Under the pieces are notes generated by a model, which saw only the letters and a program-made list of their open reading frames with translations, was not told where the DNA came from and made no database searches. 54,802 nt of DNA from Clostridioides difficile (lineage in GTDB: Bacteria; Bacillota; Clostridia; Peptostreptococcales; Peptostreptococcaceae), in assembly GCF_900243075.1 (NCBI RefSeq), contig NZ_OEZH01000031.1, forward strand, positions 1 to 54,802. Direction: 5' to 3'. The position numbers and the translations under genes were made by a program. This document shows, one piece after another, positions 1 through 54,802 of the stretch (position 1 is the stretch's first letter; the number at the start of each line of letters is the position of its first letter).

Positions 1-12
1 GGACTTGACCAA
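1..12 (+). rRNA. 23S rRNA, last bases of the 3' end (partial)
   Basis: The window opens with GGACTTGACC, which matches the conserved end of Firmicute 23S rRNA (the 3' strand of its terminal helix). A 5S gene follows about 115 bases later, as in a normal rRNA operon. Only this tail is inside the window, so the exact 3' end is approximate. The bases between it and the 5S are an AT-rich spacer with no tRNA. Confidence 0.6.
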
Positions 13-127
13 TATTTATTTGATGTTCATTCATTAAGATATATGTGTAGTTTTTAGAGTGTTAACTCTAAAGAAACTAGTATTACTAGATTCTAAAAAC
101 TTAATAGAAATATTAAGCATAAAAATT

Positions 128-245
<118 letters not shown>

Positions 246-375
246 AATTTTTTTGGGTAAATTTATTAAAATTGAAAAAGTTTTATTTTTTATGTTTAGA
301 CCTTGTAAATTTGGGACATAATATAATTGTAAAACTTAATATAGCAAAAATAAATTACTCAATCTCCCCCACTTA

Positions 376-410
376 AAGACCTCTATCCCCCATAGAGGTC
401 TTTTTTATTT
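376..410 (+). terminator. Rho-independent terminator of the rRNA operon
   Basis: The arms GACCTCTAT and ATAGAGGTC form a perfect stem around a C-rich loop and are followed by a T-run at 401-406. It lies 130 bases after the 5S gene and is the only terminator between it and the next operon. The rest of 246-697 is AT-rich, contains no ORF, and must hold the promoter of the ABC importer; I cannot place that promoter with confidence. Confidence 0.85.
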
Positions 411-697
411 TCAAATCAAATCATATAAAAATAAACAGTTTTATATGCTCTCCTCTAAATTAAAATTATATTGTGATAGTAAACAGTGAACATGAAAAAT
501 ATAGAAAGTTGTATCTAACATAAATAGTATATCAGCTTAACTTTAGTATATTTAACAAAAAATATTTGTAATTTAACCTTTATTTTAATAAGTTTACCAT
601 ATATTCACTTTGTCTTAATATATCCTTTACAAATTAAGAGTATTATTAATCTATAGGTAAATCGTAGAATTAAATCAAATATTTTAGGAGGATAAAA

Positions 698-1768
698 ATG
701 GCAGATATAAGACTAGAAAATGTAACAAAATCTTATAATAAAAAAAATCCCGTTATAGAAAACTTAAATCTTACTATAGAAGATGGCTCTTTTACAGTGT
801 TGGTAGGCCCAAGTGGATGTGGCAAATCTACTACATTAAGAATGATTGCAGGTCTTGAAGATATAACTTCAGGTAAGTTGAAAATTGAAGATAATGATGT
901 AACAAAAACGGATGCTAGTAAAAGAGATATAGCTATGGTATTTCAAAACTATGCATTATATCCACATATGACTGTTAGAGAAAACATAGAATTTGGTCTT
1001 AAAAACAAGAAAGTAGTAAAAGAAAAAAGAGAAAAACTTATAACAGAAGTTATTGATGTAGTAGGGTTGAAAGAATATTTAAATGTGAAACCAGGTAACT
1101 TATCTGGAGGTCAAAGACAAAGAGTAGCACTTGCTAGAGCAATGGTTAAAAATCCAAAGGTATTTTTAATGGATGAACCATTATCAAATTTGGATGCTAA
1201 ATTAAGAAATCAAATGAGAACTGAATTAATACAACTACATCAAAAATTAAAATCTACATTTGTTTATGTAACTCATGACCAGGTTGAGGCAATGTCGATG
1301 GCTGATAAGATAGTTATAATGAACAAAGGAAAGATAATGCAAATAGGTTCTCCAAAAAAGATATATCAAAATCCTAAAAATTTATTTGTGGCTCAATTTA
1401 TTGGGAATCCTTGTATGAATATATTAGATATAAAAAATGATGTCAAATTTGGATTTAGACCAGAAAAAGCAACACTAGAGAGTATAAATATAGATGGGAA
1501 AAATGATGATGTATTTAGCCTATTTGGAAAAGTCATGACTAAAGAAGTATTGGGAAATGAAACTATATATTGTTTATCTGTTCTTGATAATGAGATAAGA
1601 GTCAAAACAGAAAATGATATATTTGATATTGGAAGAACTTTGAGAATAAGTATATTAGAAAAAGACTTATATTATTTTGATAAAGACGGAGAAAGAATAG
1701 AAGACTTAAAAATATGCAAAAATATGTATTCTAAAATTAAAGGAGATATTTATGAAAAAGCAATTTAA
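698..1768 (+). CDS. Carbohydrate-type ABC importer, ATP-binding protein (UgpC/MsmK family)
   Basis: This is the cytoplasmic ATPase of a CUT1-type importer. The N-terminal P-loop domain has Walker A (GPSGCGKST, about residue 37), the Q-loop (VFQNYALYPHMT), the signature LSGGQRQRVALARA and Walker B (VFLMDEPLSNLDA), with a switch histidine in YVTHDQ. A C-terminal MOP/TOBE-like extension (about residues 235-350) is typical of MalK/UgpC proteins. At 356 aa it has the usual length. The start follows TAGGAGG. Its end overlaps the first permease gene by 17 bases, so the two are translated together. It is the first gene of a five-gene operon. The exact substrate cannot be read from this subunit. Confidence 0.92.
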   Translation: MADIRLENVTKSYNKKNPVIENLNLTIEDGSFTVLVGPSGCGKSTTLRMIAGLEDITSGKLKIEDNDVTKTDASKRDIAMVFQNYALYPHMTVRENIEFGLKNKKVVKEKREKLITEVIDVVGLKEYLNVKPGNLSGGQRQRVALARAMVKNPKVFLMDEPLSNLDAKLRNQMRTELIQLHQKLKSTFVYVTHDQVEAMSMADKIVIMNKGKIMQIGSPKKIYQNPKNLFVAQFIGNPCMNILDIKNDVKFGFRPEKATLESINIDGKNDDVFSLFGKVMTKEVLGNETIYCLSVLDNEIRVKTENDIFDIGRTLRISILEKDLYYFDKDGERIEDLKICKNMYSKIKGDIYEKAI

Positions 1769-2621
1769 TAAAGCCTATTTATATATAACACCTGCTATCA
1801 TAGGAACTCTATTGTTTATAGTCTATCCAATAATCAAGACAATATCTCTAAGTTTCAAATCAGGTAGTCTTCTTAGTTCAACCTTTGAGAATGTAGGCTT
1901 AAATAATTATACAGAGCTCTTAAAGAATCCAGAGTTTATACAAACTATAACGAATACTGCAATTTACACTTTTTTTATGGTGGCTATATCTATCTCACTG
2001 GCTATTGTACTTGCTGTTTGGTTAAATAAAAATTCTATAATACACAATTTAACACAAAGTATAATTTTTACACCACATGTAATTTCACTAGTATCTGTAG
2101 CTGTATTGTGGCTTTGGATTATGGAACCACAATATGGATTCTTGAACTGGATACTATCGACATTGCATTTACCAACATCAAAATGGCTTTCAAGTGAAAG
2201 TTCAGCGTTAATGTCACTTATTCTAATCGGAATATGGAAAACTCTTGGATACAATATTTTAATAGTGTTGTCAGGACTTAAATCTATACCAAACTATATA
2301 TATGAAGCATCTAAACTAGATAATGCAAATAAGATAACGAATTTCTTTAAAGTGACATTGCCATTATTATCACCAACAATATTTTTTCTTATGATAACGA
2401 CAACAACTGCATCATTTCAAGTGTTTGATGAGATAAGTATAATGACACAAGGAGGTCCATTGGGTTCAACCAACATGTTATCTTATTATATATATGAGTC
2501 TGGATTTATATATTATGATATAGGACAAGCGAGTGCAGCGAGTATGTTTTTGTTAGCTATAGTTATGATTGCTACATATGCTAACTTTAGACTATTATCA
2601 AAGAAAGTTCATTATCAATAA
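1752..2621 (+). CDS. ABC importer permease, UgpA/MalF type
   Basis: This is a 289-aa inner-membrane permease with about six hydrophobic segments, beginning at residues 8-30. It carries the cytoplasmic EAA loop (YEASKLDNANKITNFFKVTLP, around residue 190) that contacts the ATPase. The start follows AAAGGAGATATTT and lies inside the end of the ATPase gene, which suggests coupled translation. With the next gene it would form the heterodimeric channel of the importer. The family handles sugars and glycerol-phosphate compounds; the substrate is inferred only from the downstream phosphodiesterase. Confidence 0.9.
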   Translation: MKKQFNKAYLYITPAIIGTLLFIVYPIIKTISLSFKSGSLLSSTFENVGLNNYTELLKNPEFIQTITNTAIYTFFMVAISISLAIVLAVWLNKNSIIHNLTQSIIFTPHVISLVSVAVLWLWIMEPQYGFLNWILSTLHLPTSKWLSSESSALMSLILIGIWKTLGYNILIVLSGLKSIPNYIYEASKLDNANKITNFFKVTLPLLSPTIFFLMITTTTASFQVFDEISIMTQGGPLGSTNMLSYYIYESGFIYYDIGQASAASMFLLAIVMIATYANFRLLSKKVHYQ

Positions 2622-2662
2622 AGAAAATAGATATTATAAAGCCTATCGAAAAGGAGGATAAA

Positions 2663-3523
2663 ATGGATATTACACAATCTATTAAAAAAGAAAAAGCTGA
2701 TATAAAAAAAATAGCATCAAAATCAATGGAAGTATTAATTCTATTACTCTTGTCTGCAATATTTATATTCCCTTTTATATGGATGTTATCGACATCTTTT
2801 AAAAATCCACAAGAAATGATGCAATTACCACCTACCATCATACCAAATGATATAGTGTTAGAAAATTATAGTACAGCATGGAATTCAGGTCCATTTTTTA
2901 GATATTTGCTAAATAGTATATTTGTAACAGGAAGCGTTTTAATTATACAGTTTTTAGTTATGGTTCCAGCAGCATATGCATTTTCTAAAATTAAATTTAA
3001 AGGTGAAAAAGTGCTATTTGGGCTTTTGCTTATAGGGCTTATGATTCCCCCACAAGTAACTTTTTTACCAGTATATATGATGATGAGCAAGTTTGGATTT
3101 ATAAATACGTATGTTCCACTTATAATTCCATTTATGACATCTTCATTTGGGATATTTCTGCTTAGACAAAATTTTATGCAGATTTCAGATGAGATTATTG
3201 AAGCAGCTAAATTAGATAATGCTTCTGATTTAAAAATAATGTTTAGAATAATGGTTTCTATGGCAAAACCAGCAGTAATAACATTTATATTATTCAATTT
3301 TATATATCATTGGAATAATTATTTCTGGCCTCTAGTAATGACAAATACAGATGCAATAAGAACTTTACCAATAGGAGTGGCACTTCTTAAATCTTCAGAA
3401 GGAATTACTGCATGGAATGTAATAATGGCAGGAAATATAATTTTAATTTTACCAATAATTCTTGTTTATATATTTGCAAATAAAAAAGTAAAAGAAGCTT
3501 TTATGTATTCAGGAATAAAATAA
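2663..3523 (+). CDS. ABC importer permease, UgpE/MalG type
   Basis: This is the second permease, 286 aa. It has a charged cytoplasmic N-terminus of about 25 residues, six hydrophobic segments, and the EAA loop (IIEAAKLDNASDLKIMFRIM, around residue 176). The start follows AAAAGGAGG and lies 41 bases after the first permease. The sequence ends in the usual MalG-like tail (KKVKEAFMYSGIK). It pairs with the upstream permease to form the membrane channel. Confidence 0.9.
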   Translation: MDITQSIKKEKADIKKIASKSMEVLILLLLSAIFIFPFIWMLSTSFKNPQEMMQLPPTIIPNDIVLENYSTAWNSGPFFRYLLNSIFVTGSVLIIQFLVMVPAAYAFSKIKFKGEKVLFGLLLIGLMIPPQVTFLPVYMMMSKFGFINTYVPLIIPFMTSSFGIFLLRQNFMQISDEIIEAAKLDNASDLKIMFRIMVSMAKPAVITFILFNFIYHWNNYFWPLVMTNTDAIRTLPIGVALLKSSEGITAWNVIMAGNIILILPIILVYIFANKKVKEAFMYSGIK

Positions 3524-3553
3524 AAAATAAAAGACTAAATTTGGAGGATGAAA

Positions 3554-4858
3554 ATGAAGCTTAAAAGAAAATTAGCAACAGGATTAGCAATAACACTATT
3601 ATTAGGTTCTTTAGTTGGGTGTTCAAATTCTAACGATTCAGATGCATCTAAAGGAGAAAAGACTGATAGCAATATTACAAAGATAGATTTCTGGGCTCCT
3701 TTGGGTGGAACTAATGGTGAAACTGCACAAAAAATGGTTGACCAATTTAATAGTGAGCATAAAGATATCCAAGTAAATATGCTAAAACAGAAAGACTACT
3801 ATGAAAATGCAACAAAATTGCAGGCAGCTTTAACTTCTAAAGACCAACCAGATGTAACACTATTAGAAATAACTCAAACAGGTACATTCGCATCAGCAGG
3901 TGCTTTAGTAGATATGAGTAAATATTTTGATAAAACATACCAAGAACGATTCTTTTCTGGTCTTTTAACAAATTCATATTACGAGAATAAATTTGTTGGA
4001 ATGCCATTTAATAGAAGTACACCAATATTATACATAAATAAAGATATGGCAACTAAAGCAGGGCTTGACCCTTCAGGTCCAAAGTCATGGGAAGAGCTTA
4101 AAAACTATGCTAGTAAGATGACAAATAAATCAGAAGATACTTATGGTTTTGAAACACCAATAGATATTTGGTTCTATGAAGCTATGGTAATGCAAAGTGG
4201 TGGAGAAATAACTAATGGTAAAAAAGTAGCATTTAATAATGAAGCAGGACAAGCACCGGTTAAGTTTTGGCAAGATATGATGAAAGATGGAATAATGAAA
4301 ATGCCTCCTGGTGAAGATTATAATGCTTGGGATGTAGCAAAACAAGATTTTGTAAATGGTAAAGTAGGTATGATATTTACATCAACAGCAGATTTAGCAG
4401 GGCTTATGCAACAAACACAAGGTAAATTTGAAATATCAACAGCATTTTTACCAAAAAATAAAAAATATGCAACTCCTACAGGTGGAGCAAATCTAGTTAT
4501 GCTTGAAGGTGGAACTGATAAGGAAAAAGAGGCAAGTGCAGAATTTATAGAATGGATGACACAAACAGATAAAATCGTTCAGTTTAGTTCATCAACAGGA
4601 TATTTACCAACAACTGAAGATGCAACAAAATCAGAAAAATTACAAACATTATATAAAGAAAAACCTCAATATAAAGTTGCAACTGACCAATTACAATATG
4701 CTGTTGCACTTCCAATGCTAAATGGATATAAGGAAGCAACTGATAAGTTAATGGATGAGATTAAAAAAGGACTTACTGACTTAAATGTAAATCCAAAAGA
4801 TGCAGTAAGTAAAGGAACTTCTGCAATGCAAGCAGTAATAGATAAAACAAATAAATAA
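3554..4858 (+). CDS. Extracellular solute-binding lipoprotein (UgpB-like)
   Basis: The N-terminus has a lipoprotein signal: KLKRK, a hydrophobic stretch, then the lipobox LVGC at about residues 20-23, so the mature protein is anchored at Cys. The remaining roughly 410 residues look like a CUT1 family-1 solute-binding protein, with an N-terminal KIDFWAPLGGTNGET stretch and a PFNRSTPILYINKDM segment. I chose ATG 3554 over ATG 3548 because the GGAGG at 3543-3547 directly abuts the earlier codon and is 6 bases from this one. It captures the substrate for the two upstream permeases. Confidence 0.88.
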   Translation: MKLKRKLATGLAITLLLGSLVGCSNSNDSDASKGEKTDSNITKIDFWAPLGGTNGETAQKMVDQFNSEHKDIQVNMLKQKDYYENATKLQAALTSKDQPDVTLLEITQTGTFASAGALVDMSKYFDKTYQERFFSGLLTNSYYENKFVGMPFNRSTPILYINKDMATKAGLDPSGPKSWEELKNYASKMTNKSEDTYGFETPIDIWFYEAMVMQSGGEITNGKKVAFNNEAGQAPVKFWQDMMKDGIMKMPPGEDYNAWDVAKQDFVNGKVGMIFTSTADLAGLMQQTQGKFEISTAFLPKNKKYATPTGGANLVMLEGGTDKEKEASAEFIEWMTQTDKIVQFSSSTGYLPTTEDATKSEKLQTLYKEKPQYKVATDQLQYAVALPMLNGYKEATDKLMDEIKKGLTDLNVNPKDAVSKGTSAMQAVIDKTNK

Positions 4859-4920
4859 TTATGTAGACTTGTAAGTTGATTAAAAGTATTTAACAATATA
4901 TGAATGAAGAGGTAATGTAA

Positions 4921-6183
4921 ATGACAAAAGTTATAGTATTATCAGTGGATTCTTTATTTGAAAAAGACCTGGAATTCGTAAAAAATTTACCAAACTTTAA
5001 ATCTATACTAGAAGATTGTTCTATAGTAAAAAATATAAATTGTGTGTATCCCACTCTGACATATCCATGTCATACTAGTATGGTTACAGGAGTATATCCT
5101 AAAAAACATGGTATATATCATAATGAAAAATTTGACCCAAATAAAGAAAATAAAGATTGGTACTGGTATTCAAAGGACATAAAAGCAAAAACTATCATAG
5201 ATGTAGCAAAAGAAAATAATCTAACTACCTCTAGTGTATTATGGCCTGTAATGGGAGCAAATTCAAATATAGACTATAATATTGCAGAAATATGGGCTCC
5301 TAATAGAGAAGATGACCCAAGAGAAACTTTTGAAAGAAGTTCCAGTAAGGTTATAATGGACGGTATTTACAATAGACATTGTCATCATATTGATTGGAAA
5401 TTAGAACCTAATATGGATTTATTTGGAGTAAACTGTTCAGTAGACATAATAAAGGAATATAAGCCAGATTTAATGTTAATACATTTGGCTACATTGGACC
5501 ACACACGACACAATTATGGTTTATTTAATGATGAAGTAAATAAAGCTTTAAAAATGAATGATGAATGGTTAGGAAATATAATTCAAGCTACAAAGGATGC
5601 GGGTACATACGAAGATACAAATTTTATAATACTTGGGGACCACGGTCATCTTAGAGTTGATAAAGTTATAAATCCAAATGTTTTGCTTAAATCAAATGGA
5701 TTTATAACAGTTGAAAATGGAGAAGTTAAGAATTTTGATGCCTATGTAAATTCTTCTGGAATATCAGCTCAAATAATAGTAAATAACTTAGATAGATTAA
5801 CAGAGTTAAGAGAACTTCTTGAAGAATTTAAAGAAGAATTATTCATAGAGAATATTTTTAGCAAAGAGGAAGCATCTAACCTTGGTCTTGAAGGTGATTT
5901 TGAAATGGTAATTGAAGGTATTGAAGGGATTTCATTTGGAAATGATTTAGAAGGAAGTATTATAAAAGATTCAGATATAAAAGATTACAAGTTTGCTGTT
6001 GCGACACATGGTCATTTACCCACTAAAGGTAATAAACCTCCCTTTATAGCTTTTGGACCCAATATTAAAAGTGGTGTGGTTATAAAGGAAGGCGACTTGA
6101 GAGCACACGCAGCAACTATATTAAAGATATTTGATTTAAAGTTAGATGGAGTTGAAAAAGAAGCATTTGATTTTATTATATAA
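4921..6183 (+). CDS. Alkaline phosphatase superfamily phosphodiesterase / nucleotide pyrophosphatase
   Basis: A 420-aa protein with the metal and nucleophile signatures of type I phosphodiesterases (NPP family): SVDS at the N-terminus, YPTLTYPCHTSMVTGVYP with the likely nucleophile Thr (about residues 44-60), LATLDHTRHNYG in the middle, GDHGH (about 240) and a late THGHLP histidine. No signal peptide is visible, so it probably acts in the cytoplasm. It is the last gene of the importer operon, 62 bases after the binding protein and before a terminator. Together they suggest import of a phosphodiester (for example a glycerophosphodiester) followed by intracellular hydrolysis. That substrate is an inference. 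Confidence 0.85.
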   Translation: MTKVIVLSVDSLFEKDLEFVKNLPNFKSILEDCSIVKNINCVYPTLTYPCHTSMVTGVYPKKHGIYHNEKFDPNKENKDWYWYSKDIKAKTIIDVAKENNLTTSSVLWPVMGANSNIDYNIAEIWAPNREDDPRETFERSSSKVIMDGIYNRHCHHIDWKLEPNMDLFGVNCSVDIIKEYKPDLMLIHLATLDHTRHNYGLFNDEVNKALKMNDEWLGNIIQATKDAGTYEDTNFIILGDHGHLRVDKVINPNVLLKSNGFITVENGEVKNFDAYVNSSGISAQIIVNNLDRLTELRELLEEFKEELFIENIFSKEEASNLGLEGDFEMVIEGIEGISFGNDLEGSIIKDSDIKDYKFAVATHGHLPTKGNKPPFIAFGPNIKSGVVIKEGDLRAHAATILKIFDLKLDGVEKEAFDFII

Positions 6184-6215
6184 GTTGAATAAAGTATATA
6201 TTTTCCAGGAATTAT

Positions 6216-6248
6216 AGACTTCTATTGCAAAGATAGGAGTCTTTTTTT
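6216..6248 (+). terminator. Rho-independent terminator of the importer/phosphodiesterase operon
   Basis: The arms AGACTTCTAT and ATAGGAGTCT pair with one G-T pair around a 7-base loop and are followed by seven T. It ends the operon that began at 698. Confidence 0.85.
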
Positions 6249-6297
6249 ATGTTTTAGATTTAAGTAAAATTTAAATGGGTAAAATATTTAAAATAAC

Positions 6298-6327
6298 TTA
6301 AACAATTTTATAAAGGTATGATATAAT
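6298..6327 (+). promoter_or_regulatory. Promoter of uvrBA
   Basis: A consensus -10 box TATAAT at 6322-6327 lies 18 bases after a weak -35 (TTAAAC, 6298-6303). The LexA box begins 12 bases after the -10, where it would cover the transcription start. Confidence 0.6.
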
Positions 6328-6339
6328 AATACATGTTAG

Positions 6340-6351
6340 GAACTAATGTTC
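6340..6351 (+). promoter_or_regulatory. LexA (SOS) box of uvrBA
   Basis: The palindrome GAACTAATGTTC, followed by G, matches the Gram-positive LexA/DinR site GAAC-N4-GTTC. It lies between the -10 box and the ribosome site of uvrB, where a bound repressor would block transcription. Control of uvrBA by LexA is established in Firmicutes. Confidence 0.82.
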
Positions 6352-6369
6352 GTAAAAAGGAGTGATACT

Positions 6370-8340
6370 ATGGATTTTAAAATAAAATCAGACTTCAAAC
6401 CTACAGGTGACCAACCAGAAGCTATTAAATCAATAGTGGATTCTATAAATAGAAATGAGAAATTTTCGACATTATTGGGAGTAACGGGTTCAGGAAAAAC
6501 ATTCACAATGGCAAATATCATTCAACAAGTTAAGAAACCTACCCTAATAATGGCTCATAATAAGACATTAGCAGCACAGCTTTACAGTGAGTTTAAAGAA
6601 TTTTTCCCAGACAATGCAGTTGAATATTTTGTAAGTTACTATGATTACTATCAACCAGAAGCATATGTGGCTCACAGTGACACTTATATAGAGAAAGATG
6701 CAAGCATAAATGATGAAATAGATAAACTTCGACATTCTGCTACAGCATCTATTTTAGAGAGAAGAGATACTATAATAATATCATCTGTATCTTGTATATA
6801 TGGACTTGGTGACCCAAAAGACTATAAAGAACTTATGTTATCTATAAGACCAGGTATGCAAAGAGACAGAGATGATGTAATAAAAAGGTTAATAGAGATA
6901 CAATACGAAAGAAATGACATAAATTTTACAAGAGGTACCTTTAGAGTTAGAGGAGATATACTAGAAATATTTCCAGCTAGTAACGATGAAAAAGCAATAA
7001 GAATAGAATTTTTTGGTGATGAGATAGATAGAGTAACAGAGATTGATTATGTAACAGGGAAGATTGTTGGCACTAGAAATCACGTTGTTATATTCCCCGC
7101 GTCTCACTATGTAACAACTCCAGAAAGAATTGAAAAGGCAATTGTACAAATAGAAGACGAGCTTCAAGAACAAATTAAATTTTTCAAGGAAAATGATAGA
7201 CTTTTAGAAGCCCAAAGAATTGAACAAAGAACTAAGTATGATATAGAAATGTTAAAGGAAATAGGGTTTTGTCAGGGAATAGAGAACTATTCTAGACATA
7301 TTACAGGAAGGTCAGAAGGAGAAAGACCATATACTTTAATGGATTTCTTCCCAGATGATTATTTGATAATTGTAGATGAGGCACATGTTACTATACCACA
7401 AGTAAGAGGTATGTATGCAGGAGACAGGTCTAGAAAGACATCTCTTATAGAGAATGGTTTTAGATTACCTTCTGCACTTGACAATAGACCATTAAATTTT
7501 CAAGAATTTGAAGGAAATATAAATCAGATGTTGTTTGTAAGTGCTACACCAGGACCTTATGAAATTCAACACTCAGAGACTATAGCAGAACAGATAATAA
7601 GACCAACTGGACTTTTAGACCCAATTGTAGAAGTTAGACCTATAAATAATCAAATAGATAATTTGGTAGGAGAAATAACTAAAACTATAGAAAAAAATGA
7701 AAGAGTACTTATAACAACTTTAACCAAAAAAATGAGTGAGGACTTGACTAATTATCTTAAAGAAATAGGGATAAAAGTTAAATATTTACATTCAGATATA
7801 GTTACATTAGAAAGAACAGAAATAATAAGAGATTTAAGACTAGGAAAATTTGATGTGCTTGTAGGAATAAATCTACTTAGAGAAGGATTGGATATACCAG
7901 AAGTTTCACTTATAGCAATTTTAGATGCAGATAAAGAAGGTTTCTTGCGTTCCGAAACAGCTTTAATACAGACTATTGGACGTGCAGCTAGAAATGAAAA
8001 TGGAAGAGTAATTATGTATGCAGACAGAATAACTGACTCAATGCAAAATGCTATTGATGAAACAAAGAGAAGAAGAGATATACAGAATTTATATAATGAA
8101 GAACACAATATTACTCCTAAAACTATACAGAAAAATATAAGAGATAGTATAGAAGCTACTAAGGTGGCAGAGGAAGAAGTTGTATATGGAATATCTGATA
8201 CAGATGATAAAGACGAAATAAGAGCTAATATAGAAAAATTAAAATCAGAGATGATGGAAGCTGCTCAAAACTTACAATTTGAAAGAGCGGCAGAACTGAG
8301 AGATAAAGTGAAACAATTAGAAGAAAAATTGGAAAAATAG
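6370..8340 (+). CDS. uvrB: UvrABC system protein B
   Basis: This is the DNA-damage-verifying helicase subunit of nucleotide excision repair. Walker A (GVTGSGKT) is near residue 37, and the beta-hairpin region [11 protein letters not shown] follows. The helicase motifs [29 protein letters not shown] and QTIGRAARN come in order, and a C-terminal UVR domain (about residues 615-656) binds UvrC. I chose ATG 6370 because AAAAGGAG at 6354-6361 precedes it; an in-frame ATG at 6346 lies inside the LexA box and has no ribosome site. The 656-aa length is normal. It lies 18 bases before uvrA, in an SOS-controlled operon. Confidence 0.97.
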
Positions 8341-8358
8341 AAAGGTAAAAACAACATT

Positions 8359-11184
8359 ATGGAAGATAAAATTATAATAAGAGGAGCAAAAGAGCATAAT
8401 TTAAAAAATATAGATTTAGAATTACCAAGAGATAAATTTATTGTTTTTACGGGATTGTCAGGGTCTGGCAAGTCTTCTTTGGCATTCGATACAATATATG
8501 CAGAAGGTCAAAGAAGATATGTAGAAAGTTTATCTGCTTATGCTAGACAATTTTTAGGTCAAATGGAAAAACCAAATGTAGAATATATTGAGGGTTTATC
8601 ACCAGCTATCTCAATTGACCAGAAGACTACTTCAAAAAACCCACGTTCTACTGTTGGAACGGTAACAGAAATATATGACTACCTAAGATTATTATTCGCA
8701 AGGGTAGGAGATGTGTATTGTCCTACATGTGGTGAAAAAATAAGTCAAATGACTATTCAAGAAATAGTTGATAAAATGTTAGATTTTCCAGATAGAACGA
8801 AATTGCAAATACTTTCACCAATTGTTAGAGGACAAAAAGGTACACATAAAAAAGTGTTGGATAATATAAAGAAAGAAGGCTTTGTAAGAGTTAGGGTTAA
8901 TGGTGAAAACTATGAAGTTAGTGATGATATAGTCCTAAACAAAAACCAAAAACATAGTATAGAAGTTGTAGTGGACAGGATTGTAATTAAAGATGGAATT
9001 GAATCTAGACTAGCAGACTCAATTGAGACTGCAGTTAAGTTATCTGATGGTCTTGTAATAGCTCAAATAATAGATGGAGAGGAAATTCTTTTTTCAACTA
9101 AATTTGCATGTCCAGAACATGGAATTGGTATAGAAGAATTATCTCCAAGAATGTTTTCATTTAATGCTCCCTTTGGTGCTTGTGATGTTTGTAATGGTCT
9201 TGGAGAAAGTAAAGAAGTTGACCCAGAATTAGTAGTACCAAATAAAGATTTATCAATAAAACAAGGTGCAGTAGCAGCATGGGGGTCAACAGGTGTTAAT
9301 GATGATACTTATTATAGTAAAATGATAAAAAGCTTAGCAGAACATTTTAATGTATCTTTGACAACACCATTTAAAGATTTGCCAGAGGATTTTGTTGAGG
9401 AATTACTTTATGGTAAAGACAATATAATTGTAGAATTTACTTATGAATCAAAATTTGGAGGGACTAGAAATTATAAGTCATATTTTGAAGGAGTAATAGT
9501 AAACTTAGAAAGAAGATATAGAGAAACTAACTCCGACTACATGAGAGATAAGATTGAAGAATATATGGCAGAAAGACCATGTCCAAAATGTAAAGGGTTA
9601 AGACTTAAAAAGGAAGTCTTGTCTGTTTTGGTTGATGGAAAAAATATAATGGAAGTTACGAACTTGTCCGTAAATGAATTGATTGACTTTATGGAAAGTA
9701 TAAACCTTACAGAAAAACAGAGATTTATAGCTCATGAGATTATAAAAGAGATAAAAGGGAGAGCTATGTTCTTAAGAGATGTTGGTCTTGATTATTTAAA
9801 TTTATCAAGAAAAGCTGGAACTCTATCAGGAGGAGAAGCACAGCGTATAAGATTAGCAACTCAAATAGGTTCTGCATTGGTTGGAGTATTATATGTACTT
9901 GATGAGCCAAGTATAGGTCTTCATCAAAGAGATAATGACAGACTAATAGCTACTCTTAGACATCTAACAGACTTAGGAAATACTTTAATTGTTGTAGAGC
10001 ATGATGAAGATACAATGAGAGAAGCTGATTATGTTCTAGATATTGGACCAGGTGCAGGTATACATGGTGGTGAGATAGTTGCGCAAGGAACTTTAGATGA
10101 AATAATTAAAAATGAGAACTCGATAACAGGTCAGTACCTAAGTGGTAAAAAACAAATATTACTTCCTGAGACTACTAGAGAAGGAAATGGAAGTTTTATA
10201 GAAATAGTTAAAGCATCAGAAAATAATCTGAAAAATATTGATGTAAAATTCCCATTAGGTAAATTTACATGTATAACAGGTGTTTCAGGTTCAGGAAAAA
10301 GTACGCTGATAAACGACATCCTTTACAAAGGTGTTGCAAGTAAAGTGAATAGACTTAAACAAAGAGCTGGTAAACATAAGGAGATAAAAGGAATTGAAAA
10401 TATAGATAAAGTTATAAATATAGACCAAAGTCCAATTGGAAGAACACCTCGTTCAAACCCAGCTACTTATACAGGTGTATTTGACTTTATAAGAGATATT
10501 TTTGCAGCTACTAATGAAGCTAAAGCAAGAGGTTATAAAAAAGGAAGATTCAGTTTCAATGTAAAAGGTGGTAGATGTGAAGCTTGTAAGGGTGATGGAA
10601 TAATAAAAATAGAAATGCATTTCTTACCAGATGTATATGTTCCTTGTGAAATTTGTAAGGGTGAAAGATACAATAGAGAAACACTACAAGTAAAATATAA
10701 AGATAAAACTATATCTGATATTCTAGATATGAATGTGGAAGAAGCTGTTGAGTTTTTTGAAAATATACCAAATATAAAAAGAAAACTAGAGACTTTAATG
10801 GATGTAGGACTTTCATATATCAAATTAGGGCAGCCTTCAACTCAATTATCAGGAGGAGAAGCACAACGTATAAAATTAGCTGCTGAACTTAGTAAAAGAC
10901 CAACAGGAAAGACTTTATATATATTAGATGAACCTACTACTGGACTTCATATGGCAGATGTAGACAAGCTAATCCATGTACTACAAAGATTAGCAGATAC
11001 AGGAAATACAATTATAGTTATAGAGCATAATCTAGATGTCATAAAGACTTGTGATTATGTAATAGACTTAGGACCAGAAGGTGGAGATAACGGTGGAACT
11101 ATAGTTGCAACTGGAACACCAGAAGAAGTATCTAAAGTTGAGGGGTCTTACACAGGTCAATTCTTGAAGAAATATTTTTCTTAA
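8359..11184 (+). CDS. uvrA: UvrABC system protein A (excinuclease ATPase)
   Basis: This is the damage-scanning ABC-type ATPase of nucleotide excision repair, 941 aa. There are two P-loops ([13 protein letters not shown] near residue 31, [13 protein letters not shown] near residue 643), two LSGGEAQRI signatures and two DEP Walker B motifs ([24 protein letters not shown]). Three zinc-binding Cys clusters are visible ([39 protein letters not shown]). It follows uvrB by 18 bases, with only a weak ribosome site before its ATG. Confidence 0.97.
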
Positions 11185-11282
11185 ATTATATAAAATGTGA
11201 TAAAACTTAGAATTATATAAACTAAATTGCTCTGTTAGAAGTAAATTAGTTAAATACAAGTTGTAAATAGTAACCAAAAGTA

Positions 11283-11351
11283 TAAAGTCCATGTCACTCT
11301 TCACGTTTAAAATTATTTTTAAATTAGTTATAGAAGAGGATATGGACTTTA
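11283..11351 (+). repeat. Stem-loop after uvrA
   Basis: AAAGTCCAT (11284-11292) is matched by ATGGACTTT (11342-11350), with a second matching block CTCTTC/GAAGAG inside. The loop is long and no clean T-run follows, so this may be a weak terminator or an RNA structure. It separates uvrBA from uvrC. Confidence 0.5.
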
Positions 11352-11353
11352 AC

Positions 11354-11381
11354 TTGTCTAAAATACTGGAAATTGTATAAC
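11354..11381 (+). promoter_or_regulatory. Candidate promoter of uvrC-hprK
   Basis: TTGTCT and TATAAC are 16 bases apart in the 260-base gap before uvrC. A second TATAAT at 11405-11410 has no good -35. No LexA box is visible here, so uvrC may not share the SOS control of uvrBA. Confidence 0.35.
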
Positions 11382-11443
11382 TTTTTAAATTTCATATTTT
11401 AGGGTATAATTTTAGTATAAAATTTAATGTTTTGGAGGGCGAG

Positions 11444-13261
11444 ATGTTTGATATACAAGAGCATTTAAAAAAATTACCTTCTGAGCCCGGAGTATATTTA
11501 ATGAAAGACAAATACGACCATATAATATATGTGGGAAAAGCCATATCTTTAAAAAATAGGGTAAGGCAGTATTTTCAATCTTCAAAAAACCATACATCTA
11601 AAGTAAAATCTATGGTTAAGAATATATATAAGTTTGAGTATATTATAACGGATTCAGAGTTAGAGGCATTAATACTTGAATGTAATTTAATAAAAAGATA
11701 TAGACCAAAGTATAATGTAGTACTTAGAGATGATAAAACTTATCCATATATCAAAGTAACTACAAATGAAGATTATCCAAGAATCTTAAAGGTTAGAAGA
11801 GTTCTTAAAGATAAGGCAAAGTATTTTGGACCATATACCAATATAACTGCTGTGAATGATACCTTGGAGCTTATAAGTAGTACGTATCCAATAAGAAGCT
11901 GTAAAATAGATATAGATAAAGCAATAAAGAATAAGACAAGACCTTGTTTAAATCTACACATAAATAAATGTTTAGGACCTTGTACAGGAAATGTTTCTAA
12001 AGAAGAGTATGGAAAAATGATAGAAGAGATTATAATGTGTCTATCTGGTAAGGAAGAAAAATTGATGGAGCTTTTAAAGGAAAAAATGAATGAGAGTTCT
12101 ATGAATTTTAGATTTGAAGAAGCTGCTGTATATAGAGATAAAATAAAGAGCCTTGAAGAGATGATACAGAAACAGAAAATAGATGCTACTGTAAGTGACT
12201 TAAACCAAGATGTGGTTGCAATGGCAAGAGCTCATAATGAAGCTTGTGTCCAGGTGTTTTTTATCAGAAATGGTAAGATTGTAGGTAGGGAGCATTTTAT
12301 ATTAGAAGGTGTAATGGATAGTCCAAGAGCTTCTATATTAAGTTCATTTGTAAAACAATTTTATAATGAGCAAGAGTATATACCTAAAGAATTAATTATA
12401 GAAGATGAGATAGAAGATAGTTATATATTAGAAGAATGGTTGTCATCTAAAAAGGGGCAAAAAGTAACAATAAGAGTTCCTCAAAAGGGAGAGAAGAAAA
12501 GCTTAGTTGAAATGGTCAGAAAAAATGCTGTAGAGTATCTTGAAAAATTTTCTGATATGAATAAAAGAAAATATGAAAAAAGTATTGGAGCATTGGAAGA
12601 GTTAAAGCAAATACTAACTCTAGAAAAGTTGCCAATAAGAATAGAGGCTTATGATATATCAAATATACAAGGTGTAGATTCGATTGGTTCTATGGTAGTG
12701 TATACAAATGCTAAAAAAGATAAAAAGGAATATAGGAGATATAAAATAAAAACAGTCATTGGTCCTAATGATTATGATTCTATGGCTGAAATTGTAGATA
12801 GAAGATTAAAACATGGAAATTTACCTGATTTGATATTGTTGGATGGTGGAAAGGGACAAGTTAGTGCAGTAAAAAAAGTATTAGAACTTAATGATGTGGA
12901 TATACCTCTTTGGGGAATGTATAAAGATGATAAACATAGAACCAAAGGACTGATATGTAAAGAAAAAGAAATAGAGCTAGATAAAACAACCAATTTATAT
13001 AGATTTATTGCTAGTATACAAGAAGAGGTTCATAATTATGCAATAACATATCATAGAAGCTTAAGAAATAAAGCTTTGACAAAATCTATCTTAGATGATA
13101 TACAGGGAATAGGTGAAAAAAGAAAGAAGTCATTACTAAATCACTTTAAGGATGTAGATGCTATAAAAAAAGCTACTATGGAAGAACTTTTAGAAGTAGA
13201 TGGGATGAATAAAAGCATTGCAGAGAATGTTTATAATTTTTTTAGGAAGGAAGAAAATTAA
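11444..13261 (+). CDS. uvrC: UvrABC system protein C
   Basis: This is the dual-incision nuclease of nucleotide excision repair, 605 aa. It has an N-terminal GIY-YIG domain (PGVYLMKD, HIIYVGKA, about residues 13-35) and a UVR motif around residues 200-235. The central UvrC/RNase H-like nuclease contains EAYDISNIQG and LLDGGKGQ, and a C-terminal helix-hairpin-helix pair (DIQGIGEKRKKSLL) ends the protein. I placed the start at ATG 11444, seven bases after the TTGGAGGGC ribosome site; the upstream TTG belongs to that site. The stop overlaps the next start as TAATG. Confidence 0.97.
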   Translation: MFDIQEHLKKLPSEPGVYLMKDKYDHIIYVGKAISLKNRVRQYFQSSKNHTSKVKSMVKNIYKFEYIITDSELEALILECNLIKRYRPKYNVVLRDDKTYPYIKVTTNEDYPRILKVRRVLKDKAKYFGPYTNITAVNDTLELISSTYPIRSCKIDIDKAIKNKTRPCLNLHINKCLGPCTGNVSKEEYGKMIEEIIMCLSGKEEKLMELLKEKMNESSMNFRFEEAAVYRDKIKSLEEMIQKQKIDATVSDLNQDVVAMARAHNEACVQVFFIRNGKIVGREHFILEGVMDSPRASILSSFVKQFYNEQEYIPKELIIEDEIEDSYILEEWLSSKKGQKVTIRVPQKGEKKSLVEMVRKNAVEYLEKFSDMNKRKYEKSIGALEELKQILTLEKLPIRIEAYDISNIQGVDSIGSMVVYTNAKKDKKEYRRYKIKTVIGPNDYDSMAEIVDRRLKHGNLPDLILLDGGKGQVSAVKKVLELNDVDIPLWGMYKDDKHRTKGLICKEKEIELDKTTNLYRFIASIQEEVHNYAITYHRSLRNKALTKSILDDIQGIGEKRKKSLLNHFKDVDAIKKATMEELLEVDGMNKSIAENVYNFFRKEEN

Positions 13262-14190
13262 TGGAAACTAGCAATAAGGTATCAATAAAAGAGATAATAA
13301 AAGACTTGAAATTAAAAATAGTATACATGCCAGATGATGTAGATTATTATGTTTACTCTCAAGATATAAATAGACCAGGATTACAGTTTGCAGGGTATTT
13401 TGATTATTTTGCATATGAAAGGATACAAATAGTTGGAAAGACAGAATATAATTTTTTTGGATTAATGGATAATCATATTCGAGAAGAAGTACTAGATAGA
13501 TTTTTTTCATATGAAATACCAGCTCTAATAATTTCTAGAGATTTGGAAATCAAGCCAGATGTAATTGAAAAAGCTAAAAAATATAAAAGAATACTTTTGA
13601 GTACAAACAGAAATACCACTAGACTTATAAATAGACTGTCAAATTATTTGGATAATAAGTTAGCACCACACACAACAATTCACGGGGTACTAGTAGATAT
13701 TTATGGTATAGGTGTGCTGATAAAAGGTGAAAGTAGTATAGGAAAGTCAGAAACAGCATTAGAATTAATTCAAAGAGGCAATAGATTGGTTGCAGATGAT
13801 GCTGTAGAGATAAGAAAACTGGATGAAAGTATGCTTGTGGGTCAGTCACCTGAACTGATAAGACATTTCCTTGAGATAAGAGGAATAGGGATAATAGATG
13901 TTAGAAGTCTGTATGGAGTAGGAGCAATTAAAAATTCTAAAATGATAGATTTAGTAGTTCATCTAGAAGCTTGGGATGAAACTAAGTACTATGATAGACT
14001 TGGATTGGATAAAGAGTATGAAGAGATACTTGGTGTTAATGTAGAGAAACTGGTTGTACCTGTTAAACCTGGAAGAAATACCGCTATGATATTAGAAGTA
14101 GCAGCAATGAATTTTAGACAAAGAGGAATGGGATATGATGCAGCTCAAGAATTTACTAAAAAATTATCAAAATTAATTGATACTAAATAG
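13261..14190 (+). CDS. hprK: HPr kinase/phosphorylase
   Basis: This enzyme phosphorylates HPr on its regulatory serine and removes that phosphate, which controls carbon catabolite repression. The C-terminal catalytic domain has the P-loop KGESSIGKSETA (about residues 152-163) and the HprK signature EIRGIGIIDVRSLYG (about residues 203-217). The N-terminal 130 residues are the usual regulatory domain, and the 309-aa length is typical. The start overlaps the uvrC stop by one base, so translation is coupled. A 210-base gap without ORFs follows. Confidence 0.96.
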   Translation: METSNKVSIKEIIKDLKLKIVYMPDDVDYYVYSQDINRPGLQFAGYFDYFAYERIQIVGKTEYNFFGLMDNHIREEVLDRFFSYEIPALIISRDLEIKPDVIEKAKKYKRILLSTNRNTTRLINRLSNYLDNKLAPHTTIHGVLVDIYGIGVLIKGESSIGKSETALELIQRGNRLVADDAVEIRKLDESMLVGQSPELIRHFLEIRGIGIIDVRSLYGVGAIKNSKMIDLVVHLEAWDETKYYDRLGLDKEYEEILGVNVEKLVVPVKPGRNTAMILEVAAMNFRQRGMGYDAAQEFTKKLSKLIDTK

Positions 14191-14400
14191 TACAGGAATA
14201 ATAGTGAACTATACGTCATTTAATTAAATATTGATTAGGTTTATATCCTACACCTTATAAATTAAAATCAAGTTGTATATAATGTTTATTAATAAGATAT
14301 ATTATATAAGGATAATTTAAAGTATAGTACTAGATTAAAATAATACTAGATTAATTTTATACTTGAATTTCATTATATAATAAGAAAGTTGGAATTTTTT

Positions 14401-16197
14401 ATGGGAATAGAATATTTTAGTAAACTTTTAGAAAGTACTACTGAAAAAGAATTGCTCTTAAGTAAAAAGTCAAATAATATAAGCACAGCAAGATTAATAT
14501 CTTTTTTGATAGTGATAGCAGGATTTGCTATTGGATTTTATAATAAAAACATAGTAGGTATTTTTGTTGGAGTTGTATCAACAATAATATTTATATCACT
14601 TTTAGTTATTCATAATAAAGTAAAAGAAGAGGAAACATATTTTAAAAGCAAGAGTGAAGTCTTAGATAAGTATATTAAACGATTTGGAGACGGATGGAAG
14701 GAATTTAAAATAGATGGTAGAGAATACCTAGAAGACGAAAGTGCGCAAGCAAAAGATTTGGATTTGTTTGGAAGAGCATCACTATATCAATATATCTGTG
14801 TAGCTAATACTTCCTATGGAAAAAAGTTTTTGGCTAAGTCCTTATGGAATGAAAACCCAGATGAGAAGGTAATATTAGAAAGACAAATGGCGATAAAAGA
14901 ACTTTTATCAAAAGATGATTTTTCTATTCATATTCAAACACTTAGTAATATAATTGGTAAGGAGCAAAAAAACAATTCTGATGGAAGCATAGAATCATTT
15001 ATAGAGTATGGAGAAAATAAAAATGTATATATACCAAAATGGATGCATGTTTTTACTTGGGGATTACCTACTGCAACAATCTTATCTTTTATATTCTTTA
15101 TATTAGGTTTTTTACCTATTTTACCTGTTTTTTTACTTTTTATAATCCAATTAGGATTTAGTGGTTTTGGATATCCAAAACTTATGCAAACTCTTTCTCC
15201 ATTATTTTCATTTAGTAGAAGTATACAAGTATATGAGAAAATGTTTAAGGTTTTAGAAAAAGAGTCGTTTGAGAGTGCTTATTTAAAAGAATTACAGGAG
15301 AAACTTTCTAGGGGAAGTGGAGTTTCAAAAGGTGTTAAACAATTGAATTCAATAGGAAATGCTGTAAATCTAAGATATAATCAGATAGTATATATAATTG
15401 CCTGTGGTGTTCTAATGTGGAACTATCATTGTGCAGAAGCTTTAGAACGATGGAAAGGTATATATGGAAATCAAATTAGAGGTTGGCTTGAATCTATTGG
15501 GGAGTTTGAAGCTCTAATAAGTTTAACAGTTATTGGTCATGTAAAGGAAAATACATGTTTTCCAGTAATAAAATATGAAGATACTCCAAGATTGGGAGTT
15601 GAAGAAGTATGTCACCCCTTAATAGAAGAAAAAAGTGTCATAGCAAATTCAATACAATTAAATTCTCAGACATGTATTATTACAGGTTCAAATATGTCTG
15701 GAAAGACAACCTTTTTAAGAAGTATAGGCGTAAACTTAGTGTTGGCATATGCAGGTGGACCAGTATGTGCTAAGAGGTTTGATGCAAGTTGTATGGCTAT
15801 ATTCACATCTATGAGAATACAAGATGATGTAAGCCAAGGAATATCAACTTTTTATGCTGAGATTCTTAGAATAAAATCAATGATTCAATATAGTTTGAAA
15901 GAGTTACCAATGTTGGTTCTAGTAGATGAGATTTTTAAAGGAACTAATTCTGCTGATAGAATTATTGGGGCAAGTGAGGCAGTGAAGAAATTATCAAGAC
16001 CATGGGTTATAAGTATGGTTACAACACATGATTTTGAGTTATGTGACCTTTCAGGTAGTGGAGATGTAGAAGTTGTGAACTATCATTTCTCAGAGTACTA
16101 TGTAGATGATAAAATTCATTTTGACTATAGGATAAAGGATGGAAGGTGTAAAACTACAAATGCAAAGCAACTTATGAGAATGGCAGGGATTCTTTAA
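14401..16197 (+). CDS. Membrane-anchored MutS-like ATPase
   Basis: The C-terminal third (about residues 425-598) is a MutS domain V ATPase, with Walker A TGSNMSGKTTFLRSIG, the MutS-type segment DDVSQGISTFYAEILR and Walker B LVDEIFKGTNSADR. The N-terminal part lacks the mismatch-recognition domain. It has two hydrophobic segments near residues 25-70 and another pair around 215-260, so the protein is probably membrane-bound. A MutS-core-like helical region lies between. It is therefore not MutS1 or MutS2 and its role is unknown. ATG 14401 is preferred over the upstream TTG 14389; the ribosome site is weak in either case. It stands alone between hprK and a convergent hydrogenase operon. Confidence 0.8.
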   Translation: MGIEYFSKLLESTTEKELLLSKKSNNISTARLISFLIVIAGFAIGFYNKNIVGIFVGVVSTIIFISLLVIHNKVKEEETYFKSKSEVLDKYIKRFGDGWKEFKIDGREYLEDESAQAKDLDLFGRASLYQYICVANTSYGKKFLAKSLWNENPDEKVILERQMAIKELLSKDDFSIHIQTLSNIIGKEQKNNSDGSIESFIEYGENKNVYIPKWMHVFTWGLPTATILSFIFFILGFLPILPVFLLFIIQLGFSGFGYPKLMQTLSPLFSFSRSIQVYEKMFKVLEKESFESAYLKELQEKLSRGSGVSKGVKQLNSIGNAVNLRYNQIVYIIACGVLMWNYHCAEALERWKGIYGNQIRGWLESIGEFEALISLTVIGHVKENTCFPVIKYEDTPRLGVEEVCHPLIEEKSVIANSIQLNSQTCIITGSNMSGKTTFLRSIGVNLVLAYAGGPVCAKRFDASCMAIFTSMRIQDDVSQGISTFYAEILRIKSMIQYSLKELPMLVLVDEIFKGTNSADRIIGASEAVKKLSRPWVISMVTTHDFELCDLSGSGDVEVVNYHFSEYYVDDKIHFDYRIKDGRCKTTNAKQLMRMAGIL

Positions 16198-16247
16198 TTA
16201 ATAGATAAGCTTATTTAGAAATATAATTTAATTGATTAAACTAATAA

Positions 16248-16362
16248 GGGGCTGTCTCAAAATAGAGATAAGCCTCTTTTCATTGGTGAAATTATGAAAA
16301 TATATTTGATTTCATACAAAAAGAGTGCCTCATGAACTAAAAAGTTCATTTTGAGACACCCC
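16248..16362 (+). repeat. 115-bp inverted-repeat element (MITE-like) between convergent genes
   Basis: The ends GGGGCTGTCTCAAAAT and ATTTTGAGACACCCC are inverted copies apart from one extra base. No ORF lies between them. The right-hand 29 bases, read on the minus strand, match 54674-54702 with two differences, so this is a dispersed element and not just a local terminator. It sits between the convergent ends of the MutS-like gene and hydA, where its hairpin may also stop transcription. Confidence 0.7.
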
Positions 16363-16399
16363 ATTTTATTTAAGAATACATTTTTTAATTTGTTACAAG

Positions 16400-18181
16400 T
16401 TATTTAGCTTCTTCACAAGCACATTCTTGTGGACATTCTCCATAAATACAACTCTTATCAAAGTAATGAGTATGAAGATATTTATGAGCTACATCACTAT
16501 TTGGTTCTCCAAAGAAGTCTTTGTAAATAGCTTGTAAATCAGGATTCTCATGAGATTTACGAATAGCTTTGTTTCTATCTATTTCATATAACGCATTTGC
16601 ACGTCTATCAACTATTTCAGTATTACCATGGTGATAAGGTTGACCAGCACCTCCAACACATCCACCAGGACATGCCATAACTTCTATGATGTGGTATTTA
16701 CATTCTCCACTTCTAACCTTATCCATAATCTTTCTAGCATTTTTAAGTGTATTTACAATACATACATTAACTGTAGTTCCATCAACATCTATACTTGCTT
16801 CTCTAATTCCTTTAAGACCTCTAACATTAGTAAAGTTTACATTATCTAAAGTCTTATTAGTTATCTTCTCATATGAAGTACGTAGAGCAGCTTCTAGAAC
16901 TCCACCACTTGCTCCAAATATAGATGCAGCACCTGTAGATTTTCCTAAAGGATTATCAAAATCTTGGTCTTGAAGATTAGGTAAATCGATAGCAGCTTCT
17001 TTTATCATCTTAGCTAACTCTCTAGTAGTTATAGAAAGGTCAACATCTAATATTCCAGATTCACTTAATTCCTCTCTTGAAGCTTCATATTTTTTAGCTA
17101 CACAAGGCATTACAGATACAACATAAAGTTCTTCAGGATTGATTCCTAATATTTTAGGTGCATAGTAGTTTTTAGCTATAGAACCAAACATACCTTGAGG
17201 AGACTTACAACTAGATGCTAAGTTTAACTTGTCTGGATAGTTGTGCTCTAAGAAGTTTACCCATGCAGGGCAACAGCTTGTTAATATAGGAAGATTTTCA
17301 CCTTTTTGGATTCTTTCTATAAACTCAGTAGCTTCTTCCATTATAGTAAAGTCTGCACCGAAGTTTGTATCAAATACATGTTCAAATCCAAGTGCTTTTA
17401 AAGCAGCTACCATTTTTCCTGTAGAGATTGAACCTGGTTCTAATCCAAATTCTTCGCCAATAGCAACTCTTACAGCAGGAGCAACTTGTACTACTATAGT
17501 CTTTTCTTTTTTATTTAAAACATCCCAAAGTTTAGGTACATTATCTACTTCTGTTAATGCTCCAGTTGGACAGACAGATATACATTGACCACAGAATGTA
17601 CACTCTGTTTCAACCATATCAGAGTTAAAAAATGTACTAACTAAAGTATTAAATCCACGATTAACTCCAGATAATGCCCCTACTGTTTGTATGTCATTAC
17701 ATACAGTCTCACATCTTCTACATAATATACACTTAGAATGGTCTTTAACTAAAGATTTAGTAGAAGTGTCTTTACCTGCAAAAGATTTAGAACCTTGATA
17801 TCTTATTTTTCTTACTCCTAAATCAGCAGCTATAGTCTGTAATTCACAATCTCCATTTTTTTCACATACAAAACAATCTTGTGGATGGTCTGATAACAAT
17901 AATTCAACAATAGTTCTACGAGCATTTAATGCTTTTGCACTATTAGTTTGAACTTTCATACCTTCCTTTATAACTGTTCCACAAGCTGGAACTAAGCCTC
18001 TCTCTGTCTCAACCATACAAACACGACAAGAAGCACAAGTGTCAAGCTTATCTATTTCATTCATATGTAAATGACAAAGGTTGTGTATTTTTATATTTAT
18101 TAATTTCGCAGCATCTAAGATAGAAGTTCCACTAGGTGCTGAAACATGTTTGCCATTAATAGTTAAATTAACTAAACTCAT
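16400..18181 (-). CDS. hydA: [FeFe] hydrogenase catalytic subunit, NADH-linked multimeric type
   Basis: This is the H2-forming/H2-oxidising subunit, 593 aa. The N-terminus has a [2Fe-2S] domain, a His-ligated [4Fe-4S] motif (HPQDCFVCEKNGDC) and two ferredoxin [4Fe-4S] clusters (CILCRRCETVC, CTFCGQCISVC). The catalytic domain has all three H-cluster signatures: TSCCPAWVNFLE, MPCVAKKYE and MACPGGCVGGAGQP. A Cys-rich tail (CIYGECPQECACEEAK) could hold one more cluster. It is the third gene of a minus-strand operon with NuoF- and NuoE-like subunits, the arrangement of electron-bifurcating HydABC enzymes. Bifurcation itself is inferred from that arrangement. Confidence 0.95.
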   Translation of the reverse strand: MSLVNLTINGKHVSAPSGTSILDAAKLINIKIHNLCHLHMNEIDKLDTCASCRVCMVETERGLVPACGTVIKEGMKVQTNSAKALNARRTIVELLLSDHPQDCFVCEKNGDCELQTIAADLGVRKIRYQGSKSFAGKDTSTKSLVKDHSKCILCRRCETVCNDIQTVGALSGVNRGFNTLVSTFFNSDMVETECTFCGQCISVCPTGALTEVDNVPKLWDVLNKKEKTIVVQVAPAVRVAIGEEFGLEPGSISTGKMVAALKALGFEHVFDTNFGADFTIMEEATEFIERIQKGENLPILTSCCPAWVNFLEHNYPDKLNLASSCKSPQGMFGSIAKNYYAPKILGINPEELYVVSVMPCVAKKYEASREELSESGILDVDLSITTRELAKMIKEAAIDLPNLQDQDFDNPLGKSTGAASIFGASGGVLEAALRTSYEKITNKTLDNVNFTNVRGLKGIREASIDVDGTTVNVCIVNTLKNARKIMDKVRSGECKYHIIEVMACPGGCVGGAGQPYHHGNTEIVDRRANALYEIDRNKAIRKSHENPDLQAIYKDFFGEPNSDVAHKYLHTHYFDKSCIYGECPQECACEEAK

Positions 18182-18203
18182 TGTTATTCCTCCTCCAAAT
18201 AAG

Positions 18204-20090
18204 TTATTTCTTGATTATAGCATTAAATGTACAATTATCTATACAAGCACCACATTTTAGACACTTAGAAGTATCTATTGTATGTTGTTCCTTAACAGAA
18301 CCTGTTATACAACCAGCAGGACACACTCTAGAACATTTTGTACAACCCTTACAGTCGTCTGTTATAAAGTAAGAAAGTAAGTTCTGACATTTACCAGCAG
18401 GACATTTCTTATCTACAACATGAGCTATATACTCATCTTTGAAATATTGAAGAGTACTTAAAACAGGGTTTGGAGCAGCTTTACCAAGACCACATAATGA
18501 AGCAGTTTGTATAGTTTCAGCAAGGTTTTCTAGGTCATCTAAATCTTGTAGAGTACCATTACCTTCTGTAATTTTAGTTAATATTTCTAATAATCTTGTA
18601 GTACCTATACGACAAGGTGTACATTTACCACAAGATTCTTCAACAGTAAACTCAAGGAAGAATTTGGCTATATCTACCATACAGTCAGATTCATCAAGAA
18701 CAAGCATACCACCAGAACCCATCATTGAACCGATAGAACTTAATGAACCAAAGTCTATAGGAGTGTCTAAATGTTCAGTTGGTATACATCCACCAGATGG
18801 TCCACCTGTTTGAACAGCCTTGAATTTCTTACCTTCAGGAATTCCTCCACCAATTTCAAACACAATATCTCTCAAAGTAGTACCCATTGGAACTTCAACA
18901 AGTCCTACATTTTCTACTTTTCCACCAAGAGCAAAGACTTTAGTACCACTAGAATCTTCAGTACCTAAATTAGCAAACCAATCTCCACCGTTAAGTATAA
19001 TTGCAGGTATATTAGCAAAAGTCTCAACGTTATTTAAGCAAGTAGGTGATTTCCATAAACCACTCTTAGAAGAACTATAAGTCTTCATTCTAGGTTCACC
19101 ACGTCTACCTTCAATTGAATGCATTAGAGCTGTACCTTCACCACAAACAAAAGCACCTGCACCATATTTTAATTCTAATTTAAAGTTAAATCCAGTACCT
19201 AAGATATTTTCACCAAGTAAACCGTATTTTTCAGCTTGGGCTATAGCTACTTTTAATCTTTCTATAGATTTTGGATATTCTGCTCTTATGTATATGTATC
19301 CTGTGTCAGAACCTATAGCATATCCACATATTGCCATAGCTTCTAGTACACTATGTGGGTCACCTTCAAGTACAGATCTATCCATAAATGCACCCGGGTC
19401 ACCTTCATCAGCATTACATACAACGAACTTTTTATCTGTTGGACCAGCTGGATTTTTTGAAGCAGCTTCCCATTTAGAACCTGTAGGGAAACCAGCTCCA
19501 CCTCTACCACGAAGACCAGAAGTTTTTACCTGTGCAATAACTTCTTGAGGAGTAAGAGAAGTTAAACATTTGCCTAGAGCTAAATAACCATCATTGGCAA
19601 TATATTCTTCTATACTATCTGGGTCTATAAGACCGCAATTTTTTAAAGCTATACGTAACTGTTTTTTGTAGAAAGACATTTCTTCTTGTTCTTCTACTTT
19701 TTTACTTAAAGATTCTTCTTCATATAATAATTCCTCAACAACTGTATTTCTAATTAAGTGACTTTGAACTATCTTTTCAGCATCAGATGGATCAACCTTT
19801 ACATAGAAAACGTTATCAGGATAAACTTTTACAATAGGACCTTGAGCACAGAAACCAAAACAACCTGTCAAACGAACACTAACTTTGTCTTGGATTCCTG
19901 ATTTCTTTATTTCATTTTCTAATTCACTAACTATTTCTAGACTGTTTGAAGATGTACATCCAGTATCACAACAAACAAGTAATTCTCTTCTTAATACATT
20001 TTCCTTAGAATAATTTTTTCTTAAGCTAAGATTAGGTTTCAGCTCATCAGCTAAAACTTTTAATTCATCAAATGAATTTACTTTACGCAT
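18204..20090 (-). CDS. hydB: NADH-linked hydrogenase, NuoF-like flavoprotein subunit
   Basis: This subunit carries NAD(H) and FMN sites and passes electrons between NADH, ferredoxin and HydA. The 628-aa chain has an N-terminal thioredoxin-like [2Fe-2S] domain (CDTGCTSSN, CFGFCAQGP) and a NuoF core with GLRGRGGAGFPTG, CNADEGDPGAFMDR and GEGTALMHSIEG. An [4Fe-4S] site ESCGKCTPCRIGT and two C-terminal ferredoxin clusters (CKGCTKCSRVCPAGC, CLKCGACIDNC) follow. This is the domain order of HydB and HndC. It lies 22 bases upstream of hydA on the minus strand. Confidence 0.94.
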   Translation of the reverse strand: MRKVNSFDELKVLADELKPNLSLRKNYSKENVLRRELLVCCDTGCTSSNSLEIVSELENEIKKSGIQDKVSVRLTGCFGFCAQGPIVKVYPDNVFYVKVDPSDAEKIVQSHLIRNTVVEELLYEEESLSKKVEEQEEMSFYKKQLRIALKNCGLIDPDSIEEYIANDGYLALGKCLTSLTPQEVIAQVKTSGLRGRGGAGFPTGSKWEAASKNPAGPTDKKFVVCNADEGDPGAFMDRSVLEGDPHSVLEAMAICGYAIGSDTGYIYIRAEYPKSIERLKVAIAQAEKYGLLGENILGTGFNFKLELKYGAGAFVCGEGTALMHSIEGRRGEPRMKTYSSSKSGLWKSPTCLNNVETFANIPAIILNGGDWFANLGTEDSSGTKVFALGGKVENVGLVEVPMGTTLRDIVFEIGGGIPEGKKFKAVQTGGPSGGCIPTEHLDTPIDFGSLSSIGSMMGSGGMLVLDESDCMVDIAKFFLEFTVEESCGKCTPCRIGTTRLLEILTKITEGNGTLQDLDDLENLAETIQTASLCGLGKAAPNPVLSTLQYFKDEYIAHVVDKKCPAGKCQNLLSYFITDDCKGCTKCSRVCPAGCITGSVKEQHTIDTSKCLKCGACIDNCTFNAIIKK

Positions 20091-20106
20091 TATTTATTCA
20101 CCCCTC

Positions 20107-20604
20107 TTAACAATTCAATTCTAATTCTCTATAAGTATCTAATATTTCGCTTACTTGGTCAGGTTTTACTTTACCATAAACTTTACCATTTACAGTAACA
20201 ACTGGAGCTAAACCACATGCCCCCAAACATCTTAAACCTTCTAAAGAAAATTTAAAATCACTAGTAGTTTCTCCAACTTTTATGCCAAGTTGTTTTTCAA
20301 AAGCACTTAAGATTTTGTCAGCACCTTTTACAAAACATACAGTACCTAGACAGACACTGATTTTATACTTACCTACAGGTTCTGTAGTAAAATAAGAATA
20401 GAATGTAACAACCCCATATACCTTTGCAGGAGCTACTCCAAGTTTTCTAGCAACATGAAGCTGAACTTCTTTTGGAAGATATCCAAATATACCTTGGGCT
20501 TCATGTAGAACTTGTATTAACGCACCTTCCTTTGTTGCAAGAGAGTCAATAAATATATCTAGTTCGTCAAATAATTGCTTGTTGTGTGAAATAAAATCGC
20601 ACAT
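20107..20604 (-). CDS. hydC: NADH-linked hydrogenase, NuoE-like [2Fe-2S] subunit
   Basis: A 165-aa thioredoxin-like ferredoxin with the four Cys ligands of the NuoE [2Fe-2S] cluster in CLGTVCFVKGA and CLGACGLAP. It is the smallest subunit and the first gene of the minus-strand operon, 16 bases before hydB. The AAAAGGGGGATTTGTT ribosome site (minus strand) precedes its ATG. In HydABC enzymes this subunit links the flavin site to the rest of the electron path. Confidence 0.93.
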   Translation of the reverse strand: MCDFISHNKQLFDELDIFIDSLATKEGALIQVLHEAQGIFGYLPKEVQLHVARKLGVAPAKVYGVVTFYSYFTTEPVGKYKISVCLGTVCFVKGADKILSAFEKQLGIKVGETTSDFKFSLEGLRCLGACGLAPVVTVNGKVYGKVKPDQVSEILDTYRELELNC

Positions 20605-20921
20605 AACAAATCCCCCTTTTCTTTTTAAAGTTATTATTTTTCATAAAATAATTAACCATGAGTTGACCCCAACATTATGTGGGTGAACAAAACCAAAACA
20701 ATAAAGAAAGAATAATATACAACAATTTCTTTATTCATAAAAACAATGCAAAAAAGTTACCTATTAAAAATAAAAACTATACTAGTCTATTATAATATAA
20801 AATAATTCAGAATAGTTAAAAAAAATAAAAAAAATGAGCTAAATTCAATAAAAAAAAAATAATACATATAAAAAACTTTAAAAAATAAACCAAAATGTAA
20901 AATTTTTATAAAATAAAAGAT
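20605..20921. promoter_or_regulatory. Intergenic region carrying the hydCBA promoter and a candidate operator
   Basis: There is no ORF here. On the minus strand a TATTAT box at 20712-20717 could be the -10 of hydCBA, though no good -35 is seen. Downstream of it, inside the presumed leader, GTTGACCC (20662-20669) and GGGTGAAC (20681-20688) form an imperfect inverted repeat that could be an operator or RNA hairpin. The cls end of the gap is very A-rich, with no convincing terminator. Confidence 0.4.
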
Positions 20922-22403
20922 TTATAAAACTGCTGATAATAGTCTGGAAATTGATTCCTTAATTTTTATATAAGTAGACCTAGAATTATATATATCTAAT
21001 GTTATTTCTTTTGAATTTAAAATATCATTTTCAAATATAATTCTTTGTTCCAATGCTTTTTTTGAAGAGTACATAAATGCATTCACTTCAAAATTAAGCT
21101 CGAAACTTCTTATATCCATATTAGCTGTTCCTATAGAACAGATAGAGTCATCTATAACTATTGTCTTAGCATGTAAAAATGCATTTTGACCATAAGTATA
21201 GATTTTAGCTCCAAACTTTAAAAGTTCTCCAGCATATGAATATGATGCCCAGTATACAAAAGGATGGTCAGGTTTAGAAGGAATCATAATTCTCACATCA
21301 ACACCAGATAAACAAGCTATTTTTAAAGTATCTATAAATGTTGAGTCAAGTATTAAATAAGGACTCTGTATGTATATATACTTTCTAGCTTTCTGAATCA
21401 TTTTAAGGTAACCATATTTAATCTCGTCAAGTTCTGATATATCTGGACCGCTTGATACTATCTGAATTCCAATGTTTTCAGAAAGATGATTAGAGTCTGC
21501 TTCTTCTTCTGTAAAGTACTTTTCTAAGTCTAAATCTTCTTTAGTTGTGTATCTCCAATCAAGGATAAATCTCATATTTAGGTCAATTACACAATCACCA
21601 GTAAGCTTAGTGTGTGTATCTCTCCATAGACCAAATTTTGGATTTCTGCCTAAATATTCATCACCAACATTATATCCACCTACAAATCCTACTTTACCAT
21701 CAATGACAACAATTTTTCGGTGATTTCTATAGTTTAAGTTAAAGTTTACAATTTTTAAGAATGATGGGAAGAAGCTTCCGACTTTAACACCACTTTCTTT
21801 AAGTCTGGAAAGTGTACTATTTTTTAGTGTTCTACCACCAACTGCGTCAAATAAAAGTCTTACTTCAACACCTTCTTTAGCCTTATCTACTAGAATGTCT
21901 ATTATTTCAGTTCCGATTTTGTCATCTTTGAAAATATAAAATTGTATGTTTATATATTTTTTAGCTTTTTTAAGTTCTTCAAGAAGACTGTTAAAAAATT
22001 GACTAGACTCAGCATAAATCCACACATCGTTATTATTGGTATAATGAGCATTATTTGAATTAGCCAATGCATAAATCATATCCTTATGTTGATGTATATC
22101 TGAATCAATTTCAGATGTAGATTGGAGTTTAACCTGAGTATCGAGTATATTACTTTTGATTATCTTATCATCCTTTTCTTTCAGTCTAAACATATTGTTT
22201 TTTGAAATATTTCTACCAAAAGCTATATAAAGTATGAATCCAAGTGCAGGAATCAATACTAATATAAGAAGCCATGTTAAAGTTGTATTTATGTTTCTTT
22301 TTTCCCTAAAGATAAGGTTCAGTATAACCATGAAATTAATTATATATATTGCAGTAACTGTTATTTCATATATTGACATTTCGAAAAATGATATATCAAA
22401 CAT
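20922..22403 (-). CDS. cls: Cardiolipin synthase (phospholipase D family)
   Basis: This membrane enzyme condenses phosphatidylglycerol to cardiolipin. The 493-aa protein has two N-terminal hydrophobic segments (about residues 12-32 and 38-64) and two PLD HKD motifs: HRKIVVIDGKVGFVGG and HAKTIVIDDSICSIGTAN. The N-terminal segment EKRNINTTLTWLLILVLIPALG is typical of bacterial Cls. The ribosome site GAAGGAGGAAA on the minus strand precedes the ATG. It is transcribed away from the FNT gene. Confidence 0.92.
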   Translation of the reverse strand: MFDISFFEMSIYEITVTAIYIINFMVILNLIFREKRNINTTLTWLLILVLIPALGFILYIAFGRNISKNNMFRLKEKDDKIIKSNILDTQVKLQSTSEIDSDIHQHKDMIYALANSNNAHYTNNNDVWIYAESSQFFNSLLEELKKAKKYINIQFYIFKDDKIGTEIIDILVDKAKEGVEVRLLFDAVGGRTLKNSTLSRLKESGVKVGSFFPSFLKIVNFNLNYRNHRKIVVIDGKVGFVGGYNVGDEYLGRNPKFGLWRDTHTKLTGDCVIDLNMRFILDWRYTTKEDLDLEKYFTEEEADSNHLSENIGIQIVSSGPDISELDEIKYGYLKMIQKARKYIYIQSPYLILDSTFIDTLKIACLSGVDVRIMIPSKPDHPFVYWASYSYAGELLKFGAKIYTYGQNAFLHAKTIVIDDSICSIGTANMDIRSFELNFEVNAFMYSSKKALEQRIIFENDILNSKEITLDIYNSRSTYIKIKESISRLLSAVL

Positions 22404-22720
22404 AAAATTTCCTCCTTCAAATTTTTATTAAAATAAGTAATTATATATAATAACACAAACATATATCTATTATATATAATACCTCAACAATAAAAAAGTA
22501 AAATAAATAATTGAAAGGTAAATTTTTCAAATTCAATATAAATTATTTCGAAATTAACAAAGTTGTTATATAATAAATAATATAATTATGTGAGACAAGT
22601 ATATATAAGCATATAGTATATTTTTTATGTTAATAAAATTTATTATATATCATATTGTTATTATATAATTATTGCCATAAAAAGACAAGGGAAAGTATAA
22701 TTTTTAAGGGGGAAGGATTT
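22404..22720. promoter_or_regulatory. Divergent intergenic region between cls and the FNT channel gene
   Basis: This 317-base region is extremely AT-rich, with several TATAAT-like boxes on both strands (for example TATAAT within 22570-22576 and again near 22664-22669). It must contain both divergent promoters, but I cannot pick the functional boxes. No RNA gene, repeat or small ORF is evident. Confidence 0.4.
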
Positions 22721-23491
22721 ATGAGTAAAGGATTCTTGACACCTGGGGAAACTGCACAAGCAACTATAAGTGCAGGCATAAAAAAAGCAAACATTTCAAC
22801 ACAAAATGCAATTTTATTGGGTTTATTTGGAGGAGCATTTATAGGTTTTGGGGCATTGGGAAGTATGATAGTTAGTCAAACTTTTGGCAAGATAGACCCA
22901 GGAGTAGCTAGCTTTTTAAGTGCAATGGTCTTTCCAGTAGGTCTTATGCTTGTAGTGGTAGCAGGAGCAGAGTTATTCACTGGAAACACTTTAATGGCTA
23001 TTGCCCTTATGGACAAAAAAATAACATTAGGAAAAATGTTAAGAAACTGGGGACTGGTTTATTTTGCAAATTTAGTAGGTTCAATTTTATTAGTAGCACT
23101 TGTATTTTATTCTTCTACATTAACAGGGGATGCAGCTACAAAAGCTATAGCTGTGGCAGAAGCTAAAGTTAATTCAACTGTAGTTTCAATGTTTTTAAAA
23201 GCAATACTTTGTAATATTCTAGTAGTTTTAGCTGTATGGATGTCTACAGCGTCTCAAGATATAATGTCAAAATTGGCTTCATGCTGGACAGTAATAATGC
23301 TATTTGTGCTATGTGGATTCCAACATAGTGTTGCAAACATGTTTTTTATACCAATGGGAATGGCATTAGGAGCAAATATAACTATGGTTCAATTCATAAC
23401 TAATTTGGTAGTTGTAACACTTGGAAATATCGTTGGAGGTTCCATAGTAGTTGGGGGAATTTATTATCTTTGCTATGTTAAAAATAGTTAG
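22721..23491 (+). CDS. Formate/nitrite transporter (FNT) family channel
   Basis: A 256-aa pentameric-channel-type membrane protein with six hydrophobic segments. It shows FNT features: the conserved N-terminal helix, the loop segment AGAELFTGNT (about residues 82-91), and WMSTASQD (about 186) before a second half-repeat. I chose ATG 22721 after AAGGGGGAAGG; the longer reading frame from 22655 has no ribosome site. Formate or nitrite is the family substrate; in a fermenting clostridium formate is the likelier one, which is an inference. A terminator follows. Confidence 0.88.
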   Translation: MSKGFLTPGETAQATISAGIKKANISTQNAILLGLFGGAFIGFGALGSMIVSQTFGKIDPGVASFLSAMVFPVGLMLVVVAGAELFTGNTLMAIALMDKKITLGKMLRNWGLVYFANLVGSILLVALVFYSSTLTGDAATKAIAVAEAKVNSTVVSMFLKAILCNILVVLAVWMSTASQDIMSKLASCWTVIMLFVLCGFQHSVANMFFIPMGMALGANITMVQFITNLVVVTLGNIVGGSIVVGGIYYLCYVKNS

Positions 23492-23518
23492 ATAAATAAT
23501 ATGAATTAAATTGCCTTT

Positions 23519-23556
23519 TAAAGCATTGATATCAGTGATATTGATGCTTTTTTTTA
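23519..23556 (+). terminator. Rho-independent terminator after the FNT gene
   Basis: AAAGCAT and ATGCTTT close a long stem whose inner part (TGATATC/GATATTG) also pairs, followed by eight or more T. A separate poly-T tract follows at about 23587-23600. Confidence 0.8.
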
Positions 23557-23763
23557 ATTATTTATATTCTTTTATATGTTGTTATTTTTTTTTTTTTACT
23601 TTATTATATATTTATTGAATATAGTTTGTAATTAAGAAACTTAAAATATAAAGTCCATATGATAAGCAAAATCATATATTATTGAATATAGTTAATACTA
23701 TATATTAATGTAAATTAAATAATAATGACAGCTAAAGTTTAGTATAATTTGGGAGGAAATACA

Positions 23764-24678
23764 ATGAATAATCAAGATATATATGAAAATTTATTAAATA
23801 TATTAAGTAAAGATGATATAAAAGTCGATGAACCTATGAAAAAGCATATTTCATTCAGGGTAGGAGGACCAGCAGATATATTAGTTAGACCTAGAACTGA
23901 AGAGCAATTAAAAAATGTACTTCAGTTGGTAAAAAAAGAATCTATTCCATATTTAATAATTGGAAATGGTTCAAATATTTTAATTAAAGATGGTGGAATA
24001 AGAGGAGTAGTAATAGAATTAGCAGATAATTTCAATTCTTATGAGATAAATGATACTAGGATAACTGCTCAGTCAGGAGCTTTGTTATCAGTTCTAGGTA
24101 AAGCTCTTCAAAAACAAGAATTAAAAGGATTTGAGTTTGCATCAGGTATACCTGGAACATTAGGAGGAGCATTAGCCATGAATGCTGGAGCATATGGTGG
24201 TGAAATGAAGGATATAGTAAAGTCAGTAAGACTGATGGATATGGAAGGAAATATCTTTGAACTTGCAAATGAACAGATGGAATTTGGGTATAGAAGAAGT
24301 ATAATATCGAAAAACGGGTATATAGCTTTATCAGCAGAATTAGAATTACAAAAAGGAAATTATGATGAAATAAAAAGTTTAATGGATGATTTAGCAACGA
24401 GAAGAATAACTAAACAACCGTTAAATTTTGCTAGTGCAGGAAGTACATTTAAAAGACCAACAGGATATTTTGCAGGTAAATTAATAGAAGAAACTGGATT
24501 AAGAGGTCTTACTTTAAGAGGAGCACAAGTATCTGAGAAGCACTGTGGATTTGTAGTTAATCAAGGAGAAGCAAGTGCTAAAGATATTTTAGACTTAATA
24601 TATGTTATAAAAAGTGCTGTATATGCCAAGTTTGGAGTTATGTTGGAAGAAGAAGTCAAAATACTTGGAGAGGATTAA
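23764..24678 (+). CDS. murB: UDP-N-acetylenolpyruvoylglucosamine reductase
   Basis: This FAD enzyme makes UDP-MurNAc, the second committed step of peptidoglycan synthesis. The 304-aa chain shows the FAD-binding NGSNILIKDGG and SGIPGTLGGALAMNAGAYGGE segments (about residues 75 and 125-145), the catalytic-site GYRRSI, and the ASAGSTFKRP segment of type II MurB. ATG 23764 follows TTGGGAGGAAA. It begins the block murB-PHP-rapZ-yvcK-nudix-whiA, a gene order well known in Firmicutes. The next gene starts three bases after its stop. Confidence 0.96.
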   Translation: MNNQDIYENLLNILSKDDIKVDEPMKKHISFRVGGPADILVRPRTEEQLKNVLQLVKKESIPYLIIGNGSNILIKDGGIRGVVIELADNFNSYEINDTRITAQSGALLSVLGKALQKQELKGFEFASGIPGTLGGALAMNAGAYGGEMKDIVKSVRLMDMEGNIFELANEQMEFGYRRSIISKNGYIALSAELELQKGNYDEIKSLMDDLATRRITKQPLNFASAGSTFKRPTGYFAGKLIEETGLRGLTLRGAQVSEKHCGFVVNQGEASAKDILDLIYVIKSAVYAKFGVMLEEEVKILGED

Positions 24679-24681
24679 CAG

Positions 24682-25395
24682 ATGAAAATACTGGCTGATT
24701 ATCATACACATACATTATATAGTCATGGTAAAGGAACTATTGAGGACAATGTAAAGGTGGCCATTTCTAAGGGAATAAAGACAATAGGAATATCAGACCA
24801 TAGTTACAAACATATCGCGTATGGTGTAAAGAAAAAAGATATTGTTAAAATGAGAGAAGAAGTAAATTATTTAAATGATAAGTATAGTGATATAAATATA
24901 CTTTTAGGTATGGAGTGTAATATATTAGATGACAAAGGTAATATAGACATGGATGATAAATTTATTAGGGAATTTGACTATATTATGGCTGGCTATCATT
25001 TTGGTTCTACTCCTACATCATTCAAAAGTTTATTAAATCATTGTAATAATTATATTTTCAAAACTGAAAAAGCAAAAGAATATAATACAAAAGCTGTAAT
25101 AAACGCGATAAGTAATAATGATATTTTTATAATTACTCATCCTGGAGACAAAGGAGATGTGTATATAGAAGAAGTAGCAAAAATAGCAAAAAAGACAGAC
25201 ACTAGACTTGAAATAAATAGTAGTCATTCTTTTTTGAATGTGAACCAATTAAATGAGATAAAAGAGTTAGAAAATAAATTTATAATAGGTTCAGATGCAC
25301 ATTGTCCAGAAAGAGTTGGTGATTTTGGGCTAGCTATGAAGACTATATATGACTCTAATCTGGATATATCGTTAGTAGAAAACATTATAATATGA
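24682..25395 (+). CDS. PHP-domain phosphoesterase
   Basis: A 237-aa PHP-fold protein (polymerase and histidinol phosphatase family). The metal-binding motifs are DYHTHTLYSHGKGT (about residues 5-18), ISDHSYKH (about 38), a central GMECNILDD and ITHPGD (about 152), and the late GSDAHCPE (about 209). The family hydrolyses phosphate esters with three metal ions; the substrate cannot be told. It lies between murB and rapZ, 3 and 30 bases away, and is probably cotranscribed. Confidence 0.85.
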   Translation: MKILADYHTHTLYSHGKGTIEDNVKVAISKGIKTIGISDHSYKHIAYGVKKKDIVKMREEVNYLNDKYSDINILLGMECNILDDKGNIDMDDKFIREFDYIMAGYHFGSTPTSFKSLLNHCNNYIFKTEKAKEYNTKAVINAISNNDIFIITHPGDKGDVYIEEVAKIAKKTDTRLEINSSHSFLNVNQLNEIKELENKFIIGSDAHCPERVGDFGLAMKTIYDSNLDISLVENIII

Positions 25396-25425
25396 TAAAC
25401 ATAAGATAAAAGGGAGGAGTTAGCA

Positions 25426-26283
25426 ATGAAATTTGTTATAGTTACAGGTCTTTCAGGATCTGGAAAAAGTGAGACAATGAGAGCTTTAGAGGATATGGGA
25501 TTTTATTGTGTAGATAATCTACCTCCTGCTTTGATAACTAAATTTGCAGAATTATGTTATCAACCAAATTCAAGTATTGATAAAGTTGCTCTAGGGATAG
25601 ATATAAGAGGAAGAAAGTTTTTTGAAGCTCTTCATGAAAGCTTAAATTACTTGGAAAAAGAAAATTATGAATATGAAATGGTATATTTGGATTGTAACGA
25701 TGATGTATTGTTGAAGAGATATAAAATGACAAGAAGAAATCATCCATTGGCAAAAGACATGCAGATTCCAGAAGGCATAAAGATGGAAAGAAAAATAATG
25801 GAGCCTTTAAAGGCATTATCTACATGTATAATTGATACAACTAATATGAAACCAAAAGACCTTAAAGAAGAAATAAAGAAAATATATTCTTCTGGTGAAG
25901 ATAATCCAAACCTAACTATTTCTGTGGTATCTTTTGGATTTAAACATGGTATACTTGCTGATGCAGATTTAGTATTCGATGTAAGATTTCTTCCAAATCC
26001 CTATTACGTTGAAGAGTTAAGAGCTAAAACTGGTGATGATAAAGAAGTTAGAGATTATGTTATGAATTCTAAAATCAGTGAAGAATTTTATGTGAAACTT
26101 TTAGATATGATTCATTTTTTAGTGCCTCAATATATAGAGGAAGGAAAACAACATCTAGTAATTGGTGTTGGATGCACAGGTGGAAGACATAGGTCAGTTA
26201 CTATAACAAATCTTATAGCGGAGGATTTATCTAATAAGGGATATAGAGTTGTAAAGAAACATAGAGACTCTATGTTGCGATAA
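25426..26283 (+). CDS. rapZ: RapZ/YvcJ family nucleotide-binding protein
   Basis: A 285-aa P-loop protein: Walker [18 protein letters not shown] at the N-terminus, then GFYCVDNLPP, and a C-terminal domain with the GVGCTGGRHRSV anion-binding signature (about residue 247). In E. coli RapZ hands the sRNA GlmZ to RNase E. In Firmicutes (YvcJ) the target is not settled, though the link to yvcK and murB suggests a tie to cell-wall precursor supply. The stop overlaps the region of the next gene's ribosome site. Confidence 0.94.
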   Translation: MKFVIVTGLSGSGKSETMRALEDMGFYCVDNLPPALITKFAELCYQPNSSIDKVALGIDIRGRKFFEALHESLNYLEKENYEYEMVYLDCNDDVLLKRYKMTRRNHPLAKDMQIPEGIKMERKIMEPLKALSTCIIDTTNMKPKDLKEEIKKIYSSGEDNPNLTISVVSFGFKHGILADADLVFDVRFLPNPYYVEELRAKTGDDKEVRDYVMNSKISEEFYVKLLDMIHFLVPQYIEEGKQHLVIGVGCTGGRHRSVTITNLIAEDLSNKGYRVVKKHRDSMLR

Positions 26284-26294
26284 TGGAGGCAAAC

Positions 26295-27401
26295 ATGGCT
26301 AAATTACTTATTATTGTAGGAATTTTAGGTTGGATTGCATTAATTGTATCGTTATTTATATATAAAAAAGCAAAAAATGAAAAAGTAAAACTATTTCAAA
26401 GGTCCATTGTTGAAAATAGAGACCCAAATGTAGTTGTGATAGGTGGAGGTACTGGTCAATCAGTATTTTTAAGAGGTCTTAAACATACTACACAAAATAT
26501 AACTGCAATTGTAACTGTTGCTGATGATGGTGGAGGTTCAGGAGTATTGAGAGAAGACTTAGGAATGCTTCCACCAGGAGACATAAGAAACTGTCTATTA
26601 GCACTTGCAAATATAGAGCCAACTATGAATGAAGTTATGCAATATAGGTTTACAGAAGGGCTTTTAAAAGGGCAGAGTTTTGGAAATTTATTTTTGGCTG
26701 CTATGAATGGACTATATGGAAACTTTGAAAAAGCTGTATATAAATTAAGTGAGATTTTTGCTATAACAGGAAGAGTTTTGCCAGTAACTTTGGAAGATGT
26801 AAACTTAGTTGCCAAATTAGAAAATGGCAACATAATAAATGGAGAATCTAGCATACCTGAAGAATCAAGAAGTCAAAAAAGCTCTATTGACAAAATTTTC
26901 TTAAATCCAAAAGATGTTAAACCATTAAAGGATGTTATTGCATCTATTTATGACGCTGACATTATAATTATGGGTCCTGGAAGCTTATATACAAGTATAA
27001 TACCAAATCTACTTGTAGAGGGTATTGTAGAAGCTATTAAATCGTCTATGGCTCCAAAAGTATATATATCAAATATAATGACTCAACCAGGTGAAACAGA
27101 AGGATACAATGTATTAGAGCATGTTAATGCTATAGTAAAGCACACTGATGAGAATTTAATAGATTATGTAATCGCAAACAATGAAATATTGCCAGAAGAG
27201 ATGCTTGACCTATACAGACAAGATGGAGCAGGGCAAGTTTTGTTAGATAAAAAGCAAAAAGATAAATTAAAAGAGATGGGTATAAAAACTATAGAAAAGA
27301 ATTTAATTGAAATAAAAAATAATTATATAAGACATGATGCAAAGTATATATCTAACATAGTTATTGAGTTAGCCCTAAATCATAATTACAACAAAAGTTA
27401 G
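26295..27401 (+). CDS. yvcK: YvcK/GlmR-type gluconeogenesis factor
   Basis: This is a CofD-like protein needed for growth and cell shape on gluconeogenic carbon sources and linked to UDP-GlcNAc sensing. It has the nucleotide-binding motif VVIGGGTGQSVFLRGL (about residues 45-60), then VADDGGGSGVLRED and PPGDIRNCLLALA, and GPGSLYTSIIPNLL near 240. An N-terminal hydrophobic segment (about residues 4-24) suggests membrane attachment, which many clostridial YvcK proteins have. I chose ATG 26295 because GGAGG at 26286-26290 precedes it; the ATG at 26283 overlaps the rapZ stop and would place that site inside the gene. Confidence 0.93.
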   Translation: MAKLLIIVGILGWIALIVSLFIYKKAKNEKVKLFQRSIVENRDPNVVVIGGGTGQSVFLRGLKHTTQNITAIVTVADDGGGSGVLREDLGMLPPGDIRNCLLALANIEPTMNEVMQYRFTEGLLKGQSFGNLFLAAMNGLYGNFEKAVYKLSEIFAITGRVLPVTLEDVNLVAKLENGNIINGESSIPEESRSQKSSIDKIFLNPKDVKPLKDVIASIYDADIIIMGPGSLYTSIIPNLLVEGIVEAIKSSMAPKVYISNIMTQPGETEGYNVLEHVNAIVKHTDENLIDYVIANNEILPEEMLDLYRQDGAGQVLLDKKQKDKLKEMGIKTIEKNLIEIKNNYIRHDAKYISNIVIELALNHNYNKS

Positions 27402-27406
27402 TAAAA

Positions 27407-27437
27407 AAGGATTTTAAAAAATTGCGTAGAAATCCTT
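27407..27437 (+). repeat. Small hairpin between yvcK and the Nudix gene
   Basis: AAGGATTT and AAATCCTT form a perfect 8-bp stem with a 15-base loop. There is no T-run after it, so read-through into the next gene is likely; it may stabilise or process the RNA. Confidence 0.4.
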
Positions 27438-27469
27438 ATCATTATGTTAGTTTTAAGGAGTGAACATCG

Positions 27470-27895
27470 ATGAGAGAAGAGGTTAGTGCTGGTGGTGTAG
27501 TCCTGTTTGGCAATACGATTCTTTTACTAAGGAAGTTCAATGGAGATTGGGTGTTACCTAAAGGAAAAGTAGAAGAAGGGGAAAATAACCAAGAGGCAGC
27601 ATTGCGTGAAGTAAGTGAAGAAACTGGAGTAAAAGCAGATATATTGAAATATTTAGGAGAAATACACTATACATTTAAAGAAAACTGGGATGAAAATAGA
27701 GCAGTTCATAAAACAGTTTTTTGGTATTTAATGCAAGCGAAGAATATGGATACTATTCCACAAAAAGAGGAAGGCTTTATTGATGCTAAATTTATCCATC
27801 TAGATAGAGTAGTAGACCTAGCTAGGTATGATGATGAAAAGGAGATAATAAAGGTTGCCTTACAAGAAATAAAAAAAAGGTTAAAGAAAAATTAG
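27470..27895 (+). CDS. Nudix hydrolase
   Basis: A 141-aa protein with a complete Nudix box (G-x5-E-x7-RE-V-x-EE-x-G-V) at about residues 25-47, which binds the metal for hydrolysis of a nucleoside diphosphate linked to another group. The N-terminal SAGGVVLFGN strand and WVLPKGK are typical of MutT-like/Ap4A-type members. The exact substrate is unknown. It lies between yvcK and whiA and is probably part of the same operon. Confidence 0.9.
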   Translation: MREEVSAGGVVLFGNTILLLRKFNGDWVLPKGKVEEGENNQEAALREVSEETGVKADILKYLGEIHYTFKENWDENRAVHKTVFWYLMQAKNMDTIPQKEEGFIDAKFIHLDRVVDLARYDDEKEIIKVALQEIKKRLKKN

Positions 27896-27911
27896 TTAAT
27901 AGGTGATAGAG

Positions 27912-28865
27912 ATGTCTTTTTCAACTGAAACCAAAAATGAACTAGCAAGAATTGTATCTGGGAATGAATGTTGTAATATAGCTGAATTATCAGCTCTAGT
28001 CAAATCAGGGGGAAGTATACAAATTGTTGGATATAAAAAACTAAATCTAAAGATAACAACAGAATTGAATTCAATAGCTCGTAAGGTATTTAAGTTATTA
28101 AAAAAGAATTTCAATATTAATACCACAATCTCTGTAAATAAAAATCAAATGTTGAAGAGAAATAACAGTTATGTATTAATGGTAACAAGTGAAATGGGTT
28201 CAGAAATGTTATTAAAAAAATTAGGTATACTTGAAAATAAAGAAGGATTTTTTACTATAAACAGAATTTCAGAGAGTTTAGTTAAACATGAAGGATGTAA
28301 AAGAGCTTTCATAAGAGGAGCTTTTCTTGGTGGAGGTTCTATAAGTGACCCAGAAAAGAATTATCATATGGAATTTGTAACTAATAACGAGGAATTTGCG
28401 GATTCTCTAAAAGAACTTATAAACTCTTTAGGTTTTAATAGTAAAATTGTGGCTAGAAAAAATAATCATGTTGTTTATATTAAAGAAAGTGAACAAATAT
28501 CAGATTTATTGAGTATTATAGGGGGACACCACGCTCTTTTAAGTCTTCAAAATACTAAAATAGTAAAAGAAATGAGAAATAATGTAAACAGGATAGTAAA
28601 TTGTGAAACAGCTAACCTTTCTAAAACAGTAAACGCAGCAGTAAGACAAGTAGAAAATATTAAGCTCATACAAGAAACTATAGGAATTAGCAGTTTGCCA
28701 GAGAATTTACAGGAAATAGCTAAGATTAGAATTGAGTATGAGGATATGACTCTCAAAGAACTTGGAGAGATGTTAGAACCACCAATAGGAAAATCTGGTG
28801 TCAATCATAGGCTTAGAAAAATAGAAGAAATCGCAACAGATTTGAAAAAAAAATCATTACACTAA
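27912..28865 (+). CDS. whiA: DNA-binding protein WhiA
   Basis: A 317-aa WhiA protein. It has a LAGLIDADG-like N-terminal fold ([20 protein letters not shown], about residues 130-149) and a C-terminal helix-turn-helix ([23 protein letters not shown]). In Gram-positive bacteria it influences cell division, and in actinomycetes sporulation. ATG 27912 follows AGGTGA and gives the family's MSFS N-terminus; the GTG at 27903 is part of the ribosome site. It ends the murB-whiA block. Confidence 0.95.
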
Positions 28866-28870
28866 ATTGA

Positions 28871-28964
28871 GGGGACAATCTCAGAATAAGCATTAATTTC
28901 TAACATATAATGGGATATGTTGAAGTTAATTCCTATTTTGAGATAAAAGTCTCTGTTTTTGTTT
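28871..28964 (+). terminator. Long hairpin terminator between whiA and dnaE
   Basis: The region folds into a long interrupted stem: GGGAC, TCTCA, ATTAA and AACATAT on the left face ATATGTT, TTAAT, TGAGA and GTCTC on the right, and a T-rich tract GTTTTTGTTTT follows. Its length (about 84 bases) is unusual for a simple terminator. The TCTCAGAATA/TATTTTGAGA part recalls the ends of the repeat at 16248-16362. Confidence 0.65.
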
Positions 28965-29015
28965 TAAGACGTATATTTGTGGTAAAATTAAATTTATAAA
29001 ACAGGAGGTGATTTA

Positions 29016-30219
29016 ATGAACAAAGATTTTGCTCATCTTCATGTACATACTGAGTATAGTTTACTTGATGGATTTTCGAGGGTGAAAAAACTTATAAAAA
29101 GGGCTAAGGAGTTAAACATGAGCTCAATAGCTATCACTGACCATGGTTGTATGTTTGGTGTTATAGATTTTTACAAAACAGCGATAAAAGAAGGAATAAA
29201 GCCAATTATAGGGTGTGAAGTTTATACAGCTGCACGTGGACTTAGAGATAAAGACCCAAACTATGATAAATATCAAGGACATTTAGTTCTATTAGCTAAG
29301 AATATGGAAGGCTATAAAAATTTAATAAAAATAGTTTCCACTTCATATGTAGAAGGTTTTTATTATAAGCCTAGAGTTGACATGGAAGAACTTAAAAAGC
29401 ACAATAAGGGAATTATAGCACTTTCTGCATGTCTTGCAGGAGATGTAGCACGTGCTTTAATGAATAGAAATTATGAAAAAGCAAAACAATTTGCTATTGA
29501 TTACAGAAATATATTTGGTGAAGAAAATTTCTTTTTGGAAATTCAAGACCATAATTTACCTGAACAAAAAGAAGTAAATTCTGGATTGGTCAAGTTATCA
29601 AAAGAGACTGGTATTCCACTAGTTGCTACTAATGATGTTCACTATGTAAATAAGGAAGATTCAAAAATACATGATGTCCTTATGTGTATTCAAATGGGAA
29701 AAACATTAAATGACCCAAATAGAATGAGATTTGGTAGTGATGAGTTTTATTTAAAATCAAGAGAAGAAATGGAAGAATTATTTCCATACGCATTAGAAGC
29801 TATTGACAATACTATGAAAATAGCTGATATGTGTAATGTAGAGTTTGACTTTAATACTATACATCTTCCTAAATATGATGTTCCAGAAGGATATACACCA
29901 GAAACTTATTTAAGAGAGTTATGTTTTAATGGGCTGAAAGAGAGATATGATAATCCTAGTGATGAGATACTAGAGAGATTAAATTATGAATTAGATGTAA
30001 TTGAAAAAATGGGTTATGTAGAGTACTTTTTAATTGTTTGGGATTTCATAAACTTTTCTAAAGAAAATAATATTATAGTAGGGCCAGGTAGAGGTAGTGC
30101 AGCTGGTTCAATAGTAGCATACACACTTAAGATAACCGATATAGACCCAATAAAGTATTCTCTGTTATTTGAGCGTTTTTTAAACCCAGAACGTATATCT
30201 ATGCCAGATATAGATATAG
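29016..30219 (+). CDS. dnaE: DNA polymerase III alpha subunit, exon 1 (interrupted by a group II intron)
   Basis: This is the N-terminal 401 codons plus one base of the replicative polymerase. It starts at ATG 29016 after ACAGGAGGTG. The PHP domain is complete ([13 protein letters not shown] at the N-terminus), and the polymerase core begins with [17 protein letters not shown] and reaches MPDIDI. By comparison with other DnaE proteins, D398 and D400 are the first two catalytic aspartates. The first base (G) of the next Asp codon is the last exon base. Without splicing, translation runs into the intron and stops at 30234-30236 after Trp406. With exon 2 the protein is 1189 aa, normal for the family. 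Confidence 0.93.
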
Positions 30220-30957
30220 GTGCGACACGTTGGTAATTGAAAAGATTGCCCACTAAGTTACAAAAACTTAGGAGAACTAATACTCTGAGCAATTAAATGA
30301 TAAGGTAACGCTTTGAAGAATTGCCATTAAGATTACGATATGCAATGGATTAAGTTATTATGAAGTTGTGTAAAGCTCGTTGAAGTCGGCAGAAAAATTA
30401 CCCTAACGAGTTAAGTCGAGGAAAGGTTTAATTAGCTGTAATTGATATGTCGGATGTCTATGAAGTATATCTATGGTGAGTATCCAAAATGTGTAATGGG
30501 GACGAACTACTGACTGACTTATCGTGAATGTCGCTTAGTAGAAATGCTAAGAGAACCAAATTTGGTTTATCATCAGAAGGATGAGTAAAGGCTGTGTTAA
30601 GAAAATCCTACAATTCTTACAGGGAATTGGATTGATGACGGTATTTAGGTAGCACCTAAGGATATACGGTAAAGATAGGAGTATTGGAACGTGGAAAGCC
30701 TTGAACATGGAGATATAACTGTCAAAGAAGTGTTTTAAGGGAAATGATAGATTAATTATCTATAACCTTAATTAATCAAGGTGAGAGTAGAGCCACAGTA
30801 CCAAAGAAGTCATGATAATAAGTGATGGAGGGATAGGCTCAAGTCGTTTGAGTAGATTAAATATTATGTTTAAAAATTTGCGATAGTTCAGGTTCTTGTA
30901 AGACTAATAGAAACGAAAATCTCAAAGAAGTTTACTTCTTGGAAAGGAGATGATTAG

Positions 30958-32796
30958 TTGACTGAACAAAAGATGAAGAAAAGAAAAGTCCTAAGAAATA
31001 ATGAATATTATGGGCAACAAGAAATATTAGATGATTTGTATAAGAAATCAAGCGAAGGTAGATATTTTGATAAACTGTATGAATTAATCATAAGTGAAGA
31101 TAACATTATGAAAGCATATAGAACAATCAAAAGAAATACTGGTAGCAAAACAAAAGGTGTAAATGGACACACTATTAAATATTTAGAATATTTATCTAAA
31201 GACAAATTAATAAATATTGTGCGACAGAGATTAAGTTATTACAGACCTAATCCTGTAAGAAGAGTGTTCATACCAAAAAGTAATGGAAAACAAAGACCAT
31301 TAGGAATACCTACAATTGAAGATAGACTCATTCAACAATGTATCTTACAAATATTAGAACCCATATGTGAAGGTAAATTCCATAAATCAAGTTTTGGGTT
31401 TAGACCTAACAGAAGTACACATCATGCAATTGCAAGGTGTCAGCATTTAATCAATCATAGTAAAAATCATTTTGTAGTTGATGTAGATATAAAAGGGTTC
31501 TTTGACAATGTAAATCATGGTAAATTAATGAAACAACTTTGGACTATTGGTGTAAGAGATAAGAAATTATTGTGCATAATAAGCAAAATGTTAAAAGCAG
31601 AAATGGTAGGTGAGGGTATACCAACTAAAGGTATACCACAAGGAGGAATATTATCTCCACTACTTGCAAATATTGTACTTAATGAATTTGATTGGTGGAT
31701 TTCCAACCAATGGGAAACTAAAACTACTAATCACATATACAAACAACCAAGTTCTAAGATAGTTGCACTTAAAAATAGTAAGTTAAAACCATGTTACATT
31801 GTTAGATATGCAGATGACTTTAAGATATTTACTGATAGCAGGACAAATGCTAAGAAATTATTTATGGCTTCCAAACTTTGGTTGAATGACAGGCTTGATT
31901 TAGAAATTAGTGAAGAAAAAAGTAAAGTAACTAATTTAAGAAAAAATGGGTCGGATTTCTTAGGAATAAGACTACGAGCAGTGTCAAAAGGAACATCTCA
32001 ATTAGGATATGTTTCTCAAAGTAAAATAGAGCCTAAGAGAAAATCGAAAATTACAGGAGTATACAAGAGTAAGTTAAAAGATTTAAGTAAAAGTCCAAGT
32101 ATGGATAAATCTAAAAATCTTAATGGATTTACATTAGGAATTCATAACTACTACAAAGTAGCAACTGATGTAAGACAAGATTTTCATGACATAATGTATT
32201 TAGTGTATGGTAAATATAAAACTCTTAAACGAAGGCATATAATAACCGAAAAAGGTGAAAAGAATGAAGTATTTAAGACATTCTATAAAGGATATAGTGG
32301 AAGTTTAGACAGATGTTGTAATATAACTTTATATCCGATACCATTTGTACATTTTACAAAGCCACTACAAATTCATCCAGAGGTTACACCGTATACTGAA
32401 ATTGGTAGAAACCGAATTCATAATACATTAACCGTAGTATTACCACAAGAATTAGAAGCTTTAAGAAGAGGTAACTTTGGTAAAAGAAGTGTTGAATATA
32501 TAGATAACAGAATATCAAGATTTGTAGGTCAAAATGGAAAATGTTATATAACTGGAATTAGGTTATTCACAGATGAAGTACATTGCCATCATAAAGTTCC
32601 ACTAAAATCTGGTGGAACAGATAAATATGATAACTTAATTATAGTTCATAAGGATATACATAAACTTATACACTCAACTAATATTAAATTAATTCTACAA
32701 TCATCAAAAGATTGGACAGTTAAATCGAAATCAAAATTTAACCAATTAAGAAAACAAGCAAATTTAGAACCGATAGATTTTAAATTGGTCGCATAA
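30958..32796 (+). CDS. ltrA: Group II intron-encoded reverse transcriptase/maturase with HNH endonuclease
   Basis: A 612-aa intron protein. The RT domain has the RT0-RT7 blocks, including PLGIPTIEDRLIQQ, SSFGFRPNRSTHHAI, GIPQGGILSPLLANI and the catalytic RYADD at about residues 282-287. A maturase X region follows (about 360-450). The C-terminus has an HNH endonuclease (CHHKVPLKSGGTDKYDNLI, about residues 543-561). All catalytic motifs look intact, so both splicing help and mobility are plausible. The start is TTG 30958 after GGAAAGGAGATGATTAG; no ATG fits. It lies in intron domain IV. Confidence 0.94.
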   Translation: MTEQKMKKRKVLRNNEYYGQQEILDDLYKKSSEGRYFDKLYELIISEDNIMKAYRTIKRNTGSKTKGVNGHTIKYLEYLSKDKLINIVRQRLSYYRPNPVRRVFIPKSNGKQRPLGIPTIEDRLIQQCILQILEPICEGKFHKSSFGFRPNRSTHHAIARCQHLINHSKNHFVVDVDIKGFFDNVNHGKLMKQLWTIGVRDKKLLCIISKMLKAEMVGEGIPTKGIPQGGILSPLLANIVLNEFDWWISNQWETKTTNHIYKQPSSKIVALKNSKLKPCYIVRYADDFKIFTDSRTNAKKLFMASKLWLNDRLDLEISEEKSKVTNLRKNGSDFLGIRLRAVSKGTSQLGYVSQSKIEPKRKSKITGVYKSKLKDLSKSPSMDKSKNLNGFTLGIHNYYKVATDVRQDFHDIMYLVYGKYKTLKRRHIITEKGEKNEVFKTFYKGYSGSLDRCCNITLYPIPFVHFTKPLQIHPEVTPYTEIGRNRIHNTLTVVLPQELEALRRGNFGKRSVEYIDNRISRFVGQNGKCYITGIRLFTDEVHCHHKVPLKSGGTDKYDNLIIVHKDIHKLIHSTNIKLILQSSKDWTVKSKSKFNQLRKQANLEPIDFKLVA

Positions 32797-32820
32797 TATA
32801 TCTACAATTCAAACGAGGGA

Positions 32821-32854
32821 ACGCCGTGTGAGGTGAAAGTCTCACGCACGGTGT
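32821..32854 (+). ncRNA. Group II intron domain V (catalytic core)
   Basis: Exactly 34 bases fold as domain V. The lower stem is ACGCCGTG with CACGGTGT, there is a two-base CG bulge on the 3' side, and the upper stem TGAG/CTCA is capped by GTGAAAGT. The catalytic triad is CGC at 32822-32824, a known variant of AGC. Domain VI follows; A32896, eight bases from the intron end, is the candidate branch-point adenosine because it is unpaired between CGTC and CCT. Confidence 0.88.
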
Positions 32855-32903
32855 GGGACGGGGGAAAATCTGGAGATAACTTCAAAGGATTACCTATCGT
32901 CAT

Positions 32904-35269
32904 ATTTTTGTTATGAGAGAAGAGAAGAAGTTATAGATTATGTGAAGAGAAAATATGGTGATGACCATGTTGCACAGATAATAACTTTTGGAACAATGGG
33001 TGCAAAAGCTGCAATAAGGGATGTTGGAAGAGTATTGGATATAGGTTACAATAAAGTTGACAAGGTAGCCAAGGAAATTCCGTTTGCTTTGGGAATGACA
33101 ATAGATAAGGCTTTGGATACAAATCCTAATCTTAAAGAATTGTATGACCAAGACCCAGAAACAAAAGAGATAATAAATATATCAAAACAGATAGAAGGTA
33201 TGCTAAGACATGCTTCTACTCATGCAGCAGGAGTAGTTATATCAAAAAATCCTGTAGATGAGTATGTACCTTTATACAAGCATCAAGATGCAATCACAAC
33301 ACAATTTACTATGACAACACTTGAAGAACTTGGGCTTTTAAAGATGGACTTTCTAGGGCTAAGAACTCTTACAGTTATAAGAGATACACTTGATTTAATA
33401 GAAAAGAATAGAGTCATAAAAAACTATACAGAAAAAATAGATTTTTCAAAGATGGATTATGATGACCCAAAGGTATATGAGATGCTTTCATCTGGAAATA
33501 CGTTAGGGGTATTTCAATTGGAGAGTGCTGGGATGAGAAGTTTTATGAAACAACTGAGACCAGACAATTTTGAAGACATCGTAGCGGGAATATCCTTATT
33601 TAGACCAGGACCAATGGACTCCATACCTGCATATATAAAAAATAAAAGTAACCCAAAAGATGTAACATACCTACATGAGAAATTAAAGCCTATAATGGAA
33701 GTAACATATGGTTGTTTGGTATATCAAGAACAGGTTATGCAGGTTGTTAGAGATTTAGGTGGATATAGTTATGGACGAAGTGACTTGGTTAGAAGAGCCA
33801 TGAGTAAGAAAAAGATGGATGTAATGGAAGAAGAAAGACAGTATTTTATTCATGGTAAGTTTGATGAAGATGGTAACTTAGAAATTGCAGGTTGTATTAG
33901 AAATGGTGTAGAAGAGGAAATAGCTAATAAAATATTTGATGACATGATAGACTTTGCTCGTTATGCATTTAATAAATCACATGCAGCTGCATATGGAGTT
34001 TTAGCATATGAGACAGCTTATCTAAAAACATACTATCCGGTTGAGTTTATGGCAGCATTGATAACTAGTGTAATGGGAAATACTGATAAGGTAGTTGAAT
34101 ATATAAGAGAATGTAAAGCACTAGAAATAGATGTACTGCCTCCAGATATAAATAAGAGTTTTTCAAAATTTTCAGTTGAAGGTGACCATATAAGATTTGG
34201 TCTAGCAGCTGTAAAAAATGTTGGTGTAAATATAATAAACAATATAATTGATGAAAGAGAATCTAATGGATTATTTGTAGATTTAGTAGATTTAGTCAAA
34301 AGATTAGACCAAAAAGATACAAATAAGAGAGTAATAGAAAGTCTAATAAAATGTGGAGCTTTTGATAATATAAGTGAAAATAGGGCTAGTCTAATGGCTG
34401 GTTATGAAAGTTTATTAGAAAGTGTCTCTATGGATAGAAAGAAAAATGTCCAAGGTCAAATTTCTCTATTTGATGCTTTTGGAGACAATGAAGAAGATAG
34501 TGATTTTCAACAAATATATAGTTTGCCTAAAAGGCAAGAGTATGAAGAAAGAGAGAGACTTAACCTTGAAAAAGAAGTCTTGGGAATGTATGTAAGTGGA
34601 CATCCTTTATCACAATTTGAAAAAGAATTGCAAGAAAAAACGTCTATGGATAATGGAAAATTGAATTCATTAAAAGAAGAAGAAGAATCATATCTACAAA
34701 TGAATGAAACAGATGTTATAATGGGTGGAATGATTGTAACTAAAACTATAAAAACTACAAAACGAAATGAAATTATGGCATTTATTGAATTAGAAGATTT
34801 GTATGGTGCTATAGAAATAGTAGTTTTCCCTCAACTATTACAAAAATACAATGTCATTTTAAATGAAGATAATATAATCTATGTAAAAGGAACATTAAGT
34901 ATAAAAGAAGGCGAAAATGCAAAACTTATAGCTAGAGAGATAAAAGATATAAATGATGATACTGACTTTACAGCTAGAAGCTACAATTCAGGAAGAACTA
35001 GAAATGTGGAGAATATTAAAGCAGAAAATGGTAAAAAATTGTATTTGAAAATAGATAGTATGTCTGATACTGATACAACTAATAATATTGTAGAAATAGC
35101 CAAACAATATCCAGGCAATGACAGTATATACTTATATCCTATGGATGAAAATATAAATGGTAAACGTAAAGCATATAAAATGACTGGAGCATTAACTTGT
35201 ATATGTGATGAATTCATAAATAACTTAGAAAAGTTACTTCCTAAAGATAACATAAAAATAAAAGCTTGA
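32904..35269 (+). CDS. dnaE: DNA polymerase III alpha subunit, exon 2
   Basis: This exon continues the frame of exon 1: its first two bases complete the split Asp codon, then FCYERREEVIDYVKRKYG follows. It holds the rest of the polymerase core (QIITFGTMGAKAAIRDVGRV, SLFRPGPMDSIP, YQEQVMQV), the helix-hairpin-helix region and an OB-fold near the C-terminus (DVIMGGMIVTKTIKTTKRNE). In-frame ATG codons inside the exon have no good ribosome site, so it is not an independent gene. Exon 2 contributes 787 codons plus the split one. Confidence 0.93.
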
Positions 35270-35316
35270 TTTTTTATATAAAAATCTAAATATATTATAA
35301 TAATATGAAAAATATT

Positions 35317-35349
35317 GTCCGTTTTGTGATATAATATCACAAAATGGAC
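35317..35349 (+). promoter_or_regulatory. 33-bp near-perfect palindrome between dnaE and pfkA
   Basis: Two 16-base arms around one central A match at 15 of 16 positions: GTCCGTTTTGTGATAT and ATATCACAAAATGGAC. The core TGTGATATAATATCACA resembles a dimeric regulator site of the CRP/FNR style but with 7 rather than 6 central bases. A T-run comes 15 bases later (35365-35371), so a terminator for dnaE is the alternative. It lies about 130 bases before pfkA. Confidence 0.55.
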
Positions 35350-35474
35350 ATTTAAGGACATTTAATTTTTTTAGTCTTGATGGGATTGAAAAGTGATATA
35401 GGGACAAAAAAAGTCCATTAGAATACAATAACAACGATTATAATAAAAAATTGACATAAAATCCAAGGAGGTAA

Positions 35475-36437
<963 letters not shown>

Positions 36438-36488
36438 GTTTTAGTATTAAAAATAAATCTGTGGAATAATATCTCAGGAGGAGCAAAT

Positions 36489-38249
36489 ATGTTAAATAAT
36501 GTAAAGAAGACAAAAATTGTTTGTACACTAGGTCCAGCATCACAAAGCGAGGAAGTTTTAACTCAACTTATGCAAAATGGTCTAAATGTGTGTAGATTTA
36601 ACTTTTCTCATGGTTCACATGAAGAACATAAGGAAAGAATAGATATGGCAAAGAAAGTTAGAGAAAAATTAAATAAGCCAGTTGCTATATTATTAGACAC
36701 TAAAGGTCCAGAAATTAGAACAGGTAATTTTGAAGACCCAGAGGTATTTTTAGAAGAAGGACAAAAGTTCACTATAACTATGAAAGATATTATAGGAACT
36801 AAAGAAATGTGTACAGTAAGTTATAAAGGTCTTGCTGAAGACGTTAAAGCAGGAGATTCTATACTAATAGATGATGGTTTAGTTGGTCTAAGAGTAAAAG
36901 AAATAAATGGAGAAGATATAGTTTGTATTGTTGAAAATTCAGGAGTAGTCAAAAATCACAAAGGAGTAAATGTACCTGGTGTTAAAATAAATTTACCAGC
37001 AATAACTCCTAAAGATATAAGCGATATAGAGTTTGGAATAAGTCAAGGAATAGATTATATAGCTGCTTCTTTTGTAAGAAAGGCATCTGATGTACTAGCA
37101 ATAAGAGAAGTATTAGAGAACAATAATGCAACTGATATACAAATAATATCTAAAATAGAAAACCAAGAAGGTGTAGAGAACCTAGACGAAATATTAAAAG
37201 TTTCTGATGGTATAATGGTAGCTAGAGGTGACTTAGGTGTTGAGATACCAACTGAAGAGATGCCAATAGTTCAAAAAATGATGATAAAAAAATGTAATGA
37301 ATTAGCAAAGCCAGTTGTAACTGCTACTCAAATGCTTGATTCTATGATAAGAAATCCAAGACCGACAAGAGCAGAAGTTACAGATGTTGCCAATGCTATA
37401 TATGATGGAACAGATGCGATAATGTTATCTGGAGAAACTGCTGCTGGAAAATATCCTGTAGAGGCAGTAAAAATGATGGCTACAATAGCAAAAAGAACAG
37501 AAGAGACTTTAGACTATGACAGATTATTAAAGGAACATGGTACTAATAATGTTACAGTAACAGATGCAATAAGTCATGCAACTTGTACAACGGCAGTGGA
37601 TTTAAATGCATCAGCTATAATAACATCTACTTCTTCAGGATACACTGCCAGAATGGTATCTAAGTTTAGACCAAAATCTCCAATAATAGCTACTACAAAT
37701 AATGAAAAGACTATGAATAAACTAGCTCTTACATGGGGGGTTTACCCAGTTAAATCTTCTGTTGCAGGAAATACAGATGAAGTTATAGAAAAAGCGATTG
37801 AAGCAGCTAGACAAGCAGATTATATAGATAATGGAGAATTGGTAGTTATAACTGCTGGAGTACCAGTAGGAGTAAGCGGAACTACTAACTTAATAAAGGT
37901 TCATGTAATAAGCGAAGAAATCGTGCAAGGTATAGGTGTAGGTACTCAAACAGTAGAAGGTAAAGTTCGTGTAATAAATAATGGAGATACTTGTGTAGAC
38001 TTTAATGAAGGAGACATACTGGTTTCTACTGCTACTGACGCTGAAATGAACAATTATATAGAGAAAGCAGGAGCTGTAGTAACTGAAAATGGTGGAATGA
38101 CATCACATACAGCTATTGTAGGTATAAATTTAGATATACCAGTTATTGTGTCTGCAACTAATATAACAAATCTAGTAAAAGATGGAGAAGTTGTAACTGT
38201 GGATGCATCAAGAGGTGTGGTATATAGAGGTTCAACTAGAGTTTTATAA
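36489..38249 (+). CDS. pyk: Pyruvate kinase with C-terminal PEP-utilising domain
   Basis: This enzyme converts PEP and ADP to pyruvate and ATP. The catalytic barrel shows KIVCTLGPAS at the N-terminus, NFSHGSHEEH, DTKGPEIRTG, the active-site IISKIENQEGVENLDEI (about 219) and MVARGDLGVE. The extra C-terminal domain (about residues 475-586) contains TENGGMTSHTAIVG, a PEP-utiliser phosphohistidine-type motif found in Bacillus and Clostridium enzymes, which explains the 586-aa length. TCAGGAGGAG precedes the ATG. Confidence 0.96.
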   Translation: MLNNVKKTKIVCTLGPASQSEEVLTQLMQNGLNVCRFNFSHGSHEEHKERIDMAKKVREKLNKPVAILLDTKGPEIRTGNFEDPEVFLEEGQKFTITMKDIIGTKEMCTVSYKGLAEDVKAGDSILIDDGLVGLRVKEINGEDIVCIVENSGVVKNHKGVNVPGVKINLPAITPKDISDIEFGISQGIDYIAASFVRKASDVLAIREVLENNNATDIQIISKIENQEGVENLDEILKVSDGIMVARGDLGVEIPTEEMPIVQKMMIKKCNELAKPVVTATQMLDSMIRNPRPTRAEVTDVANAIYDGTDAIMLSGETAAGKYPVEAVKMMATIAKRTEETLDYDRLLKEHGTNNVTVTDAISHATCTTAVDLNASAIITSTSSGYTARMVSKFRPKSPIIATTNNEKTMNKLALTWGVYPVKSSVAGNTDEVIEKAIEAARQADYIDNGELVVITAGVPVGVSGTTNLIKVHVISEEIVQGIGVGTQTVEGKVRVINNGDTCVDFNEGDILVSTATDAEMNNYIEKAGAVVTENGGMTSHTAIVGINLDIPVIVSATNITNLVKDGEVVTVDASRGVVYRGSTRVL

Positions 38250-38272
38250 GAAAAATAATAAATTTATTTACC

Positions 38273-38300
38273 AAGGGGCTTTATAAGCTCCTTTTTTTTT
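38273..38300 (+). terminator. Rho-independent terminator after pyk
   Basis: AGGGGCTT and AAGCTCCT pair (one G-T pair) around TAT, followed by a run of T. It ends the pfkA-pyk unit. Confidence 0.85.
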
Positions 38301-38423
38301 GGTAAAATAAAATATTGTAGCTTAGTAAAAAATATAGTTTAATTAATAGCAATATTTTAATATAAATTTAAAGAAAAGAGTTTGTAAAGATTTAAATATA
38401 ATAGATTGATTGGAGGGTGATTT

Positions 38424-39782
38424 ATGCTTTCGAAAAACGAGGTGTATATTGTAGATATAGTAGACATTGGGCAAGGCGGAGTAGGAGTAGGAAAGTACAA
38501 TGGTATTACAGTTTTTGTAGAGGGCGGATTAATACAAGATAAAGTTAAAGTTAGGATTAATAAAGTAAAGAAAAATTATGCTGTAGGAGATATTGTTGAG
38601 ATAATAGAAAAGTCTCCATTCAGAGTGAAAAGAGTATGTAGTGACAATCTTAGAGATTGTGGAGGGTGTCAGATACAAGATTTAGATTATAATAAGCAAC
38701 TTGAAATGAAAACGAATGAAGTTAAGCAAGTACTTACAAGAATAGGAAAGTTAGAGGATGTAGAAGTTCATGATACTATAGGAATGGAGAATCCATATAG
38801 ATATAGAAATAAAGCTCAATTTCCAATACAAAAGAACAATGGAGTTCCAATTATTGGTTTTTATAAAAAGAAGACTCATGATGTAATATCAACAGAAAAA
38901 TGTGTAATACAACATGAGATAAATGATAAAATCGTTAAGATAATAAAAACATATATAAGAGCTTATAAAGTAAGTATATATGATGAAAAGACTCATACAG
39001 GGTTAATTAGACATTTGGTAACAAAAATAGGTTTTACAACCAAAGAAGTAATGGTAGTATTAGTAGCTAATGGAAATAAACTTCCATATCTTAAAGAATT
39101 GGCTTCAGTACTTAAGGAAAATATACCTGGTTTTAAGACTTTGGTTGTAAATGTAAATCAAAAAGATACGAATGCTATTCTAGGAAGCGAAAATATAGTT
39201 GTCTATGGAGATGGCAAAATAAATGATTATATAGGCGACTTAGTATTTGAGATTTCACCATTATCATTTTTCCAAGTAAATCCTGTCCAAACTAAAGTAT
39301 TATATGATAAAGCTCTTGAATATGCAAATTTAAAGGATACTGATACTGTTTTTGATATTTACTGTGGTATAGGTACAATATCTTTATTTTTGGCACAAAA
39401 GGCTAGAAAAGTTTATGGAATAGAAATTATAGAGGATGCCATAAAAGATGCTAAGATAAATGCTAAATTAAACAATATACATAATGCTGAATTCTATGTT
39501 GGTAAGGCAGAAGAAGTTGTTCCTAGGATGTATAGAGAGGGTAAGACTGCCAATGTAGTGGTTGTAGACCCACCTAGAAAGGGATGTGACGAAAAGGTAT
39601 TAGAAACTATTGTTTCAATGAATCCAGAAAGAATAGTTTATGTTTCTTGTAATCCTTCTACTTTAGCAAGGGATTTAGATTATCTAAATATGCACGGATT
39701 TAAATGTGTTGAGGCACAGCCTGTAGATATGTTCCCTCATTCTACTCATGTGGAAACTGTGGCTAAAATAATCAAGCAATAG
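38424..39782 (+). CDS. rumA: 23S rRNA (uracil-5-)-methyltransferase, RumA/RlmD family
   Basis: An S-adenosylmethionine-dependent enzyme that methylates a uridine of 23S rRNA. The 452-aa protein has an N-terminal TRAM domain (residues 1-60), an Fe-S cluster Cys motif (CSDNLRDCGGCQIQDLDY, about residues 72-89) with a later Cys near residue 160, the SAM site VFDIYCGIGTISLFLA (about 310), VVDPPRKGCDEKV and the catalytic YVSCNPSTLARD (about 410). The start follows TTGGAGGGTGA. It is the last recognisable backbone gene; accessory DNA starts just after its stop, and rumA is a known integration neighbourhood for mobile elements in Firmicutes. Confidence 0.93.
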   Translation: MLSKNEVYIVDIVDIGQGGVGVGKYNGITVFVEGGLIQDKVKVRINKVKKNYAVGDIVEIIEKSPFRVKRVCSDNLRDCGGCQIQDLDYNKQLEMKTNEVKQVLTRIGKLEDVEVHDTIGMENPYRYRNKAQFPIQKNNGVPIIGFYKKKTHDVISTEKCVIQHEINDKIVKIIKTYIRAYKVSIYDEKTHTGLIRHLVTKIGFTTKEVMVVLVANGNKLPYLKELASVLKENIPGFKTLVVNVNQKDTNAILGSENIVVYGDGKINDYIGDLVFEISPLSFFQVNPVQTKVLYDKALEYANLKDTDTVFDIYCGIGTISLFLAQKARKVYGIEIIEDAIKDAKINAKLNNIHNAEFYVGKAEEVVPRMYREGKTANVVVVDPPRKGCDEKVLETIVSMNPERIVYVSCNPSTLARDLDYLNMHGFKCVEAQPVDMFPHSTHVETVAKIIKQ

Positions 39783-39819
39783 TAATGTTTATATAGATTA
39801 TATTTTAATAATATATTGT

Positions 39820-39869
39820 ATTTGCCACCGATTTGCCACCATAAAGCGATTTTGGTGGCAAATTTAGTC
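39820..39869 (+). repeat. Hairpin direct repeat, copy 1 (att-like)
   Basis: This 50-base segment lies 37 bases after the rumA stop and matches 43246-43295 at 37 of 50 positions in the same orientation. Both copies can fold with ATTTGCCANN facing NNTGGCAAAT. The variable stem pairs change together: CC with GG here, TT with AA in the other copy. The two copies bracket about 3.4 kb of accessory DNA. Confidence 0.6.
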
Positions 39870-40444
39870 TACAATCTTATCAAAAATCTCTAAGGTTTTA
39901 TTTTTAATTCTATAGAACTTATTATAGTTGCAATTTTATAAGAAATAGTCAATCTACAGATACCAGATTTTATACAACTCATTTTTTCCATAGAATCATC
40001 TATATATTTTATAGATGAATATTATTCAATATTTTTATATTGTAATTCATTAGCAAATGTGTGTACTACAAATGTCAATAAACATATGAAAGTACATATA
40101 CCACTTATAATTACTTTTTTTAAAACAATAAAATCATCTCTTCACTTGTTGTATGTTCTTATAACAAATGAAAAGATGATTATTTCTGGACACTAGAAAA
40201 TTACTTTATACTTTTTCCTATTTTTGTTATTTCATTTTTCGTTCAAAACCTTTTGAAAAAATATAATTTAATTTATAGTTTGAAGGAATGTCGTCAAGAA
40301 TAATTTTTGTCGCGATTGGGATATTTTCTTGAATCATATCATCTGTAATATCAAAGTCTTTTTTATTACTCAATATTTCCAACCTCTATTTCTTCTAATA
40401 TTTCCTTTGATTTTTTCTAGCATATTGAATTCTCTTGCATACAT
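39864..40444 (-). pseudogene. Remnants of a sigma factor / anti-sigma-like membrane protein pair
   Basis: The minus strand shows three coding-like pieces with stops and frame changes. First, 40444-40370 (24 codons, MYAREFNMLEKIKGNI) shifts frame into LEEIEVGNIE, which ends at the next start like the tail of an upstream gene. Second, 40373-40227 opens with TTG after GAGGTTGGA and encodes 48 residues (KKDFDITDDMIQENIPIATK, then FSKGFERKMK). Third, after a gap, a frame with one stop encodes a transmembrane segment (VIISGICTFICLLTFVVHTF) and runs to a stop at 39866-39864. The layout suggests a decayed sigma factor plus single-pass anti-sigma-like protein; the family is an inference from style only. 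Confidence 0.45.
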
Positions 40445-40601
40445 TCCCCTATTTCTTTTTTGATACAAATTTACATCTTTATTGTATCGTATTTTAAATA
40501 ATAAAACTATGAATAGTAGAAATCTATTTTAATTAGTTTTTAATATAAGACTATTTAAAGTAGATAAAACTAAAAAGGGTTCTCTAGAAAACAAAATCTA
40601 T

Positions 40602-40778
40602 TTAATTATACTTACTTACTAATACCATAACTTGATGTAAACAAGATTCTACCACATTTTCTCCGTACTCGAGTATAAAGTCATCTAGTTGTGTATCTAT
40701 AAAATCACAATAATCATATGAACTACCAATATAAGCAGTCAACATATGTGTACATCTATCCATTTTATCTCTAAACAT
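40602..40778 (-). CDS. Small protein of 58 aa, unknown function, downstream of a c-di-GMP riboswitch
   Basis: The frame encodes a Cys-containing acidic peptide beginning MFRDKMDRCTHMLTAYIGSS and ending QVMVLVSKYN. No signal peptide or membrane segment is seen. AGGGGG lies about 12 bases before the ATG on the minus strand. It starts about 55 bases after the riboswitch, so it is the first gene under its control. It was below the length where ORF callers are reliable, but the position and ribosome site support it. I do not recognise the family. Confidence 0.55.
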   Translation of the reverse strand: MFRDKMDRCTHMLTAYIGSSYDYCDFIDTQLDDFILEYGENVVESCLHQVMVLVSKYN

Positions 40779-40809
40779 ATATATTATTATCCCCCTAAAA
40801 AACTTTCAT

Positions 40810-40834
40810 AAAAACAAAAAGAGTATATCTTTTT
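40810..40834 (-). terminator. Putative terminator of the c-di-GMP riboswitch expression platform
   Basis: On the minus strand AAAAAGA and TCTTTTT form an A/U-only stem directly after the aptamer, followed by GTTTTT. It is weak by itself but correctly placed for riboswitch-controlled termination before the 58-aa ORF. Confidence 0.45.
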
Positions 40835-40920
40835 GGCAACTGGCTGACATAACTCATAGTTTATTTTATAAGCGTTAGTCCCTATAGCTTTGCGTCACTA
40901 AATTTCTCTAGTTTTGCCGA
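40834..40920 (-). promoter_or_regulatory. Cyclic di-GMP-I (GEMM) riboswitch
   Basis: Read on the minus strand, the segment has the hallmark core GACGCAAAGC followed by TATAGGGACTAA, a preceding GGCAAAAC with a GAGAAAT-capped hairpin, and the 3' closing GCCAGTTGCC. These are the conserved ligand-site and P1 strands of the class I c-di-GMP aptamer. C. difficile is known to use many of these. The aptamer is followed by a terminator-like stem and a small ORF. A diguanylate cyclase gene lies 7 kb away in the same accessory region. Confidence 0.88.
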
Positions 40921-41164
40921 TTTAGTTTTATTCTACAATTACAATAATACAATAGAATTAGTTATTATTCAATATACTTGTTTGAAAATTAAATAAATTT
41001 ATGAATATGAACGTTATTTTATATCAAAAAAATAGACTAGATATGTAAAATATATGGAAAAACTTGATTGTATGTTTTGTATTAAAAAGCTTCTATTATT
41101 ATTAATTTGAGCTAGACAAATTGAGGAAGATATATACGATGGAATAAGAAATAATAAGTGGCTA

Positions 41165-41206
41165 GTCTTTGTGATTAATACTAGAGTGAATATTAATCAT
41201 AAAGAC
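41165..41206 (+). repeat. 16-bp inverted repeat
   Basis: GTCTTTGTGATTAATA and TATTAATCATAAAGAC are inverted copies with one mismatch and a 10-base spacer. It lies between the riboswitch promoter side and the leader promoter at 41268. It could be an operator or a decayed terminator; no gene is seen in 40921-41300. Confidence 0.5.
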
Positions 41207-41245
41207 GGCTAAATTCTATAGACTAAAAATGAGATAAACATAAAT

Positions 41246-41283
41246 ATATGAGTATGTTAAATTATACTTGAACATACTCATAT
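41246..41283 (+). promoter_or_regulatory. Inverted repeat overlapping the leader A promoter
   Basis: ATATGAGTATGTT and AACATACTCATAT are perfect 13-bp inverted copies with a 12-base spacer. The right arm contains part of the -35 box and spacer of the promoter at 41268-41296, so it is well placed as an operator. The second leader copy lacks this palindrome. Confidence 0.55.
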
Positions 41284-41296
41284 TTTATGGTAAAAT
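41268..41296 (+). promoter_or_regulatory. Promoter of leader A (RNHCP-rsgA)
   Basis: TTGAAC (41268-41273) and TAAAAT (41291-41296) are exactly 17 bases apart. The homologous copy at 48753-48781 has TTGAAC and TATGAT at the same spacing. Confidence 0.75.
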
Positions 41297-41326
41297 TTCA
41301 ATAATAATTATTAGTAAAGGAGTGTC

Positions 41327-41413
41327 TTGCCTGATGTCAGAGTTATATATAATGGTAACCAACAAATAAATAGTTGGAGACGCATACGTGTTCTGTTTAA
41401 TCAGAATTTTTAA
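41327..41413 (+). CDS. Candidate leader peptide ORF in leader A
   Basis: A 28-codon frame from TTG 41327, four bases after AAAGGAG, contains YNGNQQINSWRR, which matches YNGNQQLNSWRH of the other copy. The ATG at 41334, equivalent to the start in copy B, instead gives an 11-aa peptide because copy A has two extra bases (AT). The peptide is thus conserved only if TTG is used. Conservation may equally reflect the RNA hairpin CCAAC/GTTGG that the same bases form. Confidence 0.4.
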   Translation: MPDVRVIYNGNQQINSWRRIRVLFNQNF

Positions 41414-41516
41414 GTGTATTTTTGATACATTTAATTGTTGTGTCTTACTCTGCCTTTATAGATAACTAACATTCGACAACAAATAATAATATTACATATT
41501 ACTTTGTTAAATTGTG

Positions 41517-41549
41517 GTGTAGTGGGTTTTAATTTGCTACACTTTTATT
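41517..41549 (+). terminator. First hairpin/terminator of leader A
   Basis: GTGTAG and CTACAC pair, extended by G-T pairs, and TTTTATTA follows. Copy B has the same hairpin at 48996-49026 with a stronger stem. Confidence 0.55.
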
Positions 41550-41609
41550 AATTTTACATAGTATTATTTTGAATATAATTATGTTGAAATAGAAAATATT
41601 GAATTTTCT

Positions 41610-41693
41610 AGTCCACAGGAGTTTTCTGTTTTTGTGTAGGTAAATATGTATACCACATAAAAAGGCAGATATAAATACCTGTGGACTTTTTTT
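41610..41693 (+). terminator. Main terminator of leader A
   Basis: AGTCCACAGG (41610-41619) and CCTGTGGACT (41678-41687) are perfect 10-bp inverted copies followed by a run of seven T. An inner stem (CTG and TTTTTGTG against CACATAAAAA and CAG) extends it. It ends only 31 bases before the RNHCP start codon, so without antitermination the operon is off. Confidence 0.85.
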
Positions 41694-41724
41694 GTAGAAA
41701 ATACAAGATATGGAGGCAATAAAA

Positions 41725-42126
41725 ATGAATTATAAAAATAGAAAACGAGCTTATTATCAGGAAAATTCCTGTCTGGATAACTTTATTTGCAAAAATTGTG
41801 GTTGCCTTGTAGTTCCTGAAGGATCTGGAACACAACATAGAAATCATTGTCCACATTGTTTACATAGTATTCATGTGGATATCATTCCTGGTGACCGTGC
41901 TGCAGATTGTGATGCTAATATGGAACCTATTGGAGTGTGGGTGAGAAAAAATGGTGAGTGGGCAATTATTCATCGCTGTACACGCTGTGGACATCTTAGT
42001 TCTAATCGTATTGCAGCTGATGATAATTCAGTGAAATTAATGTCAATTGCATTAAAACCACTGGCACAGCCTCCTTTCCCACTAGAAAGAATCATTGAAA
42101 AGTTGGAAAAGGAGGAAACAGAATGA
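41725..42126 (+). CDS. RNHCP domain zinc-ribbon protein
   Basis: A 133-aa protein with paired Cys/His metal ligands: CKNCG (about residue 22), HRNHCPHCLHS (about 41) and HRCTRCGHLSS (about 87). This is the pattern of the RNHCP family, named after its R-N-H-C-P motif. Function is not established; it is often encoded beside RsgA. ATG 41725 follows ATGGAGGC at 41710; the ATG within that site is not the start. It overlaps the next gene by four bases (ATGA). It uses CGT and CGC for Arg, unlike the backbone genes, which suggests transfer. Confidence 0.85.
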   Translation: MNYKNRKRAYYQENSCLDNFICKNCGCLVVPEGSGTQHRNHCPHCLHSIHVDIIPGDRAADCDANMEPIGVWVRKNGEWAIIHRCTRCGHLSSNRIAADDNSVKLMSIALKPLAQPPFPLERIIEKLEKEETE

Positions 42127-43190
42127 ATGGTATGAAAAAGATTGATTTACAGGAATATGGTCTAAATAGGAATTTTATTGCTCAGAGTATGGAATATCAT
42201 GATTTGTACCTTGCTAGGATTATCTCACAGGAAAAGAACATTTATCAAGCTGTATGTGCAAATGGTGTACTGTTTGCAGAGGTTTCCGGAAAACTACGTT
42301 TTGAGGCTACTATACCATCTGATTTTCCAACCGTTGGTGATTTCGTTATGTTGGATCGTTGCAATGATAAAAATGGTAATGCTATTATTCATCATGTGCT
42401 TCATAGAAAAAGCTTGTTTGTACGTAAGGCTGCTGGAAAGACAAATGAGGAACAGGTGGTTGCAGCTAACATTGACATTGTTTTTTTGTGCATGTCACTG
42501 AATAAGGACTTTAACATTCATAGATTGGAGAGGTATCTGTCTTTAACATGGGAAAGTGGAGCTATCCCAGTAGTAGTACTTACTAAATCGGACTTATGTG
42601 ACAATGTGCATCGTAAATTACAAGTAGTTAATTCTATAGCCTTGGGTGTAGAAGTAGTTGTTGCATCATCTATAGAGCCAGATGGTTGTCAACAGATTTC
42701 TAAGTATATCAAACCAGGTTGTACTGTTGCCTTACTTGGTTCTTCAGGAGTTGGAAAATCTTCATTAATTAATTGTCTGCTGGATGGAGAATTTTTAAAT
42801 ACAAAGGAAATTCGCATAGATGATGATAAAGGAAGACATGCCACGACTAGACGAGAGTTATTTTTAATTTCAGGAGGTGGTATTGTTATTGACACACCAG
42901 GTATGAGAGAATTGGGAATGTGGGATGTTTCGGAAGGTTTAGATAAAAGTTTTGTAGATATAGAAGCTTATTTCGGAAAATGTCATTTTCGTAATTGTAC
43001 TCACACCTCAGAACCAGGATGTGCTATTTGGGAAGCTATTGCTCGTCAAGAACTTTCGCCTAAAAGATGGGAATCCTATCGTAGGCTTAAAACTGAAGCA
43101 GTATTTGCAGATAATAAAAGAGACTACTTAGCAAAAAAAGAAAAGAAATTTAAAAATATCTCAAAAATAAATAAGACAATTAGAAGATAA
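42123..43190 (+). CDS. rsgA: RsgA-like circularly permuted ribosome GTPase (accessory copy)
   Basis: A 355-aa YjeQ/RsgA-type GTPase. An N-terminal OB fold (about residues 30-95) precedes a permuted G domain in which G4 (VVLTKSDL) comes before G1 (GSSGVGKSS, about residue 204) and G3 (DTPGMRELG). A C-terminal zinc finger (CHFRNCTHTSEPGC) follows. Family members release late 30S assembly factors. It is longer than the usual housekeeping RsgA (about 290-300 aa), its codons differ from the backbone, and it is paired with RNHCP behind an attenuator. It is probably an inducible second copy; a housekeeping gene elsewhere in the genome is assumed, not seen. Confidence 0.85.
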   Translation: MNGMKKIDLQEYGLNRNFIAQSMEYHDLYLARIISQEKNIYQAVCANGVLFAEVSGKLRFEATIPSDFPTVGDFVMLDRCNDKNGNAIIHHVLHRKSLFVRKAAGKTNEEQVVAANIDIVFLCMSLNKDFNIHRLERYLSLTWESGAIPVVVLTKSDLCDNVHRKLQVVNSIALGVEVVVASSIEPDGCQQISKYIKPGCTVALLGSSGVGKSSLINCLLDGEFLNTKEIRIDDDKGRHATTRRELFLISGGGIVIDTPGMRELGMWDVSEGLDKSFVDIEAYFGKCHFRNCTHTSEPGCAIWEAIARQELSPKRWESYRRLKTEAVFADNKRDYLAKKEKKFKNISKINKTIRR

Positions 43191-43245
43191 GTGTAGTTTT
43201 TTTGTTCTGTTCATTCTATGAGTCTATATACTATTAATATATTAA

Positions 43246-43295
43246 ATTTGCCATTAATTTGTTACTTTAATGTGATTTTAATGGCAAATTTGGTT
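43246..43295 (+). repeat. Hairpin direct repeat, copy 2 (att-like)
   Basis: This is the second copy of the repeat at 39820-39869, 56 bases after the rsgA-like stop. Its hairpin is AAATTTGCCATT against AATGGCAAATTT, a perfect 12-bp stem. There is no T-run of useful length after it, so it is not an obvious terminator. The following 43296-43645 is AT-rich and holds no gene that I can support. Confidence 0.6.
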
Positions 43296-43645
43296 TGTGG
43301 TATTATTTAAGGCAATTTATTAATTTTTTTAATAAAGTTTGATTTTTTATATGATGATGTATACATGTGATAATGTATACATATTTGTTATGATAGACTC
43401 TTTTATAAAGAGTTATTATGTAAGATAAGAAGAGGTATATTTATACTAATACATAATAGAGTATATGTTTATGTATGATAGAGATGTTTCTTAAAAGCAA
43501 AACTGTAATATTGCTAATTTATAAAGTAAAAATATATGAATTATAAAATATAAATAAAATATTTATAAAAATTATTGTTTTAATTTATAATAAAAATTTT
43601 TTATTGAAAATAATGCTCAAACTTACAAAATTATTAACCAATTAT

Positions 43646-43674
43646 TTGTAAATGTATACTTTTGATGATAGAAT
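43646..43674 (+). promoter_or_regulatory. Promoter of the coiled-coil protein gene
   Basis: TTGTAA and TAGAAT are 17 bases apart, 60 bases before the start codon at 43734. Confidence 0.5.
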
Positions 43675-43733
43675 ATAATTAAGTTAAGTTAGCTTTTTAT
43701 AAAACATAAATTTGTTTTAGAGAGGTGAAATCA

Positions 43734-44417
43734 ATGAAAATATCTAGTCAATATAGAAGTCAGTATTCATTTAGACATGAAAGTAATATAAATAATACAA
43801 GAATTAATGAAAATATGGTTAAGAAAAATGAAACTGTAGGAAAAGACACTTATTTATCTAATATTATGAAACAAAAGCAAGAACTTAATGATAGAATTCG
43901 AGATTTAAAAGATAGACAAGAGGTTTATACTAAAAAAATAAATGAAGCAATTAAGAACTTATATAAATCAGAAATAAGAGAAGCAACTAATAACTTTTCT
44001 AATATAGAAATAGGTATTAAAAATAACAGTATAGAAGATGAAAATAAAAGTACAATGTTAGATGAAAATTCAACTTATCTAAATACAAATGATGAAAAAG
44101 AATCTTTAATCACTAAAGAGTTTAATGAAAAAATTGAAGAAGAAATATTAAATGATGAAAAATTAGAAGAGCTAGAACAAAAAAAGTATGATAAAGAGGA
44201 TTTCAATAAAGAAGAGAAAGTATCTGAAGACTTATATTTGTTAGGTAAAACTCGTGAAGAGCTTGAAAATATGCTTAAAAATTTTATAAATTTGACGCAA
44301 GAAGAAATAATGAAACTTGAGTCGAGAATAGAAAAGTTAGATAAAGATGCTGAAGAATACAAACAAAACTCAAAGACTAATATATTTGATAAAACAGATG
44401 AACAAAAAAACGTATAA
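43734..44417 (+). CDS. Charged coiled-coil protein of unknown function
   Basis: A 227-aa protein, rich in Lys, Glu and Asn, without signal peptide or membrane segment. Two predicted coiled coils are visible by heptad pattern: about residues 40-80 (MKQKQELNDRIRDLKDRQEV) and about 175-215 (LENMLKNFINLTQEEIMKLE). A very acidic linker (about 100-170) separates them. ATG 43734 follows AGAGGTGAAA; the GTG at 43725 belongs to the ribosome site. I do not recognise a family. It has its own promoter and stands alone. Confidence 0.65.
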   Translation: MKISSQYRSQYSFRHESNINNTRINENMVKKNETVGKDTYLSNIMKQKQELNDRIRDLKDRQEVYTKKINEAIKNLYKSEIREATNNFSNIEIGIKNNSIEDENKSTMLDENSTYLNTNDEKESLITKEFNEKIEEEILNDEKLEELEQKKYDKEDFNKEEKVSEDLYLLGKTREELENMLKNFINLTQEEIMKLESRIEKLDKDAEEYKQNSKTNIFDKTDEQKNV

Positions 44418-44608
44418 ATACATTAGTTTAAATATTATGTTTTAAGAGAATAAATTTATGATTAATGAAAATGTAAAGATACAATTTAAATACATTCCTG
44501 CTAAATCAACAATTTGTGAATCAGACTTAATTTCAATTATACTAATAGCCATATATTTATAAGTTAATAACTTTATGTTTTAAAAAGAATTAAATAAGGG
44601 GGAGTAAT

Positions 44609-45499
44609 ATGAAGAAGAATATATTAACTACTGTGATTACCATGATTATTGTATTGATGATGAGTATGACAGTAATGGCAGATCAATATCAAAAGGATGA
44701 AACATCTAGCTTGAAAAAACAGAGTGCAAATGAAAATAATCAAACTAGTGTAGGTACAATAGATGGCAGAGTGCAAACAAATGCAATAAGTAAAGGTGCT
44801 AATTATGACCCTAAGCATCCTCTTAAAGGAATGTTAACACAACTTGGTCTTAATACAACAGGTAAAGAGGGGTGGGATTTAAACTATGGAGGAAATCCAA
44901 ATGGAGTTGAGCTTCGAGCAGATGGTAAATATTATTATATAAATAAGGGTATGGAAGGGCTAGGATTTTACGCGGCAGCATTAGCAGGTGGCTCATATCA
45001 GAGAATAGGCTTTGGAAAACTTGACCCTATAGAAGTAATAGCCGATGGAAATTGGATTTCTTACAAACAAGCTCAAGATACACTTACAGTAATCAGGAAT
45101 TTTTTAAACAGTTTTGACTGGAGAAATGCATCTGAGATGGAAAGAGCTAATAGAGCTGCAAAATTGGTAACCGAAGCAAAATATGCAGGCTCTAAATATT
45201 GTCACCAAGTCTATGGTAATCTGGTTGATAAACGTGGTACATGTGTAAGTTTTGCAAGTAGCTTTCATTTATTAACAAGGTTAATGGGAATGAATTCACT
45301 ATATATAATAAATCCGTCATTAGATCATGCTTGGAACTATATACAAATTGATGGGAAATGGTATAGATTTGATGGGTCTGAAATATCAGCTTTTGGTGGA
45401 ACATTAGACTTTGATAACTTAAAATTAAAGGATGCAACAAGAGAGATGACTACTTACTATGATGCTAAGGCATTGTCTATATTAGGATTTAATCAATAA
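44609..45499 (+). CDS. Secreted transglutaminase-like (papain-fold) protein
   Basis: A 296-aa exported protein. The N-terminus is a Sec signal peptide (KK, a hydrophobic stretch to about residue 22, cleavage likely after MADQ region). The C-terminal half has a transglutaminase-core arrangement: Cys in KRGTCVSFASSFHLLTRLMG (about residue 213), His in DHAWNYIQIDGKWY (about 245) and Asp in RFDGS. The middle region (about 60-160) is not recognised. It probably acts outside the cell on peptides or cell-wall material; hydrolase versus cross-linking activity cannot be told. The ribosome site is AAGGGGGAG. Two terminators follow. Confidence 0.72.
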   Translation: MKKNILTTVITMIIVLMMSMTVMADQYQKDETSSLKKQSANENNQTSVGTIDGRVQTNAISKGANYDPKHPLKGMLTQLGLNTTGKEGWDLNYGGNPNGVELRADGKYYYINKGMEGLGFYAAALAGGSYQRIGFGKLDPIEVIADGNWISYKQAQDTLTVIRNFLNSFDWRNASEMERANRAAKLVTEAKYAGSKYCHQVYGNLVDKRGTCVSFASSFHLLTRLMGMNSLYIINPSLDHAWNYIQIDGKWYRFDGSEISAFGGTLDFDNLKLKDATREMTTYYDAKALSILGFNQ

Positions 45500-45507
45500 A
45501 AACAGGA

Positions 45508-45532
45508 AAGGCTTCTTATGGAGCCTTTTTTT
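45508..45532 (+). terminator. Rho-independent terminator, first of a duplicated pair
   Basis: AAAGGCTTC/GGAGCCTTT forms the stem around TTAT and is followed by T. The same unit (AATCAATAAAA, spacer, hairpin) is repeated 80 bases later. Confidence 0.85.
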
Positions 45533-45585
45533 ATTGATTTGAAATTCAATAAGGAATTCTATATTAAAATTTAATCAATAAAAGC

Positions 45586-45612
45586 AAAAAAGGCTCTTTA
45601 TAAAGCCTTTTA
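45586..45612 (+). terminator. Rho-independent terminator, second of a duplicated pair
   Basis: AAAAAGGCT and AGCCTTTT form the stem. The preceding AATCAATAAAAGCAAAA mirrors the sequence before the first terminator, so the two arose by local duplication. The T-run is interrupted and efficiency may be lower. Confidence 0.65.
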
Positions 45613-45704
45613 AGTGTTTTTTCCAAGTAAAATTTTTTATATCAGCATCAGTTTTAATTAAAAAATATAGTATTTTGGAGTTACTTTTAAAAATAAAATT
45701 ATTA

Positions 45705-45782
45705 AACTATAATAGTCATCATGTTGATAATGTTTAGAGCTTGTGATATTCTATAATAGTCAACATGGTGGCTATTATAGTT
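45705..45782 (+). promoter_or_regulatory. 23-bp inverted repeat before the peptide-immunity ABC operon
   Basis: The arm at 45705-45727 and that at 45760-45782 are inverted copies with two differences, both compatible with G-U pairs. The motif CTATAATAGTCA is also repeated in direct orientation at 45707 and 45751. It lies 120 bases before the ABC genes, so it is a candidate operator or leader RNA. No other gene is present in 45613-45904. Confidence 0.55.
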
Positions 45783-45904
45783 ATATTAAAAATAGTTGAT
45801 TTATATAGCTATGTGTAAAAATATATTACCATTTGTTTCAAGTTTGGTAGCTAAAGATAGAGTAAAAAGAAGTATTTATTAATTAAATCATTAGGAGATA
45901 TTAT

Positions 45905-46636
45905 ATGAATAATACAATTATTAATGTTCAAAACTTAACTAAAACTTTTAAAGAGAAAGAAGTTATTTATAGATGTAATATGTCAGTTCCACAAGGAGTA
46001 ATTTATGGATTTTTAGGAGCAAATGGTGCAGGAAAAACAACTGTTTTTAAGCTTATAGTAGGGCTACTAAATCCAACTTATGGCCAAATAAATATTCTTG
46101 GTCTGGATAGTGAGAAAAATCATAACGAAATATTGAAGCAACTTGGGTGTATGATTGAATCTCCAGTTTTCTATGACCATCTCTCTGCTACAGAAAATTT
46201 AGAAATACACCTTGAATATATGGGTGTTATTGATGCTAATATTGAAAAAACATTAAATGATGTAGGGCTTGCTGGAACAGGTAAACAACCTGTATCTCAA
46301 TTTTCCCTTGGTATGAGACAACGATTAGGAATAGCTAGAGCCATTGTTCATAAACCTCGTGTTCTAATACTTGATGAGCCAATAAATGGGTTAGACCCAA
46401 TGGGAATACGTGAAATGAGAGAACTTTTTATAAGACTTGTTCAAGAGGAACATATGACTATTCTAATATCTAGTCATATTCTTGGTGAAATTGAACATAT
46501 TGCAGATATTATAGGTGTGATTGTAAATGGTAGTATTGTAGAAGAAATTGCTTTATCATCTATTAAGGAAAAATTTCCAAATGGCCTTGAAGATTATTTT
46601 TTTAATATTATGAATGGAGGAAATGTATATGAATAA
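45905..46636 (+). CDS. ABC transporter ATPase, bacitracin/lantibiotic-immunity type
   Basis: A 243-aa ATPase with Walker A GANGAGKTT (about residues 37-45), the signature FSLGMRQRLGIARA (about 137), Walker B VLILDEPINGLDP and the switch His in SSHILGEIEHIAD. The sequence style (FLGANGAGKTT, MIESPVFYDHLSATENL) is that of BcrA/SpaF-like exporters that protect against antimicrobial peptides. ATTAGGAGA precedes the ATG. The permease gene overlaps its end. No sensor kinase/regulator is adjacent, so the inducer is unknown. Confidence 0.86.
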   Translation: MNNTIINVQNLTKTFKEKEVIYRCNMSVPQGVIYGFLGANGAGKTTVFKLIVGLLNPTYGQINILGLDSEKNHNEILKQLGCMIESPVFYDHLSATENLEIHLEYMGVIDANIEKTLNDVGLAGTGKQPVSQFSLGMRQRLGIARAIVHKPRVLILDEPINGLDPMGIREMRELFIRLVQEEHMTILISSHILGEIEHIADIIGVIVNGSIVEEIALSSIKEKFPNGLEDYFFNIMNGGNVYE

Positions 46637-47324
46637 TTTGATGAAATTGGAATTAAGGCGTACTAATGTTAAAGTTTATATAACTACTGCTGGAATCATT
46701 ACTATGTGTAGCTTTTGTATGTTATATATGTTTGCATATATGTCTAGAATAGGTTCAGATGGGGAATTTTTTGATTACATAGGGATATTATCTATTATTA
46801 GCTCTATAAATATGGCATGTTTTTGTGTACTTGGTTCTGTTATGCACTCACGATTCATTATCGATGAATATCTTGGAAAACGAGCTGTGTTATTATTTTC
46901 TTATCCAATTGAAAGAAAAAAGATGTTTTATTCTAAATTTTTGTTGGTAACTTTATTTACTGTTGGAGGAATGATTTTGAGTAACTTAATTATGTTTGTT
47001 ATATTTTTCTTAAGTGAATCAATTTTTCCAATTGTCAATGATAATCTTTCAATTAGTATAATAAATAAGTCTATTTTTATAACCTTGCTTATGGCTATTA
47101 TAGCTGGAGGATTTTCAGCGATATCAGTGTTAATTGGGTTTAGACGTAAATCTGTACCAACAACAATTGTGGTAGCAGTAATACTTTGTGCTTTAGTTAC
47201 TAATATTTTATCTCTTTCGCCTTTCACAATTATACCAACAATGATTACTACAGTATTTTCAATAATAGTTTCATTTATTAGCACTAAATCATTAGCTAAC
47301 AGAATAAAATATTTAGAAGCATAG
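46629..47324 (+). CDS. ABC-2 type permease of a peptide-immunity transporter
   Basis: A 231-aa membrane protein with about six hydrophobic segments, the first at residues 15-40. It resembles the permeases that accompany BcrA-type ATPases. ATG 46629 is 8 bases from GGAGG (46616-46620); in-frame ATG codons at 46614 and 46623 lie before or too near that site. It overlaps the ATPase gene by 8 bases. Only one permease is present, whereas most lantibiotic-immunity systems have two, so it may act as a homodimer. Confidence 0.8.
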   Translation: MNNLMKLELRRTNVKVYITTAGIITMCSFCMLYMFAYMSRIGSDGEFFDYIGILSIISSINMACFCVLGSVMHSRFIIDEYLGKRAVLLFSYPIERKKMFYSKFLLVTLFTVGGMILSNLIMFVIFFLSESIFPIVNDNLSISIINKSIFITLLMAIIAGGFSAISVLIGFRRKSVPTTIVVAVILCALVTNILSLSPFTIIPTMITTVFSIIVSFISTKSLANRIKYLEA

Positions 47325-47467
47325 ATAAAACGAGATATTAATTATAATGAAGTTAAATTAAAAATCTATTCATTACATTTTTTTATTAGTATATATCATG
47401 GGATATTTTGTGAATGGTGTTTATTTTGAAAGTGAGGAGTTAAGACAATGATAGCTTTTGTATAAGT

Positions 47468-47506
47468 ATCCAAAATGGGATAGAATAAAAATATACCATT
47501 TTGGAT
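47468..47506. terminator. Symmetric hairpin between convergent genes
   Basis: ATCCAAAATGG and CCATTTTGGAT are perfect 11-bp inverted copies with a 17-base loop. It lies between the permease and the convergent GGDEF gene and probably serves as a bidirectional terminator, although neither side has a strong T-run. Confidence 0.5.
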
Positions 47507-47536
47507 GTTATCTTATATATTTGAGTATATTTAGAG

Positions 47537-48493
47537 CTAAAACCAACTAAAGTTTCCTTTATTATTTCGTTTTGAATAATACAAAGCATAATCCGATTGT
47601 TTGTATAAAGATTGGAAAGTATCAGAGTTATTTTCTAATTTAGATATACCTATAGAACAAGAATTACTCTCTAAGCATAATTCTAAAACTTTCTTTGCTT
47701 TATTTTCAACATCCTCTTTTGATTGATTACTATATTCAAAAACAGCAAATTCATCTCCACCAAGTCTTCCAATAATAGCATCATCAACGAAGACTTTAGT
47801 CAAAATATTTGAGAAATGTATTATTACCTCATCACCTCGAACATGACCAAAAATATCATTTACCTGCTTAAAATTATCTAAATCAAAGATGTAAAAGTAT
47901 CCATGTGAAACAGTTTCAAGCATTTCTTTTATGTGTACTTCAAAAAAATGTCTATTATATAGTCCAGTCATAAGGTCTTTTTCTGATTTTAGTTTAAATT
48001 CATGTGCCATTGCTAGTGCTTCTTGTGCTTTTTCAGATATTGTTTTAGGGTAATACTCATCTTTCATTTGGTCAAAGTTTGGAATAGAATGGTGAACATG
48101 AATAAGTCTAATTGTATCATCTGTAACTCTGTATACCATAGTAAAGCGAGTATCCATTTCTACATATATATCTTTTTCTAAGTAATCTTTTTCTATTACC
48201 CAAAGAGTCCCATACACTATAAAAGTTTCATCTGTGACTTTGGTACATGAATACCACTCATCTATAATCTTAAAGTCTATTTGCTCTGATTCTGTTTGGT
48301 CTTTTTCAAGACCTATGATAAATTCTTCTAATGTTTCGTAAAATTCATGTTTTCCTGTTCCAATTAATGTAAGGTTGTCATCTAACAAGGAAATAATAAA
48401 TTTAAGGTTTTCTTCTTCTGGATTTAAAATATAAATATGCCAAATTTTTTTTGATAAATCCCTTAATCGTTTTTGTATTGTATTATTTTCCAT
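47537..48493 (-). CDS. Diguanylate cyclase with N-terminal NTF2/SnoaL-like domain
   Basis: This enzyme makes c-di-GMP from GTP. The C-terminal GGDEF domain (about residues 155-318) has the start MTGLYNRHFFE, the metal site FDLDNFKQVNDIFGH and an intact active site GRLGGDEFAVFEY. No RxxD inhibitory site is visible five residues before GGDEF, so product inhibition may be absent. The N-terminal 130 residues look like an NTF2/SnoaL-like sensory fold and there is no membrane segment, so it is cytoplasmic. AAGGGGGTAA on the minus strand precedes the ATG. Its product is the ligand of the riboswitch at 40834-40920. Confidence 0.85.
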   Translation of the reverse strand: MENNTIQKRLRDLSKKIWHIYILNPEEENLKFIISLLDDNLTLIGTGKHEFYETLEEFIIGLEKDQTESEQIDFKIIDEWYSCTKVTDETFIVYGTLWVIEKDYLEKDIYVEMDTRFTMVYRVTDDTIRLIHVHHSIPNFDQMKDEYYPKTISEKAQEALAMAHEFKLKSEKDLMTGLYNRHFFEVHIKEMLETVSHGYFYIFDLDNFKQVNDIFGHVRGDEVIIHFSNILTKVFVDDAIIGRLGGDEFAVFEYSNQSKEDVENKAKKVLELCLESNSCSIGISKLENNSDTFQSLYKQSDYALYYSKRNNKGNFSWF

Positions 48494-48752
48494 AGATTAC
48501 CCCCTTAAGATTTACAGTTTATATTTTAATGTATTATAAGTTGAACTCTTATTACAATATTATTATAATATAGAACTAAAGAAATTACATCCTGTATAGG
48601 TAAAAGTATATCTTTTATAATAAAAATATTACAGTAAAATAACCAGTTTTAATATACATATTATATTTTTAATTTATAAACGAATATTATAAATGAAATT
48701 TAAATTCAACCCTGAAGAAATAAGCTAAATGTATTAGTATATAAATCTATCC

Positions 48753-48781
48753 TTGAACATAAATAACCTTTATGATATGAT
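48753..48781 (+). promoter_or_regulatory. Promoter of leader B (ABC exporter)
   Basis: TTGAAC (48753-48758) and TATGAT (48776-48781) are 17 bases apart. They match the position and spacing of the leader A promoter. Confidence 0.75.
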
Positions 48782-48813
48782 GTCAATAATAATATTATGA
48801 GAGGAGTGCCTTG

Positions 48814-48876
48814 ATGTCGGAGTTATATAATGGTAACCAACAATTAAATAGTTGGAGACACATATATTCTGTATAA
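48814..48876 (+). CDS. Candidate 20-aa leader peptide in leader B
   Basis: The ORF starts with ATG seven bases after GAGGAG, an ideal ribosome site, and encodes MSELYNGNQQLNSWRHIYSV. Its stop lies within the structured part of the leader, before the TGTGTCT strand. A ribosome stalled or released here would change which hairpins form. The same peptide core occurs in copy A in another start frame. Confidence 0.5.
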   Translation: MSELYNGNQQLNSWRHIYSV

Positions 48877-48995
48877 TCAGAAATTTTAAGTGTATTTTTA
48901 ATACATTTAATTTGTGTGTCTTATTCTGCCTTTATAGATAACTGACATATGACAACAAATAGTATTTAAAATATATATTACTTTGTTAAATTATG

Positions 48996-49026
48996 GTGTA
49001 GTAGGCTTTAATCTGCTACACTTTTA
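48996..49026 (+). terminator. First hairpin/terminator of leader B
   Basis: GTGTAGTAG pairs with CTGCTACAC (one G-U pair) around an 8-base loop and TTTTATT follows. It corresponds to 41517-41549 in copy A. Confidence 0.6.
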
Positions 49027-49085
49027 TTAATTTTGTATAGTATTATTTTTATAACTATGTTGAAATAGAGAGCATTAACTTTTCT

Positions 49086-49164
49086 AGTCCACAGGAGTTT
49101 TCTGTTTTTGTGCTGTTAAATATAAGCACAAAAAAAGGCAGATATATACCTGTGGACTTTTTTT
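49086..49164 (+). terminator. Main terminator of leader B
   Basis: AGTCCACAGG (49086-49095) and CCTGTGGACT (49149-49158) form a perfect 10-bp stem, extended by an inner stem containing TTTTTGTGCT/AGCACAAAAA, and followed by seven T. The inner stem differs from copy A but still pairs. Confidence 0.85.
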
Positions 49165-49195
49165 ATATAAATTATGAAATATGGAGGTAGTTAAA

Positions 49196-50191
49196 ATGAG
49201 CATAATTGAACTTAATGAACTGACTAAATCTTATAGAAGATTTGAGAAAAAGGCAGGATTTATGGGGAGTGTAAAGTCTTTATTTAATAGGAAATATACA
49301 GAAAAAACAGCTATATCATCATTTGATTTAAAGATAGAAGAAGGAGAGTTTGTTGGATTAATAGGTCAAAATGGAGCTGGCAAAACTACTCTTATTAAGA
49401 TGTTAACTGGTATTATTGCACCGTCTTCTGGAGAAATATCTGTTATGGGTTATTACCCTAATAAATTAGAAAATAATTTTAAAAAACAATATGCTGTTGT
49501 TATGGGTCAAAAAAGTCAACTATTCTTTGAATTGACACCAGCAGATACGTTTCTTTTATTTAAAGAATTATATGATATATCTAATGAAGAATATAAAAAA
49601 AACTTGGATTACTTTATCGAATTATTTGAGGTATCTGACTATTTAAATGTTCAAGTTAGGACGCTTTCTTTAGGAGAAAGAATGAAAATGGAACTAATAG
49701 TAGCCCTTCTACATAATCCCAAAATATTATTTTTGGATGAACCAACTATAGGCTTAGATGCTATAGCCCAAAAACAAATTAGGTATTTCCTAAAAGAAGT
49801 AAATGAAACAAAAGGAACTACTATTATGCTTACTTCTCATTACATGGAAGATATTAAGAGTCTCTGTAGTAGAAGTATTGTTGTAGAAAATAGCCGTAAA
49901 ATATATGATGGTTCTACAGAGAAACTATTTAATCATTTTCAAAAATATAAAAAAATAACAGTTAGTTTTTCCAATGAAACTAACATTGTATTTCCAAAAG
50001 ATTGTAAAGTTGTTGAACAAACAAATCATAAGACATCAGTAATTGTGCCAAAAGAAAGAGGAAATGAAACGATTAAATGGATTTTTGATAAATATGATGT
50101 TAAAGATGTAATGATTGAAGAAGAAGATATAGGTAGTATTGTAGAGAGAATATATAAGAAAGGAAGTGATGAGTATTATGAGCAACTATAA
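49196..50191 (+). CDS. ABC-2 exporter ATPase (attenuator-controlled)
   Basis: A 331-aa ATPase of the type paired with ABC-2 permeases of the DUF990/ABC2_membrane_6 class. It has Walker A GQNGAGKTT (about residues 57-65), signature LSLGERMKMELIVALL (about 154), Walker B ILFLDEPTIGLD and switch His in TSHYMED. An extended C-terminal domain (about residues 240-331) is normal for this class. ATG 49196 is preferred because ATGGAGG at 49181 is its ribosome site. The gene starts 32 bases after the leader B terminator. Substrates of this class are poorly known; the leader suggests a drug or translation inhibitor. Confidence 0.87.
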   Translation: MSIIELNELTKSYRRFEKKAGFMGSVKSLFNRKYTEKTAISSFDLKIEEGEFVGLIGQNGAGKTTLIKMLTGIIAPSSGEISVMGYYPNKLENNFKKQYAVVMGQKSQLFFELTPADTFLLFKELYDISNEEYKKNLDYFIELFEVSDYLNVQVRTLSLGERMKMELIVALLHNPKILFLDEPTIGLDAIAQKQIRYFLKEVNETKGTTIMLTSHYMEDIKSLCSRSIVVENSRKIYDGSTEKLFNHFQKYKKITVSFSNETNIVFPKDCKVVEQTNHKTSVIVPKERGNETIKWIFDKYDVKDVMIEEEDIGSIVERIYKKGSDEYYEQL

Positions 50192-51032
50192 TGAAGCAAG
50201 TTCAAGTCCTTCAATGTTTTATAAATTTAAACAAAGTATTAGAAGATATTATGAAGTAGCCAAAATTAACTTCAAAGTGCAACTTATCTGGAGATTTGAT
50301 GTGGTGGTTAATGTGATGTTTACGATTGTAAAAATTTTGTTTGCTTATATTTTATGGAAAGCAATTTTTGGCGAAAATAAAATAGTCTCTGGTTTTACAT
50401 TTAACTCTATGTTGTCTTACTATATAATAAGCTCATTTTTAGCAGGTATTGATATGTCAAAGAGTACCAGTGAAGAGATATGTAATCGTGTAAAATTGGG
50501 CACATTTTCAAAGTACATGATTATTCCAATTAATGTTCAAAATTATTTTATTGCTAAAAATTTTGGAATGACATGTTTTTACTTTGTATTTAATATGATT
50601 TCTGCATTTGTATGGATTTTTATATTTAAAATAGATTTTGCCTTTACATCAAATCCAGTTCAAATATTAATTTCAATTTTGATGATTTTTCTAGGGCTTA
50701 TTTTTATGATGCAACTCCATTTCTTTATTGGGATTTTGTCATTTAAATTTCTTGAGATTAGTTTTTTTAGAATGATAATTGAAAATATTGTTGAATTCAT
50801 TACAGGAACAATGATACCACTTGTTCTTTTACCAGAAACTATAGTAACAGTTATGAAGGTATTTCCATTTTATTATACAACATATTTGCCATCTATGTTA
50901 TTAATAGGTAGAAACAGCAATGAGGCAATACAAGGATTAATTATTCTAGCATTATGGGTTTTATTCTTTTCTGTAATAAATAAAGTTATGTATAAAAGAA
51001 TGAGAACATTATTTGATGGGGTGGGGATATGA
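50178..51032 (+). CDS. ABC-2 exporter permease 1
   Basis: A 284-aa membrane protein with about six hydrophobic segments after a 40-residue cytoplasmic N-terminus. The segment ENIVEFITGTMIPLVLLP (about residues 204-221) is characteristic of the ABC2_membrane_6 family. ATG 50178 is the most likely start, 11 bases from AGGAAG; ATG 50169 is too near. It overlaps the ATPase gene by 14 bases and the second permease by four, so the three form one translationally coupled operon. Confidence 0.82.
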   Translation: MSNYNEASSSPSMFYKFKQSIRRYYEVAKINFKVQLIWRFDVVVNVMFTIVKILFAYILWKAIFGENKIVSGFTFNSMLSYYIISSFLAGIDMSKSTSEEICNRVKLGTFSKYMIIPINVQNYFIAKNFGMTCFYFVFNMISAFVWIFIFKIDFAFTSNPVQILISILMIFLGLIFMMQLHFFIGILSFKFLEISFFRMIIENIVEFITGTMIPLVLLPETIVTVMKVFPFYYTTYLPSMLLIGRNSNEAIQGLIILALWVLFFSVINKVMYKRMRTLFDGVGI

Positions 51033-51823
51033 TGAAAAAAAATTTGAAAATAATATTTATGTTATTAAAAATGAAATTATCAAAGATGATGGTATTTAGA
51101 TTTGATTTTTTTGGAGCATTTTTTGTAGATAGTTCATTATTTATATTACAACTGCTAATGTTTAATAGTATATATTCTTATGTAGACTCAATAGGGGGAT
51201 GGCAACAAGGAGAGATGTTAATATTTATAGGAACTTTCTCATTAATAAATGCGATAAATATGACGATTTTCTTTTTTGGTATTTATGATATTCCAAGAAA
51301 AATCCAAGAAGGAGAATTAGACTACTATATTACAAAACCATTAGACCCACTATTTAGGTTAACATTTGAAAATATTAATATTGGTTCATCACCATTAATT
51401 CTAGCAAGTATACTTATTGTTTTATATGGAATATCTGAGTTAAACTCAGAGATAACTTTAGTTATGATAATAATATATATTTTCATGGTGTTATTGATGA
51501 CATTACTTTTTTATGATGTATGTATCATACTTAGAACAGTTTCATTTTTTGTTATATCATCTTCTGCGATAATGAGATTAGAAGATAATTTATTGCCAAT
51601 GAACATGAAAATTCCTGGTGTAATATATGAAGGTGTTTTTAAAGTATTATTCTATTTAATCTTACCATATGGAATTATGTCGACAATTCCGACTCAAATT
51701 TTGGCTGGGACAATAACAATTAATGGATTAATATACTCAATTTTAATTGTATTTTTGTTTACATTGTTTATGTGGAGATTTTGGAAGTTAGGCATGAGAT
51801 ATTATAAAAGTGCAAGTAGTTAA
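51029..51823 (+). CDS. ABC-2 exporter permease 2
   Basis: A 264-aa membrane protein with about six hydrophobic segments, starting within the ATGA overlap with permease 1. It contains the family's IQEGELDYYITKPLDPLFRL segment (about residues 91-110) and complements permease 1 to form a heterodimer. It ends the operon; 51824-52050 holds no further gene or clear terminator. Confidence 0.82.
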   Translation: MMKKNLKIIFMLLKMKLSKMMVFRFDFFGAFFVDSSLFILQLLMFNSIYSYVDSIGGWQQGEMLIFIGTFSLINAINMTIFFFGIYDIPRKIQEGELDYYITKPLDPLFRLTFENINIGSSPLILASILIVLYGISELNSEITLVMIIIYIFMVLLMTLLFYDVCIILRTVSFFVISSSAIMRLEDNLLPMNMKIPGVIYEGVFKVLFYLILPYGIMSTIPTQILAGTITINGLIYSILIVFLFTLFMWRFWKLGMRYYKSASS

Positions 51824-52050
51824 TAAATTGATGAAAATAGACAATGTATAATTATATATAAATATGTTTCATATGACACTAAACTATGTAAACAAGTATT
51901 TGCACTAAGGGCACTGAAAGCTATAAAATGATTAAAGTAAGGATTTAAAATTTATTTTAGTAGAAATATAATTGTGTAAAAAAAGCAAGATTAATTAAAA
52001 CTATATCCAAATAATTAGATATAATTTTTATGCGGAAGGGAGGTCTGTAA

Positions 52051-52116
52051 ATGTCTAATTGTTTGGAATATATTTTAAATATAATTAATGTACAGAAAAA
52101 TAAACAAAATGAGTGA
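52051..52116 (+). CDS. 21-aa leader ORF coupled to the MATE gene
   Basis: ATG 52051 follows an excellent ribosome site (AAGGGAGG, 7 bases) and encodes MSNCLEYILNIINVQKNKQN plus Glu before TGA at 52114-52116. The MATE start codon ATG 52109 lies inside its last codons as ATGAGTGA. The MATE gene has no ribosome site of its own, so ribosomes finishing this ORF would reinitiate there. Confidence 0.6.
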   Translation: MSNCLEYILNIINVQKNKQNE

Positions 52117-53488
52117 TATATATTATTCAGAAAATTGTAAACAAGACAATATTTATGAGCAAGATAATTTACTGGCACAAAGGTTTAATTTGTTTTCTCT
52201 GTTAAAGTTTGCATTTCCTACTATTTTTATGATGATTTTTATGGGGTTGTATACAATCGTAGATACTATATTTGTATCAAGATTTATTAATACAAATGCT
52301 CTATCAGCGATTAATATTGTATGTCCAATTATTAATCTTATAGTTGGACTTGGAACTATGCTTGCCACTGGAGGAAGTGCTATTGTAGCACGTAAGATGG
52401 GAAATGGTGACATTGAGGAAGCAAATAAAGCTTTTTCTTTAATCGTATTATCAGGAGTTGTAATTGGGGTAATAATTACTGGTATGGGTGTTGCATTTAT
52501 GGATACTATCATTATATTGCTAGGAGCAAGTGATGTTTTAATTAAATATTGCCGTTCATATCTTTTTATTATCTTGATTTTTGCTTCTGCGAATATACTA
52601 CAAGTATTATTTCAATGTCTATTTGTAACAGCTGGAAAGCCTCAATTTGGATTATGGCTAGTGTTAGGTGCAGGGTGTGCTAATATAATTCTTGACTATG
52701 TGTTCATTGTTCTGTTACAAATGGGTATTAGTGGAGCAGCACTTGCAACTGGAATAGGATATCTAATTCCTACTATTTCAGGTATAGTTTTCTTTTCAAA
52801 AAATAAAGGAGTGCTTAAGTTTTGTATACCTAAGCTAGATAAAAAAATATTATTTGAAGCTTGTTTTAATGGTTCGTCTGAAATGGTAGGTCAACTATCA
52901 ACAGCAATTACTACTTTTTTATTTAATACTATGATGATGAAGTTGATTGGTGAAGACGGAGTTGCAGCTATTACAATAATTATTTATTCACAATTTCTTT
53001 TAACTTCACTTTATATAGGTTTCTCAATGGGAGTTGCACCAATAATAAGCTATAATTATGGAAGTGAAAATAATACTCAGTTAAAGTATGTTTTTAAAAT
53101 TTGTATATTATTTATTTCAGTAGCATCTTTATTGGTATTTATTTTTTCTATATCATGTTCACCAATCATTGTAGAGATTTTTTCTCAAAGAGGAAGTCAA
53201 GTTTATGAAATTGCAAGGTCTGGATTTTATATATTTTCTTTTAGTTTTATTTTTTGTGGATATAATATTTTTACCTCATCTATGTTTACAGCATTGTCAA
53301 ACGGCAAGGTATCTGCGATATTATCTTTTCTACGTACATTTGGATTTATAACTATAGCTTTGTTGATATTGCCAAATATATTGAATATAAATGGGATATG
53401 GTTAGCAGTACCAAGTGCTGAGGTTTTAACCTTATTTTTAACCGTTTTTTATATATGTAAGTATAAGAATAGATATAATTATATGTAG
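52109..53488 (+). CDS. MATE family multidrug efflux transporter
   Basis: A 459-aa, 12-segment membrane protein of the MATE family (MepA-like branch). Motifs include the TM1 LKFAFPTIFMMIFMGLYTIV and VDTIFVSRF, GTMLATGGSAIVARKMGNG (about residues 80-98) and the repeat-half FSMGVAPIISYNYGS (about 310-325). Family members export cationic drugs using Na+ or H+. In-frame starts exist at 52088 and 52109; 52109 is preferred because it overlaps the stop of the upstream leader ORF. Arg codons CGT are used alongside AGA. Confidence 0.87.
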   Translation: MSDIYYSENCKQDNIYEQDNLLAQRFNLFSLLKFAFPTIFMMIFMGLYTIVDTIFVSRFINTNALSAINIVCPIINLIVGLGTMLATGGSAIVARKMGNGDIEEANKAFSLIVLSGVVIGVIITGMGVAFMDTIIILLGASDVLIKYCRSYLFIILIFASANILQVLFQCLFVTAGKPQFGLWLVLGAGCANIILDYVFIVLLQMGISGAALATGIGYLIPTISGIVFFSKNKGVLKFCIPKLDKKILFEACFNGSSEMVGQLSTAITTFLFNTMMMKLIGEDGVAAITIIIYSQFLLTSLYIGFSMGVAPIISYNYGSENNTQLKYVFKICILFISVASLLVFIFSISCSPIIVEIFSQRGSQVYEIARSGFYIFSFSFIFCGYNIFTSSMFTALSNGKVSAILSFLRTFGFITIALLILPNILNINGIWLAVPSAEVLTLFLTVFYICKYKNRYNYM

Positions 53489-53620
53489 CTATTAAATAAA
53501 TAGTTAGATAGATATTTTATGTTTTAATAAGTAATTTAATAAGTAATAAATTATATACTATTGAAAATTAAAATTATAAATTGATATAAAGAAGTAATAA
53601 AAAATAACATATAAAAATTT

Positions 53621-53700
53621 AAAAGGGAGTTGAACTTAAAGTTTGATTAGAAAAAAATTAATTTTAAGATAACTCCTTTTATTTTATTATTGTATGAATC
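53621..53700 (+). terminator. Long-stem terminator after the MATE gene
   Basis: AAAAGGGAGTT and AACTCCTTTT, with the inner AACTTAAA/TTTAAG, form an interrupted stem followed by ATTTTATT. The remaining bases up to 53938 are AT-rich and show no gene. Confidence 0.65.
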
Positions 53701-53938
53701 TGTATCTGTAAGTGTATTAGTCTAATATTATAAACTTTGAATGAAATTAATTTTCTATAGGTTTTAATGTATTATATACTTTATTTTAAAGAAACTTATT
53801 TTAATTTTCTTAGTGATTGAATTTGTCTATTAGAGATGTTACTATTAGTAATATAAAAAGAAGATTAGATAATATAAAAAACAAGATAGTGATACTGCGA
53901 GATTAGAATATAATAAATTTTTACGGAGAGATTTCAAT

Positions 53939-54652
53939 ATGGACACATATTTTAATAAAAAAATATTACTTGTTGATGATGAAAAAGATATAATAGATTT
54001 AATTGAAGAAGTGCTTATAAATGATGGTTTTAAAAACATTATTAAAGCTTATAATGGTTTAGATGCTATTTCCTTATGTAAGACAGAATGTCCAGATGTG
54101 GTTATCCTTGATATAATGTTACCAGATGTAGATGGTATAGAAGTGTGTAAAAAAATTCGAGAGTTTTCATATTGTTCTATTCTTTTTCTCTCATCAAAAG
54201 ATGATGATATTGACAAAATACTTGGTCTTAGTAGTGGTGGAGATGACTATATAACAAAGCCATTTAGTCCAAGAGAAATTGTTTTTCGAGTTAAAGCTCA
54301 ATTACGTAGACAACAGTACCAAAGCATTGTACCATCAGATAATGCAGTTATTAAGATAGGAGATATTACTATTGATATAGAGGGAAACCGTGTGTATAAA
54401 GATAGAAATGAAATTGAGTTAACTGGAAGGGAATATCACCTTTTAAGTTACATGGCTCAAAATGTAAATAAAATCATAGGAAAAGAAAGACTCTATGAAC
54501 AAGTATGGGGAGTATACAGCAGTATTTGTGATAATACTATTATGGTGCATATACGACATATAAGAGAAAAAATTGAAGATAATCCCTCAAATCCTAAAAT
54601 ACTTATAACAATTAAGGGTCTAGGTTATAAGCTTGTGAATAGAGTTGATTAG
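53939..54652 (+). CDS. OmpR-family response regulator (orphan)
   Basis: A 237-aa two-component regulator. The receiver domain has the acidic pair DDEKD (about residues 14-18), the phospho-acceptor Asp in VVILDIMLPDVDG (about 58), Ser/Thr in FLSSKDDD and Lys in YITKPFSP. The C-terminal winged helix (about residues 140-237) has ELTGREYHLLSYM and the recognition region DNTIMVHIRHIREKIE. CGGAGAG precedes the ATG. No histidine kinase follows; 22 bases after its stop an insertion-sequence-like end begins, so a kinase gene may have been displaced or lost. Confidence 0.9.
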   Translation: MDTYFNKKILLVDDEKDIIDLIEEVLINDGFKNIIKAYNGLDAISLCKTECPDVVILDIMLPDVDGIEVCKKIREFSYCSILFLSSKDDDIDKILGLSSGGDDYITKPFSPREIVFRVKAQLRRQQYQSIVPSDNAVIKIGDITIDIEGNRVYKDRNEIELTGREYHLLSYMAQNVNKIIGKERLYEQVWGVYSSICDNTIMVHIRHIREKIEDNPSNPKILITIKGLGYKLVNRVD

Positions 54653-54673
54653 AATATATTTTAATATTAATGT

Positions 54674-54702
54674 GGGTGTCTTAAAATGAAATTTTTAGTT
54701 CA
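54674..54702 (+). repeat. Copy of the 16.3-kb repeat end (IS-like terminal inverted repeat)
   Basis: This 29-base segment GGGTGTCTTAAAATGAA and onward matches the minus strand of 16334-16362 with two differences. It is probably the left terminal inverted repeat of an insertion sequence that runs out of the window. Confidence 0.6.
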
Positions 54703-54718
54703 GGGGGGTCTTTAAAAT

Positions 54719-54802
54719 AAAGTGTGTATTCTTCTAAAAAGTGGTGATAATTAAAATATTAAATATCACTATATAAAGGAAGGTGCACACTTTTTATGTT
54801 TA
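54719..54802 (+). mobile_element. Probable left part of an insertion sequence with truncated first gene
   Basis: AAAGTGTG (54719-54726) and CACACTTT (54786-54793) form a hairpin with an inner GTGATA/TATCAC stem. AAAGGAAGG precedes an ATG at 54796, which would be the start of a gene cut by the window end. With the repeat at 54674 this looks like an IS left end and a transposase start; the family cannot be assigned from two codons. Confidence 0.4.

Follow-up and report, generated by a model that had tools for sequence, protein, structure and literature searches.

Two leaders in the analysed window (the whole stretch of 54,802 nucleotides of the Clostridioides difficile contig NZ_OEZH01000031.1) are likely to represent a single type of ribosome-mediated transcription attenuator that follows vmlR-type logic. 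They became two when the front of an exporter operon was duplicated and an RNHCP-RsgA gene pair replaced the ATPase gene. The leader at 41268-41724 (copy A) is homologous to that at 48753-49195 (copy B) from the -35 box to the start codon, as the initial annotation had claimed, and both lie on the + strand. A DNA search of the genome with the region 41260-41730 returned the region itself and 48748-49199 with 83% identity (E 1.6e-133). Since the next best match had an E value of 0.006, the leader is present in two copies in this genome. The genes behind the copies had been described as different, and the domain matches agree with this: RNHCP-RsgA follows copy A and an ABC-2 exporter follows copy B (Table 1).

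Table 1. Predicted elements of both leaders and the genes behind them (AAT, anti-antiterminator; AT, antiterminator; SD, Shine-Dalgarno)
Feature	Position	Strand	Remark
Copy A promoter, TTGAAC-17-TAAAAT, extended -10 TG	41268..41296	+	box match; kept across aligned copies
Copy A SD of leader ORF, GGAG	41319..41322	+	
Copy A leader ORF, 11 codons	41334..41369	+	MSELYIMVTNK and stop
Copy A AAT 5' arm	41348..41357	+	within leader ORF
Copy A AT 5' arm	41449..41457	+	UCUGCCUUU
Copy A AAT 3' arm	41451..41460	+	UGCCUUUAUA
Copy A early hairpin	41516..41543	+	resembles a pause hairpin or terminator; T-rich tail
Copy A main intrinsic terminator	41610..41693	+	T7 run; AT 3' arm AAAGGCAGA at 41661-41669
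RNHCP-domain protein, 133 aa	41725..42126	+	PF12647, 2.2e-39
RsgA paralogue (RsgA2), 355 aa	42123..43190	+	RsgA_GTPase PF03193, 1.8e-48
Copy B promoter, TTGAAC-17-TATGAT, extended -10 TG	48753..48781	+	box match; kept across aligned copies
Copy B SD of leader ORF, GGAG	48803..48806	+	
Copy B leader ORF, 20 codons	48814..48876	+	MSELYNGNQQLNSWRHIYSV and stop
Copy B AAT 5' arm	48826..48835	+	within leader ORF
Copy B AT 5' arm	48925..48933	+	UCUGCCUUU
Copy B AAT 3' arm	48927..48936	+	
Copy B early hairpin	48995..49022	+	T-rich tail
Copy B main intrinsic terminator	49086..49164	+	T7 run; AT 3' arm at 49134-49142
ABC transporter ATPase	49196..50191	+	ABC_tran; DrrA-like best match, below cut-off of DrrA model
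ABC-2 permease 1	50166..51032	+	ABC2_membrane_6
ABC-2 permease 2	51029..51823	+	ABC2_membrane_6

Leader family and its distribution

Among the eight Clostridioides genomes searched, the leader family comprises 14 copies, 13 of which are intact and underlie the conservation and folding counts. In genome G005, the decayed copy lacks most of the 5' module, both of its AT arms are altered and the RNHCP gene that follows is disrupted.

Spaced promoter boxes, a leader ORF and an early hairpin with a T-run had been proposed for both leaders, and all three were recovered. Both promoters carry TTGAAC with 17-nt spacing. Promoter-like matches in the two stretches are no commoner than in shuffled sequences, and the predicted promoters draw their support from the 13 intact copies, where TTGAA never varies and the -10 region is for the most part retained. 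The predicted leader ORF has an SD sequence and an ATG in all 13, with GGAG located 7 or 11 nt ahead of the ATG. The leader peptides begin with MSE[LF], and because a 2-base indel shifts the frame after codon 5, the peptides of copies A and B are common only at their start. The early hairpin with a T-rich tail occurs once per stretch, compared with 0.1 expected.

No convincing match to the leader was found outside Clostridioides using a DNA search and covariance models. The DNA search at E 0.01 gave matches in 62 of 100 genomes, and among the matches listed those outside Clostridioides were short, with E values of 4.6e-6 or weaker. A covariance-model search, which the initial annotation had called for, was run with the 5' module and found it in 8 of 71 genomes of the family and 8 of 297 genomes of the order, all matches being in Clostridioides; these large searches scored few candidates per genome under stricter filters, and weak matches can escape them. 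The terminator model produced matches with E values of 0.046-0.084 in 2 of 13 genomes outside Clostridioides. Plasmid and phage records did not match the leader, nor did viral contigs searched with a single exact pattern taken from the terminator. The absence of any named riboswitch, noted earlier, was borne out in Rfam 15, where neither leader reached the gathering score of any family, riboswitches and T-box elements included; when each copy was scanned permissively, the matches, some of them microRNA-like, stayed far short of the gathering scores. The probable attenuator is a new sequence family that would work by a known mechanism.

Terminator, alternative pairings and the predicted switch

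The terminator hairpin folds at -31.9 kcal/mol in copy A (z -7.5) and at -30.7 kcal/mol in copy B (z -7.3), with 0/200 shuffles as good, and the T-run ends 31 bases ahead of the start codon in both copies, in line with the strong terminator previously placed at 31-32 bases. One terminator pair was found to be changed on both sides. The alternative pairing, which had also been claimed to be conserved, is present in all 13 intact copies as the AT duplex UCUGCCUUU:AAAGGCAGA, with both words invariant. Its duplex energy of -13.9 was reached by 4/500 and 3/500 shuffles; judged by word length alone, a 9-nt complement is unremarkable (matched in 324 and 390 of 2000 shuffles). The AAT duplex was better than 498/500 and 477/500 shuffles. 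The leader 5' RNA is long and strongly conserved and has a multi-branched fold, which is only modestly better than shuffles in copy A (z -2.3, 5/200 as good) and more clearly so in copy B (z -4.1, 0/200). Compensatory change was not detected in the 5' module (a double change in 0/38 pairs, with shuffles doing no worse). The AAT pairs in this count never vary and are therefore uninformative either way.

In silico folding with a ribosome footprint at codon 5 gave AT probabilities of 0.50-0.95 in 13/13 intact copies, and without the footprint the probability was 0.00 in all of them. When the footprint was slid along four of the 13 copies, the AT appeared mainly when the start of the ORF was covered; in three of these four, a few footprints far downstream freed the AT too. 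With a footprint at codon 8, the AT probability was low in copy A of G000 (0.17) and of G007 (0.11), and a footprint at the stop codon gave almost no AT in 7/13 copies. Thus modelled, a ribosome on the ORF decides between the mutually exclusive AAT, AT and terminator. In the full-length fold of the four copies tested, the terminator wins even with the ribosome (Tbasal 0.98-1.0, AT 0.0), and therefore the switch must be kinetic.

According to the proposed mechanism, RNA polymerase would start approximately 410-420 nt ahead of the gene, judging from the -10 box, and transcribe the short leader ORF. By default, ribosomes would clear the ORF fast or never load, and the 5' RNA of the ORF would pair with UGCCUUUAUA approximately 100 nt downstream to form the AAT; the terminator would then fold and transcription would end 31 nt ahead of the start codon. 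A ribosome held on the first codons by early-elongation inhibitors or other translation stress would prevent AAT formation. The freed UCUGCCUUU would capture AAAGGCAGA in the terminator interior once this is transcribed, which would allow readthrough into the gene. In line with this, an ncRNA has been reported from a gap in C. difficile that is presumably the exporter leader, CD3365 being the GGDEF gene.

It is improbable that the ORF is incidental and the leader is an undescribed metabolite-binding riboswitch duplicated ahead of both operons. Such a riboswitch would account for the long, conserved, multi-branched 5' RNA and for the loss of peptide sequence beyond codon 5, but SD and ATG are kept in every intact copy, the ORF contains an AAT arm, and the fold flips once this arm is masked. 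In addition, Rfam gave no match, and an exporter and a ribosome GTPase have no evident metabolite in common. Slightly less probable still is the possibility that the terminated leaders act chiefly as Hfq-associated trans-acting small RNAs, with control of the downstream gene being secondary; against it, the leader is still followed by a full-length first gene in 12/13 intact copies. 

The ribosome-mediated attenuator has several described relatives in function, which were compared using the available parts of the respective papers. Of the vmlR/bmrB type, the following elements were found here in silico: a predicted ORF with a ribosome binding site, an intrinsic terminator between ORF and gene, and AAT/AT/terminator exclusivity. 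The AAT/AT/terminator logic is described for the vmlR leader of Bacillus subtilis, which likewise has a uORF within the AAT, an AT, a pause hairpin and an intrinsic terminator, and in which ribosome stalling on the uORF leads to readthrough (PMC9226507). However, vmlR has a tripeptide uORF (MIN) ahead of a gene for an ABC-F factor (PMC9226507), whereas the present ORF runs to 11 or 20 codons, the AT reaches the terminator interior over ~200 nt and two operons are targets. The B. subtilis bmrB-bmrCD system resembles copy B in that an ABC exporter lies behind a leader ORF and terminator; this exporter is under leader-ORF attenuator control, the leader ORF is translated and the system is induced by ribosome-targeting antibiotics (PMC4191407). 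In contrast to bmrB, which has 53 codons and a terminator within its coding region (PMC4191407), the terminators here start (41610 and 49086) ~210-240 nt past the ends of the ORFs (41369 and 48876). A bmrB-like leader in the strict sense was ruled out, as the terminator lies outside the leader coding sequence. The cplR leader, from C. difficile and hence the same genus, is also a uORF attenuator with premature termination and is induced by retapamulin and lincomycin; it has the uORF MR[I/M], a 212-nt leader and a terminator that sequesters the SD, and is set apart here by description, not by sequence (PMC10201436). A cplR-like leader was rejected, as the ORFs here encode MSE[LF]... rather than MR[I/M] (PMC10201436). 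The same paper names a public dRNA-seq/RNAtag-seq data set for strain 630 (GSE155167). The toiL uORF of E. coli toiL-topAI is reported to sense drugs of several classes through stalling at more than one position, and acts via unmasking of the ribosome binding site and Rho-dependent termination, as opposed to the intrinsic terminator here (PMC12121999).

Downstream genes and origin of the duplication

The RNHCP protein is rich in invariant cysteines and is paired or fused with RsgA. A sequence search against solved structures gave no match at E 0.1, and the AlphaFold2 model was of low confidence (pLDDT 57.5). Defence-system models did not match RNHCP, and the other proteins matched them no better than weakly or as generic ATPases/GTPases. 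RsgA2 is 29% identical to the other RsgA of the genome, which scores higher. The exporter permeases had no orthologues outside Clostridioides at E 1e-20 among 198 genomes of the order, and permease 2 contains an internal TAG in G003 and G006.

A remnant of the ATPase gene was found behind the copy A leader in three genomes, followed by RNHCP-RsgA (decayed in one). Because of these remnants, the leader is not a free-standing cassette recruited twice, and the reuse of a 450-nt cassette, as proposed in the initial annotation, gives way to duplication of an operon front. The leader probably belonged to the exporter operon first: the front of this operon was duplicated within the locus, and RNHCP-RsgA then took the place of the ATPase gene in one copy. 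As a consequence of the duplication and gene swap, a putative drug exporter and a protein pair putatively directed at the ribosome would respond to the same signal. Least probable of the alternatives is that copy A is a passive by-product of this duplication, serving as a promoter for RNHCP-RsgA with an attenuator that no longer matters; the ATPase remnants and the decay of the second operon in G005 and G006 fit such a history, but each genome with intact RNHCP and RsgA (G000, G007, G002 and G003) also has intact attenuator parts.

A literature search found nothing on the RNHCP domain in general or on RNHCP in C. difficile, and among the papers listed for attenuators, uORFs, antibiotic transcriptomes and a second RsgA, none was recognised as describing the locus. 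The available parts of PMC3649979, PMC10687069 and PMC8653836 contain nothing on it, and that of PMC11477304 does not name it.

A second leader at RNHCP and RsgA2 genes and a proposed common signal

RNHCP genes elsewhere have an unrelated uORF leader in 11 of 16 selected loci. This second leader contains a strongly covarying stem and an SD-sequestering arm, according to helix counts taken without a shuffle control, and a GGGAGG/CCUCCC hairpin would be set against a CCUCC:SD pairing. It is found, too, ahead of RsgA2 genes that stand alone and of one GNAT acetyltransferase family; of the 51 loci read with the second-leader model, 48 are followed by RNHCP, by this RsgA paralogue or by the acetyltransferase. 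The uORF peptides contain [ED][IL]V in 35/48 cases, a count favoured by the script, which preferred [ED]xV-like frames; one selected uORF (L164) has no SD in view. Comparison of the second leader with known elements covered Rfam and the available part of PMC8632094. Given its strong covariation and consistent targets, the second leader could be entered as a new RNA family.

The common signal suggested in the initial annotation is supported as far as its action via translation is concerned, by the anatomy of the leaders, by footprint folding and by the unrelated uORF leader at RNHCP genes elsewhere; as for the specific signal, we infer induction of both operons by an antibiotic or translation stress, and the protein functions at both operons are inferred likewise. 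We tentatively suggest, stopping a little short of calling it probable, that RNHCP and the RsgA paralogue may constitute a system, so far undescribed, for ribosome protection or ribosome recovery that is controlled by translation stress under two unrelated uORF leaders. One would be the exporter-derived transcription attenuator of Clostridioides. The other would be a translation attenuator (peptide often ..EIV..) in many other genomes of the phylum, also located ahead of RsgA2 and GNAT genes, which would make up a small conserved stress regulon via one RNA element.

The main value of the attenuator is in what its placement tells about RNHCP-RsgA. The second RsgA, the cysteine-rich partner and the two unrelated routes to uORF control are a concrete hint at an action of the pair on ribosomes during translation stress. 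The locus also illustrates how a stress response can expand, in that a leader is duplicated together with an operon front and the gene behind it is then swapped.

Two leader copies and their distribution in Clostridioides

A search with positions 41260–41730 against the window's own genome returned the query itself and 48748–49199 (83% identity, E 1.6e-133), followed by a match at E 0.006. The two leaders, copy A and copy B, can be aligned from the -35 box through the start codon; both the homology and the coordinates proposed in the initial annotation were thus confirmed. The genes behind the leaders do differ, as had been claimed: copy A is followed by RNHCP-domain and RsgA-type GTPase genes, copy B by genes for an ABC ATPase and a pair of ABC2_membrane_6 permeases. 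The promoter boxes, leader ORF, early hairpin with a T-rich tail and terminator described earlier were found in both copies. The terminator is indeed strong (-31.9 and -30.7 kcal/mol, z -7.5 and -7.3, for A and B, respectively) and close to the gene, its T-run ending 31 bases 5' of the start codon in both.

Coordinates of features in and near the leader copies (window positions)
Feature	Sequence	Position	Remark
Copy A leader		41268–41724	
Copy B leader		48753–49195	
Promoter boxes, copy A	TTGAAC-17-TAAAAT		
Promoter boxes, copy B	TTGAAC-17-TATGAT		
Anti-antiterminator 5' arm	UAUAAUGGUA	41348–41357	RNA of leader ORF
Anti-antiterminator 3' arm	UGCCUUUAUA	41451–41460	
Antiterminator 5' arm	UCUGCCUUU	41449–41457	
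Antiterminator 3' arm	AAAGGCAGA	41661–41669	interior of terminator
Inverted repeat	ATATGAGTATGTT..AACATACTCATAT	41246–41283	perfect, 13-base arms, spans copy A -35 box
c-di-GMP-I riboswitch aptamer		40832–40928	minus strand, 72.4 bits
Group II intron matches		30272–30464; 32819–32903	plus strand

The inverted repeat is imperfect in the genome G007 and was not found in copy B; it is a possible operator. The aptamer lies a short way upstream of copy A and points away from it. CD3365 is probably a GGDEF gene; the gap next to it in C. difficile, where an ncRNA has been reported, would then be the exporter leader.

The covariance-model search suggested earlier led to Clostridioides only: the model of the 5' module matched 8 of 71 family genomes and 8 of 297 order genomes, the same eight of this genus in both. 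The terminator model gave 14 copies in these eight and, among 13 other genomes, matches in only two (E 0.046 or weaker). The copies are very alike, and no covariation was found in the 5' module. The leader matched no Rfam 15 family, in line with the initial view that it is no named riboswitch, and no plasmid or phage record; one leader pattern had no match in viral contigs.

The exporter leader is present in all eight genomes and the second copy in six. The latter stands before intact RNHCP-RsgA in the window genome (G000), G002, G003 and G007; in G005 (L046:3245-3524 and following) the RNHCP behind it is broken, and in G006 (L048:5690-6450) it is followed by a decayed RsgA. The second operon is thus undergoing loss in some members of the genus. 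An internal TAG interrupts the gene for exporter permease 2 in G003 and also in the available piece of G006 (L097, L098).

In G002, G003 and G006, the stretch after copy A corresponds to the opening codons of the ABC ATPase gene, and the start of RNHCP (G002, G003) or of the decayed RsgA (G006) lies roughly 90–150 bases past the T-run. This remnant argues that a duplication within the locus copied the front end of the exporter operon and that RNHCP-RsgA was then set behind the copy. G000 and G007 no longer have the remnant, and in them RNHCP directly follows the leader's own SD. A tree of all 14 copies places together five exporter leaders, each from a different genome and each with a leader ORF that carries a 2-base deletion (support 1.0); the exporter leader of G004 attaches to the stem of this group (0.97). 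Those of G001 and G005, and likewise the second copies, fall outside the group.

Leader ORF and alternative pairings

An SD (GGAG) is located 7 or 11 bases 5' of the leader-ORF ATG in all 13 intact copies. The peptide reads MSE[LF][YF]IMV[TN]N[KN] in eight copies and MSELYNGNQQLNSWR.. (20 codons) in the five with the 2-base deletion. In the folded leader, UAUAAUGGUA pairs with UGCCUUUAUA and closes off three hairpins; alternatively, UCUGCCUUU can pair with AAAGGCAGA inside the terminator. The latter two words are invariant in the 13 intact copies. The antiterminator duplex energy was reached by 4/500 (copy A) and 3/500 (copy B) shuffles and that of the anti-antiterminator by 2/500 and 23/500; judged by word length alone, the antiterminator is unremarkable against shuffles.

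Footprint folding was performed with the ribosome represented by unpaired bases and the RNA ending seven bases after AAAGGCAGA. Antiterminator probability was 0.00 without a ribosome in 13/13 copies, 0.50–0.95 in 13/13 with a ribosome at codon 5, 0.11–0.87 at codon 8 and 0 to 0.85 at the stop codon. When the footprint was slid along four of these leaders, the antiterminator appeared once the ORF start was covered; three of the four also gave it at a few positions further on. When the full-length RNA was folded, the terminator prevailed in all four tested leaders, with or without a ribosome, which implies that the choice would have to be made kinetically, as it is in other attenuators.

The start and first five codons, common to all leader ORFs, coincide with the region in which a stationary ribosome switches the fold. 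PMC10201436 describes PLSA and nucleoside antibiotics as stopping ribosomes soon after initiation, largely irrespective of context. The conserved ORF start would fit such inhibitors.

A second leader before RNHCP, RsgA2 and GNAT genes

On a different contig, the window genome encodes a further RsgA with a higher score, which shares 29% identity with the one behind RNHCP (RsgA2). At E 0.001, RNHCP matches are scattered: they occur in 20 genomes of the 198 in the order (19 exceeding the curated cut-off) and in 17 of the 398 in the phylum (15 exceeding it). RsgA follows RNHCP at 10 of 19 loci, four of them Clostridioides, some of the other nine being cut by contig ends or decayed. Among 13 loci listed, five from five genomes (L103, L104, L105, L107, L108) encode an RsgA-RNHCP fusion as a single open frame in which the RsgA part comes first.

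Sixteen RNHCP loci of other families were selected, leaving out fusions and more divergent genes. Eleven carry a short ORF with an SD, a hairpin GGGAGG..CCUCCC (varied in one) and then an SD GGAGG, which the hairpin's CCUCC could also sequester; five lack this leader. A covariance model built from the 11 matched 39 of 325 genomes in the order (the eight Clostridioides were not among these) and, at phylum level, 21 of 378. After leaving out the nine weakest order matches, 51 of 60 loci were read. One GNAT acetyltransferase family lies behind the leader at 21 of them, a stand-alone RsgA (49–57% identity to RsgA2 vs 28–34% to the housekeeping RsgA) at 14 and RNHCP at 13; the remaining three (E 3.8e-4 to 3.8e-3) precede something else. 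Without the 11 training rows, 37 of 40 precede GNAT, RsgA2-like or RNHCP genes. No Rfam match was found at the leader in 24 loci scanned.

Covariation was analyzed in 48 loci (L120-L164, L166, L167 and L169; e.g., L131:1501-1638, L155:1501-1635), the three with other targets being dropped. A hairpin of at least 7 bp and an SD helix of at least 5 bp occur together in 46, a count without shuffle control. Seven of the ten base pairs in the hairpin are changed on both sides in at least one leader; the observed covariation was reached by 0/500 shuffles, in an alignment fitted to the model structure, which favours covariation. A script preferring such frames placed [ED][IL]V just before the hairpin in 35 of the 48 peptides. 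Since its codons GAG (31/35) and AUU (33/35) are nearly invariant, with a variable third base in the Val codon, the RNA itself may be under selection beside the peptide.

With the hairpin and CCUCC:SD pairing mutually exclusive, the second leader resembles a translation attenuator. A ribosome at the ORF end would mask the GGGAGG arm and leave CCUCC free to cover the SD; because of this, the switch may be turned on by ribosomes failing to reach that end.

Relation to known attenuators

The Clostridioides leader resembles that of vmlR (PMC9226507) in its predicted logic, with a uORF in the anti-antiterminator, an antiterminator, a pause-like hairpin and a terminator, and that of bmrCD (PMC4191407) in its putative control of an exporter. 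Since such logic and such exporter control are already described, it can probably be regarded as a further example of them.

RNHCP-RsgA often stands behind a differently designed uORF switch elsewhere in the phylum; in Clostridioides its uORF-type leader derives from an exporter. That a single operon type has come under two unrelated uORF controls is difficult to account for unless the cell needs the pair during disturbances of translation. RsgA is a GTPase of the 30S subunit, and a natural guess is thus that RNHCP-RsgA2 acts on small subunits that are misassembled or that drugs have halted.
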